The notes below the pieces were generated by a model. The model was not told the DNA's origin, made no database searches, and saw nothing but the letters and a program-made list of their open reading frames with translations. From Streptomyces acidicola (lineage in GTDB: Bacteria; Actinomycetota; Actinomycetes; Streptomycetales; Streptomycetaceae): 64,000 nucleotides of DNA. This document shows, piece by piece, positions 1 through 64,000 of the stretch. A program made the translations under genes and the position numbers. The DNA lies in NCBI RefSeq assembly GCF_009377235.1, contig NZ_VMNX01000010.1:1-64000 (forward strand), written 5' to 3'. Within the stretch, counting starts at the first letter, position 1; each line of letters opens with the position of its first letter.

Positions 1-81
1 CGGATAGGGGCCACAGGCGCCGATCGGCAGCAACGGCTCGACCAACGCCCACTCGTCGTCGCTGAGTTCACGCCTCGCCAC
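1..81 (-). CDS. IS5-family transposase, N-terminal part (runs off left edge)
   Basis: Reading leftwards from a GTG at 79-81, the sequence encodes VARRELSDDEWALVEPLLP, the classic N-terminus of IS5-family (DUF4096-type) transposases. Only about 27 codons lie in the window, so nothing can be said about the catalytic domain or whether the copy is intact. It marks the left side of a region rich in insertion-sequence debris. Confidence 0.7.
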   Translation of the reverse strand, partial: MARRELSDDEWALVEPLLPIGACGPYP

Positions 82-208
82 ACGAGAGTTGTACCAGCAG
101 GTGATCACGACTCCGTACAGGCCCTAGTGCTGTGACCGGGATGGTCCACCGTGATCGGAAGGCGGCTCGCGGGACGAGCGCACGCGCAACGGCTGGTATT
201 ACTGGGGC

Positions 209-586
209 ATGCAGGAAGAGACGGCACGCTCCGCGATCGACACGTTCATCTCCGCGTTTAACGCCTCGGACGACAGCTATGTGACTGCCCTGCTCTCCCA
301 GGCCCTGACCTCAGACGTGGTCTTCTGGGGGCCGTTGGGTCGCAGCGAAGGAATCGCGGCGGTCGAGCGGTTCGTGCTGGACATCCGGCGCCACCCGGCG
401 GGGACCGGCACGATGGTGCGCTGCTCAGCGGTGGACATGCCTGACGAGTGGGCCCGGTACCAGTGGGTCTTCACCACGCCGGATGGAGGCCCCCGCCTGG
501 CGGGAACGGACGTCGTCCACCTGCGGCGGAGCCTCATCGACCAGGTCATCGTCTTTGCGGGGGAGATCGAGCCGTCCACCTCCTGA
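209..586 (+). CDS. NTF2/SnoaL-like fold protein
   Basis: A 125-residue protein of the size and pattern of SnoaL-like/NTF2 proteins. It has an N-terminal helix (ETARSAIDTFISAFN), a D-V-V-F-W-G-P strand after an acidic loop, then alternating strands ending in VVHLRRSLIDQVIVFAGE. The family forms small alpha+beta barrels that act as cyclases, isomerases or ligand-binding proteins; no specific activity can be assigned. The gene stands alone between an IS5 fragment and IS630 debris. The ATG at 209 is the only reasonable start, although the upstream ribosome binding site is weak. Confidence 0.75.
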   Translation: MQEETARSAIDTFISAFNASDDSYVTALLSQALTSDVVFWGPLGRSEGIAAVERFVLDIRRHPAGTGTMVRCSAVDMPDEWARYQWVFTTPDGGPRLAGTDVVHLRRSLIDQVIVFAGEIEPSTS

Positions 587-661
587 GTCGTCCTTCTGCC
601 GCTGTCCTTCTCGTGAACTTGTCCCTTTCGGCACTCCGGGGCTGCGGTTCGCGGTCGGTCA

Positions 662-916
662 GGCTGCGGCGTTGAGGGGGCGTCCGCCCCAGCGGATGCC
701 CTTCTCGCTGCGGATGCGGGCGCGTTTCTTGCGTTGGGCGGCAAGTACGTCGGGGTGGCGGGCGTTGGCGTTGCGCCAGCGCAGGTAGCGGTGCAGTGCC
801 TGGGTTTGCCTGGGGTGGCTGCGGTGGTGGGAGTTGGCCAGGGTGAACTGCCGCAGCGGGCCGAAGTGGGCCTCGATCGGGTTGGCCCAGTCATTGTGGT
901 TGAACGAGAGCGCCTC
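662..916 (-). pseudogene. IS630-family transposase, C-terminal remnant
   Basis: The minus strand encodes NDWANPIEAHFGPLRQF and then LHRYLRWRNANARHPDVLAA before a stop. This is the DDE-domain C-terminus typical of actinobacterial IS630 transposases, with the catalytic Glu in PIEAHFG. Everything upstream of about residue 250 of a normal copy is missing; the reading frame continues into unrelated sequence. It abuts a nuclease-family remnant at 922, so the junction is a deletion or rearrangement scar. Confidence 0.75.
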
Positions 917-921
917 GCAGG

Positions 922-1146
922 TCAGCGGTACGCCCACGGACGGGCTGTGTCGATCGCGTCGGTGTCGAGCTGGAACACCAGGCCGTCGTGGTCGCTTGCA
1001 CCGCCGGGCTGATCGAGCAGACGGTAGCCGGACACGGCGCCGGCCAGCGGCCTGGACACCCACGCCTGGTCGATGCGGTCGTCGGTGACGGTCGGCGCAA
1101 AGCCCTGGACGCTGCCCCATAGACCGGCGCTCCGCCAAGTCAGGTT
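922..1146 (-). pseudogene. Endonuclease/exonuclease/phosphatase-family C-terminal remnant
   Basis: On the minus strand an open stretch of about 73 codons reads DDRIDQAWVSRPLAGAVSGY and, further on, GGASDHDGLVFQLD before TGA at 922-924. DDRID plus S-D-H-D-G-L is the diagnostic C-terminal catalytic region of the endonuclease/exonuclease/phosphatase superfamily. An in-frame TGA immediately upstream and the absence of the N-terminal two-thirds show that this is a fragment. It directly adjoins the IS630 remnant. Confidence 0.6.
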
Positions 1147-1220
1147 TCAGCAGGTCACAGCATTCCGTCGGTTGACAACACCTCACCACGCACCGGCGTG
1201 ACCCGGCATCAGCCCACACT

Positions 1221-1283
1221 GTTCCGTCGCAGCGAAGATTGAGCGTTCTCACCGAAGGCTGGCGGGTGGGCTTCTTCTCATCG
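1221..1283. repeat. Left arm of a ~63-bp imperfect inverted repeat
   Basis: This arm begins GTTCCGTCGCA and ends TTCTCATCG. Its reverse complement, with about 87% identity and one 1-bp indel, lies at 2638-2701. The shared blocks include TTGAGCGTTCTC, CCGAAG and GGGTGGGC. The two arms bracket about 1.35 kb that holds the DUF6236 pseudogene. Confidence 0.85.
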
Positions 1284-1408
1284 TAGGTTGAGCGGGCTGA
1301 TCAGAGCCGGTTTGGCGGCCAGGTTCGTGGCGCACTCTCGGCGTTCTGGGTGCGTTAGCGTGGCGCCAGTTGCAGCGACCTTGTCGGGCGCGGTGCTCAG
1401 GTGCGCAA

Positions 1409-2585
1409 TCACAGCGGCGACCGGCGGTTCGACATCCGATCCGCGGCCAGCAAATAGGCCACGGGAGAGCCGGTTCGCTGCTGCTGACGGGCCTTCATGC
1501 GGCCCGCGATGTAGGGAATGACGGTGAGCGCGACCGCCGCGGCCCCGACCGCCGGGTGGCCTCCGGAAGCGGCCAGGGCGCCCAACGCCGTGCCGGAGAC
1601 GGCCCCAAGGTCCACCTTCAATCCCAGAATGCCCACCGTCGATTCGATGCCGAACGCGCGCAACGCCCGGCGCAGTTCGTCCAGTTGCGGCTCGGTGGCC
1701 CGCTCGTAGAGCGCCTGCAGATGGGCCTGGGCGATCTCGGCGTTCTCGACAGCGGTGATCTGTTCCAGTTCGGTTGCCAGGGAGTCGATGTGCGTCCGGA
1801 AGGCCGCGAGCTCGGGCGCGTACCGCTGCCGGAAGCCACCAGCCGGGAAACGGGCACGGCGGCGATCCTCTCGGGCCGGATCACCGCGCGGAGCGAGAGA
1901 TGGACGTAGGCGGCCTGCGTGTCCTGGAAGGCCCGGGTCACTGGCTGGTCGAGCAGATCAGCGAGGCGGTCGAGGGCACCCACCGCGTGGTGCATCCGCA
2001 GGTCGTCGGTCACAGGTGACAGCGCGTTGTGACGGGCGACGGCGTCGGCCAGGGCAGTCAGGTAGACGGTGCCCAGCTTCGGGTGCAGCCCGATCCACGG
2101 GTCCTGCTCGTGAACCTGGCGGGCCAGGCCTGCCTCGACCAAATGGTGCCGCAGTTCGTTGGACATCTTGGCGTAGGTGCCGCCGCAGTAGATCCATACC
2201 AGTGCCCGATGGTGAAAAGGATCATCAGGTGCCCGCTGGCTGTACGGAGGGGACAGGACGGGCCACCGTCATCCGCGGAGACGACGAGTGCTGGATCTTC
2301 CGCTCGCATCGCCATGAGTGCTCTGGTGGTGTACGCCACAGCCGTCTCCTCGCCGCTGAGAAGTTCGAAGAAGGCGGTGGCCACCGTGTCCAGGTCGTCC
2401 TCGCTCGGAGTGATCTCGTGCAGCAGATCACTCTCCCCACGGATCTCGCGGACTAACTCGTTGTCGCGATCATCGACCGCACGCGGACGAAGCCTGACGA
2501 TCCTTTCCCATGACAGCAGCGCGAGCTTGAGCCAGTCGCTGTCCTGGAAGTGCATCCACGGGTAGTACAGAGCGATCGCCGCCAT
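1409..2585 (-). pseudogene. DUF6236-family protein, two frameshifts
   Basis: Three overlapping minus-strand frames together give one protein of about 390 residues. It opens MAAIALYYPWMHFQDSDWLK, the hallmark N-terminus of DUF6236. The frame then shifts near 2205, where the continuing product is WIYCGGTYAKMSNEL. It shifts again near 1846, continuing FRQRYAPELAAFRTHID and later RAFGIESTVGILGLKVDL. The C-terminal glycine/alanine-rich hydrophobic part ends at 1409. Each shift needs only a single-base change, so these are recent lesions or sequencing errors. The role of DUF6236 is unknown; homologues are scattered in actinobacterial accessory regions. Confidence 0.75.
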
Positions 2586-2637
2586 TTGCCCTCCGATTCG
2601 TCAACGCGCCTGTTTCGCGGCCGGTTTGGTCAAACAT

Positions 2638-2701
2638 CGATGAGAAGGACGCCCACCCACCAGACTTCGGCGAGAACGCTCAAGGTTCGTTGCGACGGAA
2701 C
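2638..2701. repeat. Right arm of the ~63-bp inverted repeat
   Basis: The reverse complement of this segment matches 1221-1283. Read outward, both arms give similar peptides (RTLNLRCDGT on the left, RTLKVRCDGT on the right), so each may be the end of a once-coding or IS-terminal sequence. No target-site duplication could be confirmed by eye. Confidence 0.85.
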
Positions 2702-3013
2702 ACACACCGTACGTACACGAAAGGAGTGTGCGGGCAGCAGTCGCCAGCGGGAGCGGCCGGGGCTGTCGTCATCAGGCGTACTCGCTGTAGCGGTCTGACC
2801 CGGAGGAAGACGGGCACGAGGATCCTGGCGGTCTTGGCCGTACCGTCGGGGTTCGGGCGCAGGGACGGGCCGTTGTTCTGCACGATCTCGACCTGGAAGC
2901 CGCGGGTGTCGCCGAGACTCAGGGCCTCGACGTCCCGCTCGCCGAAGGTGTCAACGCCTTCGCCGAGCACGCGGACGAAGGCAAGGGAGGCCCGGTGTAC
3001 ACGGACGGTCAGT
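2680..3013 (-). pseudogene. Unassigned protein fragment
   Basis: An open minus-strand stretch includes LGEGVDTFGERDVEALSLGD and QVEIVQNNGPSLRPNPDG. Composition and codon use look like real protein, but the reading enters from a stop-containing region upstream with no good start or ribosome binding site. Its C-terminus passes into the inverted-repeat arm. I do not recognise the family. The rest of 2586-3054 holds nothing else recognisable. Confidence 0.35.
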
Positions 3014-3054
3014 AGTCACTCACCTTGTCCGGTCCTGGCGACATCCCGAGGATG

Positions 3055-3942
3055 TCAGCCCAGGGCGGGATAGCCGCCGGCATCGAGGTCGTCGATCAGG
3101 CTCGGGTGGGTGGGCTGCCAGCCGGACCGTTCCCGGGTCAGTGCACTGGACGACGGCATGTCAAGTGCGAACACGCGACCGATGACGCCGAAGCGCTCAG
3201 GCGGCACCGACTCGACCGGCATCGCAAGAACGCCGCCGATAGCCTCGGCCAGTGTCCTCATGGTGTCGCCCTCGTCGGCTACCGCGTGCAGGACTGTGCC
3301 CGGCGCGGCGTCCTCGAGTGCGATGCGGAACAGCCCGGCGGCGTCAAGCCGGTTGACCGCTGGCCATCGCTGCGTGCCGTCGCCGACGTACGCTGACACG
3401 CCGGTTTTCTGTGCGGCGGCGATGAGCACTGAGCAGAAGCCGTATTGTGCCCCGCGCTGGTGCACGGAGCGCGGCAGCCGCACGACAGAGGACCGGACGC
3501 CCTGGTCGGCCAGGGCCAGCACCATCTCGGAGGTGCGGCCGCGGCCACCGACCGGACCGTCGGTGGTATCGGGGTCGTCCTCGGTGGAGGTGTGGCCTGG
3601 CATCATCGGCGTGAGGCCGGCATGTACGAACGGCTTGCCACTGCCTGCGAGTGCGGCCGCGAGAGTCTGCACGGCGCGCGCTTCCTCGTCGATGCCCTGT
3701 TCCAGGTTGTTCCAGTCGTTGCTGAAGGCGAGGTTGATGACACCGTCGGCCTGCGCGGCGCCGGCGCGGAGGCTGTCCAGGTCGGTGAGGTCGCCGCGGA
3801 GCGGCGTCCCGTCGGCGGCGGCGACGGCCTTAGCCGCGGTATCAGAGCGGACGAGGCCGAGGACCTCGTGACCAACGGCGATGAGCTCGGGAACGACAGC
3901 TGAGCCGATGCTGCCGCTGGCGCCGGTGACGAACACGCGCAT
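3055..3942 (-). CDS. Atypical/extended SDR-family NAD(P)-dependent oxidoreductase
   Basis: A 295-residue Rossmann-fold protein with the nucleotide-binding motif VFVTGASGSIG at residues 3-13. An early acidic turn (RGDLTDLDSL) is typical of atypical SDRs that act on nucleotide sugars, flavonoids or unknown small molecules. The usual YxxxK pair is not obvious (RSVHQRGAQYGF replaces it), as in many SDR5-type proteins. The start at 3942 follows GGAGCCTCCC on the minus strand. It precedes an MmcQ/YjbR-type protein that is transcribed towards it from 4456. Substrate unknown. Confidence 0.85.
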   Translation of the reverse strand: MRVFVTGASGSIGSAVVPELIAVGHEVLGLVRSDTAAKAVAAADGTPLRGDLTDLDSLRAGAAQADGVINLAFSNDWNNLEQGIDEEARAVQTLAAALAGSGKPFVHAGLTPMMPGHTSTEDDPDTTDGPVGGRGRTSEMVLALADQGVRSSVVRLPRSVHQRGAQYGFCSVLIAAAQKTGVSAYVGDGTQRWPAVNRLDAAGLFRIALEDAAPGTVLHAVADEGDTMRTLAEAIGGVLAMPVESVPPERFGVIGRVFALDMPSSSALTRERSGWQPTHPSLIDDLDAGGYPALG

Positions 3943-3997
3943 GGGAGGCTCCAGATGACTGCTGCGACGCTGCGTCGCAGGATGGGCATGGTGAGGG

Positions 3998-4456
3998 TCA
4001 GGCGTGGCGGTTGTGGGTGCGCGGATCCACGGGTTGCTTGGACTTGGGAAGCCCGCCGACCACGAGACGGTAGGAGTCGGTCACGAGTTCCTTCACCAGC
4101 TTGTCGTCGATGGTGTCTCCGCCTTCCATTGTGATCCAGTGTCTTTTGTTCATGTGGTAGCCGGGGGTGATGTCTGCGTACTGCTCACGCAGGGCTGTGG
4201 CGTCGTCAGGGTCGGCTTTCAGGATCACGACGGGACGTCCAGGCATCTCGGTCATGAGCATGAAGACCTTGCCGCCCCCCTTGTGGAGCTCCCAGTCGGG
4301 GTCGAAACGATGCTCCTGGTCGGTGCCGGGCAGTTCCGCGGTGTGGTCGCTCGCGATCTTCTGCAGTTCCTGTCCGTCCAAGGTGATCAACTCCTCTGTC
4401 GGTTCGAATGCCTGGGGTCCCTTTGCGCCGGTCGATGGCCGGCAGTGGACGGCCAC
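3998..4456 (-). CDS. MmcQ/YjbR-family protein
   Basis: The C-terminal half carries the family signature: VFMLMTEMPGRPVVILKADP, then GYHMNKRHWITM and the closing TDSYRLVVGGLPKSKQ. MmcQ/YjbR proteins are small (about 120-150 residues) and adopt a double-wing fold like DNA-binding domains; the function is unknown. The first 25 or so residues (MAVHCRPSTGAKG...) are unlike the family, so the true start may lie downstream, near LDGQELQKIA. The gene lies between a quinone oxidoreductase and an SDR, all on the minus strand, and may share a transcript with them. Confidence 0.75.
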   Translation of the reverse strand: MAVHCRPSTGAKGPQAFEPTEELITLDGQELQKIASDHTAELPGTDQEHRFDPDWELHKGGGKVFMLMTEMPGRPVVILKADPDDATALREQYADITPGYHMNKRHWITMEGGDTIDDKLVKELVTDSYRLVVGGLPKSKQPVDPRTHNRHA

Positions 4457-4499
4457 CGACCGACCGGCAGGTCATGGTCCTGATCTCCGCCATGGCCAT

Positions 4500-5417
4500 C
4501 TACGGCAGGACGCGGATGACTGTCTTGCCGCGGCGTCGCGTGGTTGGGTTGAGGGCGCCGATGGCGTCGTCGAGGCTCGCGATGTCACCGATGTTGGTCC
4601 GCAGGCGTCCGTCCCGCACCCGCTGCACGATCTCACCGAGTTCGGCGCGATCGGCTTCGACGACGAAGTCGACGGCCAGGCCGTCAGCGGGCCGTGCTTC
4701 GACCGGGCCGACGGCGGACACCAGGGTTCCTCCGGCCTTGATCAGGGCGGCGGACTGCTTTTGAACATCGCCGCCGATGACATCGAAGACCAGGTCGACG
4801 CTGCCGACGTCTTTGAGCGTATCGTTCTCGAGGTCGACGAACTCGTGTGCGCCGAAGTCGAGTGCCTTCTCACGGTCGGCGGCGCGTCCGGTGCCGATGA
4901 CGTAGGCGCCGGTTTCACGTGCGAGCTGGGTGACCATCGTCCCGACTGCTCCGGCTGCGCCGTGGGCGAGGATGGTCTGGCCGGCCTGGAGGCGGCCGTG
5001 CTGGAACAGCCCCTGCCACGCGGTCAGGCCTGAGATGGGCAGGGACGCGCCTACCGTGAAGTCGACGTCGCCTGGCAGCGGTGCGAGGTTACGTGCTTCG
5101 ATCGCCACGTACTCCGCGAGGGTGCCGTCACGGTGCCAGTCGGCGAGGCCGAACACCCGCTGTCCGACCGAGAGCCCTGTCGTGCCGTAGCCGAGGGCGG
5201 TGACCACTCCGGCCAGCTCGTGGCCGGGGATCGACGGTGTCTTGTCACGGCCGGCGCGATCGGTCCAGGTCGATGGCCAATCCATCTCTGTGGGGACGAA
5301 GCCCGATGCATGGATCTGAACGATGACGTCGTTGATCGCTGCGGACGGCTCAGGCCGCTTGGTCAGCGTCATCCCGGCCGTTCCCGCTGCCTGGTCGGTT
5401 ACCACAATGGCTTTCAT
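4500..5417 (-). CDS. NADP-dependent zinc-less quinone/alkenal oxidoreductase (MDR family)
   Basis: A 305-residue medium-chain reductase. It has the GroES-like N-terminal domain with PSIPGHELAGVVTALG (residues ~80-95), then a Rossmann domain with HGAAGAVGTMVTQLA (A-x-x-G-x-x-G) and the NADP-type loop GTGRAADREKA. Zinc-binding cysteines are absent, as expected for the quinone-oxidoreductase branch, which reduces quinones or alpha,beta-unsaturated carbonyls with NADPH. The start is set at the ATG at 5415-5417 because GAAAGGA lies just upstream and family alignments begin MKAIVV; an upstream in-frame extension to 5843 is not genuine. Confidence 0.88.
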   Translation of the reverse strand: MKAIVVTDQAAGTAGMTLTKRPEPSAAINDVIVQIHASGFVPTEMDWPSTWTDRAGRDKTPSIPGHELAGVVTALGYGTTGLSVGQRVFGLADWHRDGTLAEYVAIEARNLAPLPGDVDFTVGASLPISGLTAWQGLFQHGRLQAGQTILAHGAAGAVGTMVTQLARETGAYVIGTGRAADREKALDFGAHEFVDLENDTLKDVGSVDLVFDVIGGDVQKQSAALIKAGGTLVSAVGPVEARPADGLAVDFVVEADRAELGEIVQRVRDGRLRTNIGDIASLDDAIGALNPTTRRRGKTVIRVLP

Positions 5418-5601
5418 TGAAATGGTCCTTTCTCGTATGTGTGGTGGGTTTAAGGTTTCCGGGTACCCCGCGGGCGCGGCGGCCGCACCGGTGAGGGGGC
5501 CGTCGGGGCTTGGGGGCTGAGCTTGCGCATCGCCCGGTTCTGTCGCTCTACCGCCTGCGCGATGTGCCCGGCGCGGCGGCGCGGGCTCGCGGTGCGCGGC
5601 G

Positions 5602-5862
5602 GTGGCGGCGATGCCGCTGGCCGGAATGACGGTCGTCGTGACCGGCGCGATGACCGGCCCACTGGAGAAGCTCAGCCGGAACCAGATGAACGAACTCATC
5701 GAACGCGCCGGCGGCCGCTCCTCCTCCAGCGTCTCCAAGAAGACCACCCTGGTCGTCGCCGGAGAAGGCGCCGGATCCAAACGCACCAAGGCCGAAACCC
5801 TCGGCATCCGGCTGACCACCCCCGACGAATTCGCCACCCTCATCGCCGACTTCGTCGACTGA
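5602..5862 (+). CDS. Stand-alone BRCT-domain protein, likely a DNA-ligase C-terminal remnant
   Basis: An 86-residue single BRCT domain: [20 protein letters not shown], then [20 protein letters not shown] and a final [12 protein letters not shown]. This closely resembles the C-terminal BRCT domain of bacterial NAD-dependent DNA ligases (SVSKKTxxVVAGxxxGSK). The preceding ~140 bases do not encode the helix-hairpin-helix region of a ligase in this frame. It is therefore a fragment of a ligA-like gene, or a rare free-standing BRCT protein starting at the GTG at 5602. A ribosome binding site is not convincing. Confidence 0.65.
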
Positions 5863-6120
5863 GTGGTCCCCAGAGGCCTGTCCGGAGGAGTTCAACGAAT
5901 GGGCACAGGGATGCCGGGATAGGGATGAGATGTCTTCTCCTCCCGTTGATCAATTTGCCGCCGCCCCATCCGCCTGGGAGCTGTCTTGGAGCCGGTGGAG
6001 CTCGGCCCAGTTCACTTGAAGAGGGGCGGTCGTCACGAAGGGCGACCGAACCAGGGCTCGGCGCACCGGGTCCGGCCCCAACGCAGTCGGCGTCGGGGCT
6101 GCGGCAGACGGCTCCTGCCT

Positions 6121-6498
6121 TCACTTGACGTGGATGACGTGCTTGGAGATGCGCCAGCCGTCGGCGGTGTGCCGCAGGTCGTCCATGAAGACGACGCTCA
6201 CGACCGAGCCGTCGGCCCGGAGCCCCAGGCCCTTGGACCGGACATGGACCTCTTCGCCCGGGCCGTCCGAGATGACGAAGTTCGTCGTGTGATGGGCCAG
6301 GGCGTGCCCCTCGGCACTGAGGACGGAGACGATCGCCTTCAGGCCGATGGCCGGTTCGAAGCCGAACACGGTCCCGTCCCAGAAGGCGTCCTCGGTGAGG
6401 CACTCGCCGAGGCGGTCCATCTCGTGATCGTCCATGAGGTGGTTCAGCAGCGACAGGACTCTTGTGATCTCGACGGTGTCGTCGTTCGTGGGTTGCAT
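6121..6498 (-). CDS. NTF2/SnoaL-like protein
   Basis: A 125-residue SnoaL-like protein: an N-terminal helix (EITRVLSLLNHLMDDHEMDRL), a central VSVLSAEGHALAHHTTNFVI strand with tandem histidines, and the family ending DGWRISKHVIHVK. The family forms cone-shaped barrels that bind or isomerise hydrophobic small molecules. It follows the SDR gene at 6540-7286 by 41 bp on the same strand, so the two are probably co-transcribed and act on the same metabolite. The MmyB-type regulator divergent from the SDR is the likely controller. Confidence 0.82.
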   Translation of the reverse strand: MQPTNDDTVEITRVLSLLNHLMDDHEMDRLGECLTEDAFWDGTVFGFEPAIGLKAIVSVLSAEGHALAHHTTNFVISDGPGEEVHVRSKGLGLRADGSVVSVVFMDDLRHTADGWRISKHVIHVK

Positions 6499-6539
6499 TC
6501 TGTATCCACCGGGCCTTTCCGTACTGAAGGAGTACGAGC

Positions 6540-7286
6540 TCAGCGCTGGTTGCTGAGGAGGGCCAGGACCTCGTCGTACTTGCCGTTGGCCTCCGCGTCG
6601 CGGACGAAGCGGGCGCGCTCCACGACGAGTTCCTTGGCCTCGGGGTTGTCGCGCAGCTGGCCGAGGGTCTCGTCGAGGAAGTCGTCCAGCGGCATGGACG
6701 ACTCGGCGTCCTCCTGGCCGAACATGGCCGTCCGCACACCCGGCGGGGCCACCTCGATCACCTGGACCCCACGGTCGGCGAGCTGCACGCGCAGGCTGTC
6801 CGAGAAGGAGTGCAGCGCGGCCTTGGTCGCGTTGTACGTCGGGGTGATCGGCAGCGGTACGAACGCCAGCGCGGAGGAGACGTTCATGACGGCCGCGTCG
6901 GCCTTGCCGATCAGGAGCGGGAGGAAGGCGTACGTCATCCGGAGCGTGCCGAGCAGGTTGACGGTGACGTGGTCCTCGGCGATCTGCAGGTCGGCGGGGT
7001 TGAGGACGTCCTCCCGCAGCATGATGCCCGCGTTGTTAACCAGGACGTTCAGTTCCGGGTGGTTCGCCCTGACCGTTTCGGCGGCGTGGGCGATCGACGC
7101 GGGGTCCGTGACGTCGAGGGCGAGCGCCTCGACGCCCGGATGCTCGACCACGATCCGGTCGAGCAGCTCCTTGCGCCGTCCGGCGACGATCACCTTGTTG
7201 CCGGACTCGTGCAGGCGTACGGCGAGGCCGAGGCCGATGCCCGAGGTGCCGCCGGTGATCAGGACCGTGTTGCCCGTCAGGTTCAT
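6540..7286 (-). CDS. SDR-family oxidoreductase, DltE-like classical SDR
   Basis: A 248-residue classical SDR. It has VLITGGTSGIGLGLA near residue 8 (TGxxxGIG), NNAGIML near residue 85, a catalytic Ser in MNVSSALAF, and Tyr-x-x-x-Lys in PTYNATKAALHSF. The C-terminal PPGVRTAMFG resembles the DltE/YciK-type group annotated as oxidoreductases of aldehydes or ketones. The ATG at 7284-7286 is preferred because a GAGAGAGA stretch lies just upstream and upstream in-frame sequence is unlike any SDR. It is divergent from the MmyB regulator (gap about 207 bp). Confidence 0.9.
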   Translation of the reverse strand: MNLTGNTVLITGGTSGIGLGLAVRLHESGNKVIVAGRRKELLDRIVVEHPGVEALALDVTDPASIAHAAETVRANHPELNVLVNNAGIMLREDVLNPADLQIAEDHVTVNLLGTLRMTYAFLPLLIGKADAAVMNVSSALAFVPLPITPTYNATKAALHSFSDSLRVQLADRGVQVIEVAPPGVRTAMFGQEDAESSMPLDDFLDETLGQLRDNPEAKELVVERARFVRDAEANGKYDEVLALLSNQR

Positions 7287-7382
7287 GCGGGGATTTCTCT
7301 CTCTCGCTGGTCGTGGGCCCGTGAGCGGCCCACAGGTCGACCGTAGGAGCGCCTCCGCCGGGGCGGGAGAGGACCGGTTGTC

Positions 7383-7401
7383 CAGGGATCGGCTGTCCCT
7401 G
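7383..7401. promoter_or_regulatory. Dyad in SDR/MmyB divergent promoter region
   Basis: CAGGGA and TCCCTG form inverted 6-bp arms separated by 7 bp in the 207-bp space between the SDR and the regulator. The position fits an operator for the divergent regulator, but this is inference from symmetry alone. Confidence 0.35.
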
Positions 7402-7493
7402 CCCGCCCCTTCCGGTCGTAGCGGATCGTGCCCCGCCAGGGTGCCCAGCCATGGATTACTGGTCCCTGGCTGGGCAGGAGGAAAGGGGCGACC

Positions 7494-8351
7494 ATGGGAG
7501 CCATGGAGCGCATGGACAGGAAAGCGCTGGCGGAGTTCCTGCGCCGGCGGCGCGAGACCCTGCGCCCGCGGGACGTGGGAATGGCCGAGGGGCCGCGTCG
7601 GCGTACCCAGGGGCTGCGCCGCGAGGAGGTCGCCGCGCTGGCCGGTATGTCCACGGACTACTACACCCGGCTGGAACAGCAGCGCGGCCCGCAGCCCTCG
7701 GTACAGATCGCGGCCGCCCTGGCGAGGGCGCTGCGCCTGACCCTGGACGAGCGCGACCACCTCTTCTCGCTCATGGGCCACAACGCGCCGGCCCGCTTCC
7801 TCCGCTCCGAGCACGTCGCGCCGACCCTGATGCGGGTCCTGGACCGGCTGGAGGACTCCCCGGCGCTGGTCCTGTCCGACCTGGCCGACACCCTCGCGCA
7901 GAACCGCCTCGCCACCGCGCTGCTGGGCGACCAGACCCAGCACACCGGGCTGGCCCGCAGCGCCTACTACCGCTGGTTCACCGACCCGGCCGAGCGCGCG
8001 TACTACCCGGAGGAGGACCACGAGCATCACGGCCGCACCCAGGCGGCACGGCTGCGGGCCGCGCTGACCAACAGCAGCGACACCTCCCGAGCCGCTCGTA
8101 TTTTCGCCGAGCTCCAAGAACGCAGTACGGAGTTCGTCCGGCTGTGGGAACTTCAGGAGGTCGCCCTGCGCTACGACGAAAGCAAAACCATCCTCCACCC
8201 CCAGCTCGGCCGCATCGACGTCGACGGCCAGGTCCTCTTCACCGACAACCGTGCCCAGACCCTGGTCGTGCTCACCACCCGTCCCGGCACGGAGAGCCAC
8301 AGCAAACTGGAACTGCTCTCCGTCATAGGCCACCAAGAGCTCACCCCCTGA
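7494..8351 (+). CDS. XRE-family regulator with MmyB-like ligand-binding domain
   Basis: A 285-residue protein. The N-terminal helix-turn-helix includes RTQGLRREEVAALAGMSTDY and YTRLEQQRGPQPS (residues ~35-70), the pattern of actinobacterial XRE/MmyB regulators. The C-terminal half is the MmyB-like PAS-type domain, ending EVALRYDESKTILHPQLG and VVLTTRPGTESHSKLELL. The MmyB domain is known to bind fatty-acid-like ligands. The start at 7494 follows GGAGGAAAGGGG. Its divergent position suggests that it controls the SDR/SnoaL pair, probably as a ligand-responsive repressor. Confidence 0.9.
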   Translation: MGAMERMDRKALAEFLRRRRETLRPRDVGMAEGPRRRTQGLRREEVAALAGMSTDYYTRLEQQRGPQPSVQIAAALARALRLTLDERDHLFSLMGHNAPARFLRSEHVAPTLMRVLDRLEDSPALVLSDLADTLAQNRLATALLGDQTQHTGLARSAYYRWFTDPAERAYYPEEDHEHHGRTQAARLRAALTNSSDTSRAARIFAELQERSTEFVRLWELQEVALRYDESKTILHPQLGRIDVDGQVLFTDNRAQTLVVLTTRPGTESHSKLELLSVIGHQELTP

Positions 8352-8653
8352 CCCCCTGCGGCGAAGGCGTCCCCCAGGGGATCCGAACCGCCGGGCAACG
8401 CCAACCGGGACGGCCATCCGGCGGAGGACGTGGTACTGGCCGAGGTCCTGCCCGCGGCGGAGACCACTGAGCTTCCATCCCTCGGCGGAGGCGATCGCCG
8501 AAGTCACCAGCCTGCTCGCGCCCGGCGACAGCAGGCGCTAAAGGACTTGGGTGCTGCGGTCTGATCTCCGTGCGCGTATCGCAACCATCGCGCCGAGCTC
8601 GTCGCCGCCACCGCCTTGAGTCCGATGCCGACTGGGGTCTTCCCTGCTTGGTG
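8352..8653. other. Intergenic, nothing recognised
   Basis: About 300 bp between convergent genes. There is no convincing reading frame, hairpin or repeat. Confidence 0.5.
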
Positions 8654-9523
8654 TCAGCTGCCGATCGTGTCGAGTTCGGAGACCGCGTTCGTCGGCAGCG
8701 TCAGGTCGGCGGAGGCGATGTTCTGGCGCAGGTGGGTGCGCGAGGAGGTGCCCGGAATGAGGGCGATGGTGGCCGAGCGCTGCAGCAGCCAGGCCAGGGC
8801 GACCTGTTGGGGTGAGGCGTTAAGGCGTGCGGCGACATCGGTCAAGGTCTGTGACTGCAGCGGGGAGAAGCCGCCCAGGGGGAAGAACGGGGTGAAGGCG
8901 ATGTTCTGTGCCGCGCACCGCTCGACGAGGGCGTCGTCCTGGCGGTTGGCCAGGTTGTAGAGGTTCTGCATCGTGACGACCGGGGCGATGGTCTGCGCCT
9001 CGGTGAGCTGGGCCTCGGAGGCGGCGCTGAGTCCGAGGTGGCGGATCAGGCCTTCCTGCTGCAGCTCGGCCAGTGCGCCGAACATGTCGCCGATCGGCTC
9101 CTCGTCCGTCTGCCCCTCGTTGGTGCCCAGGCGCAGGTTCACCACGTCGAGCGTGTCCAGGCCCAGGTGCTGGAGGTTCTCGTGGACCTGGGCCTTGAGG
9201 TCCTGGGGGTCCCGCGAGATGTTCCAGCTGCCGTCGTCGCCGCGACGGTTGCCGACCTTGGTCACGATGCGCAGGTCCGCGGGGTAGGGGTGCAGGGCCT
9301 CCTTGATGATTTCGTTGACAACGGCGGGTCCGTAGAAGTCGCTGGTGTCGATGTGAGTGATGCCCCGCTCGACGGCCTCTCGCAGTACCGCGACGGCCTC
9401 GTCCCGGTCCTTGGGCGGCCCGAACACGTTGGGTCCCGCAAGCTGCATGGCTCCGTATCCCATGCGGCTGATGGTCAGGTCGTCGGCGAGGGTGAGAGTT
9501 CCGCCGGGGGTGGTGCCGGTCAT
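8654..9523 (-). CDS. Aldo/keto reductase
   Basis: A 289-residue AKR-family TIM barrel. It contains ISRMGYGAMQLAG near the N-terminus, the catalytic Asp and Tyr in HIDTSDFYGP, and Lys in LRIVTKVG. The usual active-site His position reads VVNLRLG, that is Asn in place of His, a variant common in this actinobacterial oxidoreductase subgroup. NADPH-binding residues are in the C-terminal IPGTSSRTHLRQN. The start follows GGAAGGC at good spacing. It is downstream of a decayed SDR gene on the same strand and may once have formed an operon with it. Substrate unknown. Confidence 0.9.
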   Translation of the reverse strand: MTGTTPGGTLTLADDLTISRMGYGAMQLAGPNVFGPPKDRDEAVAVLREAVERGITHIDTSDFYGPAVVNEIIKEALHPYPADLRIVTKVGNRRGDDGSWNISRDPQDLKAQVHENLQHLGLDTLDVVNLRLGTNEGQTDEEPIGDMFGALAELQQEGLIRHLGLSAASEAQLTEAQTIAPVVTMQNLYNLANRQDDALVERCAAQNIAFTPFFPLGGFSPLQSQTLTDVAARLNASPQQVALAWLLQRSATIALIPGTSSRTHLRQNIASADLTLPTNAVSELDTIGS

Positions 9524-9567
9524 GGCGTGCCTTCCATTGCGTTACTTGATGGGCGGTTTGCCCTTTA

Positions 9568-9783
9568 TTGACTGTGTGCGGGGACATCCGCAGCCGCAGC
9601 GGTGACGGACGCGTCGTCGGTGACGTCGATGGGGGCGAACCGTGCGCCGAGCGTGGGGGCTGCCTCCGCGCCCTGTTAGGGGTTGCGGGCTCCGACCAGC
9701 ACGGTGTGACCGAGTTCGATGAGGCGGTGAGTGGTCTCGCGACCAAGCCCCTTGTTCGCTCCTGCGATGAAGATGATCGTCAT
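9568..9783 (-). pseudogene. SDR-family oxidoreductase, truncated N-terminal remnant with in-frame stop
   Basis: From the ATG at 9781-9783 the minus strand reads MTIIFIAGANKGLGRETTHR and LGHTVLVGARNP, a canonical SDR nucleotide-binding start. TAA at 9676-9678 then interrupts it. The same frame continues beyond the stop with GAEAAPTLGARFAPIDVTDD, still clearly SDR, before degenerating at about 9580. The remaining ~170 residues, including the catalytic Tyr/Lys, are absent. It is divergent from a second MmyB-type regulator, copying the layout at 6.5-8.35 kb. Confidence 0.8.
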
Positions 9784-9888
9784 GCGTTCATAGTGCGTAC
9801 ACCCGCGGCAACCCCGCCAGGGACGCTTCAACAGTAGGAGCAGCAGTACCACCCTCGATATCACCTTGATGACCGAGGATGCAGGACG

Positions 9889-10779
9889 ATGGACATCATG
9901 ACGATGACACCGGAGGCCGGGCTGGGGGCAATGATCCGCACCTGGCGGGAACGGCTGCCCCCGTCGGCCGCGGGACTGCCGGTGGGTCGGGCACGGCGCG
10001 CGGTCGGGCTGCGCCGCGAGGAGCTCGCCGACCTCGCCGGTGTCTCGGTCGACTATGTCGTGCGCCTGGAGCAGGGCCGGGCCACGACGCCCTCAGCGCC
10101 GGTGGTCGCGTCTTTGTCACGCGCCCTGCAGCTGTCCACCGCCGAGCGGGATCATCTGTACCGGCTGGCCCAGCTCGCCCCACCGGTAGACGGCGCGATC
10201 TCCGGCCACATCACACCCGGAGTGCACCGTGTCCTCACCCGGCTCGGGGACGTCGCAGTCGCCGTGTTCGCGGCGGACTGGCAGCTGATCTGGCGGAACC
10301 GCAGTTGGGCTGCGCTGTTCGGCGATCCCTCGTCGGTGCCACCGCATCTGCGCAATTTCGCCCGCGAGCGGTTCCCGGTAAGCGCAGATCCTGTTCGCCT
10401 CGGGCTCTGGCCGGTGACCGAAGTGGACCGGGACGCCACCGACGCCGCTGTCGTGTCCGATCTGCGCCGCGCCACCGGCCGCTTCCCGCACGACGCGCGC
10501 CTCGCAGAGCTGATCCGGGTATTGCGCGCGGGCAACCAGCGGTTCGCCGAATTGTGGGTGAGCGGCACAGTGGCCGCTCACCGTGAGGACCATAAAACGA
10601 TCGAGCACCCCTCGGTGGGGCTGATCACGGTGGATTGCGATGTGCTGACCGATGGTGACTCCGAGCTCAAGATTGTGATCATGACTGCCGTGCCCGGCAG
10701 CTCGGACGAGACCAAGCTGCAACTCGCGGCGATTACCGGTCCGCCGGACACCACGACCAGCTCGCACACACACCGGTAG
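9889..10779 (+). CDS. XRE-family regulator with MmyB-like domain (second copy)
   Basis: A 296-residue regulator with the same architecture as the one at 7494-8351 but divergent sequence. The HTH includes AVGLRREELADLAGVSVDYV and RLEQGRATTPSA. The MmyB-type C-terminal domain ends HREDHKTIEHPSVGLI and VPGSSDETKLQLAAITG. It is adjacent to, and divergent from, the SDR pseudogene, so its original target has apparently been lost. A strong terminator hairpin follows. The ATG at 9889 is preferred; a second in-frame ATG lies at 9898. Confidence 0.88.
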   Translation: MDIMTMTPEAGLGAMIRTWRERLPPSAAGLPVGRARRAVGLRREELADLAGVSVDYVVRLEQGRATTPSAPVVASLSRALQLSTAERDHLYRLAQLAPPVDGAISGHITPGVHRVLTRLGDVAVAVFAADWQLIWRNRSWAALFGDPSSVPPHLRNFARERFPVSADPVRLGLWPVTEVDRDATDAAVVSDLRRATGRFPHDARLAELIRVLRAGNQRFAELWVSGTVAAHREDHKTIEHPSVGLITVDCDVLTDGDSELKIVIMTAVPGSSDETKLQLAAITGPPDTTTSSHTHR

Positions 10780-10789
10780 GCGGCATACC

Positions 10790-10810
10790 AGCCGCCCGCG
10801 ACGGGCGGCT
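10790..10810. terminator. Perfect 9-bp hairpin terminator
   Basis: AGCCGCCCG and CGGGCGGCT form a perfect stem with a 3-nt CGA loop, 11 bp after the regulator stop codon. There is no U-tract, as is common in Streptomyces terminators. Confidence 0.75.
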
Positions 10811-10860
10811 CATGCCAGATCCGGGAGGACAGCACGCGGAACCGGCCCGGGAGAGCGGGG

Positions 10861-10943
10861 CGGCCTCCACTAAGACCGGCACCGACTCCTACCGGCTCGC
10901 CTCCACCCGGGCCCGGGCCGAGGAACCCGCCAAGGCCGGCTGA
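10861..10943 (+). pseudogene. IS21 IstB C-terminal remnant
   Basis: The plus strand encodes KTGTDSYRLASTRARAEE and stops at 10941-10943. This matches the ETGTxSYRL tail of IS21-family IstB helper ATPases; a second, clearer copy is at 27042-27150. Only about 26 codons remain. The rest of 10811-11126 shows no gene. Confidence 0.5.
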
Positions 10944-11126
10944 GACCCCGCCTTTGAATCGCGGAGCCGTCCGCGTGCGCCACGGCCACACGGCCCGCGG
11001 ATCTACTTCCTGACGCGCCTTGGAAGAAAGTTGCGGGCCGCTGTCGATCCGGCCGCGTCCCATTCGACATCATGATGTGCGGCGCCTCGCCACACGATGA
11101 CGCGACAGGACCAGACGAGGAAACAC

Positions 11127-11771
11127 GTGGATCAACTGCTGAGAGTCATGAACTTCACTGTCTCGAGTGACGGAATCGGCGCCGGTGAGGACCAGAGCCT
11201 TGAGAGTCCGTTCGGCCACGTCGATCCCGGGAGACTGTTCGCCTGGGCCGGTGCCACGGCGAGCTGGCCCATGCGCACCGACCCCGGGGGGAGCCGGGGC
11301 CTCGACGACTACTTCACGCGGGACTTCGCACGCAACATCGGTGCCGAGATCATGGGCCGCAACAAGTTCGGGCCCCAGCGCGGGCCCTGGCAGGACCATG
11401 ACTGGCTTGGCTGGTGGGGGGAGGAGCCCCCGTTCCGCACCCCGGTGTTCGTCATGACCCACCACAAGCGTCCGTCGTTCACGCTCTCCGACACCACGTT
11501 CCACTTCGTCGACGGCGACCCGGCCACGGTCCTCGAACGGGCGCGGGAAGCGGCACAGGGTAAGGATGTCCGGCTCGGCGGCGGGGTCACCACCATCCGG
11601 CAGTTCCTCGACGCCGACCTCGTCGACACCATGCATGTGGTGGTCTCGCCGGTAAAGCTCGGGTCTGGACTACGGCTCTGGGAGTCCCCCGATGAGCTGC
11701 TCGACCGGTTTCACCTGGAGGTCGTGCCCAGCCCGAGCGGCGTGACGCACCACCTGTTCTGGCGCAGGTGA
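11127..11771 (+). CDS. Dihydrofolate reductase / RibD C-terminal-family protein
   Basis: About 214 residues of the DHFR-like RibD_C family. It has MNFTVSSDGIGAGEDQSLES near the N-terminus, IMGRNKFGP in the middle, PVFVMTHHKRPSF, and the nucleotide-binding GGGVTTIRQFLDADLVD. The family uses the DHFR fold with NADPH for reductions of pterin- or deazaflavin-like substrates; most actinobacterial members have no known role. The GTG at 11127 is preferred over the ATG at 11097 because GAGGAAA lies 4 nt upstream of it. Confidence 0.88.
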   Translation: MDQLLRVMNFTVSSDGIGAGEDQSLESPFGHVDPGRLFAWAGATASWPMRTDPGGSRGLDDYFTRDFARNIGAEIMGRNKFGPQRGPWQDHDWLGWWGEEPPFRTPVFVMTHHKRPSFTLSDTTFHFVDGDPATVLERAREAAQGKDVRLGGGVTTIRQFLDADLVDTMHVVVSPVKLGSGLRLWESPDELLDRFHLEVVPSPSGVTHHLFWRR

Positions 11772-11988
11772 CGCATGGGCCCACTCGGGAGCGGCTGAAA
11801 AGGCCGGCCAGGCACTCACCGAGGACCAGACGTTCAGCTGATTCGCCCTGATCAAAGGTTCAAAGACGGGTTCTGACACCTGCAGGCCCCGCCTCGACGG
11901 CCCTCTGCCCTCACCGGCGGCGGGCCGTCCCACGAAGTGACGTCATTTCTCGGTTCTGGCACAGATCTTGGGGAGCGGTCGCGGAGGG

Positions 11989-13420
11989 TTACTGAAGGAG
12001 GATCATCTTGCGGAGTAGTTCGAATCCGGCCCGCCCGTAGAGCTGCCTTTTGATCTTCTTGATGCGGTTCACGGCGCCTTCGGTGCCGCCGGAGCTCCAG
12101 TGCAGGGTGAGGCCCGCGGTCACGGCGTCGAGGTCTCGGAGTAGGTGGAGTGCGAAGTTGGTGAGGCCGGGCAGTTGGCTGGCGTCGACGGCATTGATCC
12201 ATGCGGGGAGCGTGGAGCCGAGGCGGTGGGTGAGGATCTCGCCGAAGTCGCGGACGTGCCCGGCGGCGGTGTCCAGTTCGGGGCAGCGGGCCAGGACATC
12301 CTTGAGTGCTGCGCGTTCGTCCTCGCTCAGGGCCGTGGGGTGTCGGGTGAGCCAGCCGGTGACCTGCCGCACTGTTGGCGGAGGAGGCGGCGCTTGCGGT
12401 GGGGCAGCGCGCAGGGTGGCGATGTAAGCGCGGACCATCTGGTGAGTGACGGAGGCGTTGTCGGCGAGCAGTTCGCGGTGGAGGCGGGTGACGCTCGTGC
12501 ATCCCGCGGCGAACCGCCGCTCCAGATAGGGCTTGTAGGGGTCGAGCCTGGTGGGTCGGGGCCGGTTCTCGCGCAGGGTGTCCTGCCAGTGCGAGGCACG
12601 CGCATATCGCAGCACGGTGTTGAGGCCCCAGCCCAGGTGGCGGGCGATCGCCCGGCGGGAGTGGCCCTGCGCGAGCAATTCGCGGACCAAGGCGTGCGCG
12701 GCTTTCTTGCCCTGTGCCCGCCGACCGTCAGGGGCTGGATCAACGCGCACCGGGTTGTCCTTGGATGAGTAAACGTCCATGCTCCTGGACGGCGTTGGGA
12801 TGCGCAGGCGCTCGCGGTGGGCGGCGACGCAGGTCTCCACGGCTCGGCCGACGCCCTGCCACAGGTGGAACCGGTCAGCGACCTGGATCGCGGCGGGCGC
12901 GCCGAGTCGAGCGCCCTCGGCGTAGGCGCCCGCCCTGTCCCGGCAGATGATCTCCACGCCTGGGTGGGTGGCCAGCCACGCGGCCAGCGGTCCGGAGTCG
13001 CGCGTCGGGAGAACATCGACGACACGATGGGTTTCTCCGCAGGTCAAGACGGTGGAGTAGGTCTGCCCTCGGCGGGTCGCGAAATCGTCCACGCCCAGCA
13101 CGCGCGGAGTGCTGGGTTGCGGGTCGGGCAGCGCCATGACCCTGCGCAGCAAGGTCATCCGTCCGGCATGGAAGCCCAGTTGGGCGGCCAGCCGGGCGCC
13201 GGCCCGTCCGGCGAGCGCAAGCCCGACGCGCTCCAGGGCGTGGTTGAGCCGCATGGTGAAGCGTGCGTACGGGGTGGTCAGCTGCGCGAACGGCTCGGCG
13301 AACGTGCGGCGCGGGGCAACTGTCCGTGCTGCAGATGAAGCGCCGGACCGTCAGATGGATCACGACGCTCTGCCCAGCGAGCGGCAGATCCTTCAGTCTG
13401 CGCTGGTAGGAGTCGTGCAC
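11989..13420 (-). pseudogene. ISL3-family transposase, frameshifted and 5'-truncated
   Basis: The main frame (11989-13254) gives the ISL3 DDE domain: VLGVDDFATRRGQTYSTVL, ICRDRAGAYAEG and the C-terminal WSSGGTEGAVNRIKKIKRQ (catalytic Glu). The upstream zinc-ribbon region continues in another frame as VHDSYQRRLKDLPLAGQSVV and FICSTDSC. It joins only if one extra C in a CCCC run near 13318 is removed. The first ~40 residues, including the first zinc-ribbon cysteines, are missing at about 13420, where IS630 sequence begins. The copy is therefore probably inactive. Terminal repeats were not identified. Confidence 0.85.
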
Positions 13421-13676
13421 TCGGCGCCTGGCCCAGGTCCGTGCGGTGGGCGGCGTCATCGAAAAGCCGGCTTCGTCCTCGAAGCACAGCCGGGCGTCGA
13501 GCGCCGCCACGGACCTTCCACCTGCGGCCAGGTCTCCTTCACCCAGCCCGCCACGGCCTCCTCGTCGCGCTCGATGGCGAGGCACCGGCAGCGAATCGCT
13601 CGGCGGCCTCCATCCGGATCCCCTCGCGAAACGCCTGCCGTTCAGGCGTCAGCCCACCACCCTGCGGATATCTCAC
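13421..13676 (-). pseudogene. IS630-family transposase, internally deleted remnant
   Basis: From a GTG at 13674-13676 the minus strand reads VRYPQGGGLTPERQAFREGI, the standard IS630 N-terminus. The helix-turn-helix region is then deleted. The next recognisable block is ERDEEAVAGWVKETWPQVE, followed after a frameshift by LCFEDEAGFSMTPPTARTW, the first DDE strand. At 13420 it passes straight into ISL3 sequence. It is a layered insertion/deletion scar; 13677-13878 contains no further gene. Confidence 0.8.
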
Positions 13677-13878
13677 ACAACCGGCATACCGCGACGATCA
13701 CACACCGTCAGCCCCCAACGACATCACGCCGAAAAGGTCAGTAACGCCGCACCGTGGGTTCGGAAGAGGCCGCTGGGAAAAGGAGCGCGCTGCCACCTCG
13801 CCCGGCGGCCCACCTCAACTCCGCATCACCAGGGTCTGGGGGAATGCGGGATGGGCTTCACCACAACACCGCCCGGCG

Positions 13879-16800
13879 TCAGCCGCAGGACGTGCGGTAG
13901 GCCAGGTGGGGGAACAGCTGTTCCCACTGGTCTTCCGGGACGCTCAGGGGATAGGACCTGCACAGGGCCTCGTAGAAGCGGTCGGTGTCGAAGCCGAGCA
14001 CGTAGGTTCTTTCGCCCGTCATGCCGCTGCTTGAACTGCCGGACTGGCCGACAGCCAGCCATCGAGGGCCCTGGGGCGAGTTCGCCGGGGGCACGTGTAC
14101 CGCGCCTGCGTTCTCCAGTGTGACGAGCCCGGGAGTGCTCCACCGCCCGTCCTTCCCGACGGACCAGACGCGATAGGGGGCGCTCGTCACGGCGTAGCGG
14201 CCGTCGGGGGTCATGGTGATCGACGTGACCGCGCGGTCGAGCAGGAGGGCGCCGGGCTTCTTTCGGGGATGAACGGGATCGGCGACGTCCCAGAACTCGA
14301 CGGTGCCATCCTGGAGTGTCGCCGCCAACTCCCCTTTGCCCGTGGGGAAGTAGCCTCCGGGCGCGGCCGGAAGCATTCCGCCCTCGACGGGGTGCGTGGG
14401 CCGGGAGAGGTCCCACAACTGAGCGTTGTCCCCCGCTTCCTCGGTGATGAGCAGCTGGGACGAGCTGCTGTACATCGAGCCCTGCATCGTCGCCGCGTCG
14501 TCGATGCGCCCGCCCTTGCGGGGCCGGGCGGGGTCGGAGACGTCCCAGAACCTGATGTGTTTCCCATCCTCCACCGTCGCCAGGGAGCGCGCCCCGGCGA
14601 ACCACAGGCTTCCCGAGTCCCTGAGGCCGCCGCTCGCCCTCACCCCGACCGCGCCCCGGCGGACGGGCTTCGCCGGATCCCGGATGTCCCACAGCGCGAT
14701 GTCGGGTTCCTCTTGCGAGCCCACCGCCAGGAGACGGCCGTCGGGACTCACGGTGATGTTCGGGATGTCTGCAGTGAGCGGGATGCTGCGGCTCTTCTTC
14801 AGGGTTCCGTCAGAGGTGAACTGCCAGAGCTGGATGGTGTGGTCCAGCCCCTTCCCGTTCCAGTAATGCGCCAGGAGCACGGGCGTCTTGTGGGAGGTGA
14901 GGAAGTACTTCGCCTCCCATCCCCTCGGCAGGGTGTACCGGACCCTCGGTGCGGCAAGGTCGCCAATGTCCCACACCTTCGTCGTGCGGGGGCCGTCCGC
15001 GTCCGTCTGCGAGGCGATGACGAGCCGGCCGTCGGGGGTGAACGGGCTGGTCCCCGCCTGGGGCATGACGTAGATGCCGCCCGTGAATGCCGGTGCCCAG
15101 GGCCGGTCGGGCCACAGCCGCACCTCTCCGCCCACGTCACCGGCCGCCAGATACCGGTTGTCCGGGCTGAAGGCAACCGACTGGGCCGGTTCGCCCGTCG
15201 GCAGGGTCATCCCGGTCATGCTCTCCACCAGATCCGGCATCTTCTTGGTCACATCGGCCCACGCGACGCCGTTGTCGTGGTCCGCTCCCGCCAGGTACCT
15301 GCCGTCCCTGCTGAACGCGAGCGACGGGATGCCGTCCTTGTCGGTGCCCCAGTAGTCCCGGTACTGCCTCGCCCTCACGCGCCGCAGGTCTCGTCCGTCC
15401 GCCGCCTCCCACCAGGCAATCTTCCCTAATGCACCGGTCGCGACCACCAGGTCGCGCCGCGGATGGGCCGCGACCGCCGTGACCGTGTCGGCCCGCTCGG
15501 TGTCCCGCAACAGGGGCCGGTCCGGATCGCTCACGTCCCACAACCGGACCTGCGCGGGCTGGTCGCTCGACTCCCCGTTGCCGTTGCCCGTGATCAGATG
15601 GTGTCCGTCACGGGTGAACGCCACGGAGATCACTTCCGACCAGGCGATCGTCCGCTGCGTACGCAGCGTGGGGTGGGCGGGGTCGCTCACGTTCCACAGC
15701 TGCAGTTGCCCCTTCTGACGGCCCGCCGCGAGAGTCCGGCCGTCCGCGCTGAACGCCAGCGTGTACGTCACACCGTGGGCGAACCGGATCAGGGAGAGCC
15801 GCCTCGGCTTCTGCGGGTTGGCGGTGTCCCACAGCGTCAGTTCGTCAGCCGACTGTGCGGCCAGCAACCGTGAGCGCGGATGGTAGGCGATGGCCGAACC
15901 GCTCTTCAGCGTGAACCGGTCCGCCTCCACCGGCCTGGTCGGCTCGGCCACGTCCCACAACTGGACCCGGCCACCCCTGTAACTCGCGGCCAGGGTCTTG
16001 CCGTCCGGGCTGTAGGCGACGTTGAGAACCGGCTTGCGGTACGGCTCCTTCGGAACGAGGACGGTCGGCGTGACGGTCGTCGCCGCCGTGTACAGGCCGG
16101 AGCGGGTCTCCGGAGTAACCGCGGTGCGGTACGCGGCCAGGCTGAGGCGGAGCGCGGTCTGCGGGTCGCGTTCGCGCATCGTGTCGGCCTGGGCGGCCAG
16201 TTCCCTGGCGATCAGGCTTTTCTCCCGGCTCGCCGCCTGCCGGTTCTCGTAGAACGCCCACCCGAAGAGTGAGGCGGCCACCAGAGACAGGGCCGAAAGA
16301 CCGGCGATCCACGCCCGCGTGACGACGCGTCGGCGCCATTGAGCGCGGTCGCTCGCGGTGACGAAATCGCGTACCACACGGCGGACGGGAACTCGGACGA
16401 CCGCCGGCGCGGCTGCCATGGCCGAGCCTGCGGCGATCGCCCGGGCTCCCCGGGCCGCCTGGGTATCGTCCGTCGTGAGCTGCTTCGCCTCCTTCAGGGC
16501 GTCGCCCTGATAGAGGCCGCTCGGCTTCCGTCCCGCCTCGGCCCAGCCCTCCGCCGCCGCGGTCAGCCTCCGCAGCCTCAGCAGGTCGTCCCGCACCTCG
16601 TCGATCCAGCCACTCAACCTCCCCCACGCGTGCAGCAGCGAGTCGTGGCCGAGCTGGGCCCCGCCCTCCTCGTCCACGACAACCAGGCGGGCGTCCGCGA
16701 GCCGGCGCAGCAGGTCCTCGCTCCCGGTCAGTTCCTCCGGCGGCACCCGGCGGCGCACCAACCGCCCCTCGCCGTCGGCCACATGCACCATGGCCAGCAG

Positions 16801-18651
16801 GAGGTTCCGCAGAGCCGCGCGGCCGGTCTCGTCGAGAGCCTCGTAGATCCTTTCGGCGGCCCCGGCCACGGCCCCCCGTATGCCTCCGGCGGCGGCGTAC
16901 CCGGCGTACGTGAGCGTGGTTCCCTGCCGCCGCAGCCAGATCTCCGGCAGGGCGAAGGCCAGGAAGGGAAGCGCCGCGGCGTCGCCCGCGGTGTGCCGCT
17001 CCTCGTTCACGTCGCGCCGCAGGAGCTGCGGTACGCCCTCCTCCCACTGCAGGCCCGTGTACTGCGCCGGGCCCACGATTGCCGCCTCGACCTCCTCGTC
17101 GTCCAGCGCGGGCACGGCGAAGTGGCCCGTCCGCACGACGCGCGCCAGACGGGGGTCACTCAGGGCGTCGCCGTAGTAGTCGGCACGCAGCGCCAGGACG
17201 AGACGCGGGCCGCCCCCGCCCTCGTTCCGGTTTTCGCCCCACTCCTCGTCCGCTCCCGCGATGAGGGCGGCGGCGAACCGTTCGCGTTCGGCCGCGTCCG
17301 AGCAGAGCGTGAAGTACTCCTCGAGCTGGTCGATGACGAGGACGCGCGGCGCCCGCCCGGCCCTCGCCCCCGTGGCCACGGGTCGGCTGAAGCGCCCTCG
17401 CTCCAGATCTCGTACGACGTCGGAGGGCGCCCTGCCCACCGCCGCAGCCCACGCCTCGGCAAGCGCCCGGAACGGCCGCTCACCCAGCGCGGACACCACC
17501 CGGACAGGGCCGAGCCCCTCCTGCTCCGCGGCCACGCTCAACCCCGCCCGCAGCAGCGAGGACTTGCCGACCCCCGACGGCCCCACCAGGACCACCGGCT
17601 CACCGGGCCCCGCCCGCTCGACGCGCCGCAGTAGCTCCCGGGTCAGCTCCTCCCTGCCGAAGAACAGACGGTGCTGTTCGGGGAGGAAGGGGAGGATGCC
17701 GGGGTAGGGGCAGACGGCGTCCGGATCCGGGACGTCGGACACCGGCCGTCCGGTGTCCAGGCTCGGCCGCGGCTCGTACCGGCGGTTGAGGGCGAGGGTG
17801 AGCTCCCCCATGCGCGCGGTGCCACCGCCGTACGGGCGGGCCGCGCTGCCCTGGAGCCGCTGGTCCAGCAACCGGTAGACGCCGCCCAACGTCAGCCACT
17901 TCGGGCCGCCCGCGTCGCCCTCCCGCAGCAGGCTCAGCAACTGGCCGCCGAAGAGGGTGTGCTCCGCGTCCGGTGGGGCATACGCCAAGGCGTTGCGCAT
18001 CGCGGACGCGAGCAGGTAACTGCCGGCGGGCCGCGCGCCGGCGAACGGGTCCGCGGCAGCCGACCGGCCCGGCTCTTGGGCGTTCCCCGCGAAACAGCAG
18101 TCGAGGATCACGACCGGGTCGGCGGCGGCGTCGCTCAGGTAGCGCTCGATCTCTGTGTAGGGAATGGAGTGCGCCGTGTCCGCCGTGGACTTGGTCGCCG
18201 CGGTCGCCAGGTACAGCTGCTGACCGGGTCCGCGCAGCCCGTGCCCGACGAAGTAGAGGAGTACGGTCCCGCGCTCGTACCGCTCCTGAGTGGGCTCGGC
18301 CCGAACGATCGCCGCCGCCAGCGCTTCCAGCACCTCGCTCGGTGATGTCGGGTCAGTGAGCAGCGTGACCCGATCGCCCATGCCGCACACCGTTCTCAGC
18401 GTCTCGGCCACGTCCTGCGCCGACCGACGAGCAGACGGCAGACCAGGCAGCTGGGTCCCCGGGTGGGTGGCCGTCCCGACCACCAGCGCGTGGCAACCGG
18501 CTTCCGCCAGATCCGGCGTCTCCGGCGTCTCCGGCGTCTCCGGCGTCTCCGGCGTCTCCGGCGTCTCCGGCGTCTCCGGCGTCTCCGGCGTCTCCGGCGT
18601 CTCCGGCGTCTCCGGCGTCTCCGGCGTCTCCGGCGTCTCCGGCGAGGGCAT
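13879..18651 (-). CDS. Caspase-like protease - STAND NTPase - TM - WD40 conflict protein
   Basis: A 1590-residue multidomain protein. Residues 5-46 are fourteen Glu-Thr-Pro repeats. Residues ~50-290 form a caspase-like (peptidase C14) domain with catalytic His137 in LLYFVGHGLRG and Cys186 in VVILDCCFAG. A novel STAND NTPase follows, with Walker A GPSGVGKSS (357-365) and Walker B VLVIDQLEE (437-445), plus an alpha-helical winged segment (LGHDSLLHAW ~667). A single membrane helix lies at ~781-801. WD40 repeats (YSPDGKTLAAS..VQLWDV and many like it) run from about 868 to the end. In known families such proteins sense a trigger through the propeller, oligomerise through the NTPase and release the protease. 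The ATG lies 2 nt after the stop of the EACC1-like gene, indicating translational coupling. Confidence 0.93.
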   Translation of the reverse strand: MPSPETPETPETPETPETPETPETPETPETPETPETPETPETPETPDLAEAGCHALVVGTATHPGTQLPGLPSARRSAQDVAETLRTVCGMGDRVTLLTDPTSPSEVLEALAAAIVRAEPTQERYERGTVLLYFVGHGLRGPGQQLYLATAATKSTADTAHSIPYTEIERYLSDAAADPVVILDCCFAGNAQEPGRSAAADPFAGARPAGSYLLASAMRNALAYAPPDAEHTLFGGQLLSLLREGDAGGPKWLTLGGVYRLLDQRLQGSAARPYGGGTARMGELTLALNRRYEPRPSLDTGRPVSDVPDPDAVCPYPGILPFLPEQHRLFFGREELTRELLRRVERAGPGEPVVLVGPSGVGKSSLLRAGLSVAAEQEGLGPVRVVSALGERPFRALAEAWAAAVGRAPSDVVRDLERGRFSRPVATGARAGRAPRVLVIDQLEEYFTLCSDAAERERFAAALIAGADEEWGENRNEGGGGPRLVLALRADYYGDALSDPRLARVVRTGHFAVPALDDEEVEAAIVGPAQYTGLQWEEGVPQLLRRDVNEERHTAGDAAALPFLAFALPEIWLRRQGTTLTYAGYAAAGGIRGAVAGAAERIYEALDETGRAALRNLLLAMVHVADGEGRLVRRRVPPEELTGSEDLLRRLADARLVVVDEEGGAQLGHDSLLHAWGRLSGWIDEVRDDLLRLRRLTAAAEGWAEAGRKPSGLYQGDALKEAKQLTTDDTQAARGARAIAAGSAMAAAPAVVRVPVRRVVRDFVTASDRAQWRRRVVTRAWIAGLSALSLVAASLFGWAFYENRQAASREKSLIARELAAQADTMRERDPQTALRLSLAAYRTAVTPETRSGLYTAATTVTPTVLVPKEPYRKPVLNVAYSPDGKTLAASYRGGRVQLWDVAEPTRPVEADRFTLKSGSAIAYHPRSRLLAAQSADELTLWDTANPQKPRRLSLIRFAHGVTYTLAFSADGRTLAAGRQKGQLQLWNVSDPAHPTLRTQRTIAWSEVISVAFTRDGHHLITGNGNGESSDQPAQVRLWDVSDPDRPLLRDTERADTVTAVAAHPRRDLVVATGALGKIAWWEAADGRDLRRVRARQYRDYWGTDKDGIPSLAFSRDGRYLAGADHDNGVAWADVTKKMPDLVESMTGMTLPTGEPAQSVAFSPDNRYLAAGDVGGEVRLWPDRPWAPAFTGGIYVMPQAGTSPFTPDGRLVIASQTDADGPRTTKVWDIGDLAAPRVRYTLPRGWEAKYFLTSHKTPVLLAHYWNGKGLDHTIQLWQFTSDGTLKKSRSIPLTADIPNITVSPDGRLLAVGSQEEPDIALWDIRDPAKPVRRGAVGVRASGGLRDSGSLWFAGARSLATVEDGKHIRFWDVSDPARPRKGGRIDDAATMQGSMYSSSSQLLITEEAGDNAQLWDLSRPTHPVEGGMLPAAPGGYFPTGKGELAATLQDGTVEFWDVADPVHPRKKPGALLLDRAVTSITMTPDGRYAVTSAPYRVWSVGKDGRWSTPGLVTLENAGAVHVPPANSPQGPRWLAVGQSGSSSSGMTGERTYVLGFDTDRFYEALCRSYPLSVPEDQWEQLFPHLAYRTSCG
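18515..18640. repeat. 14 x 9-bp tandem repeat (GGCGTCTCC)
   Basis: Fourteen perfect copies of GGCGTCTCC, in frame with the caspase-STAND gene, encode (Glu-Thr-Pro)14 at its N-terminus. The identity of every copy suggests recent slippage-driven expansion. Because the unit is 9 bp, copy-number change would alter linker length without breaking the frame. Confidence 0.97.
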
Positions 18652-18653
18652 GG

Positions 18654-19097
18654 TCAGCCCGCCTCTCGCGACGGACCGACTCGGCCGTCATCCTCCGCCG
18701 TATCCCGCGTCCCCGGTGAATTTCGTTCCTGCCCAAGCACAGCGGCGACCCGCTCGGCCAGCTCACTGGTGCCCTCGGCGGTCAGACCGCGCACCTTCTC
18801 CGAGGAGACCACGGTCTGCGTACCGTCCGGGAGGGTGATGGTGACGGTCTGGTTGCCCCGGCGGTTCTGCAGCCACACCACGACGGCTGCCCCCAGTGCC
18901 GCCGTCGGACCGCCGGGAGCCAGCAGCAGCGCAATCAGCTCCCCCAGCGCGCCCATGGCTCCGTCCGGCGGCGCGGCGGGAGCCTCCCGGCGGACAAACG
19001 CGCGCAGATCAAGGTCCTGGCGCAGCCACTGGTACAGATCGTCCGCGGCTTCGGCCACGTCCCCGTTCCCCGCGTCAACGACCAGCGTGACTCGCAT
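18654..19097 (-). CDS. EACC1-like effector-associated constant component
   Basis: A 147-residue protein. It has an N-terminal strand MRVTLVVDAGNGDVAEAADD, a helix (LYQWLRQDLDLRAFV), a hydrophobic hairpin at ~50-78 (ELIALLLAPGGPTAALGAA, AVVVWLQNR), then strands QTVTITLPDGTQ. This is the pattern of Effector-Associated Constant Component 1 described by Aravind and colleagues in caspase/STAND conflict systems of multicellular bacteria. The start at 19095-19097 follows GGGGGAGGGG; upstream in-frame codons to 19301 are not conserved in style. It immediately precedes the caspase-STAND gene (gap 2 nt), so the two form one operon and probably one complex at the membrane. Confidence 0.82.
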   Translation of the reverse strand: MRVTLVVDAGNGDVAEAADDLYQWLRQDLDLRAFVRREAPAAPPDGAMGALGELIALLLAPGGPTAALGAAVVVWLQNRRGNQTVTITLPDGTQTVVSSEKVRGLTAEGTSELAERVAAVLGQERNSPGTRDTAEDDGRVGPSREAG

Positions 19098-19594
19098 CCC
19101 CGTCCCCTCCCCCTTGAGGTACCACACATGTCCATCTGCCTCAACTGTTCTGGCCAGCATAGGAGTTGGCAACACGAGAACGCGCCTGAGTGGCGGTAGA
19201 TAACATCGGTGGCGTCGGTGTCTGGTGCGCGGCACATCCGGCTTCGCGCCGTGCACGGCTGTGGCCTGCGCTGGTCGGTCCTGCGGTCGGGTCCGGGGCA
19301 CATCGGCTCACCTGGCAAGGACCACACCGACCACAGCGGCCATGACCGTCACCGCGCCGAATGCGGCGGCCAGTGGTTGGCTTCACGTTGGACCGTGCCG
19401 CGCTCTTCGAGCACACCGGGCGCAGGGCCTTGGCCTCCGCGTGGCGCGGTCGGCCCACGCCCGGATCACCGGACCCGGCAGCGGCACCGCCCCCGAACTG
19501 ATGGCACGCCTCACTGGGCAGGCACGCAACGGGAGGACGGACACGTGAGCCACATGGCCCCTTGTGGGCTTATCCCGGCGATCCCCCAGGCTGG
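19098..19594. other. Intergenic, promoter side of the EACC1 operon
   Basis: About 500 bp upstream of the EACC1-like gene. Reading frames here are short and unlike known proteins. A short hydrophobic stretch (TVMAAVVGVVLA, minus strand ~19340) may be debris of a membrane protein. No clear promoter or repeat was recognised. Confidence 0.4.
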
Positions 19595-19990
19595 TTAACG
19601 GCCGGGGGCGTACGTGCCGAAGGTCCACACATTGCCCTCGGCGTCACGGGCCATGTAGTCCCGCGAGCCGTAGTCCTGGTCGGTCGGCTCCCGGAGGATT
19701 TCCACCCCGGCCTGTCGGGCCCGCTCGACATGCGCGTCGGGGTCTTCAACGGTCACGTACACGCCGGCCGGTCCGTCCCCCATCGCTGCGTCGAACACGC
19801 CGCCACGGCCCTTCGAGCCGAGCATCACCACACCGTCCCCGTAGGTGAGTTCGGCGTGCAGTACCATTCCGTCCTCACCCTCGTACACCGCACCTTTGGC
19901 GAAGCCGAAGGCTTCTGTGAGCTGCGTGATGGCCGTTTGCGCGTCCCGGTACAGCAGCGTCGGGCAGACCCGTGCCATGACGATCACCAT
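19595..19990 (-). CDS. VOC (glyoxalase/bleomycin-resistance) family protein
   Basis: About 131 residues of the vicinal-oxygen-chelate fold: PTLLYRDAQTAITQLTEAFG, LHAELTYGDGVVMLGSKG, VYVTVEDPDAHVERARQAGV, and the closing REPTDQDYGSRDYMARDAEGN. This is the glyoxalase-superfamily subgroup close to PhnB-like and antibiotic-binding proteins. The metal-ligand His/Glu (LHAEL, and Asp/Glu near the end) are plausible but activity is not predictable. Starts at 19990 (ATG abutting GGAGGA) or the downstream GTG/ATG are possible; the better-spaced MARVCPTLL start at 19975 may be used. Confidence 0.87.
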   Translation of the reverse strand: MVIVMARVCPTLLYRDAQTAITQLTEAFGFAKGAVYEGEDGMVLHAELTYGDGVVMLGSKGRGGVFDAAMGDGPAGVYVTVEDPDAHVERARQAGVEILREPTDQDYGSRDYMARDAEGNVWTFGTYAPGR

Positions 19991-20857
19991 TCCTCCCCGT
20001 AGAGGCTCTGGAGGCTCCGTTCCAAGCTCCATGCCCGGAGAACGCCGACCGGGGCAGCAATGACGCGGTGCTGGCCAACGGTTCCCGCGTTCAGCCTATC
20101 CAGCCAAGCCGGTTCTCGGCCCGACGAACACACACCCACGGACTGCCTGCTTGGGCTTCAGCCACAGTGCGCTGTGCATCGAAGCGCACACATGCCTGGC
20201 ATGCCTCTTCCCGCATCAGGTTTCCTCGGGTCTCACCTGCACCGACGCCCGGTCGGCACGGGACCAAGATCATCGCTTAGCGCTAATGGCTGTTCCGTTG
20301 TTCCCCGAGGCCGTTGTTCTGCTGACGGTTTCGTCGCCGCTGACACTTCCCCATAACGTCCCCTCCGCGATACCAGACCAGGCTATCGGCCTGCACCGAC
20401 AACAGGACACGAACAGAAGGCAGCACCTCGACAGCACCCAGGCCCCATCCACGGCGCTGGTTCACAGGAGAGCACAAGCTCATGAGGAATGGGCTTGGTC
20501 CTCGACGTCCAGGTTCAGCAGGAGGGAAAGGGCTTCGTACTTGGCTTCGAAGTCGAGCATCGGCGGCGTTCCGTCGACGCCGACGGGACACTCGGCCCAC
20601 CGATGGCCAACCGTCGCCCCGGTGATCACCGCCTGCACGCCGCCGTCAAAGACACGACGGTCACCTACATCGATCCGCAACGGCGCGTCATCTCGGAAGC
20701 ACCTCGTTTACGCCGTCCGGCACAGCGTCAAGACGCTGGCACTCCACAGCCGTCAGCACCGTGACGACCCGGCAGTTGCCAGCTTCCTGTACGCCAGCCG
20801 GCTGTATCGCCGTGTTCCGAGCCCACGGCCGGTTCGGGAACCGAATCCGGCTGCTCG
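19991..20857. other. Degenerate region without a recognisable gene
   Basis: About 870 bp in which every frame is short or has implausible composition. A minus-strand open stretch at 20480-20680 ends DFEAKYEALSLLLNLDVEDQ and looks protein-like, but I do not recognise it and it has no start signal. The region borders symporter and IS110 remnants and is probably decayed DNA. Confidence 0.4.
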
Positions 20858-21073
20858 GGGAGCTGAGGCGCCGCGCGGTATACGAGGTCGCGGCGAGAGC
20901 CAGACCCAGCAGCGCGGCGGCCGGGCTCAGCAAGGCGTGCAGCCGCAGCGGGGTGATCTGGTGCCAGATTCCTTCCGTCATCCCCCGACTGAACGCCGTG
21001 TAGACGACGAGCAGGATCAAGCACCGGTCCAGCGGGCCGAGTACCCGCTTGTGGCGGCTGATGAAGGGCCCGA
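20858..21073 (-). pseudogene. Bile acid:sodium symporter-family remnant
   Basis: The minus strand reads FISRHKRVLGPLDRCLILLV, YTAFSRGMTEGIWHQITP and ALLGLALAATSYTARRL. This matches an internal part of the SBF/bile-acid:Na+ symporter family (typically DRxSILLVVYTAFSExVxxGIWHQ...LLLALVLxxTTYxAR). The frame then runs into unrelated sequence, and the N-terminal half is replaced by IS110 sequence. The original gene would have been a ten-helix transporter of about 320 residues. Confidence 0.65.
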
Positions 21074-21074
21074 T

Positions 21075-21265
21075 GCAGCGGCTCCGCGTTCGCCACCCTG
21101 CACTCTCCCGCCTCCCGCACCCACTACGACAAATGCCGGGATCGGAGGAAGACCCACACCCAGGCCCTCCTCCGCCTCGCCCGCCACCGCATCAGCATGC
21201 TCTTCGCGATGCTCCGCGACGGCACCTTCTACGAACCACGCAGCCCCGAAGCAGCCACCACATGA
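21075..21265 (+). pseudogene. IS110-family transposase, C-terminal remnant
   Basis: The plus strand encodes SAFATLHSPASRTHYDKCR, then THTQALLRLARHRISMLFAM, LRDGTFYEP and a stop at 21263-21265. This is the C-terminal transposase_20 region of IS110/IS1111 elements, after the conserved serine motif. Everything upstream is missing. The junction with the symporter remnant at about 21074 suggests that insertion and later deletion destroyed that gene. Confidence 0.75.
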
Positions 21266-21319
21266 CCACTCAGCCTTGACGAAGGACATAGAGGCACCCG
21301 CCATGACCGGTCCCTTCGC

Positions 21320-21907
21320 TCAGGGGCGGGTGCCGGCCCCGAACCCCGTCCAGCGCAGTTCGACCGGCAGGTGGCCCATGTCGTTGTACAGCAGCATCGT
21401 CGGCGCCATGCCGTCGCGGTACTCGATCACCGTCAGCGCCGCGTTCCCGCAGTTCAGGCCGAGCCATCGCACCGGTGGCGCCTCGAGGGCGTGTCGGACC
21501 AGCCAGGCCACCTGGTAGGCGTGGGTGACCAGGATTTCATGTGTCTCGGTTTCGGCGGGGCGCGCGAACCTGCCGGTCAGGGCGTCGGCACGGCGGCGCG
21601 CGTCCTCGGCTTCCTCGGCTCCGTAGCCGTCAAAGAACGCCGCCCATGTCGGCGGCACGTCGCCCGGTACATGCGGGATGTGATCGATCAGCTCCGGCGC
21701 TTCCCGCACGACAGCGTCCGGCAGACAGACGCCCATGATCTGCGCGGAGTGCACCGCCCTGGGCAGGGGCGAGTGCCAGACCGCTGCGATCGGAAGGCCG
21801 GCCAGACGCTTCCCGACCAGCTCCGACTGCCTCGCCCCGACGTCGGTCAGCGCGCCGAAGGGGTCGGCCGCTCCGTGTCGTACCAGGTACACATGCCGAG
21901 TTGCCAT
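21320..21907 (-). CDS. Histidine phosphatase-family protein
   Basis: A 195-residue phosphoglycerate-mutase-like phosphatase. The N-terminal VYLVRHGAADPFGALTDVG carries the RHG motif with the nucleophilic His. WHSPLPRAVHSAQIM provides the second Arg, and EILVTHAYQVAWLV the second catalytic His. The family hydrolyses phosphate monoesters or phosphohistidine through a phosphohistidine intermediate. It lies about 96 bp downstream of the short PPDK-like gene on the same strand, so it may act in the same phospho-transfer pathway. A GGAGATCC ribosome binding site precedes the ATG. Confidence 0.88.
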   Translation of the reverse strand: MATRHVYLVRHGAADPFGALTDVGARQSELVGKRLAGLPIAAVWHSPLPRAVHSAQIMGVCLPDAVVREAPELIDHIPHVPGDVPPTWAAFFDGYGAEEAEDARRRADALTGRFARPAETETHEILVTHAYQVAWLVRHALEAPPVRWLGLNCGNAALTVIEYRDGMAPTMLLYNDMGHLPVELRWTGFGAGTRP

Positions 21908-22003
21908 GGTGGATCTCCTGTCAGGATGGGCTCGTCGTCGAACAGTCGAACGGTCGAATCGGCTGAATCAGTCGGGCCAGCGAATTGGTCGGGGAGTGTG
22001 GGA

Positions 22004-23638
22004 TCAGCGGTTGCGCAGTGCCGCTTGGGCCGCGTCGAGGCGCTGGGCTTCCTCGCGGGCGGAGTGGTCGCCCGAGACGTCGTCGGCCCATGCGAGCAGT
22101 CGGTGGACGTGTTCGTCGGCCGCGTCGGTGACGACGCGGGGACGGCCGAGGGCGACTTCGCCGCTGGTTCCGTCGATGGTGATGAGCGTGCCCTCCGGGA
22201 TGGTACGGACGCCGGCCGTCACGGAGCCGTCGTCGCGGTCGATGGTGAGGCCGGCGACGCCCACGACCGCGGGCTTTCCCATCGCCCGCGCGACGACCGC
22301 GGCATGGCTGGCCGGCCCGCCGCGCGCTGTGACGATTCCGGCGGCGGCGGCAAGACCGTGCACGTCGTTCGGGGAGGTCTCCGGGCGTACCAGGATGACC
22401 GGATCGGCCCGGGCCATGCGTACCGCGCCGTCCGCCGTGGTCGCGATCCTGCCGACGGCGACACCGGGGCAGGCACCGATTCCCCGGGCGAGGACGTCGG
22501 CCTCCTCGGCGGACGCGATGCGCGGTGTGCGGACGTGCCGGAGATGGAGCGGCGAGACCCTGAGCAGTGCTTCGTCCCGTCCGATGATCCGCTGGTCGAC
22601 GAGTTCGGTGACCACACGGACCGCGGCACCCCCCACGAACCGGCCGGGCCGGACCTGCAGGATCCACAGCTCGCCGGACTGGAACGTGAACTCGACGTAG
22701 CAGGCGTCACGGTAGTGCCCCTCGATCCGGCGCAAGGCGTCGAGCAGCCCCGTCCACACGTCCGGCTCCCGCTCGGCGAGTTCGCGCAGTGGCCGGGTCA
22801 TCGATTTCCCGGAGACGACTTCCTCTCCTTGGCGCCCGAACAGGACTTCGCCGAACGGGATGTTCTCACCGGTGTTGGGGTCGCGGCTGAACGCGACTCC
22901 GGTGCCGCTGTGGCCGTCGCGGTTGCCGAACACCATCCTCTGGACGATCACGGCTGTACCCAGGTCGTGCGGGATGTCGTTCAACTCGCGATAGGTTCGC
23001 GCGCGTGGTGCGTCCCACGACGAGAAGACAGCCTCGATCGCCTGCTCGAGCTGGCGGGTGACGTCGTCCGGGATCGGCTGACCGCTTCGTTCTCGAACGA
23101 GGTTCTCGACTGCCTCGATCGACTCGGTCAGGCGCGTTTCCTCGTCCTCGGTTTCTCGCCCGGGATGTCCTGCGTGGACGGTTCCCGTGCCGTCCATGTC
23201 CGCGTTCGTGATCGCGGAGGCGAAGCTCGTCAGAAAACGCAGCCGCGAGTTCAGCGCGAACGGCCGGTCGCCCGTCTCTGCGGCCAGGCCCACGGTGGCT
23301 TCGGTCGTGAGACCGAGGTTGAGGATCGTGTTCATCATGCCGGGCATGGACACACTGGCCCCGGAGCGAACAGACACCGCCAGCGGGTTGTGCGGTCCCC
23401 CGAAGGCACGCCGGGTGGAGCGTTCGAGGTCGGCCATGGCCGTCGCGAGCTCGTCGTCGAGCCCCTCGGGAAGGCGCCCGTCCCGGAGGAAGGCACGGCA
23501 TGCCTCTGTGGTGATGATGAACCCGGTCGGCACCGGCAGGCCGAGACGGTGCAGTAGGACAAGGCCGAGTGCCTTGCCGCCCAGTGTCTCCGCCGTCTCC
23601 TCGGCCTGGGCGGAGATCGTGCGAATCCACCTCCTCAT
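22004..23638 (-). CDS. PPDK-like phosphotransferase lacking the PEP/pyruvate-binding barrel
   Basis: A 544-residue protein. The N-terminal ATP-grasp domain of pyruvate phosphate dikinases is present: LGGKALGLVLLHRLGLPVP, SVRSGASVSMPGMMNTILN and TGVAFSRDPNTGE. A phosphohistidine (PEP-utiliser) domain follows with TARGGPASHAAVVARAMGKP. The C-terminal ~350-residue PEP/pyruvate TIM barrel of true PPDK (~870-900 residues) is absent. The ATP-grasp domain should phosphorylate the swivelling His, but the final acceptor is unknown. The start at 23638 overlaps the upstream gene by ATGA. The group is reminiscent of antibiotic phosphotransferases that reuse these domains, but nothing here proves that. 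Confidence 0.88.
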   Translation of the reverse strand: MRRWIRTISAQAEETAETLGGKALGLVLLHRLGLPVPTGFIITTEACRAFLRDGRLPEGLDDELATAMADLERSTRRAFGGPHNPLAVSVRSGASVSMPGMMNTILNLGLTTEATVGLAAETGDRPFALNSRLRFLTSFASAITNADMDGTGTVHAGHPGRETEDEETRLTESIEAVENLVRERSGQPIPDDVTRQLEQAIEAVFSSWDAPRARTYRELNDIPHDLGTAVIVQRMVFGNRDGHSGTGVAFSRDPNTGENIPFGEVLFGRQGEEVVSGKSMTRPLRELAEREPDVWTGLLDALRRIEGHYRDACYVEFTFQSGELWILQVRPGRFVGGAAVRVVTELVDQRIIGRDEALLRVSPLHLRHVRTPRIASAEEADVLARGIGACPGVAVGRIATTADGAVRMARADPVILVRPETSPNDVHGLAAAAGIVTARGGPASHAAVVARAMGKPAVVGVAGLTIDRDDGSVTAGVRTIPEGTLITIDGTSGEVALGRPRVVTDAADEHVHRLLAWADDVSGDHSAREEAQRLDAAQAALRNR

Positions 23639-24261
23639 CGCTGCAACCCGAGTGTGGCGAGCAGGTCTTCGTGGAGCTCCGCCCACACGACGTGGTACGA
23701 CCCAGTGTTGTCGGCCACGTACTCCAACTCGCCGGAGGCGGCGCGATCGAGAGCTCCGGTGAGGCGGACTCGGTAACGGCCGAACCGAGGCAGCGCCGCG
23801 GACAACTCGGCACAGACCACGGCGGCGCGTCGGTCGAGATCGGCGAACCGGGCGAGGACCCGGGAGTCGTAGGCGGGATCGCTGTGGTCGTTGGCGCTCA
23901 TGACGCCGTCGACAGCCCGGAGTTGCCATGCCGTGCAGAGGTCGAGCAGCTCGGGGTTGAGGACGAGGAACCGCTCGAACGCCGCCGTCACGCGCGCTCG
24001 TGCATGGGCCGACTCGAGCTCGTGGGTGATCCGCTCGGAGTCCGCGGCACGGCCGGCCTCCGTGAGGCTCCAACCCGGTATGCCGCCGGACAGGCGCGTG
24101 ACCAGACCGTCGGCCCCGAGATCGATGAGCTCGGACTCGACATCGGATTCGTCGAGACCCGTGATCGCGTGGAGCCGGGCGAGGCTGACAGTGCCGGCAC
24201 AGCGCAGAGCGTGCAGTACCAGCAGGCCGGTGTCCGTCGCGCCAGCTTCAGGCCAGGTCAT
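23635..24261 (-). CDS. Winged-helix protein linked to PPDK-like gene
   Basis: A 208-residue protein. Its first ~75 residues resemble a winged helix-turn-helix: LLVLHALRCAGTVSLARLHA, ITGLDESDVESELIDLGADG, WSLTEAGR. The remaining helical domain (FERFLVLNPELLDLCTAWQL, RAAVVCAELSAALPRFGRY) is not recognised. It overlaps the PPDK-like start by 4 nt (ATGA), so the two are translationally coupled; the protein could be a regulator, adaptor or even acceptor of the kinase. A TetR-family gene diverges 258 bp upstream. Confidence 0.7.
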   Translation of the reverse strand: MTWPEAGATDTGLLVLHALRCAGTVSLARLHAITGLDESDVESELIDLGADGLVTRLSGGIPGWSLTEAGRAADSERITHELESAHARARVTAAFERFLVLNPELLDLCTAWQLRAVDGVMSANDHSDPAYDSRVLARFADLDRRAAVVCAELSAALPRFGRYRVRLTGALDRAASGELEYVADNTGSYHVVWAELHEDLLATLGLQR

Positions 24262-24449
24262 GGGTGGTCCTCCGGGGGTGGGGTGCGATGTGCGGGAAGT
24301 CCGTCGGTCGTCGATGGCTCGCGGCGCGAATCTCTTGTGCGCGACCTGCCCTGGCCTTGTACGCAGCCTGCCTCGACACGGACCGGCATCGTCATTCCTG
24401 GCGGCCGTACGCGCGGACCGCCAGTGGGCAGAAGGTCGCGCACAGGATC

Positions 24450-24488
24450 ACAACATCTGGATGCCGTCATCATCTGGATGCTGGTTGT
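24450..24488. promoter_or_regulatory. Operator-like repeats upstream of TetR gene
   Basis: CATCTGGATGC occurs twice in direct orientation (24454-24464 and 24471-24481), flanked by ACAAC at 24450 and GTTGT at 24484. The cluster sits about 32 bp upstream of the TetR start and between it and the divergent winged-helix/PPDK operon, a typical place for an autoregulatory operator. Confidence 0.5.
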
Positions 24489-24519
24489 ATCATGACACAC
24501 CAGGAGCGGAAGGGGCACG

Positions 24520-25626
24520 ATGGCGAGACTGACCCGCGCACAGCAGCAGGAGCGGACCCGTGCGGCGGTGCTGGTCGCGGCGCGGCAGGAGTTCGCCGAG
24601 TACGGCTACGTCGAGGCGAAGATCGACCGGATCGCCGAGCGGGCCGAACTGACCAGGGGCGCGGTCTACTCCAACTTCACCGGCAAGCGCGCGCTCTACC
24701 TCGCGGTGCTGGTCGACGCCGCCGAACGGGCCCGGGACGCCGCCGAACCACCGGCGGAATCCCCCGACTCTGTCGGACAGGCGCTCGGCTCCTTCGCCCG
24801 GGTCTGGCTCGAACGACTGCCCTTCCTCGGCGACACACCGGGAAGCGGTCATCTCCAGCTGCGCTCACTGTCCGGAGTACTCAACACCGAGCCGGCGCGG
24901 GCCGCGCTGGCCGAACTCGTCCGGTTCGAAGCGCTGTTGCTCGCGCTGGCACTTGAGCCGCGTTCCGCCCTGCGCGCCGGGACCGTGCGGCCGGCCGGGC
25001 TGGCCCTGACCCTGCTCCACGGTGCGGCCGGCCTCGCGGAGAACGCCCCCGGCGTCGGCGACCCCTTCGACCTGACCCGCGCCGCCGAGCATCTGGCCGA
25101 CATCGCCCTCGGAGACGACACGGAACCACCGCACCTGCCCTACGTCGCTCCGGCGCGCTCGACCGAGGACCCGTGGGTGCCGCCCGGCGGTCTGCGCGAC
25201 GAGATCACCGGCCGACCGGTCGACTTCGGCGACGACGGGGTGGTCGCCGTGCTGGGTGTGGGACGCCTGTCCGCGGCCGAGGACGCGATGCGCTCGGCGC
25301 GGCCGGACGACGAGGTGACGATCGTCGTCGTGACGAGCGACCCCGCAGAGATCGGCCGCCTGGCCCGGCTCCGGATCGTCGATCTCATCGGCTGCCTGCG
25401 CCGGGTGTTCACGGCCGACCGGCTGCCGCGGACACGCGTCGTGTTCGACGACACCGGCACGGTCCCGGCAGCACTCGGCCACACCTCGGCCGACGGCCTC
25501 GACCTCACCGAGATCGCGGTCCGGGTGCACGACGGACTGATCACGGCCCACGCGACCGGCCGCGGCGCAGGCCATGCCGCGGCCCGCCGCCGTTCCCCCG
25601 ATTCCCGCCGGACCGGGGCGGTGTGA
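24520..25626 (+). CDS. TetR-family regulator with extra C-terminal domain
   Basis: A 368-residue protein, about 170 residues longer than most TetR proteins. The N-terminal HTH is clear: EFAEYGYVEAKIDRIAERAE, LTRGAVYSNFTGKRALY. A TetR ligand-binding helical domain follows to about 210. The C-terminal ~150 residues form alternating strands and helices (VDFGDDGVVAVLGVGRLS, EVTIVVVTSDP, RTRVVFDDTGTVPAALG) that look like a redoxin/thioredoxin-type fold without a CxxC pair. The GGAGCGGAAGG ribosome binding site supports the ATG at 24520. It probably controls itself and the divergent winged-helix/PPDK operon. Confidence 0.85.
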   Translation: MARLTRAQQQERTRAAVLVAARQEFAEYGYVEAKIDRIAERAELTRGAVYSNFTGKRALYLAVLVDAAERARDAAEPPAESPDSVGQALGSFARVWLERLPFLGDTPGSGHLQLRSLSGVLNTEPARAALAELVRFEALLLALALEPRSALRAGTVRPAGLALTLLHGAAGLAENAPGVGDPFDLTRAAEHLADIALGDDTEPPHLPYVAPARSTEDPWVPPGGLRDEITGRPVDFGDDGVVAVLGVGRLSAAEDAMRSARPDDEVTIVVVTSDPAEIGRLARLRIVDLIGCLRRVFTADRLPRTRVVFDDTGTVPAALGHTSADGLDLTEIAVRVHDGLITAHATGRGAGHAAARRRSPDSRRTGAV

Positions 25627-26131
25627 CACCGGGCACGGCTTGTGACACCAGACATGGCTTCGGGGCCGGTCCCCGAGAAGCGGTGCGCCCCGGCCTGGGT
25701 GTTCGTGGCGGGGCGAGATACGGCGCCGCGTAGCCGCCGATACGGAGGGACACCCCTCGTTCCTCCCCGGCCTCCGCCAGGCCCAACTCCGGCCCGCGGG
25801 CGGTGCCGGCTCCTCAGCGATGTCGGCCGTGCTGTCGGGCGGCAGCCGAGTCAGCGTCGCGGTGAGCGCGCACAGGGCGAACGCCCCCTGCAATGGGGCC
25901 ACTCGGCCGACGCCAGTGTCCTATCGAGTGACTCGCCCCGGCATGGGCGCTGAGCGCGTTCGGCCCGGGCATGCCGCAGAGCCTGGGCGTGGGTCGCCTC
26001 GGCTTGTCGGCGGCGCTGAAGGCGGGCCGCCTCGATCGGGGCCGGCTCACCGGCCGGGACGTCGGCCGCCGGTCCGACGTGGGGCCACCTCAGGAACGGC
26101 ACTGGAAAGAGACGGAGTTCAAGGTCTCGAA
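25627..26131. other. Intergenic, possible membrane-protein debris
   Basis: About 500 bp without a supportable gene. A minus-strand stretch near 25820-25900 (LQGAFALCALTATLTRLP) looks like a transporter C-terminal tail but is too short to assign. Confidence 0.35.
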
Positions 26132-26533
26132 TCAGAACCTGTACCTCGTGGCCACCAGGGCTTCGGTCGCCAGAGCGGTCCACTGCCCTGCATACGCCGA
26201 CGTCCAGTTGTCCGGGCACCAGACGCCGCTGCCGTTGCGGTGGTTGTAGCAGAGCTTGACGTTCCGTCCCGTTGTGGGATTGATGGCGATGGACCCGCAG
26301 TTGGCGTTGGTGGAGTACCAGTCTCCCCTGGGATATCCGATCGGGCCGATGTGGTAACTGGCCGGTTTGGTTTCCGACTGCGACGTGGGCGCTTGTATCA
26401 CAACGTCTTACTCGGAGGCTGACGAGCGCACCGAAGTCGACGTCGGAGAGGCAGTCGCGGTGCCGGCCAGCGTGCCAGAGGCCAGCACGACTCCGTCTGT
26501 GACCGTGGCGCATCTGCGCATGATCCTGGACAT
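26132..26533 (-). pseudogene. Small secreted protein interrupted by in-frame TAA
   Basis: From an ATG at 26531-26533 (AAAGG upstream) the minus strand encodes a signal-peptide-like N-terminus, MSRIMRRCATVTDGVVLASG followed by TLAGTATASP, then reaches TAA at 26408-26410. The same frame continues without another stop to 26132: SYHIGPIGYPRGDWYSTNAN, then KLCYNHRNGSGVWCPDNWTS. The mature part has several Cys and Trp residues, as in small exported proteins. It may be a nonsense pseudogene, or the downstream part may initiate at a GTG near 26401 without export. I do not recognise the family. Confidence 0.65.
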
Positions 26534-26767
26534 GTCCCCGTACCTTTCATCCAAGTCGTACAACCGGGAGAAGCCTCCCGGACACGGTCGACTTACGGCC
26601 CGACTTGGCCGTGTCCATGCGCCTGTGTGCGACCGGCCTGCGAATGTCTTTGACGCCCCGTGCAGAGCATTTGACGATCCGTCTCCAACGGCCGGGCGGG
26701 TCCCGCACCCGGTCGCGGCGAGTGCGCACAGACAGGGTGTATGTTCCGCAAGAACCGCGACTACCTG

Positions 26768-26871
26768 CGATGACGTGCACGCCCTGTCTGTGCTGGGCGG
26801 GGTGCCGGCCGGGCAGGTCCGCTACGACAACCTCGCCCCGGCCGTCAGCAAGATGATGGTCCACTGCGATT
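26768..26871 (+). pseudogene. IS21 IstA transposase fragment
   Basis: The plus strand encodes DVHALSVLGGVPAGQVRYDN and LAPAVSKM, the conserved segment of IstA after the first catalytic Asp (HAxxxxGGVPxxxxYDN). Both sides are degenerate. Together with the IstB tail at 27042-27150, it shows that an IS21 element once lay here in the same orientation. Confidence 0.65.
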
Positions 26872-27041
26872 TACCCATGAGGCCCCAGCGGGAGAAGCAC
26901 GCCTCACAGTCCCGCCGCGAGCCCTCAAGCGACGTCACAACAAACTGACATCGAAAACTCGGCCAGATGGCGACTCCCCCAGTCACTTCGAAACGGCTGC
27001 CACAGTCACGCACATAACCAACTTACTGACCCTCGGCCGTG

Positions 27042-27150
27042 CGCGGCGATCGTGGATCGACTCACCTTCAACGCCACCCTCATCGAGACTGGAACCGAGT
27101 CCTACAGGCTCGCCCGCAGCAAAGCCAACCGGACCAAGCAGTCGAGCTGA
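27042..27150 (+). pseudogene. IS21 IstB C-terminal remnant
   Basis: The frame reads AIVDRLTFNATLIETGTESY then RLARSKANRTKQSS and a stop, the typical IstB helper-ATPase tail. The ATPase core is missing. The space 26872-27041 and 27151-27252 contains no other recognisable coding sequence. Confidence 0.65.
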
Positions 27151-27252
27151 CCAGGCTCACTTCGGCAGCGGCCGCACCCGCGATACCCGAGCATCGTCCG
27201 GCCCGTGAGACCTCAGCGACCGCCCCGGCGCCGACAGTTCACAACGATGGAG

Positions 27253-27921
27253 TCAATCACCTGCAGAAAAGCGCGTGGGCCTGCGCAACAGCCACTGCCA
27301 GAACGTTCGACGCGCGGGTCGCACCACCACCTTGCCGTGGGCCTTTTGGCCGACCAGTTCCACACGCAGCGTGACCGGCGTGTCCGGGGGCGTCCGCATA
27401 CGGCGGTGTCTGAGCTTGCAGTGGACCAGGGTCAGGCCGTCAACATCGACCTCGACGCCCGGCCTCGTGACCAGCGTCAGGCTCTTCCCCGCCATGGCCA
27501 CATCGATCCGCAGGGTGTTCTGTGTGATCACCGCCTCGGTGAAGTCGAGCGTCACGTCACACCAGGTCACCGCGAGCTCCAGCCGCTGCGGCAGCACCCA
27601 GCGGCCCGTCCGCTCGACCGCGCCGCTGAACACCTGCTCGATCCGGACGACGTCCTTGGGCTCTATGGCCGCTGCCGCAGTACCGTCCGCGGCGGTCGAG
27701 ATGGCCGGCAGGTCGGCGGTGAGCACGGCCAGTTCGCTCAGAGTCCGCGCCGACAGGGCAGTTTCCAGACGCTCGTCCAACTCGTCCGCGGTCAGCAGAC
27801 CGTCCCCCGCCGCGATACGCAGCACATCCACCACCCGGTCGCGGTCCGCATGAGAGGCTCGCAGCTCGGGCGACGAGCCGGGGCCGGGGCGCTTCTCGGT
27901 GGGCGAAATCTCTCCCGACAT
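27253..27921 (-). CDS. DUF1707 (SHOCT-like) domain protein
   Basis: A 222-residue protein. The N-terminal DUF1707 domain reads ELRASHADRDRVVDVLRIAA, GDGLLTADELDERLETALSA, ARTLSELAVLTADLP. The C-terminal half is a beta-rich domain (VTWCDVTLDFTEAVI, LRIDVAMAGKSLTLVTRPGV) like LiaF-type cell-envelope response domains. DUF1707 proteins are common in actinobacteria and thought to be envelope-associated, but their function is unknown. The start at 27919-27921 follows GGACGGAAG; the longer frame to 28002 is not preferred. It appears monocistronic. Confidence 0.85.
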   Translation of the reverse strand: MSGEISPTEKRPGPGSSPELRASHADRDRVVDVLRIAAGDGLLTADELDERLETALSARTLSELAVLTADLPAISTAADGTAAAAIEPKDVVRIEQVFSGAVERTGRWVLPQRLELAVTWCDVTLDFTEAVITQNTLRIDVAMAGKSLTLVTRPGVEVDVDGLTLVHCKLRHRRMRTPPDTPVTLRVELVGQKAHGKVVVRPARRTFWQWLLRRPTRFSAGD

Positions 27922-28162
27922 GCTTCCGTCCTGGTCCTGTCGAACGTCTTCGCGCGACGCAGGCAGCCGCGCAAGTAGCAGACTAACGCCATATCGCGAC
28001 ACAGCTCCCGGCTGGGCCCATCACGGAGAGGCGATGGTCAGCGGCGATTCACGGCATGCGGCACCCATCATGCCGGGGCCTGGGTGCGGCAACAACCGCA
28101 CCCCAGTGGTCAGTTGAACCCGCCCTCTGGGTGGCCTTGCCGGCCGCAACACTGCCCGTCCT

Positions 28163-28290
28163 GCGGTGGCGGCCGACGATCCTGCCTCAATTCTCACCGA
28201 CCTCACCGGGACCAGCATCGGCAACGCGACGGACTGGACGAACGTGGTCAAGCGCAACATAACTGACCACATCGCCTACCGGCGCAACGA
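28163..28290 (+). pseudogene. Possible site-specific integrase C-terminal remnant
   Basis: A short plus-strand frame reads PASILTDLTGTSIGNATDWT and NVVKRNITDHIAYR. This resembles the tail found in several actinobacterial tyrosine recombinases (L..LLGIxxxTAxxW...AxxxWxxYxAxR). There is no start, stop or catalytic residue, so the call is tentative. The remainder of 27922-28334 contains nothing else recognisable. Confidence 0.3.
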
Positions 28291-28334
28291 CAACGAAACT
28301 CCCCAATCCCTGGCAACGGGTGGTCCCCGGAGAT

Positions 28335-29138
28335 TCAGGGAGCGGGGGACGAGGGCCCGAGGATGACAATCGGAGCATTGGCTTTGGCGCGGGCGCGCTC
28401 CACAGCAGCATCGACTTCCTCACGGGTGAATTCCCTGTGCAAGCGTTCCCCGTGAGCGTCGGTGACGTCGATGACGATGCCGGTCCACTCCTCGGCGGGC
28501 GCTTCCGGCACATGCCCGAGCTGGTACTCGGCATTCCGAACGAGTTCCTCCGTCACCCGCACACCGGTCAGCCGCTCAGCAAGGGCGAAGACCGCCGCCT
28601 TGGAGTCGACGTGCGTCTCAGATGCGGCCTCTTCCTCTGAGAGGGCGAAACCGACCTCACGCATCACCGTGTTCAGGGCGTCGGGGGTACTGCCGTTTCT
28701 TGCCGTGGCCCCCTCGAAGGTGGTCCGGAGCTCTCCGTCCTCGTACCAATAGAAGAGGTGGATCGGTTTGCCTCCGTTGCTGCAGTGCATCACTGCGCGC
28801 CCGCCTGCCGACAAGGCCTCCAGAAAGCGTGGCTGCATCCCTACGCCGCCGTCGAAGTGCAGGACCAGTGTCCAGTCTTCGTCGGCGCCCAGCACGGTGA
28901 ACGCACCGGAGATGAAGGACTCTTCCCAGTAGTCCGTCGCATCGAGTAGTTCGTCCTGCCGCTCGATCAACGCGTCCACCCCTGTACACGTGCCCTGCGG
29001 CTCTGCCGCCATCACCCGCTGCACGTCCCCCGGCGTGACCCCCCGCACGAGGGTCAGGGTGTATCCGGTATCGAGCGCGCAGCGGAACCACGATGACGAA
29101 CGTATCCAGGCGTAGTCATGTGCGGTTACCGAAGCCAT
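28335..29138 (-). CDS. DUF6461-family protein
   Basis: A 267-residue cytosolic protein beginning MASVTAHDYAWIRSSSWFRC, the conserved DYAWI...W start of DUF6461. It continues with GYTLTLVRGVTPGDVQRVMA, WTLVLHFDGGVGMQPRFLEA and RAVMHCSNGGKPIHLFYWYE. The family is widespread in Streptomyces, often in several copies near toxin-immunity or conflict genes, with unknown function. The ATG at 29136-29138 is chosen because homologues start there; the upstream extension to 29441 is not protein-like. Neighbours are mobile-element fragments. Confidence 0.8.
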   Translation of the reverse strand: MASVTAHDYAWIRSSSWFRCALDTGYTLTLVRGVTPGDVQRVMAAEPQGTCTGVDALIERQDELLDATDYWEESFISGAFTVLGADEDWTLVLHFDGGVGMQPRFLEALSAGGRAVMHCSNGGKPIHLFYWYEDGELRTTFEGATARNGSTPDALNTVMREVGFALSEEEAASETHVDSKAAVFALAERLTGVRVTEELVRNAEYQLGHVPEAPAEEWTGIVIDVTDAHGERLHREFTREEVDAAVERARAKANAPIVILGPSSPAP

Positions 29139-29467
29139 GCAGCACAGTCTGCCTGCCACCGCTGACACGGACCCGTGAAGCAGGTTCGGTACTGCCGCAG
29201 CTCGTGCACATCTCGTGTCGGCTGCAACCTGTGGACGCCGCTCAAACCAACGCTCACTCGCCTCGCTTGCCTGCGCATGCACCGAGTCCAGCAGGAATAC
29301 CGGATGCATGAAACAAGTGTGCTGCGCCAGTAGCACCCCCCACCCAGGGCCGATGCGACGCCTGCGAAATGGGCTCGAGCCCAGCCCTGACACGGTCATG
29401 GCCCCGGTGCCCGGCCGTACACCGCCTGGCCGCTTGACCAACGAGATTCCCGAAGGAGAACTCGCCC

Positions 29468-29641
29468 ATGACGACTTTCACGGCGCCGCCCTCCGTGATC
29501 GACAAGAACCTGGACACTGCCTGCGCCACGGTCGCCGGCGAGATCGAACGCACGGGCGGCAAGGCGTCCTTATTGCTCGCCTTCAACGGCGCCGTCCTTG
29601 CCGGTCTCGCGTCCGTCGCCGACGAGGACTGCCGCCTGTGA
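29468..29641 (+). CDS. Truncated Pycsar-effector-like (PycTM) N-terminus
   Basis: A 57-codon frame with a strong GAAGGAG ribosome binding site 10 nt before ATG. It encodes NLDTACATVAGEIERTGGKA followed by SLLLAFNGAVLAGLASVA and a stop. This is the start of the Pycsar-effector-like two- to three-helix membrane family of Streptomyces (often annotated as plasmid-transfer membrane proteins): an amphipathic helix with ER/D-x-K-A-S and the first transmembrane segment. The remaining helices are missing, so it is a truncated gene or a one-helix relic. The nucleotide cyclase partner of a Pycsar system is not nearby. Confidence 0.5.
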   Translation: MTTFTAPPSVIDKNLDTACATVAGEIERTGGKASLLLAFNGAVLAGLASVADEDCRL

Positions 29642-29649
29642 CCGAGTAT

Positions 29650-29882
29650 CCGAACGGACATGGGGCGGGCTGCTGTCCAGCTTCCTGGGCGGCTTGGCGC
29701 TGACGGTCGAACTCGGCCTTGAGATGTGGGTAGGTGCGGTAGAGCGCCGCCCGCGGTACTCCTGCGAGGGTGCACAAGCTCTTGACGCCGCATTTCAGCC
29801 CATCGAGAACCGGACCAGCGAGGAGTTGCCGCGTCACGTTCCGAATCCTGGCCGCGGGTTCCGCTTGGGGGTTGTGCATCAT
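29650..29882 (-). pseudogene. DUF6262/TnpC-like recombination accessory protein, N-terminal fragment
   Basis: From the ATG at 29882 the minus strand encodes VTRQLLAGPVLDGLKCGVKS, LCTLAGVPRAALYRTYPHLK and AEFDRQRQAAQEAG. This is the N-terminal DNA-binding-like part of DUF6262 proteins, which travel with tandem tyrosine recombinases in Tn554-like elements. The coiled-coil C-terminal half is missing after ~70 residues, where unrelated sequence begins. Confidence 0.6.
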
Positions 29883-30318
29883 GATCGCGGCTCCTCGTCA
29901 GGGTGGCGGGCAGCGTCAATATCGGCGACGACGCGAGTGGCACGGTCGAACGCGACCTGAGCTCGGGCCCGTTCAGGCTTGCATGAGGCCGCCTCGCGGC
30001 GAGACCTGGTAGGCGGGTGCTTGGGGCCGCCGCGGGTGAAGCGGCGCAGGACCTGCTCGGCTCCGTCTGGGGCGGGCCGTCGTCCGCAGCAGGTCGTCGC
30101 GGCACTCCATCGCCTGGTGGCCCACCTCTGCCAGAACCCAGAGGCCCGCCTGCCGGACTTCTATGGGGTGGGGGCAACCGTCCGGCTTGTCGGCTGGCGA
30201 AGAAGGCAGTCGGTCGCAAGGTCTCGCTGAGCTGGCGCAGGCGACCCCCTGGACGTCTGCTGATGCGCGACCTGGGTGCAGGGGACTCGGGCTCTAGCTT
30301 GATCAGGTGATCGCCGCA
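29883..30318. other. Intergenic, unassigned coding-like debris
   Basis: About 435 bp. A plus-strand stretch around 30080-30200 reads QVVAALHRLVAHLCQNPEAR and LPDFYGVGATVRLVGW and has protein-like composition, but there is no start or recognised family. The rest is featureless. Confidence 0.35.
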
Positions 30319-31089
30319 CTACCGCAGCGCCATCGCTGTGGCCACGAACATCGGCAGTGCCAGGAAGAGCCGGTCGGCCTCTGCCCGCGCATGTTGCTCA
30401 GCAATCCAGCTTTCCGTTTGCTCAGGTGTGATGGCGCCGGTGGAGCAGGCTCCTTCGGCCAGCCCGGTGAGCAATGGCAACATCACCGGTCCGGTGAACA
30501 CACCGGTATGCACATCGACCGTCACCTCGCCAAAGCCCGCGTCCAGGAGCAGGTTTCGGTACCGGCGGGCGGCGCGCGGGCCAGCGGTCAGGTCCGCGCG
30601 AGCGTGGACGATCCTGCGAGTGAGGGCCGCATCGTCGGAGTCGATGACGAACGTGTCCCAGTCCTGGCCCACCAGAACGACCCGTCCACCGGGCGCAAGA
30701 ACCCTGCGCGCTTCTGCCAGTGCCCGCTCCGGCTCGCCCAGTTCATGGAACACCTTGTCGGCCCGGTAGCCGTCCATCGAGGAGTCGGTCAACGGCAGTT
30801 CGTACGCCCCCGCGTTGCGGAAGTCCGACTCGGGCCATCGAGTGCGGGCGACCGCGATCATCCGCTCGCTCGGGTCTACACCGACAGCCTTCATGCCCCG
30901 GTTGGCCAGTTCCGCCACGGCCCGTCCAGCGCCGCAGCCCACATCCACTACGGACTTCCCGGATTCGGCGCCGAGCAGGTCGTAGGACAGCGAGCGCAGT
31001 TCATTGGCACCCGGCAGCCGGTCGGCGGCGTCGAGCAGCGCGATGAGGTCGTCCGTCGGCTGCGGTGTCTGATCCGTTTTCTTGGTCAT
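30319..31089 (-). CDS. Class I SAM-dependent methyltransferase
   Basis: A 256-residue methyltransferase. Motif I is SVVDVGCGAGRAVAELANRG (residues ~48-67), followed by the acidic MKAVGVDPSERMIAVA and motif IV/post-I VFHELGEPERALAEARRVLA with PGGRVVLVGQDWDTFV. It resembles the UbiE/arsenite-type small-molecule methyltransferases. The start at 31087-31089 is chosen to clear the divergent MerR gene. The C-terminal region (GPVMLPLLTGLAEGA) is not diagnostic. It is probably controlled by the adjacent MerR regulator. Confidence 0.87.
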   Translation of the reverse strand: MTKKTDQTPQPTDDLIALLDAADRLPGANELRSLSYDLLGAESGKSVVDVGCGAGRAVAELANRGMKAVGVDPSERMIAVARTRWPESDFRNAGAYELPLTDSSMDGYRADKVFHELGEPERALAEARRVLAPGGRVVLVGQDWDTFVIDSDDAALTRRIVHARADLTAGPRAARRYRNLLLDAGFGEVTVDVHTGVFTGPVMLPLLTGLAEGACSTGAITPEQTESWIAEQHARAEADRLFLALPMFVATAMALR

Positions 31090-31103
31090 GAGGACCAGGC
31101 TGC

Positions 31104-31125
31104 GACTTAATGTCAGCATGAAGTC
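31104..31125. promoter_or_regulatory. MerR-type dyad between methyltransferase and MerR genes
   Basis: GACTT and AAGTC form inverted arms separated by 12 bp in the 76-bp space between the two starts. On the minus strand TTGACT is followed by a 19-bp spacer, the spacing typical of MerR-controlled promoters. Confidence 0.45.
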
Positions 31126-31165
31126 AAGCGAGCACAGGATGCCCGTTGACGAGGAGCGCCGGTCG

Positions 31166-31570
31166 ATGACCATCGGCGCCCTCGCCGAACGTTTCGGTCT
31201 GGCCACGCACGTCCTGCGTCACTGGGAAGCGATGGGGCTGCTCACGCCCGCCCGCGACGCCGCAGGCCGCCGCCGCTATGGGAACGCCGACCTCACACGC
31301 GTCGCCGTCATCCTGCGCGCCAAGGAGGCAGGACTCTCCCTCGACACCGTTCGTTCCCTGGCCGCGACCACCGATCCCGCCACGCGCAGGGACATCCTGC
31401 GCGAAGAGGCCCAGGCCCTTCGCTCCCGCATCGCGGCCGCGCAGACATCCCTCGAACTCATCGAATGCGCCCTCGGCTGCGACCACGAGGACTTCACCCA
31501 GTGCGCCCATTTCCACCGGATGGTGGCAGACCGCATCGGCACGGACGCTACTGTCCACATCCCTGTCTGA
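31166..31570 (+). CDS. MerR-family transcriptional regulator
   Basis: A 134-residue MerR protein. The winged-helix reads MTIGALAERFGLATHVLRHW and EAMGLLTPARDAAGRRRYG, then ADLTRVAVILRAKEAGLSLD and a dimerisation helix. A short C-terminal segment contains Cys and His residues (ECALGCDHEDFTQCAHFHRM) that could bind a metal or thiol-reactive ligand. The start at 31166 is favoured because GAGGAGCG lies upstream and MerR proteins begin at this point; 31118 is an alternative. It is divergent from the methyltransferase. Confidence 0.87.
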   Translation: MTIGALAERFGLATHVLRHWEAMGLLTPARDAAGRRRYGNADLTRVAVILRAKEAGLSLDTVRSLAATTDPATRRDILREEAQALRSRIAAAQTSLELIECALGCDHEDFTQCAHFHRMVADRIGTDATVHIPV

Positions 31571-31639
31571 CACAAACCCACCCGACACCGGGGCCGGCCC
31601 CACGGAACCCGCCCCGGACCGGTGCTAAAAGATTGTTGT

Positions 31640-32191
31640 ATGTGGGTTCAGCGAGTGCTCGAACTGACCACGTGGGAGCCACTCAGGATCTCCGTCGACT
31701 GGGCAGCGATCGAGGGAGAGCTGGGGGTTCCGCTGCCGGCGGACTACAAGGAGCTCTACGAGGCGTTCGGCGGTGGCGTCTTCAGCGATTCCGTCTACTT
31801 TCTGGGGCGCGACGAGGGCGTCTCATTCGACTTCCTGACACAGTGGCGGGTCTCCCTGTCGGTCGACCAGGACAGCAAGCTCGGAGACGTCTCCGCCGTC
31901 GATCCCTATGCGATCTACGCGCCGGGCGGCAAGGGGCTGGTTGAGTGGGGCTCCACCGAGTGGGCCGACGAGTACTGCTGGCTGATCGATGCCGAGCGGC
32001 CGGGCGATTACCCCCTCCTCGCACGGTCCCATGACGGCGGCGCATGGGACCGGTACGACATGTCCGCCTCTGAGTTCCTCTACCGCGTCCTTGCCGATGC
32101 CGATTTTCAACCTTTCGGGATCGCGCAGTACGACCTCGGCACGACGTTCAAGCCCGGCTCCGGCGACCCCTTCGACGGCCAGCCACTCTGA
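31640..32191 (+). CDS. SMI1/KNR4-family protein
   Basis: About 183 residues of the SUKH superfamily: ISVDWAAIEGELGVPLPADY, KELYEAFGGGVFSDSVYFLG, and later YCWLIDAERPGDYPLLARSH. In bacteria SUKH proteins mainly act as immunity proteins against nuclease-type polymorphic toxins, or as adaptors. No toxin gene is adjacent, so this could be an orphan immunity gene. The start is placed at MWVQRVLELT (31640); an upstream in-frame TTG/ATG at 31622 is possible. Confidence 0.85.
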   Translation: MWVQRVLELTTWEPLRISVDWAAIEGELGVPLPADYKELYEAFGGGVFSDSVYFLGRDEGVSFDFLTQWRVSLSVDQDSKLGDVSAVDPYAIYAPGGKGLVEWGSTEWADEYCWLIDAERPGDYPLLARSHDGGAWDRYDMSASEFLYRVLADADFQPFGIAQYDLGTTFKPGSGDPFDGQPL

Positions 32192-32499
32192 CGAGAGGCT
32201 GGCCGTCCCACGTTCGTGGACACGACAGTGCCGTCGTTTCTCATCGAGATCCGTGAGCCGGCTGATTACCAACTGCCTCCGGAACCGGTCGCCAAACGCT
32301 GTTCCTAGAGATCAACGAAGCCACCGCCCTCTCACAATTCCGCGACGTACTCGAAGGCACCCTGTCAGGTACCGGCGTCCAGAGCTGAAAGCGTGCAGGT
32401 GCTCACCCCACCCTGAGCATCACGGTTGCACAGCTCGACAAGCCGCCCGAGTGAGGCCCGGCACATGGCTGCGCATATGAGGGCTCCAGTCGGCGGGCG
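32192..32499. other. Short decayed stretch
   Basis: About 300 bp. A plus-strand piece at 32300-32387 (LFLEINEATALSQFRDVLEG, then a stop) is protein-like but unassigned. Nothing else is seen. Confidence 0.35.
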
Positions 32500-32500
32500 G

Positions 32501-32660
32501 CCGGGCCGAGGCGACGCTCCGGGTCGGCTTCCCCGTCGTACGGGCGCAGCTCACCGACCTGCTGGAGCTGCCGCTGCGCGAGGTGGCGGCCGACGGGCGC
32601 GGTCTCGTGCTGACGCTGCGGCCGTTCCAGATCCTGACCGTGCGACTGACCCCGGCATGA
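32501..32660 (+). pseudogene. GH38 alpha-mannosidase-like C-terminal remnant
   Basis: The plus-strand frame reads AEATLRVGFPVVRAQLTDLL, ELPLREVAADGRGLVLTLRP and FQILTVRL before a stop. This fits the end of a glycoside hydrolase family 38 alpha-mannosidase, whose beta-domain typically closes with LRPFxxxTLRL. It is only about 50 codons. The convergent pyruvate oxidase gene begins 25 bp further on. Confidence 0.4.
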
Positions 32661-32684
32661 GCGGACGTCCTGCCCGGGACCGGT

Positions 32685-34427
32685 TCAGGGGCGGGGCACG
32701 TTCCGCAGGTTGGAGCGGGCCATCTGGACCATCCGGCCGACTCCGCCGTCCAGCACGATCTTGCTGGCGGAGAGCGCGAAGCCGGTCACCATCTCCGCGC
32801 TGATCTTCGGCGGGATGGAGAGCGCGTTGGGGTCGGTGACGACGTCGACGAGGGCCGGGCCCTTGTGCTTGAAGGCGTCCTTGAGGGCGCTTTCGAGCTG
32901 CTTGGGCTTCTCCACCCGTACGCCGTGAGCCCCGGCGGCCCGCGCGATCGCCGCGAAGTCCGGGTTCTTGTTGGTCGTGCCGAACGACGGCAGGCCGGCG
33001 ACCAGCATCTCCAGCTCCACCATGCCGAGTGAGGAGTTGTTGAACAGTACGACCTTCACCGGCAGGTCGTACTGCACCAGGGTGAGGAAGTCGCCCATCA
33101 GCATGCTGAATCCGCCGTCGCCGGACATCGACACGACCTGCCGGTTCCGGTCGATGAACTGGGCGCCGATGGCCTGCGGCAGCGCGTTGGCCATCGAGCC
33201 ATGGCTGAACGAACCGATGACGCGGCGTTTGCCGTTGGGCGAGAGGTAGCGGGCGGCCCACACATTGCACATACCGGTGTCGACGGTGAAGACGGCGTCG
33301 TCGTCCGCCAGCTCGTCCAGCACCGCGGCGACGTACTCCGGGTGGATCGGGATGTGCTTCTCGACATTGCGGGTGTAGGCCTTGACCACGCCTTCCAGCG
33401 CGTCGGCATGCTTCTTCAGCATCCGGTCGAGGAACTTGCGGTCGGTCTTGGCCTTGACCCGGGGGGTCAGACAGCGCAGCGTCTCGCGCACATCGCCCCA
33501 GACCGCGAGATCGAGCTTGGAGCGGCGGCCGAGGTGCTCGGGGCGCACATCGACCTGGACGATCTTCACATCGGTGGGCAGGAAGGCGTTGTACGGGAAG
33601 TCGGTGCCGAGCAGGATGAGGAGATCGCACTCGTGGGTCGCCTCGTAGGCGGCGCCGTAGCCGAGCAGTCCGCTCATGCCGACGTCGTACGGGTTGTCGT
33701 ACTGGATCCATTCCTTGCCGCGCAGCGCGTGTCCGACCGGGGACTTCACCCGCTCGGCGAACTCCATCACCTCGGCGTGGGCCCCCGCCGTGCCGCTGCC
33801 GCAGAACAAAGTCACACGTTTCGCCTCGTCGACCATCCGGCAGAGCTTGTCGATCTCCTCGTCACCCGGACGTACCGTCGGCCGCGAGGTGACCAGGGCG
33901 TGTTCGATCGACTTCTCCGGGGCCGGCTGCGATGCGATGTCACCCGGCATCGAGACGACACTGACGCCGCCCTGTCCGATCGCGTGCTGAATGGCCGTCT
34001 GGAGCAGCCGAGGCATCTGACGCGGGTTGGAGATCATCTCGTTGTAGTGGCTGCACTCCTGGAAGAGCAGCTCCGGATGGGTCTCCTGGAAGTAGCCGAG
34101 ACCGATCTCGCTCGAAGGAATGTGCGAGGCGAGCGCGAGAACGGGTGCCATGGAGCGGTGGGCGTCGTAGAGGCCGTTGATGAGGTGCAGGTTGCCGGGC
34201 CCGCAGGATCCTGCGCAGGCCGCCAGCGAGCCGGTGACCTGGGCCTCTGCTCCGGCGGCGAACGCGGCGGTCTCCTCGTGCCTGACCTGGATCCAGTCGA
34301 TCGCCGCATTGCGGCGGATGGCGTCGACGACCGGGTTGAGGCTGTCACCGACGACGCCGTACACACGTTTGACCCCCGCCCGCGCGAGGATGTCGACGAA
34401 CTGCTCCGACACGTTCTGCTTGGCCAT
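32685..34427 (-). CDS. poxB: Pyruvate oxidase / pyruvate dehydrogenase (quinone), thiamine-diphosphate dependent
   Basis: A 580-residue three-domain TPP enzyme. The N-terminal PYR domain has VYGVVGDSLNPVVDAIRRN and the catalytic Glu in QVRHEETAAFAAGAE. A central FAD-binding-type domain follows (LLGYGAAYEATHECDLLILL, GTDFPY). The C-terminal PP domain has MSGDGGFSMLMGDFLTLVQY (the GDG...N TPP motif continues to FNNSSLG). Known homologues oxidatively decarboxylate pyruvate to acetate and pass electrons to membrane quinone, mainly in stationary phase. The start at 34425-34427 follows GAAAGGG. Length and motifs are complete; it appears monocistronic. Confidence 0.92.
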   Translation of the reverse strand: MAKQNVSEQFVDILARAGVKRVYGVVGDSLNPVVDAIRRNAAIDWIQVRHEETAAFAAGAEAQVTGSLAACAGSCGPGNLHLINGLYDAHRSMAPVLALASHIPSSEIGLGYFQETHPELLFQECSHYNEMISNPRQMPRLLQTAIQHAIGQGGVSVVSMPGDIASQPAPEKSIEHALVTSRPTVRPGDEEIDKLCRMVDEAKRVTLFCGSGTAGAHAEVMEFAERVKSPVGHALRGKEWIQYDNPYDVGMSGLLGYGAAYEATHECDLLILLGTDFPYNAFLPTDVKIVQVDVRPEHLGRRSKLDLAVWGDVRETLRCLTPRVKAKTDRKFLDRMLKKHADALEGVVKAYTRNVEKHIPIHPEYVAAVLDELADDDAVFTVDTGMCNVWAARYLSPNGKRRVIGSFSHGSMANALPQAIGAQFIDRNRQVVSMSGDGGFSMLMGDFLTLVQYDLPVKVVLFNNSSLGMVELEMLVAGLPSFGTTNKNPDFAAIARAAGAHGVRVEKPKQLESALKDAFKHKGPALVDVVTDPNALSIPPKISAEMVTGFALSASKIVLDGGVGRMVQMARSNLRNVPRP

Positions 34428-34640
34428 GAGTGCGTACCCTTTCCGCGCTTCGGCTTCCGGACTCCGCATCCATCAACCCACGGCGCGCGCGGTTACGCCT
34501 TCCAGACGCCGACACTCGCAGTTGCGCCGCCTTCGCCCGGCCGGGGCCGGCCCCAGGCTGCCCCGGCTGGTCGCGGGGCGCCGGGACGGCGACGGGTGCC
34601 GGCATCCCGCTCGGGCCCAGCAACAGCGGGCCTCATCCGC

Positions 34641-35786
34641 TCATCGCCGAGGGGCGGTGGGGCGGATGCCCGTGGGGCCGGGCCGTCCTCCCGGCCGGGT
34701 CAGCTGCGGCTGAATTCCCGCCCACTCCTTGATCTTGAAGTTGCTGCCGCTGCGCTCCACCTCGGCGGCGCCGTGGCCGGGAAGGTGCGCGGGCAGGACG
34801 AGGGCCTTGTTGTCTGCGGCCCACTCCAGTTCGCGGCGCCGGGTCGCGAGCGCCATTCTCTCGTCCTCCTCGAAGCAGCTGTTGAACTCGGGGTGTTCGA
34901 GCTGCAGCGGGGTGTGGAGCAGGTCGCCGATGAACACCGCCCTGTCACGTCCCGACTCCAGCCGGATCACGGACGAGCCGGGAGTGTGCCCGGCGGCGAG
35001 GTGCAGCTTCAGGCTGGAGTCGAGGGTGTACGAGCCGTCCCACAGCTTCACCAGGCCCGCCTCGTGGACCGGGAGCACGCTGTCCTCCCAGACGTTCTGG
35101 TTGCCCTGCCAGTACTTCGGCCGCACCGGGCCCTGCGTGTTCCAGAAGTCGAATTCGATCTTGGGAATCAGGTACGTGGCGTTGGGGAAGGTGGGCACCC
35201 AGTCACGGCCCTCACGCCGGGTGTTCCAGCCGACGTGGTCGTTGTGCAGGTGGGTGTTGACCACGACGTCGACGTCTCGCGGCGGGACTCCCGCGCGGGC
35301 CAGACGGCGAAGGAAGTCCGTATCCATGTACTGCCACTGTTTGGCGTACGGACGGAACTTGTCGTTCCCTGCGCCGGTGTCGATCAGGATCGTCCTGCCT
35401 TCACTGCGCAGGACCCAGGTCTGAAGAGCGGAGTGGACCATGTCGGTTTTCGGCTGCCAGAAGTCCGGGCTCAGCCAGTCCTTGTTCTGCTCCCACAGTT
35501 CCTGCGAGCTCTCCGGGAAGAACTGGCGAGACGTGAGGCCCACCGGACCGCTGAACTCCACGAAACGGGTGACGGTGACCCTGCCCAGCTGGATCGTCTC
35601 GACGCGTGTCCGGCCCTCGGGCTTCGTGAACGGCGCGGCGGAGGCGTTGGCCGGCTGGACCATCGGGCTGCCCAACAGCCCGGCGGCGCCGACGGCCGCC
35701 GTGACTCCGACAAAGCCACGCCGGGTCAGGGAACGTGAAGGATTTTCGCTGTCCATTTTCTGCACTCCGATGGAATCACTCATCAC
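34641..35786 (-). CDS. Tat-exported metallo-beta-lactamase-fold hydrolase
   Basis: A 381-residue MBL-fold protein. The N-terminus has a twin-arginine signal, SLTRRGFVGVTAAVGAAGLL with an alanine-rich cleavage region, so it is exported folded. The metal site is VVNTHLHNDHVGW (HxHxDH), with further ligands in LHLAAGHTPGSS and LPAHLPGHG. It belongs to the lactonase/quorum-quenching-like MBL group, but the substrate is not clear. The starts at 35786 (used here) or 35756 (MDSENPSRS) are both possible. It is upstream of, but separate from, the pyruvate oxidase gene. Confidence 0.88.
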   Translation of the reverse strand: MMSDSIGVQKMDSENPSRSLTRRGFVGVTAAVGAAGLLGSPMVQPANASAAPFTKPEGRTRVETIQLGRVTVTRFVEFSGPVGLTSRQFFPESSQELWEQNKDWLSPDFWQPKTDMVHSALQTWVLRSEGRTILIDTGAGNDKFRPYAKQWQYMDTDFLRRLARAGVPPRDVDVVVNTHLHNDHVGWNTRREGRDWVPTFPNATYLIPKIEFDFWNTQGPVRPKYWQGNQNVWEDSVLPVHEAGLVKLWDGSYTLDSSLKLHLAAGHTPGSSVIRLESGRDRAVFIGDLLHTPLQLEHPEFNSCFEEDERMALATRRRELEWAADNKALVLPAHLPGHGAAEVERSGSNFKIKEWAGIQPQLTRPGGRPGPTGIRPTAPRR

Positions 35787-36092
35787 GTCCTGCAGTGCCT
35801 GCGATGGAGGAGGCCAGGCTCGTGATAGGCCGCTTCTGGATCGTCGCAGCCGGCTACCACCACAGTGCGCAAGGCAAGCGTCGACGGGTATCCGTCACGT
35901 GACTGAAAGAGAGAAGCCATTGAAGTCGCGGAGGAGTCGCCACTCGATGATCCTCACGAACCAAAGGCCCGAATCATGTAATGAAAGTCACAAGACCATC
36001 CACCGAGCAGGCACTTGAGTGGTCCGGTGCGCTGCCGGAAGAGAATCCCGTTGATGACCCTGCGACGACTCCCCCAATGCCTGGTCACGTTC

Positions 36093-36273
36093 GTCACGAA
36101 GGTGGCCATGACCAAGGCGATGGCCCGTCGGGCCATCGCCGACCGCATCCCGTTCAGCCGGTGCGACGCCGAGGAGGTCCTGGACGACGTACGTGACTAC
36201 ATGGTGGAACACCTCGGAGACCGCGAGACTGTCCTGATCGTCAATGACACCGGCTTCCTGAAGAAGGGTATGC
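36093..36273 (+). pseudogene. IS701-family transposase fragment
   Basis: The plus strand encodes DAEEVLDDVRDYMVEHLGDR and ETVLIVNDTGFLKKGMRH, the N-terminal catalytic block of IS701-family transposases (VLVVDETGxLKKG), here with Asn-Asp in place of Asp-Glu. Sequence on both sides is unrelated. The region 35787-36092 holds no other gene; it includes the MBL promoter side. Confidence 0.7.
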
Positions 36274-36657
36274 GCCACTGGAGTTGGAGCTTGTCGGGGA
36301 CAGCGCAGTTGATTTGTCCGCGACTGGTATGGCGGATGGTGATGACCTTCAATGTGTCTGGATGAGGCGCCAACGGGTCGTCGGTCAGGTCGGATCTGCC
36401 AGGGCGGACGCCTCGTGAGCGGAACATCCGATCAACTCCCGCTGGAGGACATCACTCCACTGCAGCGTCCCGTCGACCGCCTCGGGCAGGCACCGGAATC
36501 CGCGGTCGGCGCGCATCACCCGGATGGAACTCCCAACTCCCGCCGCAGGAACGCGCGTTACACCGAGAATGGGCGGCTCGGAGCAGTCCCGCAACTTGGT
36601 CGGCCGCGCACGGCTCGGAGGACAGGGCGACCTGCCGACCGCCGCATACCGGCAGCC
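36274..36657. other. Intergenic, nothing assignable
   Basis: About 385 bp. A minus-strand open stretch at 36385-36594 has plausible composition (VMRADRGFRCLPEAVDGTLQ) but no ribosome binding site or recognised family. Confidence 0.35.
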
Positions 36658-37092
36658 CTACCAGGCGGGGCGGTGATCGCGGCGTTCCGTCGAATAGCCG
36701 GAAGGCGCGGCCGTCTCGGTCCGGCACAGCCAACCCGGGTCGGGCGGGAACTCATCCGTCGCCGGTGCCGGAGGGTACAGGCGCCTGTGGCCGGGGAGTT
36801 GCACCTCGGTCAACGCGCCGGCCCGCATCATCCACAGCCCGAAGCAGTCGTCATCCTCGTCATGGATCAGCACCTGCACACTCGTCGGATCCGGCCACGC
36901 CAGGGACTCCAAGTGCCGCATCAACCCCTCCCGCGGGCGCATCCGATCGAACTCGATGAGCCACCCGCCCACGAACATGCCGAGCGACTCGAAGCAACCC
37001 TGCCAACTGCGCGCGGGATCCGGCCGGGTCAGGGGATCCATCACCTCGTCCGCGTACGGCGCCAATACGATGACCTGGGCAATTCTGCTCAC
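36658..37092 (-). CDS. Hypothetical protein
   Basis: About 144 residues from a GTG at 37090-37092: VSRIAQVIVLAPYADEVMDP, then GCFESLGMFVGGWLIEFDRM and VQVLIHDEDDDCFGLWMMRA. Codon use is typical of the genome and the strand-rich middle (SVQVLIHDEDDDCFG) looks structured. It is soluble, without a signal or membrane helix. I do not recognise the family. The final residues (RRDHRPAW) may be affected by nearby rearrangement. Confidence 0.6.
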   Translation of the reverse strand: MSRIAQVIVLAPYADEVMDPLTRPDPARSWQGCFESLGMFVGGWLIEFDRMRPREGLMRHLESLAWPDPTSVQVLIHDEDDDCFGLWMMRAGALTEVQLPGHRRLYPPAPATDEFPPDPGWLCRTETAAPSGYSTERRDHRPAW

Positions 37093-37336
37093 GCCCGCAA
37101 TATCAGCGCAGACGGGAGTCGTCGGCAATCGAATTCCAAGCCGACGGCAAGCCGATCGTCAGCCTCATTTCGTCAGCGGCTGTGATTGCCTGACCGGGCT
37201 GTCGGTTCGCCCTGTTTGTTCCGCGTGATCGCGGGCGGGGCCTTCGCGTATCGCTGCGGCTGCGCCGGGGTCCACGGCTCCCGGAGTGTGCTGGTCCTGC
37301 TCCTTCCTGGTCTTCGTCGGGGCTGGCGGCCGGTCG

Positions 37337-38764
37337 TCAGGTGACGGCTGGGAGGGCGGTGAGTCGCTGCCAGCAGGTGGTGAATGCTGCCGCCCAGGGC
37401 CAGGTGACTTCGATCCGCAGCCATCGGCGTCGGGCGTGGTCGGCGAGGCGGGCGGGCAGGTGGTAGAGGCGGAAGCGCATGGTGTCCGGTTCGGCGTCGG
37501 CCAGGTCGTCGATGTCGTGCAGGGCCAGCAGCCGCAGCCATGCGTCGAGATCGGCGGCGAGGTTCGCGGCGAGCATCCACCCGCGGTTGACCTCCCACGA
37601 GGCGGAGGGCAGGTTGCCCAGACCCATCGCCTTGTTGGTGCGGACCCGGTCCTCCACCCCGGCATGCGAGCGGTGCAATACGTCCAGGAACTGGCTGTGG
37701 CCCGAGCCGGCGATGCCCCACATGTGACGGATATTGGTGGCAGTGATGCACTACCGCCAGCCCGTCTTCTTCTCGAAGGCGGTCAGTTTCTTCAGGTGCC
37801 GACGGGTGGGCTTCACGCGGCGTACGATCAGCCGCATGCCCTCCGGCCAGCCCGCGCGGGTGTTCAGCCCGGTCAACTCGGCAACGAAGTAGCCCTCTTG
37901 GAGGCTGCCGTCCTGGTGCAGGGAGGTCTCCCAGGCACTGTCGGGCAGCTTTGCGATGGCCTTCTCGTCGTCTTCGGTGATCTTCCAGCCGACCGTGTAG
38001 CGCACCGTGCGCCGCGTGGTGTTCAGCGCTTCGAGGTGTTCCAGCAGCCCGTGAGTGGCCCCGGCTCCGTCCACCCGGATGAGGATCTTCGCTGCCGAGG
38101 AGCCTGGAATCTGGGCGAGGGCGTCCGTGAGCACGCGGATGTGGTCGGCCACCGTGTTCGCTCCTGAATTCCCCGGCCGCAGGAGCATCGCCAGCGATTC
38201 GGTGGTGTTCGCGCACCACGCGGCCAGCGGATGAAACCCGAACGTCTTTTTGAAGGTGACCGCTGCCCCGGCCTTCTTGGACGCGGCGGTGATGACGGTG
38301 GCGTCGATGTCGATGACGATCCACCCGGTCAGCCGCTTGCCAGCCACGACCAGCCAGGGGAAGCCGCCCGGCCGCAGATGCAGCAGGCTCCACACCTGCC
38401 GGCGCACCCTCGCCCGCACCTTTGCGATCTTCGCCAGGGTGGCCTCGTCGAGCTCGGCCAGCGTGCGGCGAGCGGTGGAGTCCGAGGCCGCGGGCCCGAA
38501 CAACGGCCGGTGATGCAACTGGAGTTGCTCGGCATCCGACAGGTTCGACGCACCCAGCACGATCGTGATCGCGAGGTGCACCAGCACCCCGGCGCGGTCC
38601 CGCCAGCCGGCCGCCGTGCTGGACGGCAGCACCTTCGCCAGCGCCCCGGTGAGCCCTGTGCGGTCCGCGCACCGGCGCAGCAGCACCGCCCCGGCATGCC
38701 CGATCAGCCTCTTCCCGTCAGCCACCACCGACAGCCGACGGTCCCACCCTGTACGCTCAACCAC
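37337..38764 (-). pseudogene. IS1380-family transposase with internal amber stop
   Basis: Two abutting segments in one frame give a complete transposase of about 475 residues. The first (38764-37751) includes VIDIDATVITAASKKAGAAV (first catalytic Asp), ILIRVDGAGATHGLLEHL and RYTVGWKITEDD. The second (37750-37337) includes ATNIRHMWGIAGSGHSQFLD, HRSHAGVEDRVRTNKAMGLG and LPSASWEVNRGWMLAANLAA (catalytic Glu in GVEDRV). They are separated by TAG in GWR-amber-CITATN, where relatives have Tyr-Ser. Unless suppressed, the product is cut before the last catalytic residue. Everything else looks full-length and recent. Confidence 0.87.
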
Positions 38765-38839
38765 CAGAAAGGTGCCCTGACTTCTGTGCCGGATACGATC
38801 TAGACACTCGCATCCTTGCAGGTCAGCGGCACCTTTCTG
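38765..38839. repeat. 12-bp perfect inverted repeat next to IS1380 start
   Basis: CAGAAAGGTGCC at 38765-38776 is matched by GGCACCTTTCTG at 38828-38839, with further partial pairing inside (CTGAC / GTCAG). It sits immediately upstream of the IS1380 reading frame and probably includes the element end and transposase promoter region. A matching copy at the other end was not found. Confidence 0.65.
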
Positions 38840-38922
38840 CTATCGGGGCGTCAGATCGCCCAATTCCGCTGAATACCCAGGGTCAGTTGAAGCGGCGCAC
38901 GCGCATCGGCCGAAACCTCCCT

Positions 38923-40113
38923 TCACCGCACCCCCGGCACACCCCCCGGCGTCAGCAGATCCGCCAAACAGGCCAGGTACAGCGCCATCGCCGTCTTCGG
39001 ATGGCGGATGTCCTGGCCCGACAGTTCCGTGAGACGGGCCAGGCGGTGGACGAGGGTGTTGCGGTGGATCTGTAGGCGGTCGGCCGTGCGGACGAGGTGG
39101 AAGCCGCACTCCGGCCACGCCACCAGCGTCGCCCGCAGGTCGGGCCAGTCGGGGCGGGACCGCAACTCCCCCAGCAGCGCGTCGGCGTAGCGGGTCCGGT
39201 CGTGGCGGACCGCCGACGCGACCAGGTGCGGGACGCGCAGGTCGTGCGCGGCGAAGACCCGGGAGCCCGGGTCGAGCACGGGCCCGATCCGCAGGGTGGC
39301 CGCCGCGTCCTGGTACGAGGCGTGCATCCCCGCGACACCCGACCCGGGCTCGGCCAGCGCCACGCGGGCCGCCAGCCCGTGGCGTTCGCCGACGAGGTCG
39401 ACCAGCGCCTCGCAACGGGCGGCGAGGGGAGCGCGCCGGCCGTCCGCCGCGCGCAGCACGAGGTAACGGCCCGCCGTGAGTTCCCCGGCCACGTCCTGCC
39501 CGCCCGGGAAGACCTCCCGCACCGTACGCAGCAGCGACATCCGCGAGACCGTGACGGCGTCGCCGGAGCCCAGCGGCACGTCGAGGAGCACAGCCGTGCG
39601 CGGTACGGAGGGATCGAGGCCCAGTTCCCGGGCCCGCCCCTCGACCGTGTCGGCGTCCACGGCCTCCGGGTCGTACAGCGCGATGTCCCGCAGATGGTCG
39701 TCGACGGCCCGCTCGTGCAGCATCCGGGAGCGCAGCAACTGCGCCTCGGTGAGCAGGATCTCGGTCTGGCGCCGCACGACGAGCCCGAAGCGCCTTACCT
39801 CGTCGGGCTCGCCGGTCAGGCACACCGTGCCGACGGCCTGCGCGCCCACGATGATCGGCAGGCTCATACCGGGCCGCACCCCGGTGAACTCCCGTGCCTG
39901 GCGGGCCGTGTGCGTGGCCGCCTTGCGGGTGCGCAGCACGTCGTACGACGCCTCGTGGACGGTGCCCAGGCGCTCGCGGTCACCGCATCCGATGACCACT
40001 GCCGAGCGGTCGGTGATGAGCACGTTGAAGCCGGTGATCCGCCCGATGTCGCAGGCGATCTCCTGGGCCAGCTCGGGGGTGAGGACGGACGGCGGCGGGT
40101 CCTGACGGCGCAT
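38923..40113 (-). CDS. CdaR-family transcriptional regulator (sugar-diacid type, PucR-like HTH)
   Basis: A 396-residue regulator. The N-terminal diacid-recognition domain reads LTPELAQEIACDIGRITGFN, VLITDRSAVVIGCGDRERLG and GVRPGMSLPIIVGAQAVGTV. A GGDEF-like central domain follows. The C-terminal PucR-type HTH reads LVRTADRLQIHRNTLVHRLA, RLTELSGQDIR. CdaR proteins activate uptake and catabolism genes for glycerate or sugar diacids. It is divergent from the MFS/FAD-oxidase operon (gap 148 bp), which it probably controls. The ATG at 40111-40113 matches the usual family start; the longer upstream frame is discounted. Confidence 0.9.
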   Translation of the reverse strand: MRRQDPPPSVLTPELAQEIACDIGRITGFNVLITDRSAVVIGCGDRERLGTVHEASYDVLRTRKAATHTARQAREFTGVRPGMSLPIIVGAQAVGTVCLTGEPDEVRRFGLVVRRQTEILLTEAQLLRSRMLHERAVDDHLRDIALYDPEAVDADTVEGRARELGLDPSVPRTAVLLDVPLGSGDAVTVSRMSLLRTVREVFPGGQDVAGELTAGRYLVLRAADGRRAPLAARCEALVDLVGERHGLAARVALAEPGSGVAGMHASYQDAAATLRIGPVLDPGSRVFAAHDLRVPHLVASAVRHDRTRYADALLGELRSRPDWPDLRATLVAWPECGFHLVRTADRLQIHRNTLVHRLARLTELSGQDIRHPKTAMALYLACLADLLTPGGVPGVR

Positions 40114-40155
40114 GTGCGGAAGGTACAACCGACAGACGCGGGAGGGAACAGGGTT

Positions 40156-40170
40156 CGTACGCTTCGTACG
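40156..40170. promoter_or_regulatory. Palindrome CGTACG-ctt-CGTACG in divergent promoter
   Basis: Two CGTACG hexamers 3 bp apart form a 15-bp dyad about 43 bp upstream of the CdaR start and about 92 bp before the MFS gene. It is a good candidate operator for the CdaR-like regulator. Confidence 0.5.
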
Positions 40171-40261
40171 GTGACGGGCCGACAGCCGCTCTCTACCTTC
40201 GTCCAGCAACGGGTGACCTTGCACCCCGGTCCCGCTCACCGCTTCTGCCCCAGGAGACGGC

Positions 40262-41653
40262 ATGCCCGCATCACTGGAGAACTCACGCCCCAACCGAACA
40301 CACTGGCTCGTCACGCTCTACGCGGGCGGCGGCGAGTTCTGCGACGGATACATCCTCAGCATCATCGGCGTCGCGCTGCCGCTGGTCACCAGCGACTTCG
40401 CCCTCGGCGGAGCCATGTCGGGGCTGATCGGGTCCGCGTCGCTCATCGGCATGTTCGTCGGCGGCCTCGTCTTCGGCTACGTCACGGACAAGGTCGGACG
40501 GCAGAAGGTCTATCTCGCCGACATCGCCGCGTTCATCCTCCTGTCGGTCGGCCAGTTCTTCGTGTCGGACCCGTGGACCCTGACCGTGCTGCGGTTCGCG
40601 ATGGGCATCGCGATCGGCGCCGACTTCGCCATCGCGGGCACCATCGCCTCCGAGTTCGCGCCCCGCAGGTCGCGCGGTCCGCTGCTCGTCGTCATGGTGA
40701 CCATGTGGTCGGTGGGCGCGGCGGCGGCGTACGTCGTCGGCTGGCTGATGATGACCTCCGGCCATGACGACTGGCGCTGGATGCTCGCCAGCAGCGCCGT
40801 CCCCGCGGCCCTGATCCTGCTGCTGCGCTTCGGCACCCCCGAGTCCCCCCGCTGGCTGATGAGCAAGGGCCGCACCGACGAGGCCCGCCAGGTGGTCCGC
40901 CACATGCTGGGCCCGGACGCCGACCTGCACGACCTGGAGGCCGAGGCCGACAGCGGGGGCGTCCGCAGGTACACGGACATCTTCCGCGGCGAGTACGGGC
41001 GCAGGACCCTGTTCATCGGTGTCTTCTGGGCTTGCCAGCTCCTACCCATCTACGCGATCACCACCTACGAGCCGACCATCCTCGCCTCCCTCGGCCTCGA
41101 CCACGGTGACAGCGCCTATCTGGGCTCCGTCGCGCTCCAGATCTTCTTCGTACTCGGCTCCCTGTCCGGGATCCTCTTCATCAACCGGGGCCGCAGGCCG
41201 CTGCTGTTGTGGAGCTTCGCGCTCGCGGCGGTGCCCCTGCTGGTGCTCTCGCTCCTCGCCGAGCCCTCCCCCTCCGCGGTCCTCGTCCTCTTCGCCCTCT
41301 TCGGCCTCGCCTCCTTCTCCAGCCAGTGCCTCCAGGCGATCTATCCGTCCGAGCTGTTCCCGACCTCGATCCGGGCCACCGCCAACGGCTTCGCCACGGG
41401 TGCGAGCCGTATCGGCGCCGCGATCGGCACCTGGGGCGCCCCCGTCGTCCTCGGCCACAGCACCCGGCTCGCCATGTTCCTCGGCGCCCTCATCTGCGGC
41501 GTCGGCTGGTTCGTCTCGTTCCGGCTCGCGCCCGAGACCAGCGGCAGGAGCCTCGCCGAGACCAGTTCGGACCGGGCGCCGGCCGACCCGTCCGCCGCCA
41601 CCCCGGATTCCGGCACGACCAGCCCCGACGCCCCGGTGAGGGAGCCCTCGTGA
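40262..41653 (+). CDS. MFS transporter, sugar-porter-like
   Basis: A 463-residue, 12-helix major facilitator. The family loop after helix 2 is GYVTDKVGRQKVYLAD (GxxxDxxGRR type) and the PESPRWL motif after helix 6 reads TPESPRWLMSKGRTDEA. A second GRR loop is INRGRRPLLL. This is the metabolite:H+ symporter/sugar porter branch, often carrying aromatic acids, sugar acids or organic acids. Its stop overlaps the next gene's GTG by 4 nt, so it is co-translated with the FAD oxidoreductase; together they import and oxidise one substrate. Confidence 0.9.
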   Translation: MPASLENSRPNRTHWLVTLYAGGGEFCDGYILSIIGVALPLVTSDFALGGAMSGLIGSASLIGMFVGGLVFGYVTDKVGRQKVYLADIAAFILLSVGQFFVSDPWTLTVLRFAMGIAIGADFAIAGTIASEFAPRRSRGPLLVVMVTMWSVGAAAAYVVGWLMMTSGHDDWRWMLASSAVPAALILLLRFGTPESPRWLMSKGRTDEARQVVRHMLGPDADLHDLEAEADSGGVRRYTDIFRGEYGRRTLFIGVFWACQLLPIYAITTYEPTILASLGLDHGDSAYLGSVALQIFFVLGSLSGILFINRGRRPLLLWSFALAAVPLLVLSLLAEPSPSAVLVLFALFGLASFSSQCLQAIYPSELFPTSIRATANGFATGASRIGAAIGTWGAPVVLGHSTRLAMFLGALICGVGWFVSFRLAPETSGRSLAETSSDRAPADPSAATPDSGTTSPDAPVREPS

Positions 41654-42939
41654 GCGCCACGTCCCCCCTGTCGCCGTCCCGCCCCTCGACCGCGCTCGTC
41701 GTCGGCGGTGGAGTCATCGGCCTGGCCTGCGCCCACGAGCTCGGCCGGGCCGGGCTCAAGGTCACCGTCCTGGAGCGGGACCGGCTCGGCAGCGGGGCCT
41801 CCCGGGGCAACGCCGGTGAGGTCTGCCCCGACATCGTGGAACCGCTCGGCTCGCCGGGACTCACGGTCAAGGCCGTCGCCGGAATGCTCCGTCCCGCGAG
41901 CCCGCTGTGGATCAACCCGGTGCCGAGCGCGCGGCTGTGGGGTTTCCTGGCCCGCCTCGGGCTGCACAGCACCACCCGCCACTACACCGCGGGCGCCGCG
42001 TCCCTCGCCGCGCTCGCCGAGGGCACCTTCGCCCTCTTCGAGGAGCTGGAAGCCCTCGGCGTGCATGGCGAGGCCGCCAAGAACGGTTTCCTGTTCGCCT
42101 ACCCGTCGTACGAGGAGGCCGAGCACGGGCTCGCCGCGCTCCGCAGGCTGGGGGCTCCCGTCACCGCCGGACCACCGCTCACCGCGCTTGCCCTGGCCGA
42201 CCTCGAACCCGCGCTCGGGCCCGCCGCCCGAGCCGGTTTCGTCGTCGAGCACCAGTGGTCGCTCGACCCCACGCGCTTCGTCGACTCCCTCGCGCGGCGG
42301 CTGCGGGCCGACGGGGCCACCCTGGTCGAGGGCGCCCGCGTCACCGCCGTGCACCGGGCCGGGGGCCGGACCGAAGTGCGGACCAGCGCGGGGACGTACG
42401 GCGCCGATGTCGTCGTCATCGCCGCCGGGGTGTGGTCGCGTGAGCATCTGCGCGGACTCGGCGTGGACGTCGACCTGGTGGCGGGCAAGGGGTACAGCTT
42501 CGCGGTCCCGGCCGACGAACCGCCGGCGCGCCTGGTCCACCTGGGCTCGGCCAAGGCCGTGCTCACCCCGCTCGGCAAGCGGGTGCGGGTCGCCGGGACC
42601 ATGGAGTTCGACCGGGACCCGGACCGGTTCCGGCAGCGCCGGGTCGACGCCATCGCCCGTGCCGCCCGTCCGTATCTGCCCGGCGCGGAGTGGGAGCGGC
42701 GGGAGCAGGAGTGGATGGGCCCGCGCCCCATGACACCCGACGGGCTGCCCCTGATCGGCCCGGTCCCGGGGCGGCCGGGTGTCTTCCTCGCGACGGGGCA
42801 CAACATGCTCGGCCTCATGCTGGCCCCCGCCACCGGGCGGCTGATCGCCGGTCTCGTGACGGGGACGGCGGACTCGACGCTGGCCGCCCGCTTCGCCCCC
42901 CGGCGGGTCGCCCGGCGGGCACGCGGCGTCCCGCGCTGA
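41650..42939 (+). CDS. FAD-dependent oxidoreductase, D-amino-acid dehydrogenase-like
   Basis: A 429-residue DAO-family flavoprotein. The dinucleotide motif is ALVVGGGVIGLACAHELGRA (residues ~15-34) with LERDRLGSGASRGNAGEVCP right after, the pattern of DadA-type D-amino-acid dehydrogenases. The C-terminal FAD contact is WMGPRPMTPDGLPLIGPVPG and FLATGHNMLGLMLAPATG. Such enzymes oxidise D-amino acids, sarcosine or 4-hydroxyproline epimers to imino acids. The GTG at 41650 overlaps the transporter stop (GTGA). Under a CdaR-like regulator, uptake and deamination of a small amino or hydroxy acid is the likely role. Confidence 0.9.
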   Translation: MSATSPLSPSRPSTALVVGGGVIGLACAHELGRAGLKVTVLERDRLGSGASRGNAGEVCPDIVEPLGSPGLTVKAVAGMLRPASPLWINPVPSARLWGFLARLGLHSTTRHYTAGAASLAALAEGTFALFEELEALGVHGEAAKNGFLFAYPSYEEAEHGLAALRRLGAPVTAGPPLTALALADLEPALGPAARAGFVVEHQWSLDPTRFVDSLARRLRADGATLVEGARVTAVHRAGGRTEVRTSAGTYGADVVVIAAGVWSREHLRGLGVDVDLVAGKGYSFAVPADEPPARLVHLGSAKAVLTPLGKRVRVAGTMEFDRDPDRFRQRRVDAIARAARPYLPGAEWERREQEWMGPRPMTPDGLPLIGPVPGRPGVFLATGHNMLGLMLAPATGRLIAGLVTGTADSTLAARFAPRRVARRARGVPR

Positions 42940-43073
42940 CCGACGGCTCGCGTCCGGTGTCGGCCGACAGGGTGTGACGTCGCGAATCGCCGGTCCGCCG
43001 CCACCGGGCGCACCGGGTGCGGCGGTCTACGCTGACCTCCCGATCGCCTCGCCCCGCCCGGAGGAACTACGCG

Positions 43074-43478
43074 ATGGACGCCGACATCCGGACCAGGGCC
43101 GCGATCGAGGAGCACTGGCGGGCGTCCGAGCGCGGGGACACCGAGGCCGAGCACGCCGTCTACGCCCCGGACGCGATCCTCGACTACCCGCAGTCGGGCG
43201 AACGCTTCCGGGGCCGCGCGGCGATCGCGGCGCAGCGTGGCGGGCACCCCGCCGACCGGCATTTCACGGTGCGGCGGATCGTCGGCGGCGGGGATCTGTG
43301 GGTGAGCGAGTGCGTGATCAGCTACGACGGGGTGCCCACCTACTCGGTGAGCGTTATGGAGTTCACCGACGGGCAAGTAGCGCACGAGACGCAGTACTTC
43401 GCGGACGGGTTCGGCGCGCCCGCGTGGCGGACGGCACTCGCGGAGCCGATGCCGGGCCGGAAGATCACCCGGGCCTGA
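43074..43478 (+). CDS. SnoaL-like NTF2-fold protein
   Basis: A 134-residue NTF2-like protein: TRAAIEEHWRASERGDTEAE, HAVYAPDAILDYPQSGERFR and GRAAIAAQRGG, then VSVMEFTDGQVAHETQYFAD. The YPQSGERFRGR segment is common in ketosteroid-isomerase-like proteins. GGAGGA lies 8 nt before the ATG. It is 134 bp downstream of the FAD oxidoreductase and may be a separate unit; a strong hairpin follows it. Confidence 0.85.
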   Translation: MDADIRTRAAIEEHWRASERGDTEAEHAVYAPDAILDYPQSGERFRGRAAIAAQRGGHPADRHFTVRRIVGGGDLWVSECVISYDGVPTYSVSVMEFTDGQVAHETQYFADGFGAPAWRTALAEPMPGRKITRA

Positions 43479-43485
43479 TCCGGAA

Positions 43486-43514
43486 CGGGTGACTCCTCGG
43501 GCAGACGTCACCCG
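43486..43514. terminator. 8-bp stem hairpin terminator
   Basis: CGGGTGAC at 43486-43493 pairs with GTCACCCG at 43507-43514 across a 13-nt loop, just after the SnoaL-like stop codon. Confidence 0.65.
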
Positions 43515-43694
43515 CCGGTCACCCTGAAGTAGCCCAGATTAACTTCGTGCGGCGCGGCGAACACGGACTCACGGCGGGTTCCTATAAATCCGGTCAAGAG
43601 GGTCGCCTTTCGGGTGTGATGCGCGTAGACAGTGCGTGACCTGTATGAACGTGCATCGATTGCACATACCGCGAAAAGCAGACTCGGAGAACCC

Positions 43695-44498
43695 ATGCGG
43701 ATGCGTACGTCCCTCAGAGCCGCCGCGCTGATCGGCGCCTGCGCCGTCGCCGGTGGCGCCCTGTTCGGTGCCGGTGCGGCCACCGCCGGACAGTCGACGG
43801 CCAACTCCACCAAGGAGCCCTACAACATCGGGCTGCTGGTGAAGGACATCGACACCTACTACGGCATCACGACGGACAGCGCCGGCGTGTACCAGGCGTC
43901 GCCGACCAGCCCGTACGCCAAGGACCTCGCGAAGATCGACGCCGACGCCAAGAAGTACGTCGACCAGGCGGCCACCAAGGCGAAGCAGAAGCACCAGAAG
44001 CCCGCGGTCGTCTTCGACATCGACGACACGCTGCTGCTGAGCCTCGACTACGAGAAGCGCTACAACTACACGTACAACTCGGCGTCCTGGGCGGACTACA
44101 TCAACCGCGCCGACCGGCCGAGCGTCTTCGGCAGCGCCGACCTCGTCCGCTACGCCCAGAAGAAGGGCGTCGAGGTCTTCTACAACTCGGGTCTGACCGA
44201 GGCGCAGCGCCCGGCCGCCGTCGAGAACCTGAAGAAGATCGGCGTCGACGTGAACCTCGGCGCGGGCCACATGTACCTGAAGGACGCGGCCAAGCCCCCG
44301 GCGTACCTCAAGTCCTGTGCCACGCCCGGCTCCTGGACCTGCACGACCGTGCAGTACAAGTCCGGCACCCGCCAGCACATCGAGAAGGACCTCGGCTACG
44401 AGATCATCGCCAACTTCGGCGACCAGTACTCAGACCTGGACGGCGGCCACGCCGCCCGCACCTACAAGCTCCCGAACCCGACGTATTTCGTCGGCTAG
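43695..44498 (+). CDS. Secreted HAD-family acid phosphatase (subfamily IIIB)
   Basis: A 267-residue exported protein. The N-terminus is a Sec signal peptide (MRMRTSLRAAALIGACAVAG then alanine/glycine-rich to ATAGQ). The HAD motif I is PAVVFDIDDTLLLSLDYEK (DxDxT) and motif II lies in VEVFYNSGLTEAQRP. It belongs to the acid phosphatase/5'-nucleotidase lipoprotein e(P4)-like group. Secreted members release phosphate from organic phosphates. The start follows GGAGA. A short AT-richer region upstream (43540-43690) probably holds its promoter. Confidence 0.9.
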   Translation: MRMRTSLRAAALIGACAVAGGALFGAGAATAGQSTANSTKEPYNIGLLVKDIDTYYGITTDSAGVYQASPTSPYAKDLAKIDADAKKYVDQAATKAKQKHQKPAVVFDIDDTLLLSLDYEKRYNYTYNSASWADYINRADRPSVFGSADLVRYAQKKGVEVFYNSGLTEAQRPAAVENLKKIGVDVNLGAGHMYLKDAAKPPAYLKSCATPGSWTCTTVQYKSGTRQHIEKDLGYEIIANFGDQYSDLDGGHAARTYKLPNPTYFVG

Positions 44499-44513
44499 GG
44501 GCTTTCGTTTGGA

Positions 44514-45105
44514 TCACCGGGCGGACCATAGGAAGACGCCTGCGATGTGGAGTCCCGCCAGGTAGACGGTCGCGGTCTTCTGGTAGCGGGTCGCGATGCC
44601 TCGCCACTGCTTCAGGCGGTTGATGCACCGTTCGACGGTGTTGCGCTGCTTGTAGATCTCACGATCGAAGGCCGGCGGCCTGCCGCCCCGACTGCCCCGT
44701 CGGAGGCGGTGGCCGCGCTGGTCCGCCGGGATCGGAATCACTGTCCGGATGCCGCGCTTGCGCCGATGGTCGCGGATCGCGCGGGACGAGTAGGCCCTGT
44801 CCGCCAGGACCACGTCCGGTCTGGTGCGCGGACGGCCCCGTTGCCGGGGAACGCGCTGGCGGGTCATGACGGCGGTGAAGGCGGGTGCGTCACCCGCTTT
44901 CCCGGCGGTAAGGACGAACGCCAGGGGCCGGCAGCGGGCATAGGCCGCGAGGTGGATCTTGGTGGTCAGCCCGCCGCCGGACGTGCCGATGGCGTGGTCG
45001 GCGGGTTCGCCGGCCGGGGCCCCTTTTTGCGGGCTCCGGCCGCGTGCTGGTGAGCCCGCACGATGGAGGAGTCCACCGACACGGCCCAGGTGACCCCGTG
45101 ACAAT
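44514..45105 (-). pseudogene. IS5-family transposase, frameshifted and 5'-truncated
   Basis: The minus strand encodes WAVSVDSSIVRAHQHAAGA (first catalytic Asp), then after a frame change GGGLTTKIHLAAYARCRPLA, DVVLADRAYSSRAIRDHRRK (second Asp) and NTVERCINRLKQWRGIATRY (catalytic Glu). The shift comes from one missing G in a G-run near 45020. The N-terminal ~100 residues are lost at 45105, where plus-strand integrase sequence begins. Confidence 0.82.
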
Positions 45106-45690
45106 GTTCTCGCCCAACTCGATGCCCTGCACGGCTGGCAGCGGCAGTACACGCTGATCGCGCTGCGGTCATTATTCGGCAAGGCGAAGAAGAACGGCAC
45201 CATCTTCAAGAACCCGACCAGCCGCATCCGTGTCGGCCAACGTGAGTACGGCATCCTCCTGCCCCTGGAGCCTGAGCACATCGCGAACTCGGTCACCATC
45301 GTCACCACGCCTGCCGACCACCTGGTCCTTGCTCTCGCCTCAGTGCATGCCACCCGGTCCCGCGCGATCCGCCGTCTCCAGCTCGACGACCTCGACATCG
45401 GCAACCGGAAGCTCACGATCGACGGCCGTGTCCGGCGCTTGGACGACCTCACCCTGCACGTCGCCCGCGAGTGGTTGGACTTTCGCCGCCCGCTCTGGCC
45501 CGACACCGCCAATCCTCACCTGCTGATCAACAAGTTCACCGCGCTGGGCACCGGCCCGGTCAGTCGGGTTTCCCTCACCGCACCGCTTCGCGGTCAGGCC
45601 GCCACACTGGAACGGCGAGCCGACACGCGCACTCCGCCCGCGCTCTCCTGGAACGGCCCATGGCGGCCCGGTAGCCTTGCCTGGACACCG
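45106..45690 (+). pseudogene. Tyrosine recombinase (integrase) internal fragment
   Basis: The plus-strand frame reads LDALHGWQRQYTLIALRSLF, GKAKKNGTIFKNPTSRIRVG, then LVLALASVHATRSRAIRRLQ and LDDLTLHVAREWLDFRRPLW, NPHLLINKFTALGTGPVS. This is the core of a Tn554/TnpB-like actinobacterial tyrosine recombinase, including the catalytic Arg region. N- and C-terminal parts (with the HxxR and Tyr boxes) are missing; homology fades at about 45615. It is fused directly to the IS5 remnant. Confidence 0.7.
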
Positions 45691-45823
45691 GACGAGTTAA
45701 TCCGAAGTTTCGGCCCGTCAAAGGGGCGAGGGTGTCCAAGATCCGTGTGTGACGACAGCCCTGAACACCCTCCTCCGATCTCGTCGTCGATCTTCACGTA
45801 CAGTGCGGTCAGCCCGCCACGGG

Positions 45824-45905
45824 CGCGCTGCTGCTGGACACCGGGCTGCGGATCGGCGAGGCCCTGGGCCTGCGGCACGAGGACATCGAGCCGGCCGAGC
45901 CGAGG
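45824..45905 (+). pseudogene. Second tyrosine-recombinase fragment
   Basis: A short frame reads TGALLLDTGLRIGEALGLRH and EDIEPAEP, the conserved Arg box (DTGxRxGEALGLRxED) of a TnpA-like recombinase distinct from the fragment at 45106. Only about 27 codons survive before the convergent membrane-protein gene. Confidence 0.6.
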
Positions 45906-45907
45906 CT

Positions 45908-46963
45908 TTACCCGATCGGGGCACCGGACGGCACCCGGGCCTCTCCCGTGCCGCCGTCGAGCCGCTCGCGCTGGCACGCGAGCAGGACACCCATCGGCGC
46001 CAGCGCCAAGGGCAGAAGCACGAGCGCTACCGCAACCGGGGTGATGATGACGAGGACGCCGGTAACCCACACGTTGTCTCCGGTGGTGGCCAGCATGAGC
46101 AGCCCCGCCCAGTGCGCCACGTACGTCCCGAGCCACTTCAGCACCATGAAGGCGACGGCGACCGCGACCGTACTCAGCAGGAAGATCCCGGTGGTGCGCA
46201 GACGTGCAGTACGGGTCAGAGTCCAGGAACGGCGCATCGCTGCCGTCGCCGAGGAGTTGTCCGCCACCCGTACGGTGGTGGCCAGTGAGAAGCGGGCCAG
46301 GAGGACGAACCCGAGCGCCCAGATCACGACGGGCAGGATCCGGCCCACCAGGATGAACTGCACGGTCGCGGGATCATGGTACGTGGGCCACACGACCCCG
46401 GGCACCATCTCCAACTCGACGACAACCAGGACGAGCAGGCCCGCCAGTCCCGGGACGAGGGCGCACACCAGGGTCAGCAACTGGACGCGGAGGGCGGCCC
46501 CGAGGTGCGGACGGGAGCGGCGCCACAGCGCGCGAAGGGACAGAGCACCGGGGGCCGTGGCAGCGCCCGTGCCCGCCGCCGCGCGTTCCCGCTCGTACGC
46601 GACGGTGACGGCCTGGGCGGTGAGCAGCCAGGCGATCGAGACCATGGCGACGAGGAGCAGCAGCGGGTACACGCAGAACGCGACCTTGACGAGGCTGTCC
46701 CACTGGTCGGCGTACGCGACGTAGGAGTCCTCGTATTCGATGGCGAGCTCGGCGGCTCTTCTGGCTTCCAGGAAGAGGCCCCACGACGCGGCGAACGCAC
46801 CTGCCACGATCCCCCCTCCGACAAGCAGCGCCGCCGCGCCGGCCAGGACGGCGGAGCCGAACACGGGGCGCCGATTGCGGCCGGTGATCCGCAGGGCCTC
46901 GGCCACAACGGGGGTGCCGGCCCGGCGGTCGTCCGAGCTGATCACAGGACGGCTGCCCGTCAT
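45908..46963 (-). CDS. Multi-pass membrane protein, function unknown
   Basis: A 351-residue integral membrane protein with about six hydrophobic segments: FGSAVLAGAAALLVGGGIVA, VAFCVYPLLLLVAMVSIAWL, LLTLVCALVPGLAGLLVLVV, ILPVVIWALGFVLLARFSLA, TTGIFLLSTVAVAVAFMVLK and VTGVLVIITPVAVALVLLPL. It resembles the DUF7544/YciC-like glycerophosphodiester-phosphodiesterase-associated membrane proteins common in Streptomyces (repeated LARFSLA...RRSWTLT pattern), with no enzymatic motif. The start at 46961-46963 follows GAAGGTG. The final residues may be altered by the abutting integrase fragment. Confidence 0.75.
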   Translation of the reverse strand: MTGSRPVISSDDRRAGTPVVAEALRITGRNRRPVFGSAVLAGAAALLVGGGIVAGAFAASWGLFLEARRAAELAIEYEDSYVAYADQWDSLVKVAFCVYPLLLLVAMVSIAWLLTAQAVTVAYERERAAAGTGAATAPGALSLRALWRRSRPHLGAALRVQLLTLVCALVPGLAGLLVLVVVELEMVPGVVWPTYHDPATVQFILVGRILPVVIWALGFVLLARFSLATTVRVADNSSATAAMRRSWTLTRTARLRTTGIFLLSTVAVAVAFMVLKWLGTYVAHWAGLLMLATTGDNVWVTGVLVIITPVAVALVLLPLALAPMGVLLACQRERLDGGTGEARVPSGAPIG

Positions 46964-47296
46964 GCCGCACCTTCTCTGTTCACGGGCCTGTGGACGGCGG
47001 CGTACGAGCGGTGCCACCACTGGGTGGCGTAATGGACCATCCTAGCCGCCGTCAGCGCCGCGCCCATCGCCTCCCGGTGGCGGAGGACCCCGCCCGGCAG
47101 CCCGCCGGAACGTCAGCAGCGGCTTGCCGTCCGCGCCGCTTTGGCGGGGCCGCGAGCCTCGAAGCACAGTGTGATGCTGTCAATGTCCCGCCGTCAGTGA
47201 AGGACTGTCTTCGATCAGGCTTCATCTGTCGCGGCAAATGCCGGATTTACTGCGGCGGAGCCTCTACCGTGATCATCGCGACCTGCGGCGGACGAT
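46964..47296. other. Intergenic, nothing recognised
   Basis: About 330 bp between divergent genes. No convincing reading frame or repeat is seen. Confidence 0.4.
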
Positions 47297-47665
47297 TCCG
47301 GCCTCCGGGGCGAGGTGTACGCGCTACACCGACCGGCTGGCGGAAGAAGTCCAGCGCCGCCCCGAGGCGTCCATCCAGCCGCTCTTGGATGCCGTGGCCG
47401 GCTACACGATGCGCCAGGTCCTTCACGAGGCGATCTACCAGTCCGAACCGGAACACCGGCCCGAGGACCTCGCCGATGCCCTCAGCCTGGTCCGCGCCGC
47501 CCGTGCGGCCGTCGACGCAGCCGAGGGCGGCCTGATGCTCGCCGGATCGCCGAGGCCCTCGGCGTGGACTCCGAACAGGCCGGCCAAAGCCGCTATCGGC
47601 GCCGCGTCGGCAACCTCAACCGTTCTGAATCCGGGAGGGAAGCGCTCCGGTCAGCGGTCACCTGA
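47297..47665 (+). pseudogene. Helix-turn-helix hypothetical protein, frameshifted
   Basis: One frame reads RYTDRLAEEVQRRPEASIQP, LLDAVAGYTMRQVLHEAIYQ and DALSLVRAARAAVDAAEG. It then shifts near 47535 to RRIAEALGVDSEQAGQSRYR, RRVGN. The joined product matches a common Streptomyces small protein with a sigma-type HTH at its C-terminus (ARIAEALGVDxxQAAQxRYRRR), with a few codons deleted at the shift. The start is uncertain. It is probably a decayed regulator. Confidence 0.6.
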
Positions 47666-47690
47666 AGGTTGGGAAGGGAGCGTGTGGCGC

Positions 47691-48629
47691 TCAGTCGTAC
47701 AGGACGACGAGTCGGCCGATGACCTCTCCGCGTTCGAGCTTGCCGATGCCGTCGCCGATCTGGTCGAAGCCGATGTGAGTGATGCGGGACGTGACCTTGC
47801 CGTCGGCGATGAGCTGGAGGACCGCTTGGCAGTCCTCGGGGGTACCCGCCTGGGAGCCGGTGAGCATGACCTGATTGAGAGTGAGTGCCTGAAGGTTGAT
47901 GGTGCCTTCGCCGACGCCCAGACCCACCAGCACGACGCGTCCGTCGCGCCGTACGGCTTCCACCGCCGCGTTGGTCGTGGTGCCGAATCCGGCGAAGTCC
48001 ACGATGACATCGAGCTTCTTGTCGGCGAATGCGGCCATGTCCGCCGCGACGTCCGTGACTCCGAGTTCACGGGCGAACGCGTGCACCTTCTCGTTCTTCT
48101 CGACCACGAAGACTTCGGCACCGACGGCGAGGGCTATCTGAGCACCCAGCGAGCCCAGCCCGCCGAATCCGATGACACCCACCTTGGTGCCGGCCGTCAC
48201 AGCTCCCTGCACGATCATGGCGTGGTAGGAGGTGAGCCCCGCGTCGGTCGCGGCGGCCGCCTGATCCCACGCGATGCCGTCAGGCAGCGGGATCGCCAGG
48301 TTCTCGCGTACCGCGACCTTGGGCTGGAAGCCGCCGTTCGACGAGGTGCCCGGGCCTTCGATCGCGGCGGGCACGGCGACTCTGTCGCCGACGGCGAAGC
48401 GACGGGCACCGGGACCGGTGGAAGCGACGACGCCCGCGATCTCGTGCCCGAGGGTGATCGGGCGGAAGGGCAGCAGGGAGGTCAGAGTGCCGTCGAGGAA
48501 TCCGACGTCACTGTGGCACAGACCGACCGCCTTCACGTCGATCACGATCTCCCCCGTGCCCGCTTCGGGTTCCGGGATGTCGTTGCGGGTGAGGGGCTTC
48601 CCGACCGCCGTGAACTGCCACGCCTTCAT
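47691..48629 (-). CDS. Zinc-dependent alcohol dehydrogenase (MDR), no structural zinc
   Basis: A 312-residue medium-chain dehydrogenase. Catalytic-zinc ligands are in KAVGLCHSDVGFLDG (Cys) and ITLGHEIAGVVASTGPG (His-Glu). The Rossmann motif is KVGVIGFGGLGSLGAQIALA (GxGxxG), with Glu/Lys in VVEKNEKVHAFA indicating NAD preference. The four-cysteine structural-zinc loop present in most ADHs is absent (AIEGPGTSSNGGF there). The start at 48627-48629 matches family proteins; the longer upstream frame is spurious. With the adjacent SDR it probably oxidises an alcohol intermediate of the catabolic cluster. Confidence 0.88.
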   Translation of the reverse strand: MKAWQFTAVGKPLTRNDIPEPEAGTGEIVIDVKAVGLCHSDVGFLDGTLTSLLPFRPITLGHEIAGVVASTGPGARRFAVGDRVAVPAAIEGPGTSSNGGFQPKVAVRENLAIPLPDGIAWDQAAAATDAGLTSYHAMIVQGAVTAGTKVGVIGFGGLGSLGAQIALAVGAEVFVVEKNEKVHAFARELGVTDVAADMAAFADKKLDVIVDFAGFGTTTNAAVEAVRRDGRVVLVGLGVGEGTINLQALTLNQVMLTGSQAGTPEDCQAVLQLIADGKVTSRITHIGFDQIGDGIGKLERGEVIGRLVVLYD

Positions 48630-48720
48630 ATGCGTTCCCTTCTCGTCCACCGGTCCTCTGTGACGGTTCGACCGCCGAGGACCGGTGAACCTTGTGCTGG
48701 TCTCCGGCCGCTCGTTCCGG

Positions 48721-49602
48721 TTACGCGGAGTCGTGCTTGGCGGCGGCGGAGAAGTTGGGGTCGACGCCGGTGACACCCATGGCGGTGAACGCCTTCCCGA
48801 CGACGGCGCCCATGTCGAGGTGGGAGACGGAGGTGATGCCGCCGTCGACGGCGATGTGCTGGCCGGTGATGAACGCGGAGCGGTCGCCGGCGAAGAACAG
48901 GGCGGCGTTGGCCAGGTCGCGGGGCAGACCACCGCGGCCGATCGGGTGCAGTTCCCCGAGCGGCTCCTTGAGTGCTTCGACGAACGCCGGGTACTGCGAG
49001 GGATCGAGGTCGGTCCCCTTCGCCATGATCGGTGTGAGGATGAGGCCCGGCATGATGACGTTGGAGCGGATCTTGTAGGGGGCCAGTTCGTGGGTGGCGG
49101 TCCGGGCGACCTGAAGCACTCCGGCCTTGGCCGCGTCGTACGACACCGAGGACAGGCCGGCCTGGATACCGGCGATGCTCGACATGGAGACGATGCTGCC
49201 TCCGGTGCCCTGCTCCTTCATCCGGCGGCCTGCGTACGTGTGGCCCAGGACCACGGAACGGAGCAGAAGGTCGGTGGTCCGGGTGAAGCCGTCGGGGTCG
49301 AGGTCGAGGAGCCCGCTCTGCTCACCGAGGGCTCCGGCGTTGTTCACCATGACATTCAGCCCGCCGTACTGACTCACGGCGCGGGCGATGAGCGCCTCCA
49401 CGTCGGCCGCCACCGTGACGTCGGTGTGCTGGAAGGTGACGTCGTCACCGAGTTCCTTGTGCAGGGCGTGACCGGCCTCGTCGTCGATGTCGCCGACGAC
49501 GATCCGCGCGCCCTCCTCCAGGAAGACGTCCACGATGCCACGGCCGATGCCGCTCACCCCTCCGGTGACGACGGCGACCTTGCCGGTGAGTTCCTGTGCC
49601 AT
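48721..49602 (-). CDS. SDR-family oxidoreductase
   Basis: A 293-residue classical SDR. It has KVAVVTGGVSGIGRGIVDVF (TGxxxGIG), the acidic VVGDIDDEAG indicating NAD use, NNAGALGEQSG, the catalytic Ser in IVSMSSIAGIQ and Tyr-x-x-x-Lys in SVSYDAAKAGVLQVA. It is about 40 residues longer than usual, with a C-terminal tail (AFTAMGVTGVDPNFSAA). It lies 91 bp upstream of the Zn-ADH on the same strand and is divergent from the TetR regulator at 49729. A likely role is oxidation of a hydroxy-intermediate; GGAGGTACGCGGGA precedes the ATG. Confidence 0.9.
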   Translation of the reverse strand: MAQELTGKVAVVTGGVSGIGRGIVDVFLEEGARIVVGDIDDEAGHALHKELGDDVTFQHTDVTVAADVEALIARAVSQYGGLNVMVNNAGALGEQSGLLDLDPDGFTRTTDLLLRSVVLGHTYAGRRMKEQGTGGSIVSMSSIAGIQAGLSSVSYDAAKAGVLQVARTATHELAPYKIRSNVIMPGLILTPIMAKGTDLDPSQYPAFVEALKEPLGELHPIGRGGLPRDLANAALFFAGDRSAFITGQHIAVDGGITSVSHLDMGAVVGKAFTAMGVTGVDPNFSAAAKHDSA

Positions 49603-49728
49603 TCCCGCGTACCTCCTTGGACGGCGGAAGACTGCCGGACCCGGCCGCCGCGCCCGAGCCGTCCACCCTGGTCAGACAATAATGGTACTTGGTTCCGAAA
49701 TTCATCCGAGTGGTGAGGACGCGCTGAC

Positions 49729-50352
49729 ATGACCCAAGCCAGGCGACCCCGGGGACGACCGCCGCTGTCCTCGCGCGAGAAGGTCGAGGCGGTGGCGATC
49801 GAACTGTTCCTGGAACACGGCTACTCCGGGACCAGCCTCGCGACGATCATCGAGGCCTGCGGCGTCAGCAAGACGACGTTCTTCCGCTACTTCGCGTCGA
49901 AGTCGGAGATCATCTGGTACGCCTTCGACACACACACGCGCCACCTGCGCCGACTGCTGGCGGAGGCGGACTCGTCCGAGCCGGCCATGACAGTGGTCCG
50001 GACATGCGTCGTGGACGCCTTGCGCGCTTCCATCGACGAGCGTGGAATCTGGATGAAACGCTTCATCATTCTCGACGGTTCCCCCGAGCTCAGGCCCGAG
50101 GGGTCGACCCAGTGGACCAGTTGGGCCGATGCGGTCAGCGAATACGTGGCCGGGCGTCTGGGCGTGAGCGAGCGCGGCCTGGTGCCGGCGAGCATCGGTG
50201 GCGCTGTCCAGGCCGCTTACCTCGCCACCCTCCGCGGCTGGCAGACCTCCTCGAAGCCTGTCTCCGAACTGCTGCTCGAACTTGAGGCGGATCTCGCGCC
50301 GCTGTGCGACGTGCTCCAGGGGTGGCTGGACCGGCAGGGGCCACGTCGGTGA
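49729..50352 (+). CDS. TetR/AcrR-family regulator
   Basis: A 207-residue TetR protein. The HTH reads AIELFLEHGYSGTSLATIIE and ACGVSKTTFFRYFASKSEII. The ligand domain contains WMKRFIILDGSPELRPEGST, typical of the MftR-like acyl-CoA-responsive TetR group. The AT-rich 126-bp divergent region (ACAATAATGGTACTTGG) separates it from the SDR gene and likely holds operators for both. It probably represses the ADH/SDR unit until a CoA-type inducer binds. Confidence 0.88.
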   Translation: MTQARRPRGRPPLSSREKVEAVAIELFLEHGYSGTSLATIIEACGVSKTTFFRYFASKSEIIWYAFDTHTRHLRRLLAEADSSEPAMTVVRTCVVDALRASIDERGIWMKRFIILDGSPELRPEGSTQWTSWADAVSEYVAGRLGVSERGLVPASIGGAVQAAYLATLRGWQTSSKPVSELLLELEADLAPLCDVLQGWLDRQGPRR

Positions 50353-50379
50353 GCCGCCACGCAGCCGCACTCACAGAAC

Positions 50380-51156
50380 TCAGCGGACCGAGATCAGACC
50401 GCCGTCCACCGGGATGAGCTGGCCGGTGATGAAATGGGACGCGTCGCCGGCGAGGAAGACCAGGACCGGCGCCAGGTCCTTCGCCGGGTCGCCGAACCTG
50501 CCTCCGAGCGGGATCTGCTCCGCCGTCTCCTTGTCGTGCGCTGCAAGCGCCTCGGGCGAGAGCGCTTCGCGGAACTTCTCGTACATGGGGGTGACCACAT
50601 ACGGAAGGACGGCGTTGACCCGGATTCCAGCGGGGCCCCAGTCGCGGGCGACGCTGCGGGTCCAGGTGTGTACCGCGGCCTTGGTGGCGCCGTAGACCGC
50701 GTTGTTCCGCTCCGCGGTCAGGCCCGATTCCGAGCCGAAGTTGATGATCGCGCCCGAGCCGGTCTCCTTCATCAGGGAGAAGGCCGCCGCGTTGGTGTGA
50801 ACGGTGCCGAAGAAGTTGATGTGGAAGATGGTCTCCAGTAGGTCCTGCGGAACGTCATGGGCGGGGGCGTGGCGCTGGATGCCCGCCACATTGACGAGGA
50901 CGTCGAGCCCGCCCATGCGGGCGGACGCCTGGGCGAAGACGGAGTTCACCTCCTCGCGGTCGCCGACGTCGGCGCGTGAGAAGGTGACCGATCCGGGACC
51001 GGCCTTGGCGGCTTCTTCGGCCACCTTGAGGCCGGTTTCCTCGTTGATGTCGAGGGACGTCACGGTGGCGCCCTCGGACGCGTAGGCGCGGACCACGGCT
51101 TCCCCGATGCCCTGTGCACCGCCGGTGACGATGATGCGTTTGCCTGCGAGTTGCAT
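50380..51156 (-). CDS. SDR-family oxidoreductase
   Basis: A 258-residue classical [33 protein letters not shown] (Asp after strand 2, NAD-type), [15 protein letters not shown], catalytic Ser in INFGSESGL and YxxxK in [15 protein letters not shown]. The cofactor-side motif NVAG has Val in place of the common Asn-Asn. The ATG at 51154-51156 has GAGGAGACGGAAGAG upstream. It is on the minus strand downstream of the LLM genes, so it is probably the last gene of that arm of the catabolic cluster. Confidence 0.9.
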
Positions 51157-51249
51157 GTGCTCTTCCGTCTCCTCGCGCTGGTTGCGTGTCCTCATCGCCG
51201 TGTCCCCATCGCTCGTCATCGCTCAGAAGCGCTCCCTCTGAAGCGATCC

Positions 51250-51362
51250 CTCTCAAGCGCGGTGCGGACGCCGAGATCCCCTTGCGGGCGGCATCACCCG
51301 TGCGGCGGTTGGCGACATGGGTGATGCCGCTGTCGACGCCGATGCGCCGGCCGGTGATGACG
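51250..51362 (-). pseudogene. SDR C-terminal remnant
   Basis: Out of frame with its neighbours, the minus strand encodes VITGRRIGVDSGITHVANRR, the SDR family ending (FxTGQxIxVDGGxTxxxNRR). Only ~30 codons remain, between the second SDR and the first LLM gene. A third SDR gene was probably deleted here. Confidence 0.55.
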
Positions 51363-52484
51363 TCAGGCCGTGGCTGCCGTACCGACGGGGCGGACGCAGG
51401 GCACGACCTCCTTGGCGATCCGGTGCATGGACTCGATCCACGGCGTCGGATCGTCGATGTAGTCCTGGGTGTTCAGGACGATCTCGCCGAAGCCGCCGAT
51501 CCGCTCGTTCATCTCCTCGATCTTGCGGATGACCGTTTCGGGAGACCCGCACAGCCACACGTGCTCGGCGATGAAGTCCATGTCGACGTCCGCCACGTCT
51601 ATGCCGGTGCCCGAGTCGTCGATGTACCCCTGGAGAATCCCGAACCGCTGGTAGATCGGCACGAGGTATTTCTCCCAGCAGTGGCCGAGGCCGCCGTTGA
51701 TGGCACGCTTCCTGGCCTCCTTGTCGGTGTCCGCGACAAGGACGTCCCGGCAGATGCGGAACCGCTCGCGGTCCAGCGGGTGGCCGTTTGCCGCCGCGCC
51801 CTCGGCGTACGTGTCCCAGTGCGAGCGGGCCACGTCGACGCCGCCGAAGAACGAGATGGGCGAGAAGCCGTTCTCCCCGGCATAGCGCATCGACGACGAG
51901 TTGTACGACAGCGCCGTCACCGCGATCTCCAGGGCCTCCGGTCCGCCCCACGGGGAGAAGTCCGGCATGACGTGCTCCTGGTGGCCGTCCTCGGCCGAGG
52001 GCTCCTCCTCGGGGAAGCCGCCGGTGAAGAACCGGCCCTCATAGTGGAACGGCTCGCGCTTCCAGACCTTGCGCATGATCTCCAACGCCTCGTCCCGGCG
52101 GGGACGGGCCTCGGACAGGTCGGCCGCCTGTCCCCGGATGATGGCGTCGCGCGGATAGGCTCCGGGACCTATCCCGAGGAAGTAACGGCCCTTCAGGACC
52201 CGTGAGAGCCAGCCGACCTGGATGGCCAGGGAGCCGGGCTGGTGCAGCCCCAGGAGATGCGCCATCGGGGCAAAGCGAATCCGTTCGGTCTCCCGGGCAC
52301 AGGCGCCGATGACGATTTCCGGGTTCGGCACGCTCTCCCAGCCCTGAGTGGCGTGCTCACCTATCATGAAGTCGGTGAAGCCGGCTTGGTCGGCCTCCCG
52401 GGCCATGAGAACCGAGTAGTCGAATACCTCGCGGGGCGTGCGCTCGGGGCGCATATACGGAACGTTGAAGATGCCGCTCTTCAT
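51363..52484 (-). CDS. LLM-class flavin-dependent oxidoreductase
   Basis: A 373-residue bacterial-luciferase-like TIM barrel. It starts MKSGIFNVPYMRPERTPREV and carries FTDFMIGEHATQGWESVPNP, RIRFAPMAHLLGLHQPGSLA and VLKGRYFLGIGPGAYPRD, the standard (F/Y)GxGxG-like flavin-phosphate region of LLM oxidoreductases. A group of this type uses FMNH2 supplied by a reductase to monooxygenate ketones, alkanes or terpenoids. AAAGGAGA lies 9 nt before the ATG. It follows the second LLM gene in the same transcript; the flavin reductase is at the head of the unit. Confidence 0.88.
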   Translation of the reverse strand: MKSGIFNVPYMRPERTPREVFDYSVLMAREADQAGFTDFMIGEHATQGWESVPNPEIVIGACARETERIRFAPMAHLLGLHQPGSLAIQVGWLSRVLKGRYFLGIGPGAYPRDAIIRGQAADLSEARPRRDEALEIMRKVWKREPFHYEGRFFTGGFPEEEPSAEDGHQEHVMPDFSPWGGPEALEIAVTALSYNSSSMRYAGENGFSPISFFGGVDVARSHWDTYAEGAAANGHPLDRERFRICRDVLVADTDKEARKRAINGGLGHCWEKYLVPIYQRFGILQGYIDDSGTGIDVADVDMDFIAEHVWLCGSPETVIRKIEEMNERIGGFGEIVLNTQDYIDDPTPWIESMHRIAKEVVPCVRPVGTAATA

Positions 52485-52606
52485 GGTCTGCTGCTCTCCT
52501 TTGAACCCGCGAACCCGGCCTCGTCCAAGGCATGGTTCTGCGCTTGACCACAGTTGTCCTGCACGCGGAAGAGTCTGGTTTCCGATCATGGCGGACGCTC
52601 TTTCCG

Positions 52607-53761
52607 CTAGACCAGCGTTCCCTCACTGTCCTTGCTCGAGAATCGAGGGGCGACTTCCTCGGCGAACCGGATCAGTTCGTCGTTGTTGCGGCCCGGTTCC
52701 AGGTGTCCCTGGCCGAACATGAGGAAGCACTCGTTGAATCCCAGGCGGTCGTGGGCCTGCTCGATCTGCCGGGAGATGTCATCCGCGGTGCCGATGAGCA
52801 CATTGGGGAACTGCTGACCGTGGGGGATGAACCACTTGTCCCAGAACCACCGGTGCTCGGCCTCCAGTTGGGCGGCCTGCTCCTTGTCATCGGTCAGGAT
52901 GAGAAAGCCGCCCCAGGCCCCGATTTCCTCGCGGGGCACGTCGCGCCCGGCCTTCTTCGCCGTCTCGGAATAACGCTTCCACAGCGCCTCGCAGAAGTCG
53001 AGATCTGTGGCGAAAACAACTTGCTTTCCGCCCTCGCGGGCCCACATGTCAACGGTTCGCATGCTGTAGGCGAAGGCACCGTAGACCTTTGGGTGCGGGT
53101 TCTGGAAGGGGCGCGGGGCGATTCCGATTTCCTGGACGATGCCGTTCTCGTCCATGCCTCTGCCGAATTCCTTGTACCCGGGGTGGCCGGCCGAGCCGCC
53201 CTCCGGGGGGAACTGCCAGTACTTGCCCTTGTGGCTGAAGAGTTCGTTCTCCCACGCCTTCTTCAGTACCTGGACGGACTCCTCGAAGATCTCCCGGTTG
53301 GTGGCATCCTGATCGTCGCGGGCCTTGGCGTGCTGGACGTTGGTCGCGCCGATGCCGCGGATCGCGGCGTAGGAGTCCACCCAGCGCGCGTGGTAGCCGC
53401 GGGTGAAGCCGACGATGAGCCGCCCCTGGAGGATGTGGTCGAGCGTCGCGATCTCCTCGGCCACCCGGACCGGGTTGTGCGTGGGCAGGACGTATCCCAG
53501 GATCCCGGCACTCATGCGCTTGGCGTGCGACCCGACGAAGAGCCCCCACATACCAGGGTGGTTGGTGATCTCGAAGCCTTCGATCTGCAGGTGATGCTCG
53601 GGCGAGCAGTAGCTGGCGTAGCCCAGTTCGTCGGCGAGCCGGACATAGCCCTTCACCTCTTCGAGGTACCGCTGGTACAGGTCAGGGCGCTGCCCCGCCA
53701 TGCCCTGCTCGAGTTCGTGGCGCCGACCGATCACGCCGGTCTGCATGAGGTGGAATTTCAC
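52607..53761 (-). CDS. LLM-class flavin-dependent oxidoreductase (second)
   Basis: A 384-residue LLM protein distinct from the one at 51363. It starts VKFHLMQTGVIGRRHELEQG and contains YASYCSPEHHLQIEGFEITN, SAGILGYVLPTHNPVRVAEE and LQGRLIVGFTRGYHARWVD. The GTG at 53759-53761 is preferred because AAGGAGAC lies just upstream. Paired LLM enzymes sometimes act as the two subunits of one luciferase-like monooxygenase, or on successive substrates. Located between the flavin reductase and the first LLM gene on the minus strand, it should receive reduced FMN from that reductase. Confidence 0.88.
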   Translation of the reverse strand: MKFHLMQTGVIGRRHELEQGMAGQRPDLYQRYLEEVKGYVRLADELGYASYCSPEHHLQIEGFEITNHPGMWGLFVGSHAKRMSAGILGYVLPTHNPVRVAEEIATLDHILQGRLIVGFTRGYHARWVDSYAAIRGIGATNVQHAKARDDQDATNREIFEESVQVLKKAWENELFSHKGKYWQFPPEGGSAGHPGYKEFGRGMDENGIVQEIGIAPRPFQNPHPKVYGAFAYSMRTVDMWAREGGKQVVFATDLDFCEALWKRYSETAKKAGRDVPREEIGAWGGFLILTDDKEQAAQLEAEHRWFWDKWFIPHGQQFPNVLIGTADDISRQIEQAHDRLGFNECFLMFGQGHLEPGRNNDELIRFAEEVAPRFSSKDSEGTLV

Positions 53762-53811
53762 CGGTCCGTCTCCTTGTGTCTCTCGTGGCGGGCGATGGCA
53801 TCCACCCGGGC

Positions 53812-54306
53812 TCACACGGCGACGAGCTGCCGGAAGCGGCTGCCGTGGAAGACCAGCGGCGCACGCTCGGGCTCGGCGCGCAGGGCGTGGATGGCCAGCA
53901 GGACGATCGCGTGGTCCCCGGCCGGAAACTCCTGGTGGACGGTGCAGTCGAACCAGGCCACCGCGCCGTGGACGAACACCGCACCGTCGGTGTTGCTGCT
54001 CCACTCGACCCGCGCGAACCGGTCCCCGGTCTTCTGGGCGAGGGTGCGGCAGGTCTCGTTCTGGTCCTGGGCGAGCATGCTGACGCCGAGTCGGCGCAGT
54101 CCGCGCAGTCGCGGCCAGGTGGTCGAGGTGTTCTGCACGCACACCGCCGCCAGGCTGGGCTCCAGGGAGACCGAGGTGAACGAACTCGCCGCGATACCGA
54201 CCGGCTTGTCACCCTCCATCGCGCAGATGGCCGTGACACCGCTGGGGAAGCACCCGTAAGCGCGCTTCAGCAGCTCCGAGTTTCCGGTGTTGGGTTCCAG
54301 ATCCAC
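53812..54306 (-). CDS. Flavin reductase family protein
   Basis: About 164 residues of the HpaC/short-chain flavin reductase family: RAYGCFPSGVTAICAMEGD, GIAASSFTSVSLEPSLAAVC (the conserved SFxSVSLxPP flavin-contact motif), and VHGAVAWFDCTVHQEFPAGD, HAIVLLAIHAL. These NAD(P)H:flavin oxidoreductases supply FMNH2 to two-component monooxygenases, here the two LLM enzymes directly downstream. The GTG at 54304-54306 is preferred (GAGGGG upstream, family alignments), though an upstream in-frame start to 54366 exists. It is the first gene after the minus-facing promoter element. Confidence 0.85.
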   Translation of the reverse strand: MDLEPNTGNSELLKRAYGCFPSGVTAICAMEGDKPVGIAASSFTSVSLEPSLAAVCVQNTSTTWPRLRGLRRLGVSMLAQDQNETCRTLAQKTGDRFARVEWSSNTDGAVFVHGAVAWFDCTVHQEFPAGDHAIVLLAIHALRAEPERAPLVFHGSRFRQLVAV

Positions 54307-54447
54307 CCTGTGCCCCTCTTCTGTGAGGTGGGTACTCCGCAGGCCCTTCGCCACCCGCCGGCCCACGTGGAGGGTTCCTGGCGTTCCGCGGGATTCGAGT
54401 GAAGGAGTCGGTGGCTTCAGGCAACGCCGACTGTGTGCGGTATCGCC

Positions 54448-54477
54448 AAGCTATCTACACCAACGTAAACCGTCAAC
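54448..54477 (-). promoter_or_regulatory. Minus-facing copy of duplicated promoter/operator
   Basis: Read on the minus strand: TTGACG (-35, 54471-54476), a 17-bp spacer and TAGCTT (-10, 54448-54453). The 28-bp segment 54450-54477 matches the reverse complement of 54547-54574 at 23 of 28 positions. It would drive the flavin reductase / LLM / SDR arm. Confidence 0.65.
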
Positions 54478-54546
54478 ACTATCGTAAATTGATCTTGAAG
54501 TTGCTCTACCGCAGCTCACAGGCTTCTCCAGCAGTGCGCCGAAAGC

Positions 54547-54576
54547 GTTGACCGTTTACATGGACGTAGATAGCAT
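54547..54576 (+). promoter_or_regulatory. Plus-facing copy of duplicated promoter/operator
   Basis: TTGACC (-35, 54548-54553), a 17-bp spacer and TAGCAT (-10, 54571-54576), with shared blocks GTTGAC, GTTTAC and GTAGATAGC inverted relative to the other copy. It would drive the SnoaL / crotonase arm starting at 54735. Confidence 0.65.
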
Positions 54577-54734
54577 CCACGGCACGCCGTTCCGGCAAGG
54601 CGGCGGCAGAGTGACCGAGGACGAGCCGGGACCCGTCAGGCGGCTCCTGGTCCTCCCTCACAACTCCCTCACTCCGACACTCCGACCCGACCCGCCCGTG
54701 CGAGAGCAACCGGGCGATCTGGAGGATGACGCAG

Positions 54735-55214
54735 ATGACGCAACAGGACGAGGCGACGGCCGCGCTGGCCGATCTGGTGGAGACGGAGAAGATCCACCGG
54801 CTGCTGTTCGACTACGCCTACCACCTCGACATGAACCATCCGGACGAGATCGCGGGCCTGTTCACCGAGGACTGCTACGTCTCCTACGGACCGGGCTTCG
54901 GTGCCGAGGGGCGTGCTGCGTACCGCGAAACCCTGGGCGGGATCGGCAGCTTCTTCGCCGCGACCAGCCACCATGTGTCGAACATCGTGGTCGACTTCGG
55001 CCCGGACCGGACCACCGCGACCGTGCGGTCGGTGCTCCACGCCTGGCACAGGTACACCAGGGACCGCCCGGACGGGCACTTCTTCGGCCAGTACCACGAC
55101 GAGTTGGTCCGTACGGAGAAGGGCTGGCGCTTCGCCAGGCGCGAGCTGCGGGCGTCCGGCGTGGTGGACTTCCACGTAAAGAAGCAGATCCCGATCGGCC
55201 GGGCGGTCTCGTGA
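54735..55214 (+). CDS. SnoaL-like / ketosteroid-isomerase-fold protein
   Basis: A 159-residue SnoaL_4-type protein: LVETEKIHRLLFDYAYHLDM, NHPDEIAGLFTEDCYVSYGP, AATSHHVSNIVVDFGPDRTT and GWRFARRELRASGVVDFHV. The HLDMNHPDEIAGLFTEDC segment is typical of the group linked to aromatic and steroid catabolism. The ATG at 54735 is spaced 9 nt from GGAGG; an earlier ATG at 54726 abuts it and is less likely. It leads the plus-strand arm, coupled by a 4-nt overlap to the crotonase gene. Confidence 0.87.
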   Translation: MTQQDEATAALADLVETEKIHRLLFDYAYHLDMNHPDEIAGLFTEDCYVSYGPGFGAEGRAAYRETLGGIGSFFAATSHHVSNIVVDFGPDRTTATVRSVLHAWHRYTRDRPDGHFFGQYHDELVRTEKGWRFARRELRASGVVDFHVKKQIPIGRAVS

Positions 55215-56206
55215 CGGCCTCGTCGGAGCCGGGCGGCACGGGGCCTCCCGCGTCCGGCGCGGGCGGCGAGGACGGCGCGGGCGGCGCGGGCGGCGCGGGC
55301 GGCGCGGGCGGCGCGGGCGGCGCGGGCGGCGCGGGCGGCGCGGGCGGCGCGGGCGGTGCGGGCGGTGTGCCGGGCTACCGCAACATCCGGGTGGAGCACC
55401 GCGGCCCGGTGAGCTGGATCATTCTCGACCGGCCCGAGAAGGCCAACGCTCTGTCGAACGAGATGCTGGACGAGTTCTCCGACGCCCTGGACAGACTGGC
55501 CCGCACCGGTGGCCCGGTCCTAGCCATCCGCGGCGCGGGCAGGGGGTTCTGCTCCGGATACGACATCGAGCAGGTCGGCAGGACCGTGGCCGCGCCGGAC
55601 CCGGTCGCCGACCGCGAACGGCTGGCGCACAACGTCAACCGCTACCTGGCGATCTGGGACCACCCGAAGCCGGTGATCGCCGCGGTGCACGGCTACTGCC
55701 TGGCCGGCGCGAGCCAGCTGTGCGTGTTCACCGACATCACCGTCGTCACCGACGACGCCAGCATCGGCGAGCCCGCGCTCCCGCTGGGCGGCGGCTACAT
55801 CGCCCCGCTGTGGGCACCGCTCGTCGGCCCCAAACGCGCCAAGGAACTTGCCTTCGTCCCCGGCAACACGATCGACGGAAAGACGGCGGTCACCTGGGGA
55901 TGGGCCAACCACTCGGTGCCCGAGGAGGAGTTGATCCCGACCGTGGAGACGATGGCCGCCCGTATCGCGCGCATCCCCTCGGACGTGCTGCGCGTCAAGA
56001 AGCTCTCGGTCAACCGGGCCATGGAGGCCATGGGCGTACGCACCGCCGCGGCCGGCGTCCCCGAGATGGACGCCCTGCTGCACCTGTCCCCGTCGGTGGC
56101 CCAGATGCGCGCCTGGATCGGCGAGGTCGGACTCAAGGAGGCCATCGCCTCCTTCCGGCGCGACCCCCAGGCCACACCCGAACCCATCGGAAAGGACGCA
56201 CCGTGA
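55211..56206 (+). CDS. Enoyl-CoA hydratase/isomerase (crotonase) with AGG-repeat N-terminus
   Basis: A 331-residue crotonase-superfamily enzyme. A ~50-residue low-complexity leader, largely (Ala-Gly-Gly)10, precedes the fold. The crotonase core reads PVSWIILDRPEKANALSNEM, LAIRGAGRGFCSGYDIEQVG (oxyanion-hole region) and VIAAVHGYCLAGASQLCVFT (second oxyanion glycine pair). The usual catalytic acidic loop is here SIGEPALPLGGGYIAPLWAP. It may hydrate, isomerise or hydrolytically open a cyclic beta-diketone, as some crotonases do. The GTG at 55211 overlaps the SnoaL stop (GTGA), and its own stop overlaps the next gene. Confidence 0.88.
   Translation: MTASSEPGGTGPPASGAGGEDGAGGAGGAGGAGGAGGAGGAGGAGGAGGAGGVPGYRNIRVEHRGPVSWIILDRPEKANALSNEMLDEFSDALDRLARTGGPVLAIRGAGRGFCSGYDIEQVGRTVAAPDPVADRERLAHNVNRYLAIWDHPKPVIAAVHGYCLAGASQLCVFTDITVVTDDASIGEPALPLGGGYIAPLWAPLVGPKRAKELAFVPGNTIDGKTAVTWGWANHSVPEEELIPTVETMAARIARIPSDVLRVKKLSVNRAMEAMGVRTAAAGVPEMDALLHLSPSVAQMRAWIGEVGLKEAIASFRRDPQATPEPIGKDAP
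55277..55366. repeat. 10 x 9-bp tandem repeat (GCGGGCGGC)
   Basis: Ten copies of GCGGGCGG(C/T), the last two ending in T, lie in frame and encode (Ala-Gly-Gly)10 in the crotonase leader. As at 18515-18640, the unit is 9 bp, so length variation keeps the reading frame. Confidence 0.95.
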
Positions 56207-56979
56207 GTTCCGGAGTCGAGTTCGTGAAGGACGGCCATGTCGCGCGGGTGGTCCTGGACCGTCCCAAGGCGCTCAACGCGATCACCCCGCAGATGGACGA
56301 CGCGCTGTTGGACGCCTGGACGGAGATCAACAACGATCCTGACATCTGGGTCGCGGTCCTGTCCGCCACCGGCGAGAAGGCGTTCTGCGCCGGCGGGGAC
56401 GTCAGCGGGGCCGCCGAGGGCCCGAGCCGGCGCATGGCCCTCGGCGGGGGCCTCACCGGCGTCGGCGGTCCGCTGCTGACGCTGCGCAAGCCGCTGGTCG
56501 CGGCCGTGCAGGGCTACGTCATCGGCGGTGGGTTCGAACTGGCCATGTGCGCGGACGTCATCGTCGCGGCCGACACGGCCCAGTTCGGCATGCCGGAGAC
56601 CAAGGTAGGCATCATCGGCGAAGCCGGCATCATGCACCGGGCCATCCGCCAGCTTCCCCACCACATCGCCCTGGCCATGATCCTCACCGGCGAGCGCATC
56701 CCGGCCGCGGCGGCCGAACGCTACGGTCTGGTCAACGAGGTCGTCGGCTACCCGGACCTCGCGGAAGCCGCCGATCGCTGGGCCCAGAAGATCACGGCCG
56801 CCTCGCCGCTGGCAGTGCAGGCAGCGAAGGAAGCGGTCCTCTCCCGGGTGGGCTGGCCGCTGGAAGTCGCCCTGGCGACCCGCTACGAACCCATCGAGGC
56901 CTACGCCTCCACCAAGGACCGCCTGGAAGGCCGTGCCGCCTTCGCCGAGCGGCGCGCTCCCCGGTGGCAGGGCCGCTGA
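56203..56979 (+). CDS. Enoyl-CoA hydratase/isomerase family protein
   Basis: A 258-residue crotonase: HVARVVLDRPKALNAITPQM, VAVLSATGEKAFCAGGDVSG, VAAVQGYVIGGGFELAMCAD and GMPETKVGIIGEAGIMHRAI. Both oxyanion-hole segments (CAGGD, GGG) are canonical, and the Glu of PETKVGI sits at the position of one catalytic acid in true enoyl-CoA hydratases. The GTG at 56203 overlaps the upstream stop, so the two crotonases are co-translated and probably act in sequence on one CoA or ketone pathway. Standard ECH length. Confidence 0.9.
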   Translation: MSSGVEFVKDGHVARVVLDRPKALNAITPQMDDALLDAWTEINNDPDIWVAVLSATGEKAFCAGGDVSGAAEGPSRRMALGGGLTGVGGPLLTLRKPLVAAVQGYVIGGGFELAMCADVIVAADTAQFGMPETKVGIIGEAGIMHRAIRQLPHHIALAMILTGERIPAAAAERYGLVNEVVGYPDLAEAADRWAQKITAASPLAVQAAKEAVLSRVGWPLEVALATRYEPIEAYASTKDRLEGRAAFAERRAPRWQGR

Positions 56980-57012
56980 CCGTCATGGAACCGCTCACGG
57001 AAAGGTGTGGAG

Positions 57013-57519
57013 ATGAGTGATCTGGATTCCCGCATCCGCAGGCTGGAGGACCGTGCCGCCATCGAGGACCTGGTGATCCGCTACTTCCTCGCGGCCGACG
57101 ACAACGACCTGGAGACCCTCGGATCGACGTTCGCGCCGGATGCCGAATTCCTCATGGGCGGCGGTTTCTCGGGCGGCTCGGACCGCGAGTCGATCGTGCG
57201 CTTCATCAAGGAGGACCGGGCCACCATGGGGGTCACGGTCCACACCCAGAACTTCACGCTCCTCACCTTCCACGACGACGACCACGCGGACGGTGTCGTC
57301 GGCGCCCACCTGGAGCTGGCACGCGGCGGGACCACGGTCTACGGCGCGGTGCGCTACCTGGACGACTATGTGCGTGCGGACGCGGGGTGGCAGATCAAGC
57401 GCCGCGAGCTGGCCGTCCTCCATGTCGGGCCGTGGGAGGACGTCGCCACGTCGCTCACCGCCGAACTGCGTTCCCGCTGGCCGGGGCAGAAGCCGGTGTC
57501 GGCCGATCTCCCCCGGTAG
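57013..57519 (+). CDS. SnoaL-like NTF2-fold protein
   Basis: A 168-residue SnoaL_4-type protein: SRIRRLEDRAAIEDLVIRYF, LAADDNDLETLGSTFAPDAE, FLMGGGFSGGSDRESIVRFI and WQIKRRELAVLHVGPWEDV. It resembles the SnoaL-like protein at 54735 in fold but not closely in sequence. Such proteins may isomerise or bind intermediates. The ATG at 57013 is spaced 7 nt from AAAGG; a GTG at 57007 is less likely. Same strand and direction as the crotonases (gap 33 bp). Confidence 0.85.
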   Translation: MSDLDSRIRRLEDRAAIEDLVIRYFLAADDNDLETLGSTFAPDAEFLMGGGFSGGSDRESIVRFIKEDRATMGVTVHTQNFTLLTFHDDDHADGVVGAHLELARGGTTVYGAVRYLDDYVRADAGWQIKRRELAVLHVGPWEDVATSLTAELRSRWPGQKPVSADLPR

Positions 57520-57531
57520 CCGGCCGGAAGG

Positions 57532-58227
57532 TCACGGCTCGCCGCGCCGCAGACCGTCGAAGAAGACGGCCGAGAAGGTCTCGACGGTCTGCTCCAGCGT
57601 ATATTTCCGGTCGCCCGGCTTGAACCAGCGGTGGGTCCAGTTCACCATTCCGAAGAGTGCTTTCACCACCAAGGGCACGGCCAGGTCCTCCCGGAAAGTC
57701 CCCTCCCGCACCCCCGAGGTGATGATGTCCGTGACAATCGATTCAAATCGGCGGGTCTTCCGCGCCATTTCACGTGCCCACGGCGTCGACTGGAATGCAA
57801 CCTTCCCCATGTCTTCCTGGATGTAGACATACACATAGGGGTAGTTCGCCACATACGAAGTAATCTGCAACTCGATGAGGAGGCGCAGCTTCCGATGGGC
57901 ATCCATATCCATGTCCGCGATCCGGACGGCCTCGGCAAGATTCTCGTCCAGCACCTTTTTCGCGGTGGCCTGGAAGACCTCCTGGAACAGCTCTTCCTTG
58001 CCTGAGAAGTAGTAGTAGATGGCCGCACGGTCGGTGCCGAAACGGGCGGCGATGTCACTGAGCGTCGCAGCCTCGTAACCTTTTTCCTTGAACACGTCAC
58101 CGGCGATTTGCAGCAATTCTCCACGTTTCGCCAAGTATGCGGCGCCGCCTTCTACTTGAGCGCTCTGCCGACGCTTACTCAGACCGCTGTGCGACGTTTT
58201 CGGGGTGCGTTTGGCGGGCGGACTCAT
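57532..58227 (-). CDS. TetR-family regulator (KstR2/FadR-like subgroup)
   Basis: A 231-residue TetR protein with an ~40-residue basic, flexible leader (PPAKRTPKTSHSGLSKRRQS), then the HTH IAGDVFKEKGYEAATLSDIA, ARFGTDRAAIYYYFSGKEEL. The ligand domain ends NWTHRWFKPGDRKYTLEQTV, typical of TetR proteins that sense acyl-CoAs, including steroid regulators of the KstR2 type. Its position inside the catabolic cluster, divergent from the acyl-CoA synthetase (gap 113 bp), makes it the best candidate to bind the duplicated operator at 54450-54574. Start at 58225-58227. Confidence 0.87.
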   Translation of the reverse strand: MSPPAKRTPKTSHSGLSKRRQSAQVEGGAAYLAKRGELLQIAGDVFKEKGYEAATLSDIAARFGTDRAAIYYYFSGKEELFQEVFQATAKKVLDENLAEAVRIADMDMDAHRKLRLLIELQITSYVANYPYVYVYIQEDMGKVAFQSTPWAREMARKTRRFESIVTDIITSGVREGTFREDLAVPLVVKALFGMVNWTHRWFKPGDRKYTLEQTVETFSAVFFDGLRRGEP

Positions 58228-58340
58228 AACGCGGAGCCTACCACCGCCAGGAGTGCGTTCATCGGGGGTCCGGGCGGAATGAATCAGAACAGCCCGAGCA
58301 TAAGGCAGAGTTTGGGCGACATCGACGGGCGGAGATCGGC

Positions 58341-59999
58341 ATGACGGAGAATGTTCGGTGGACCGAGGTGTTGTGCGTCGGCGACCTTCTGGTGAGGGCT
58401 GCCCATCGGCACCCCGGGCGCGACGCGCTGGTGCTTCCCGGTGTGCGGTACACCTACGCCGAGTTGTACGAGCGTGCCGAGCGGACCGCACGAGGACTGG
58501 TCGCGCTCGGTATCCGCCCCGGACAGCATGTGGGGCTACTCGCGTCGAATGGCGTCGAGTTCGCCGAAGGGCTGTTCGCCATCTCGCTGATCGGTGGGGT
58601 GGTCGTTCCGCTCAACGCCCGCCACAAGGCCACCGAACTCGCTTACATCATCGACAACAGCGATCTCGTCGCAGTGCTGACCACCGCCGGCGCCGACCAG
58701 TACGTCGACTTCGCGGCGGTACTCAAGGAAGCCCTGCCGTCACTGGCCACCGCGAAGGTCCCGACCCGGCTGAGCCTGCCCGAGGCTCGCGGGCTGCGCG
58801 CGGCGGTGCTGCTCTGCGGTGCGGACCGGGCTGGATTCCTCGACCGCGCCGCGTTCGACCGACTCGCCGCGGACGTCGATCCGCGAAGGATTCTCGAACT
58901 GCGGCGCCGCGTCCGCGTCCGCGATATCGCGGCGCTTCTCTACACATCCGGCACGACCGCGAACCCCAAGGGCTGTCTGCTGTCCCACGAGGCCATGACC
59001 CGCGGCCCGGTGGAACGGGCCCGTTTCCGGCTCGGCACCGGTGACCACGATGTCACCTGGGCCGCCGGACCGCTTTTCCATATCGCCGCCCTGTCGCCTT
59101 TCCTCGGGTCGATCGGCGACGGCGGGACATTTCTCACCGATGTCCACTACGAACCCGGCAGGGCCCGGGATCTGCTGGTTCGCGAGGGCGCCACCGTCGC
59201 CTTTCCCTGGTTTCCGGCAATCATTCAGCCGCTGCTCGACCATCCCGCATTCGACCCGACGGAGCTCCGGGCATTGCGATCGATGTTCCTGATCGGCCCC
59301 AGCGTCCTTCTGGAACGCGTGCAGTCCGCCCTGCCCGAGGCCGAACTCATCGCGGCGTGCGGCATGACCGAGACGGCCGGCATCTATGCGCTCAGCGACC
59401 GGACCGACTCGATCGAAACGCGCGCCACGGCACAGGGCAGACCCTACTCCGGAATGGAGATCCGCATTATCGACCTGGAGACCGGAGAGGGCGCCGAAGT
59501 CGGCGTGATCGGCGAGCTACTGGTCCGTGGCTTCTGCGTCACCGACGGGTATTACCACGATCCGGAGGCGACTGCGGCCGCCTTCGACGAAGGCCGCTGG
59601 CTGCACACCGGCGACCTCTACAGCTGGACTCCCCAGGGCCAGGTGGCATTCCACGGCCGGCTCAAGGACATGCTGAAAGTCGGCGGCGAGAACGTCGCCG
59701 CCCTCGAAATCGAGTCCTTCCTCGCCCGGCACCCGGCGGTGCGGTGCGTCGAAGTGGTCGGCGCCCCCGATCCCCGGCTCGACGAAGTGCCGGTGGCCTT
59801 CGTCGAGGTCCGCGACGGGTACACGGTCACCCCGGAGGAACTGATGGAGTTCTGCCGGGGCCGTATCGCCCGTTTCAAGATTCCACGCGCTGTCCGCTTC
59901 ATCGAACCCGGCGGCTGGCCGATGTCCACCACGAAGATCGACAAGCGGGCTCTGCGCCGCATGCTCAACGAGACGGAATCGGAGCTGACACACCCGTGA
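58341..59999 (+). CDS. Acyl-CoA synthetase / AMP-dependent ligase
   Basis: A 552-residue adenylate-forming enzyme. Conserved motifs: P-loop IAALLYTSGTTANPKGCLLS, PLFHIAALSPFLG, ELIAACGMTETAGIYALSD, WLHTGDLYSW and GRLKDMLKVGGENVAALEIE, and catalytic Lys in MSTTKIDKRAL. It activates a carboxylic acid as an acyl-AMP and then acyl-CoA. It starts near the divergent TetR and its stop overlaps the next gene (GTGA). In context it probably loads the acid product of the monooxygenase/ring-opening steps onto CoA. Confidence 0.93.
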   Translation: MTENVRWTEVLCVGDLLVRAAHRHPGRDALVLPGVRYTYAELYERAERTARGLVALGIRPGQHVGLLASNGVEFAEGLFAISLIGGVVVPLNARHKATELAYIIDNSDLVAVLTTAGADQYVDFAAVLKEALPSLATAKVPTRLSLPEARGLRAAVLLCGADRAGFLDRAAFDRLAADVDPRRILELRRRVRVRDIAALLYTSGTTANPKGCLLSHEAMTRGPVERARFRLGTGDHDVTWAAGPLFHIAALSPFLGSIGDGGTFLTDVHYEPGRARDLLVREGATVAFPWFPAIIQPLLDHPAFDPTELRALRSMFLIGPSVLLERVQSALPEAELIAACGMTETAGIYALSDRTDSIETRATAQGRPYSGMEIRIIDLETGEGAEVGVIGELLVRGFCVTDGYYHDPEATAAAFDEGRWLHTGDLYSWTPQGQVAFHGRLKDMLKVGGENVAALEIESFLARHPAVRCVEVVGAPDPRLDEVPVAFVEVRDGYTVTPEELMEFCRGRIARFKIPRAVRFIEPGGWPMSTTKIDKRALRRMLNETESELTHP

Positions 60000-60757
60000 A
60001 CAACGGCCCGGCGGACATGACCGCGAGCACAACGCGTTCCCGTATCACGGTCGACGCGGTGCGCCGCGAGGTGCTCGACGTCCTGGACGGCGTACCCGAC
60101 GGCGTACCCCACGGCGACGGACTCGGCCCGTGCGACGCGGCGCTCATCGGGCTGGCCGTGCGCGCGGCGGTGTCGACGCTCGACCCGGACGGCATCGAGG
60201 AGTACACCCGGCACGCGCTCGACGCGGGCGCCACTCCCGCACAGATCCACGAAACCGTCGTGGTGGTCTCCGGACTCGGGGTGCACTCACTGATGGAGGG
60301 CTCCCGCCGGGTGGCGGCGGTGCTGCGGGCGCGAGGCACAGAGCCGGGCGCGGCTGCCCTGGACGGACCGCTCGACGAGCACCGCGCGGCCCTGCGCGCG
60401 CGTCTGCGGGGCGATGATCCGTACTGGGACGACTTCGAACGTGAGGTCCCCGGCTACCTGGACGCCCTGCTGCGCATGTCCCCCGAGGCGTACGAGGCGT
60501 TCTTCGCCTACTGCGCGGTGCCCTGGCGGACCGGGCACGTCCGCGGCCGGGTCAAGGAACTCATATCCCTGGCCGCAGACGCGACCCCGACCCACCGCTA
60601 CCTGCCCGGGGTTCGCCTGCACCTGACGAACGCCCTTCGGCTGGGAGTGGGCAGAAGAGCCGTGCTGGAAACCCTCGACATCGCCGCCGCCGCGCCCGAG
60701 CACCTCGGCGTACCCGCGGCATCACCCGGCACAGGGCCGGGAGAGGTTACCCGGTGA
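59996..60757 (+). CDS. Carboxymuconolactone decarboxylase / AhpD-like fold protein
   Basis: A 253-residue protein of two AhpD/CMD-type helical repeats: LIGLAVRAAVSTLDPDGIEE, YTRHALDAGATPAQIHETVV, then SPEAYEAFFAYCAVPWRTGH and VKELISLAADATPTHRY plus GVRLHLTNALRLGVGRRAVL. The CxxC redox pair of peroxidase AhpD proteins is absent, so the carboxymuconolactone-decarboxylase branch is more likely. Members act on gamma-carboxymuconolactone in aromatic catabolism, or as isomerases in other rings. The GTG at 59996 overlaps the ligase stop. Confidence 0.82.
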   Translation: MNNGPADMTASTTRSRITVDAVRREVLDVLDGVPDGVPHGDGLGPCDAALIGLAVRAAVSTLDPDGIEEYTRHALDAGATPAQIHETVVVVSGLGVHSLMEGSRRVAAVLRARGTEPGAAALDGPLDEHRAALRARLRGDDPYWDDFEREVPGYLDALLRMSPEAYEAFFAYCAVPWRTGHVRGRVKELISLAADATPTHRYLPGVRLHLTNALRLGVGRRAVLETLDIAAAAPEHLGVPAASPGTGPGEVTR

Positions 60758-60970
60758 GCCAGTGCCGCGCGAGCCGCCAAGGCACCCGGTCGCCGTGGCA
60801 GGCGGTCCCGGTGGCAGGCGGTCCCGGTGGCGGGCAGGCCTCTCAACAGCGGTCAGCCGGTGCCCTCCAGCCCGGTGACACCACCCGCCAGGTCATACGT
60901 TCGACAGGGGCAACGGTCATGCACGGCCCTGCAGCCAGGAGCCCCATTTCGGGGCCACGAAAGGGGACCC

Positions 60971-61741
60971 GTGACATACGAAGCGGTCCGGTACGAGCAG
61001 GACGGCGCGGTCGCCCGTATCACTTTGGCTCGTCCGTCGGTCTCGAACGCGATCGACTTCACCACCGCCATGGAGTTCGCCGGAGCCGTGCGCAGGGCCG
61101 CGTCCGACGAGATCCGCGCCGTCCTGATATCCGGTGAGGGCAAACGGTTCTGCTCGGGCGGGGACCTCAATTCCATGGCGGAGGCGGACGACCCGGCAAC
61201 ATACGTTCATGCACTGGCGACCGAACTCGACCGGGCGTTGCGGGACCTGTCGGCGCTTCCCAAACCGGTGATCAGCGCCGTGCATGGGTCGGTCGCCGGT
61301 GCCGGACTGGGCCTCGTACTCAGTTCCGACATCGTGGTAGCCGCTCGCTCCACCCAGTTCCTCTGGGCCTACGCCGGAGTGGGTCTGACGCCCGACTGCG
61401 GCGTGTCGTACCTGCTCCCGCGCGCGGTGGGACAGCAGCGCGCACTCGACCTCGCTCTGACGGGACGGGTGCTGTCGTCCGACGAGGCATCGCAGTGGGG
61501 CCTGGTGGCCGAGGTGACCGATGACGGAGAGCACTGGGAACGCGGCTCCGCGCTCGCCGCACATCTGGCGCGGGCCCCGAGCTACGCCCTGGCCGGGGCC
61601 AAGAGGCTGATCGGATCTGCCTGGGAGGTGTCCCGCGAGGAGAGCTCGGAGAACGAGGCCGACACCATCGCGGAGGCGGTGACGACCGACGACGCGGTAG
61701 CTCTGATCGCCGCGTTCACCAGTGCCTCGCGGCGAGGGTGA
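60971..61741 (+). CDS. Enoyl-CoA hydratase/isomerase family protein (third)
   Basis: A 256-residue crotonase: VARITLARPSVSNAIDFTTA, RAVLISGEGKRFCSGGDLNS, VISAVHGSVAGAGLGLVLSS and AYAGVGLTPDCGVSYLLPRA. It has both oxyanion-hole regions; AGVGLTPDCGVSYLLPR is the pattern of CaiD/PaaG-like enoyl-CoA isomerases. AAGGGGA precedes the GTG. It is 213 bp after the CMD gene and probably in the same operon, since the gap has no terminator and homologous gene order would fit. Confidence 0.87.
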   Translation: MTYEAVRYEQDGAVARITLARPSVSNAIDFTTAMEFAGAVRRAASDEIRAVLISGEGKRFCSGGDLNSMAEADDPATYVHALATELDRALRDLSALPKPVISAVHGSVAGAGLGLVLSSDIVVAARSTQFLWAYAGVGLTPDCGVSYLLPRAVGQQRALDLALTGRVLSSDEASQWGLVAEVTDDGEHWERGSALAAHLARAPSYALAGAKRLIGSAWEVSREESSENEADTIAEAVTTDDAVALIAAFTSASRRG

Positions 61742-61766
61742 CTCGTGGTGGCCCTGAAGGGTGTCT

Positions 61767-61930
61767 TTACCGGGGCGGGCCGAGAGAGTCCGTGATCACG
61801 TGCCGCTTGCGGCCCGGCATCTCCTCCCCGCCGTCATAGCCGCGCGAGGCGGCCGACACCGTAGCCGCGGCCCGCACCGACTGGGAGCCGATGATCCCAG
61901 CGGTCTGCCCGGGTGAGCGGCCCTCGCGCA
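61767..61930 (-). pseudogene. IS5-family transposase fragment
   Basis: The minus strand encodes VRAAATVSAASRGYDGGEEM and PGRKRHVITDSLGPP, the region around the first catalytic Asp of an IS5 transposase (GYDGxKKVxGRKRHxxTDTLG). Both ends are degenerate. Confidence 0.65.
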
Positions 61931-62104
61931 TCCGGACCCTTCCGCGCGGCCGGTCGTGGAACTCCGCCGTCCGGCCCTGGCGCCGCCGGCGTCGGAAAAA
62001 GGCACAGGCCTGGCTGGACCACCAGCGACGAAGCCCACCCGCACGAGGCCCTGCTCGGTATGCTCGCCCTGCCGCACGGCGCCACCAGCACCGAAGTCGG
62101 CGAA

Positions 62105-62225
62105 AAACAGCTGAACAAGACCATCGCCCGCCGCCCTCGGCCAGTACCTGGAACAGCAACTCGGCGCCGTGCCAGCCCAGTTCCATGTACCCGAGTTCGT
62201 CGTTGATCCACTCGGGATCATCGCA
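62105..62225 (-). pseudogene. IstB-like ATPase fragment
   Basis: The minus strand reads DDPEWINDELGYMELGWHGA and ELLFQVLAE, the Walker-B region of IS21 IstB (LxxDELGYxxxxxxGAELLFQVLxER). Only about 35 codons remain. Together with the IS5 piece it makes 61742-62584 an insertion-sequence graveyard with no intact gene. Confidence 0.55.
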
Positions 62226-62584
62226 GCCTCCGTGCCCGACGAAGGGGTTCACCGAATCAACGCGAAGGCCCCGCCCGGACTGCTGCCGGTCCAGCGAGGG
62301 GCCTTCGCCGCGCACGGAGGCAGGCGAAGAACAGCGTGATCGCCTCCAACGAGTCGTTTGGAAAAGCGCACTTGCTCCGGCGAACCCGTGTGAGGTGGCG
62401 GCAAATTTTCACCGGCTCGGCCTTGTGGAGGCGACGAAGAGGGTCGGTCGTGCCTTATCTTGCCGCACTGATGACGTAGGCGATCGCGGCGGCGACCACG
62501 CTTCCGGCCGCTCGGCCGGCCTCTTGCGCTGCGCCGGGGGTGCAACCTGCGTGGCATGGTCAGGTGCTCTGAGGCGCGCCTGTA

Positions 62585-63088
62585 GTGCTACCTGCCCGGC
62601 GGTCGGGGTCTCGCCGGCCGCATTCTAGGCCACCTGGGCGTTTATCGGCGGTGTGGACGCTGCTGATCCTCCACGACGCCTTCGACGGCTACACCCGCTT
62701 CGACCAGTTCCAGGAGAGCCTGGGCATCTCCTCCAGCATGCTCACCACCCGGCTGAAGAGCCTGGTCGTGGACGGGCTGCTGGAGCGCCGGCCCTACCAG
62801 ACCAGCCCCGTCCGGCACGAGTACATGTTCACCGAACTCGGGCGCTCCCTGCACCCGGTGATCGTCACCTTGGCCGCGTGGGGCAACTCCCGCCTCACGC
62901 CGACGGAGCGCAGCATGATCCTCGTCGACGCGCACAGCGGCAAGGAAGTCGAGCCCGTCGTCGATGCCAAGACCGGCCGCCGACTCGACGACAGCGCCAC
63001 CTACGTCTTCACCGCAGGCCCCGCAGCCAGCGACGCGATGCGCATCCGCTACGCGACACGGCCGGCCATTCCCGCGGACGAGGCGTAA
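62585..63088 (+). pseudogene. HxlR-family regulator with damaged 5' end
   Basis: From residue ~20 the frame reads AVWTLLILHDAFDGYTRFDQ, FQESLGISSSMLTTRLKSLV and VDGLLERRPYQTSPVRHEYM, the winged-helix of HxlR proteins. The expected start (a Cys near CPVxRxxxxIGGxW) is instead found in another frame just upstream (TCPAVG and AFIGGV), so a frameshift near 62650 separates the sensory Cys from the DNA-binding part. The apparent start at 62585 has no ribosome binding site. The regulator is probably inactive or mis-sequenced. Confidence 0.65.
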
Positions 63089-63284
63089 GGCTTCCCGGAT
63101 GAGCCTCGTACAGCCTTGAGCAGGGCCGGAAGCACAGGCCGTACCCGATCGGCCTGGCGACGCCGACTTGTCGCCGGCGTCACACCCGCCGCTCCTCCCC
63201 AGCCGTTGAGAACTGGATCAAGTGAGGCGAGGAGCAACACCGGTCGCTTCCAAGGTTCTGTCAGCGATCTCATGAACGCCGAAG

Positions 63285-63545
63285 TCAGCCGACGCTGCCT
63301 GGACTGGGCAACGGTGTCTGGCGCGGTTGGGCGCGGAGCCCGTCGAGAATGATCGCCAGATGGCGTCGCCACAGATCAGAGGGGCGTTCGCCTGGCAGGG
63401 CCATGACGGCGTCGATCATCGCGGCGATCGGCGCGACGTCGGTCTCGGTGACCCCGTCGCGCAGCGCACCTTGAGCGCGGGCCCGCGCCACGAGAGCCTC
63501 GCGGGTCAGCCGGCCGCTGGTCGGTGTTCGCGGCGAACCGTCGGC
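63285..63545 (-). pseudogene. TetR-family C-terminal remnant
   Basis: The minus strand encodes SGRLTREALVARARAQGALR, DGVTETDVAPIAAMIDAVMA and DLWRRHLAIILDGLRAQPRQ, the ligand-domain tail of a TetR regulator (ARAQ.GxLRxDVTxxD...WRRxLAxxLDGLR). The DNA-binding half is missing; upstream sequence belongs to the kinase promoter region. The space 63089-63284 holds nothing else. Confidence 0.6.
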
Positions 63546-63605
63546 GATCATTCCAGTAGGCTGAGACCGCTGCGGCACCTCCAAGTCACCCGTCCTCGCG
63601 GGGAC

Positions 63606-64000
63606 ATGGCCGACAGCAATCGAGTCGTCTCGGACGTGAGGATGAAGCAGCAGGTGCTGACAGCGGGCCGGTATCGGCTGCACGACGTCATCGGGCGGGG
63701 CGCGATGGGAGAGGTCTGGCGGGCGTACGACGAGATGCTCGGCAGACCGGTGGCCGTCAAGCTTCTCCTCGCCCAGGACTCCGACCCCACCGCCGCCTCT
63801 CGCTTCCGGCTGGAGGCCCAGACCGCGGGGCTACTCAGCCACCCCCACGTGGTCGGCGTCCTCGACTTCGGCGAACACGAGGGCCGGCTGTTCCTGGTGA
63901 TGGAGCTGGTCGAGGGCGACAGTCTCGCCCGCGTGTTCACCGCCGCCGGGAAGCTGCCGGCCGTGGAGGTGGCCCGCATCGCCGCCCAGGCCGCCGCCGG
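63606..64000 (+). CDS. Serine/threonine protein kinase, N-terminal part (runs off right edge)
   Basis: From the ATG at 63606 the frame encodes AGRYRLHDVIGRGAMGEVWR (glycine-rich loop), AYDEMLGRPVAVKLLLAQDS (ATP-anchoring Lys) and SHPHVVGVLDFGEHEGRLFL, then VMELVEGDSLARV. This is the N-lobe of a bacterial PknB-type Ser/Thr kinase; the catalytic loop, any membrane helix and sensor domain lie beyond the window. A second in-frame ATG near 63645 (MKQQVLTAGRY) is an alternative start. Confidence 0.88.
   Translation, partial: MADSNRVVSDVRMKQQVLTAGRYRLHDVIGRGAMGEVWRAYDEMLGRPVAVKLLLAQDSDPTAASRFRLEAQTAGLLSHPHVVGVLDFGEHEGRLFLVMELVEGDSLARVFTAAGKLPAVEVARIAAQAAA

Follow-up and report, generated by a model that had tools for sequence, protein, structure and literature searches.

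A candidate TetR-type operator repeated at two divergent promoters of a catabolic gene cluster in Streptomyces acidicola

Two divergent sigma-70-like promoters, about 100 bp apart, stand in a catabolic gene cluster of Streptomyces acidicola, and each carries a candidate TetR-type operator between its -35 and -10 boxes. Our study of the window (the whole stretch of 64,000 nucleotides analysed here) and of related loci makes it very probable that dimers of one regulator of the cluster, TetR2, repress both promoters from these 18-bp operators, and suggests as the likeliest inducer an acyl-CoA of the pathway, which would release TetR2 so that both operons come on together. The sites and promoter boxes are conserved, and they co-occur and co-vary with TetR2. 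A changed form of the operator accompanies more distant relatives of the regulator.

Results

Inverted repeat, promoters and operator dyad

The sequence-only reading of the window had claimed that segments 54450-54477 and 54547-54574 match in inverted orientation at 23 of 28 positions, and exactly that count was recovered. Nowhere else in the 64-kb window is there an inverted match of at least 23/28 whose loop measures 5-200 bases; first-order Markov randomisation of the window (10 copies) and randomisation of the local 600 bp (1000 copies) produced no such pair. Ungapped extension produced arms of 35 nt (54450-54484 and 54540-54574) with 80% complementarity, the perfect ends of the repeat being GCTATCTAC/GTAGATAGC. 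A 27-mer consensus derived from both copies, searched with up to 3 mismatches, matched at 2 places, the copies themselves (expected, 0.00).

The outward-facing TTGAC(G/C)-17-TAGC(T/A)T boxes described in the same reading are also present, with their hexamers and 17-nt spacing, in both arms. The leftward promoter, TTGACG-17-TAGCTT (54448-54476, minus strand; -35 at 54476-54471, -10 at 54453-54448), faces the flavin reductase/monooxygenase arm, and the rightward promoter, TTGACC-17-TAGCAT (54548-54576, plus strand; -35 at 54548-54553, -10 at 54571-54576), faces the SnoaL/enoyl-CoA hydratase arm. A consensus promoter scan called the right promoter with 9/12 matches (mean of shuffles, 0.0); the left promoter, with 8/12 matches and 3/6 in its -10, fell under the threshold of the scan and was not called.

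The functional core of each arm is an 18-bp dyad, RTYTAC-N6-GTARAY, placed between a TTG... -35 and a TANNNT -10 with 17-bp spacing on both sides. The left operator, GTTTACGTTGGTGTAGAT (54453-54470, minus strand), runs through the spacer into the -10 box, the first base of which is also the operator's last, and the right operator, GTTTACATGGACGTAGAT (54554-54571, plus strand), lies likewise between -35 and -10. The proposal of a duplicated element thus survives in altered form: the repeat is real, but the repeated unit is the dyad within the promoter spacer and not the entire 28-mer. A tandem second site on the left, ATTTACGATAGTGTTGAC (54472-54489, minus strand), had been overlooked. It stands 19 bp from the first left site, its GTTGAC half overlaps the -35 box, and it matches RTYWACN6GTTGAY exactly.

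Gene content of the cluster

The left arm begins with a flavin reductase gene (53812-54309, minus strand; Flavin_Reduct domain), whose GTG start was judged from its ribosome-binding site. It is followed on the same strand by two luciferase-like monooxygenases, LLM2 (52607-53761; start judged from the ORF, with searches using 52607-53695) and LLM1 (51363-52484; domain match), and by the dehydrogenase SDR2 (50380-51156), whose start and operon membership are predicted. The right arm, on the plus strand, opens with a SnoaL-like protein (54735-55214), for which ATG 54735 suits the GGAGG at 54721 better than ATG 54726, and continues with two members of the enoyl-CoA hydratase family, ECH1 (55211-56206) and ECH2 (56203-56979), both with judged starts, and with SnoaL-like protein 2 (57007-57519; domain match). 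Beyond it lie TetR2 (57532-58227, minus strand), a TetR_N plus TetR_C_24 regulator whose start, ATG 58227, was judged from the ORF and relatives, and an acyl-CoA ligase (58341-59999, plus strand) divergent from it across a gap without an operator. A second TetR gene, TetR1 (49729-50352, plus strand), has an MftR-type C-terminal domain and is divergent from SDR1. Which genes are co-transcribed was predicted from orientation and short gaps. The 'CoA arm' of the earlier reading needs narrowing in this respect, since the right promoter precedes a SnoaL-ECH-ECH-SnoaL series, and the CoA ligase at 58341 begins at a separate, operator-free gap.

Bac_luciferase and Flavin_Reduct domains were found in the cluster, and the nearest solved relative of LLM2 is 3,6-diketocamphane 1,6-monooxygenase (E 1.1e-15). 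Nearest structures and models suggest that LLM2 is a Baeyer-Villiger-type luciferase-like monooxygenase and the ligase a fatty-acid-type CoA ligase; among the matches listed, none reached the curated NCBIfam cut-offs for these enzymes. The N-terminal part of ECH1 (about 55240-55370, plus strand) carries a long Gly-Gly-Ala repeat (GAGGAGGAGG...) that is unusual for an enoyl-CoA hydratase.

The catabolic cluster looks like an acquisition of this genome, since the best TetR2 match by E-value in 296 other genomes of the window's own family is only 33% identical. A DDE transposase gene (44514-45509, minus strand; DDE_Tnp_1, E 5.7e-15) lies about 2 kb beyond the left end of the catabolic genes, a position that fits such an acquisition.

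Conservation among actinobacterial relatives

LLM2 was used as a query and returned 68 loci. Its identity was 82-92% in Saccharopolyspora, Pseudonocardia and one Amycolatopsis, 66% in a second Amycolatopsis (L111), and mostly 64-74% in 54 proteobacterial loci; five further matches were weak (23-31%). The gap ahead of the flavin reductase is present, and could be tested, in seven actinobacterial loci (L061, L062, L063, L065, L066, L067 and L107); L064 ends before the gap and L111 has a different layout, and both were left out.

All seven testable relatives retain both sites, left and right, in the same inverted layout. When these loci were aligned with the window, GTTTAC and GTAGATA were invariant across all 16 sites and the six bases between them varied, a pattern that identifies the 18-bp dyad as the repeated unit. 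A scan of spacers 0-14 between GTTTAC and GTAGAT in the same eight loci found 17 occurrences at spacer 6 and 0 elsewhere. The promoter boxes were equally persistent: TTGNNN-17-TANNNT was present at 16/16 promoters of the window and its relatives, and the left promoter has a full TTGACA (TTGACA-17-TANNNT) in each of the seven relatives. The distance between arms was freer, with offsets of 95, 96, 96, 104, 107, 110, 400 and 400 bp. The tandem left site was kept as TTAC-N6-GTTGAC in the window and all seven relatives, and no second tandem site was found on the right side in any of them. Over the 40-bp tandem left stretch the commonest base occurred on average in 6.15 of 7 rows, compared with 3.59 in the flanks; the rows were the window and six relatives, L062 being omitted as a near copy of L063. 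The seven relatives amount to fewer than seven independent tests, given that the TTTAC loci form one clade and include the near copies L062/L063 and L066/L067.

Some relatives have extra sites ahead of other cluster genes. The Amycolatopsis saalfeldensis cluster (L107) contains a second inverted TTTAC-type pair (2126-2239), with sites at 2126 and 2219, about 93 bp apart. Three Pseudonocardia clusters carry tandem operator-like pairs 19 bp apart (L066, 1773/1792; L067, 1786/1805; L065, 2263/2282); these stand about 65-90 nt before a dehydrogenase gene, where there is perhaps a third regulated promoter. A palindrome-like partial match to the operator inside the TetR2 gene (57809-57830), seen also in L061 and more weakly in L062, L063 and L065, was dismissed as coding sequence; it encodes a conserved peptide and is probably a coincidence.

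A changed operator in other loci

The TTTAC-type dyad occurred 0 times in the 907,712 bases of 55 loci (the 54 proteobacterial loci and L111), and another half-site was therefore sought. A dyad of the same size and geometry, TCAAC-N6-GTTGA, was present in all 17 of the gaps before LLM2 that were examined among the 54 proteobacterial loci. Its strict form, RTCAACN6GTTGAY, occurred 172 times in 52 of the 54 loci, as 126 distinct 18-mers; only 2 of the 172 sites fell inside marked cluster genes, and 0 were seen in one Markov copy per locus. Spacing was again sharply defined: in a scan of spacers 0-14 for TCAAC/GTTGA in these 54 loci, spacer 6 accounted for 215 occurrences and no other spacer for more than 6.

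Two sets of sequences were kept out of the definition of the motif, loci L132-L135 and plasmid pSH1. A search of 394 genomes of the window's class with TetR2 (E <=1e-50) returned the own genome and three others, in which the regulator is 42-44% identical and in each case beside an LLM2 relative. The four held-out loci L132-L135 come from those three genomes, and the core TCAAC-N6-GTTGA precedes LLM2 in 4/4, with L133 and L135 being near copies. The strict form was found in just one of the four, the gap sites of the other three beginning with T. Plasmid pSH1 of Sphingobium xenophagum has 5 strict sites; the gap between ligase and LLM2 contains one of them, and another stands 68 nt ahead of the plasmid's TetR gene. 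Since two sites of the plasmid are letter-for-letter identical to sites of L093, it is no independent case. Its plasmid-borne relative of the cluster (L129, 9687-36232) has genes for flavin supply (ribB, riboflavin kinase, dodecin), a CoA transferase and a thiolase nearby, and TCAAC sites occur also at 23065, 31872 and 36266.

The two Amycolatopsis loci illustrate how regulator and operator vary. L107 has a TetR2 82% identical to that of the window and TTTAC dyads; in L111 TetR2 is 40% identical, and alongside three strict TCAAC dyads there is a single mixed one (GTCTAC-N6-GTTGAC) but none of the TTTAC type. Loci L132-L135, from the window's own class, likewise have TCAAC dyads and no TTTAC dyad. 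Together, L111 and L132-L135 support the view that the type of operator tracks the clade of the regulator and not the phylum. Among 36 aligned regulators, residue 63 of TetR2 is Ala in all 8 of the TTTAC type and Ser or Thr in the other 28/28; the regulators of the held-out L132-L135 have Ser. This residue is within the recognition helix (61-67) of the TetR2 model. The TTTAC group forms one clade in both trees (100/99), so the association represents one evolutionary change and not many. In the TetR2 tree L111 sits on a long branch and its place is unsure.

TetR2 as the probable regulator

The suggestion that a common regulator, probably the TetR at 57532, acts on both arms has gained in strength, since both sites, their layout and the promoter boxes occur in 7/7 relatives always together with a TetR2 ortholog (73-82% identity), and since the change of half-site tracks the clade of this regulator. 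Full-length relatives of TetR2, 40-49% identical, occur in 27 of the 54 proteobacterial loci, several of which are incomplete. No TetR1 relative of at least 150 aa was found in the 68 loci, the 5 short matches covering the helix-turn-helix.

Both domains of TetR2 score above the gathering threshold (TetR_N, E 1.3e-15; TetR_C_24, E 9.7e-16), and its structure model, of moderate confidence (pLDDT 80, pTM 0.71), matches TetR structures. The nearest entries by sequence and fold are 3dcf, KstR2 and PfmR, with FadR and AibR lower down. Entry titles place stearoyl-CoA with FadR and isovaleryl-CoA with AibR; the fold matches also include DarR, which binds c-di-AMP, and 3dcf, whose title gives no ligand. 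Five NCBIfam families match TetR2 at 1e-10, none reaching its own cut-off and none named KstR2; the best match is FadR, with 65.3 bits against a cut-off of 200.

An operator at the regulator's own gene is common in the TetR family and is not obligatory. With up to 3 mismatches allowed, no operator was found in the TetR2/ligase gap, either in the window or in the 4 relatives that share this gap, and the region upstream of TetR2 in L061-L063 also had none; the window and all seven actinobacterial relatives thus lack one. Of 35 loci in which TetR2 is full-length, 9, all proteobacterial, have a site no more than 250 nt upstream of the gene, and 26 have none. The usual autoregulation is therefore mostly not seen; the nine upstream sites link the operator with TetR2 in some loci if not in all.

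Reach of the regulon

A motif search of the rest of the 10.25-Mb genome, which the sequence-only reading had put forward as a way to define the regulon, pointed to these two promoters and turned up no wider one. The pattern GTTTACN6GTAGATAGC, with up to 3 mismatches, gave 31 genome matches versus 28 for the reversed pattern, the exact matches being the two known sites only. RTYTACN6GTARAY occurs at 3 places in the genome versus 1 for the control, and two of these are the window operators. The third, at L130:173, does not point to a wider regulon: it lies in open frames, and the two of these that were tested lack any Pfam domain. Nor does this site precede the closest named gene, which encodes a desaturase (L130:717-1841, minus strand). 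RTYWACN6GTTGAY occurs at 2 places, the tandem site of the window and one inside an EF-Tu frame, and the control gave an equal count. As the TTTAC-type dyad occurs in the genome only here and at one further place, a wide regulon is unlikely, and the visible regulon appears to consist of the two divergent operons.

Discussion

According to the mechanism that we favor, a TetR2 dimer would sit on each operator when substrate is lacking and block RNA polymerase at both promoters. Once the pathway starts, an acyl-CoA thioester of the pathway would bind TetR2 and release it from the DNA, so that transcription of both operons, flavin reductase/monooxygenase and SnoaL/enoyl-CoA hydratase, would begin together. 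Binding and repression by TetR2 are suggested by the placement and co-variation of the sites, and a CoA thioester by analogy: an acyl-CoA of the pathway is the likeliest guess for the inducer because TetR2 resembles the acyl-CoA-sensing repressors KstR2, FadR and AibR, with DarR (c-di-AMP) also among the fold matches.

An obligatory DNA loop or cooperative complex, formed by TetR2 dimers on both arms and needed for repression, is compatible with TetR2 as the regulator. Two inverted sites about 100 bp apart, with a tandem second site on the left, would suit such an arrangement, but arm offsets that run from 95 to 400 bp keep no fixed helical phase, which argues against an obligatory loop, and each operator is by itself placed to block its own promoter. 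We consider the loop improbable, though it is the strongest of the alternatives. About as improbable, and by our estimate slightly more so, is that the sites bind another regulator, either the TetR at 49729 or an unlinked host regulator. TetR1 is indeed in the same cluster and divergent from SDR1, and TetR2 has no autoregulatory site in the window and seven relatives. However, the 68 loci, including the 7 with the sites, yielded no full-length TetR1 relative; the exact sites are nearly confined to the cluster in their own genome, unlike those of a host regulon; and the operator variant goes with the TetR2 clade.

That TetR2 binds the sites as an activator or dual regulator seems quite unlikely, in that a protein bound between -35 and -10 is expected to block polymerase, and KstR, KstR2 and EdcR are TetR-like repressors (PMC8700777). 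Least credible of all is the notion that the inverted repeat is a structural or mobile-element remnant (terminal inverted repeats, a small element or a cruciform) and not a control site. The perfect ends of the repeat and the DDE transposase gene at 44514-45509 speak for it, but the same two sites stand between orthologous genes in seven relatives with variable inner sequence and distance, constraint falls on the half-sites and promoter boxes and not on the N6, and the matches in the genome include no second copy of the pair. Repression of both promoters by TetR2 is thus the reading that we retain.

Control of divergent or paired operons by a single TetR repressor, through repeated operators, is a known arrangement. 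KstR2 is a TetR-family regulator close to TetR2 by sequence (E 2.7e-17) and fold and controls a catabolic pathway, the lower pathway of cholesterol, but the two are about 27% identical and their gene sets differ. The operator of KstR2, ANCAAGNNCTTGNT, differs from the window dyad in half-site and spacing. FadR (Bacillus) and AibR are fold neighbors on which a CoA-thioester inducer can be modelled; they differ from the TetR2 system in operators and genes. The type II Baeyer-Villiger monooxygenases offer a distant likeness, LLM2 being nearest to a diketocamphane monooxygenase and a flavin reductase standing alongside.

The effector of KstR2 is HIP-CoA, and EdcR of Caenibius tardaugens is a TetR repressor of two catabolic operons, OpA and OpB, for whose promoters a shared palindrome overlapping the -10 has been proposed (PMC8700777). 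EdcR is the closest published arrangement that we found, with one TetR repressor and the same palindrome at two catabolic promoters. It is unlike TetR2 in its TetR_C_11 domain, its operator (TnnCnnTACnAnTnGTAnnGnnA), its induction by estrone and estradiol and its estrogen genes (PMC8700777). The progesterone pdc cluster, described as small, comprises a BVMO, an LLM and two regulators, and pairs its LLM with a TetR gene (PMC12239570). The likeness of pdc to the cluster studied here, an LLM plus a TetR gene in both, is one of gene content. The pair of TetR2 and its operator is apparently new: among the open-licence papers listed, judged by title and start of abstract, none describes the regulator, its operator or the cluster.

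The distribution of the two operator forms also invites an evolutionary scenario, which we advance tentatively and with somewhat more doubt than conviction. One regulator-operator system may have travelled with the cluster across Actinomycetota and Pseudomonadota with its 18-bp N6 geometry kept, and on the branch that includes the window the half-site and the recognition helix may have changed jointly, the former from TCAAC to TYTAC; the GTTGAC half in the left -35 would be the older form. The direction of the change, from TCAAC to TYTAC, is one that we infer.

The regulator and operator proposed here are open to test and belong to a widespread catabolic cluster of LLM monooxygenases, SnoaL proteins, enoyl-CoA hydratases and a CoA ligase, and the changed form of the site recurs in another bacterial phylum. 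With an operator of this specificity, further cluster promoters could be mapped across some 50 related loci, and the ligand of TetR2 would point to the substrate of the cluster. The switch between TCAAC and TTTAC is a compact case for the joint change of a repressor and its operator and, if the scenario is true, would constitute a natural record of operator rewiring at fixed geometry.
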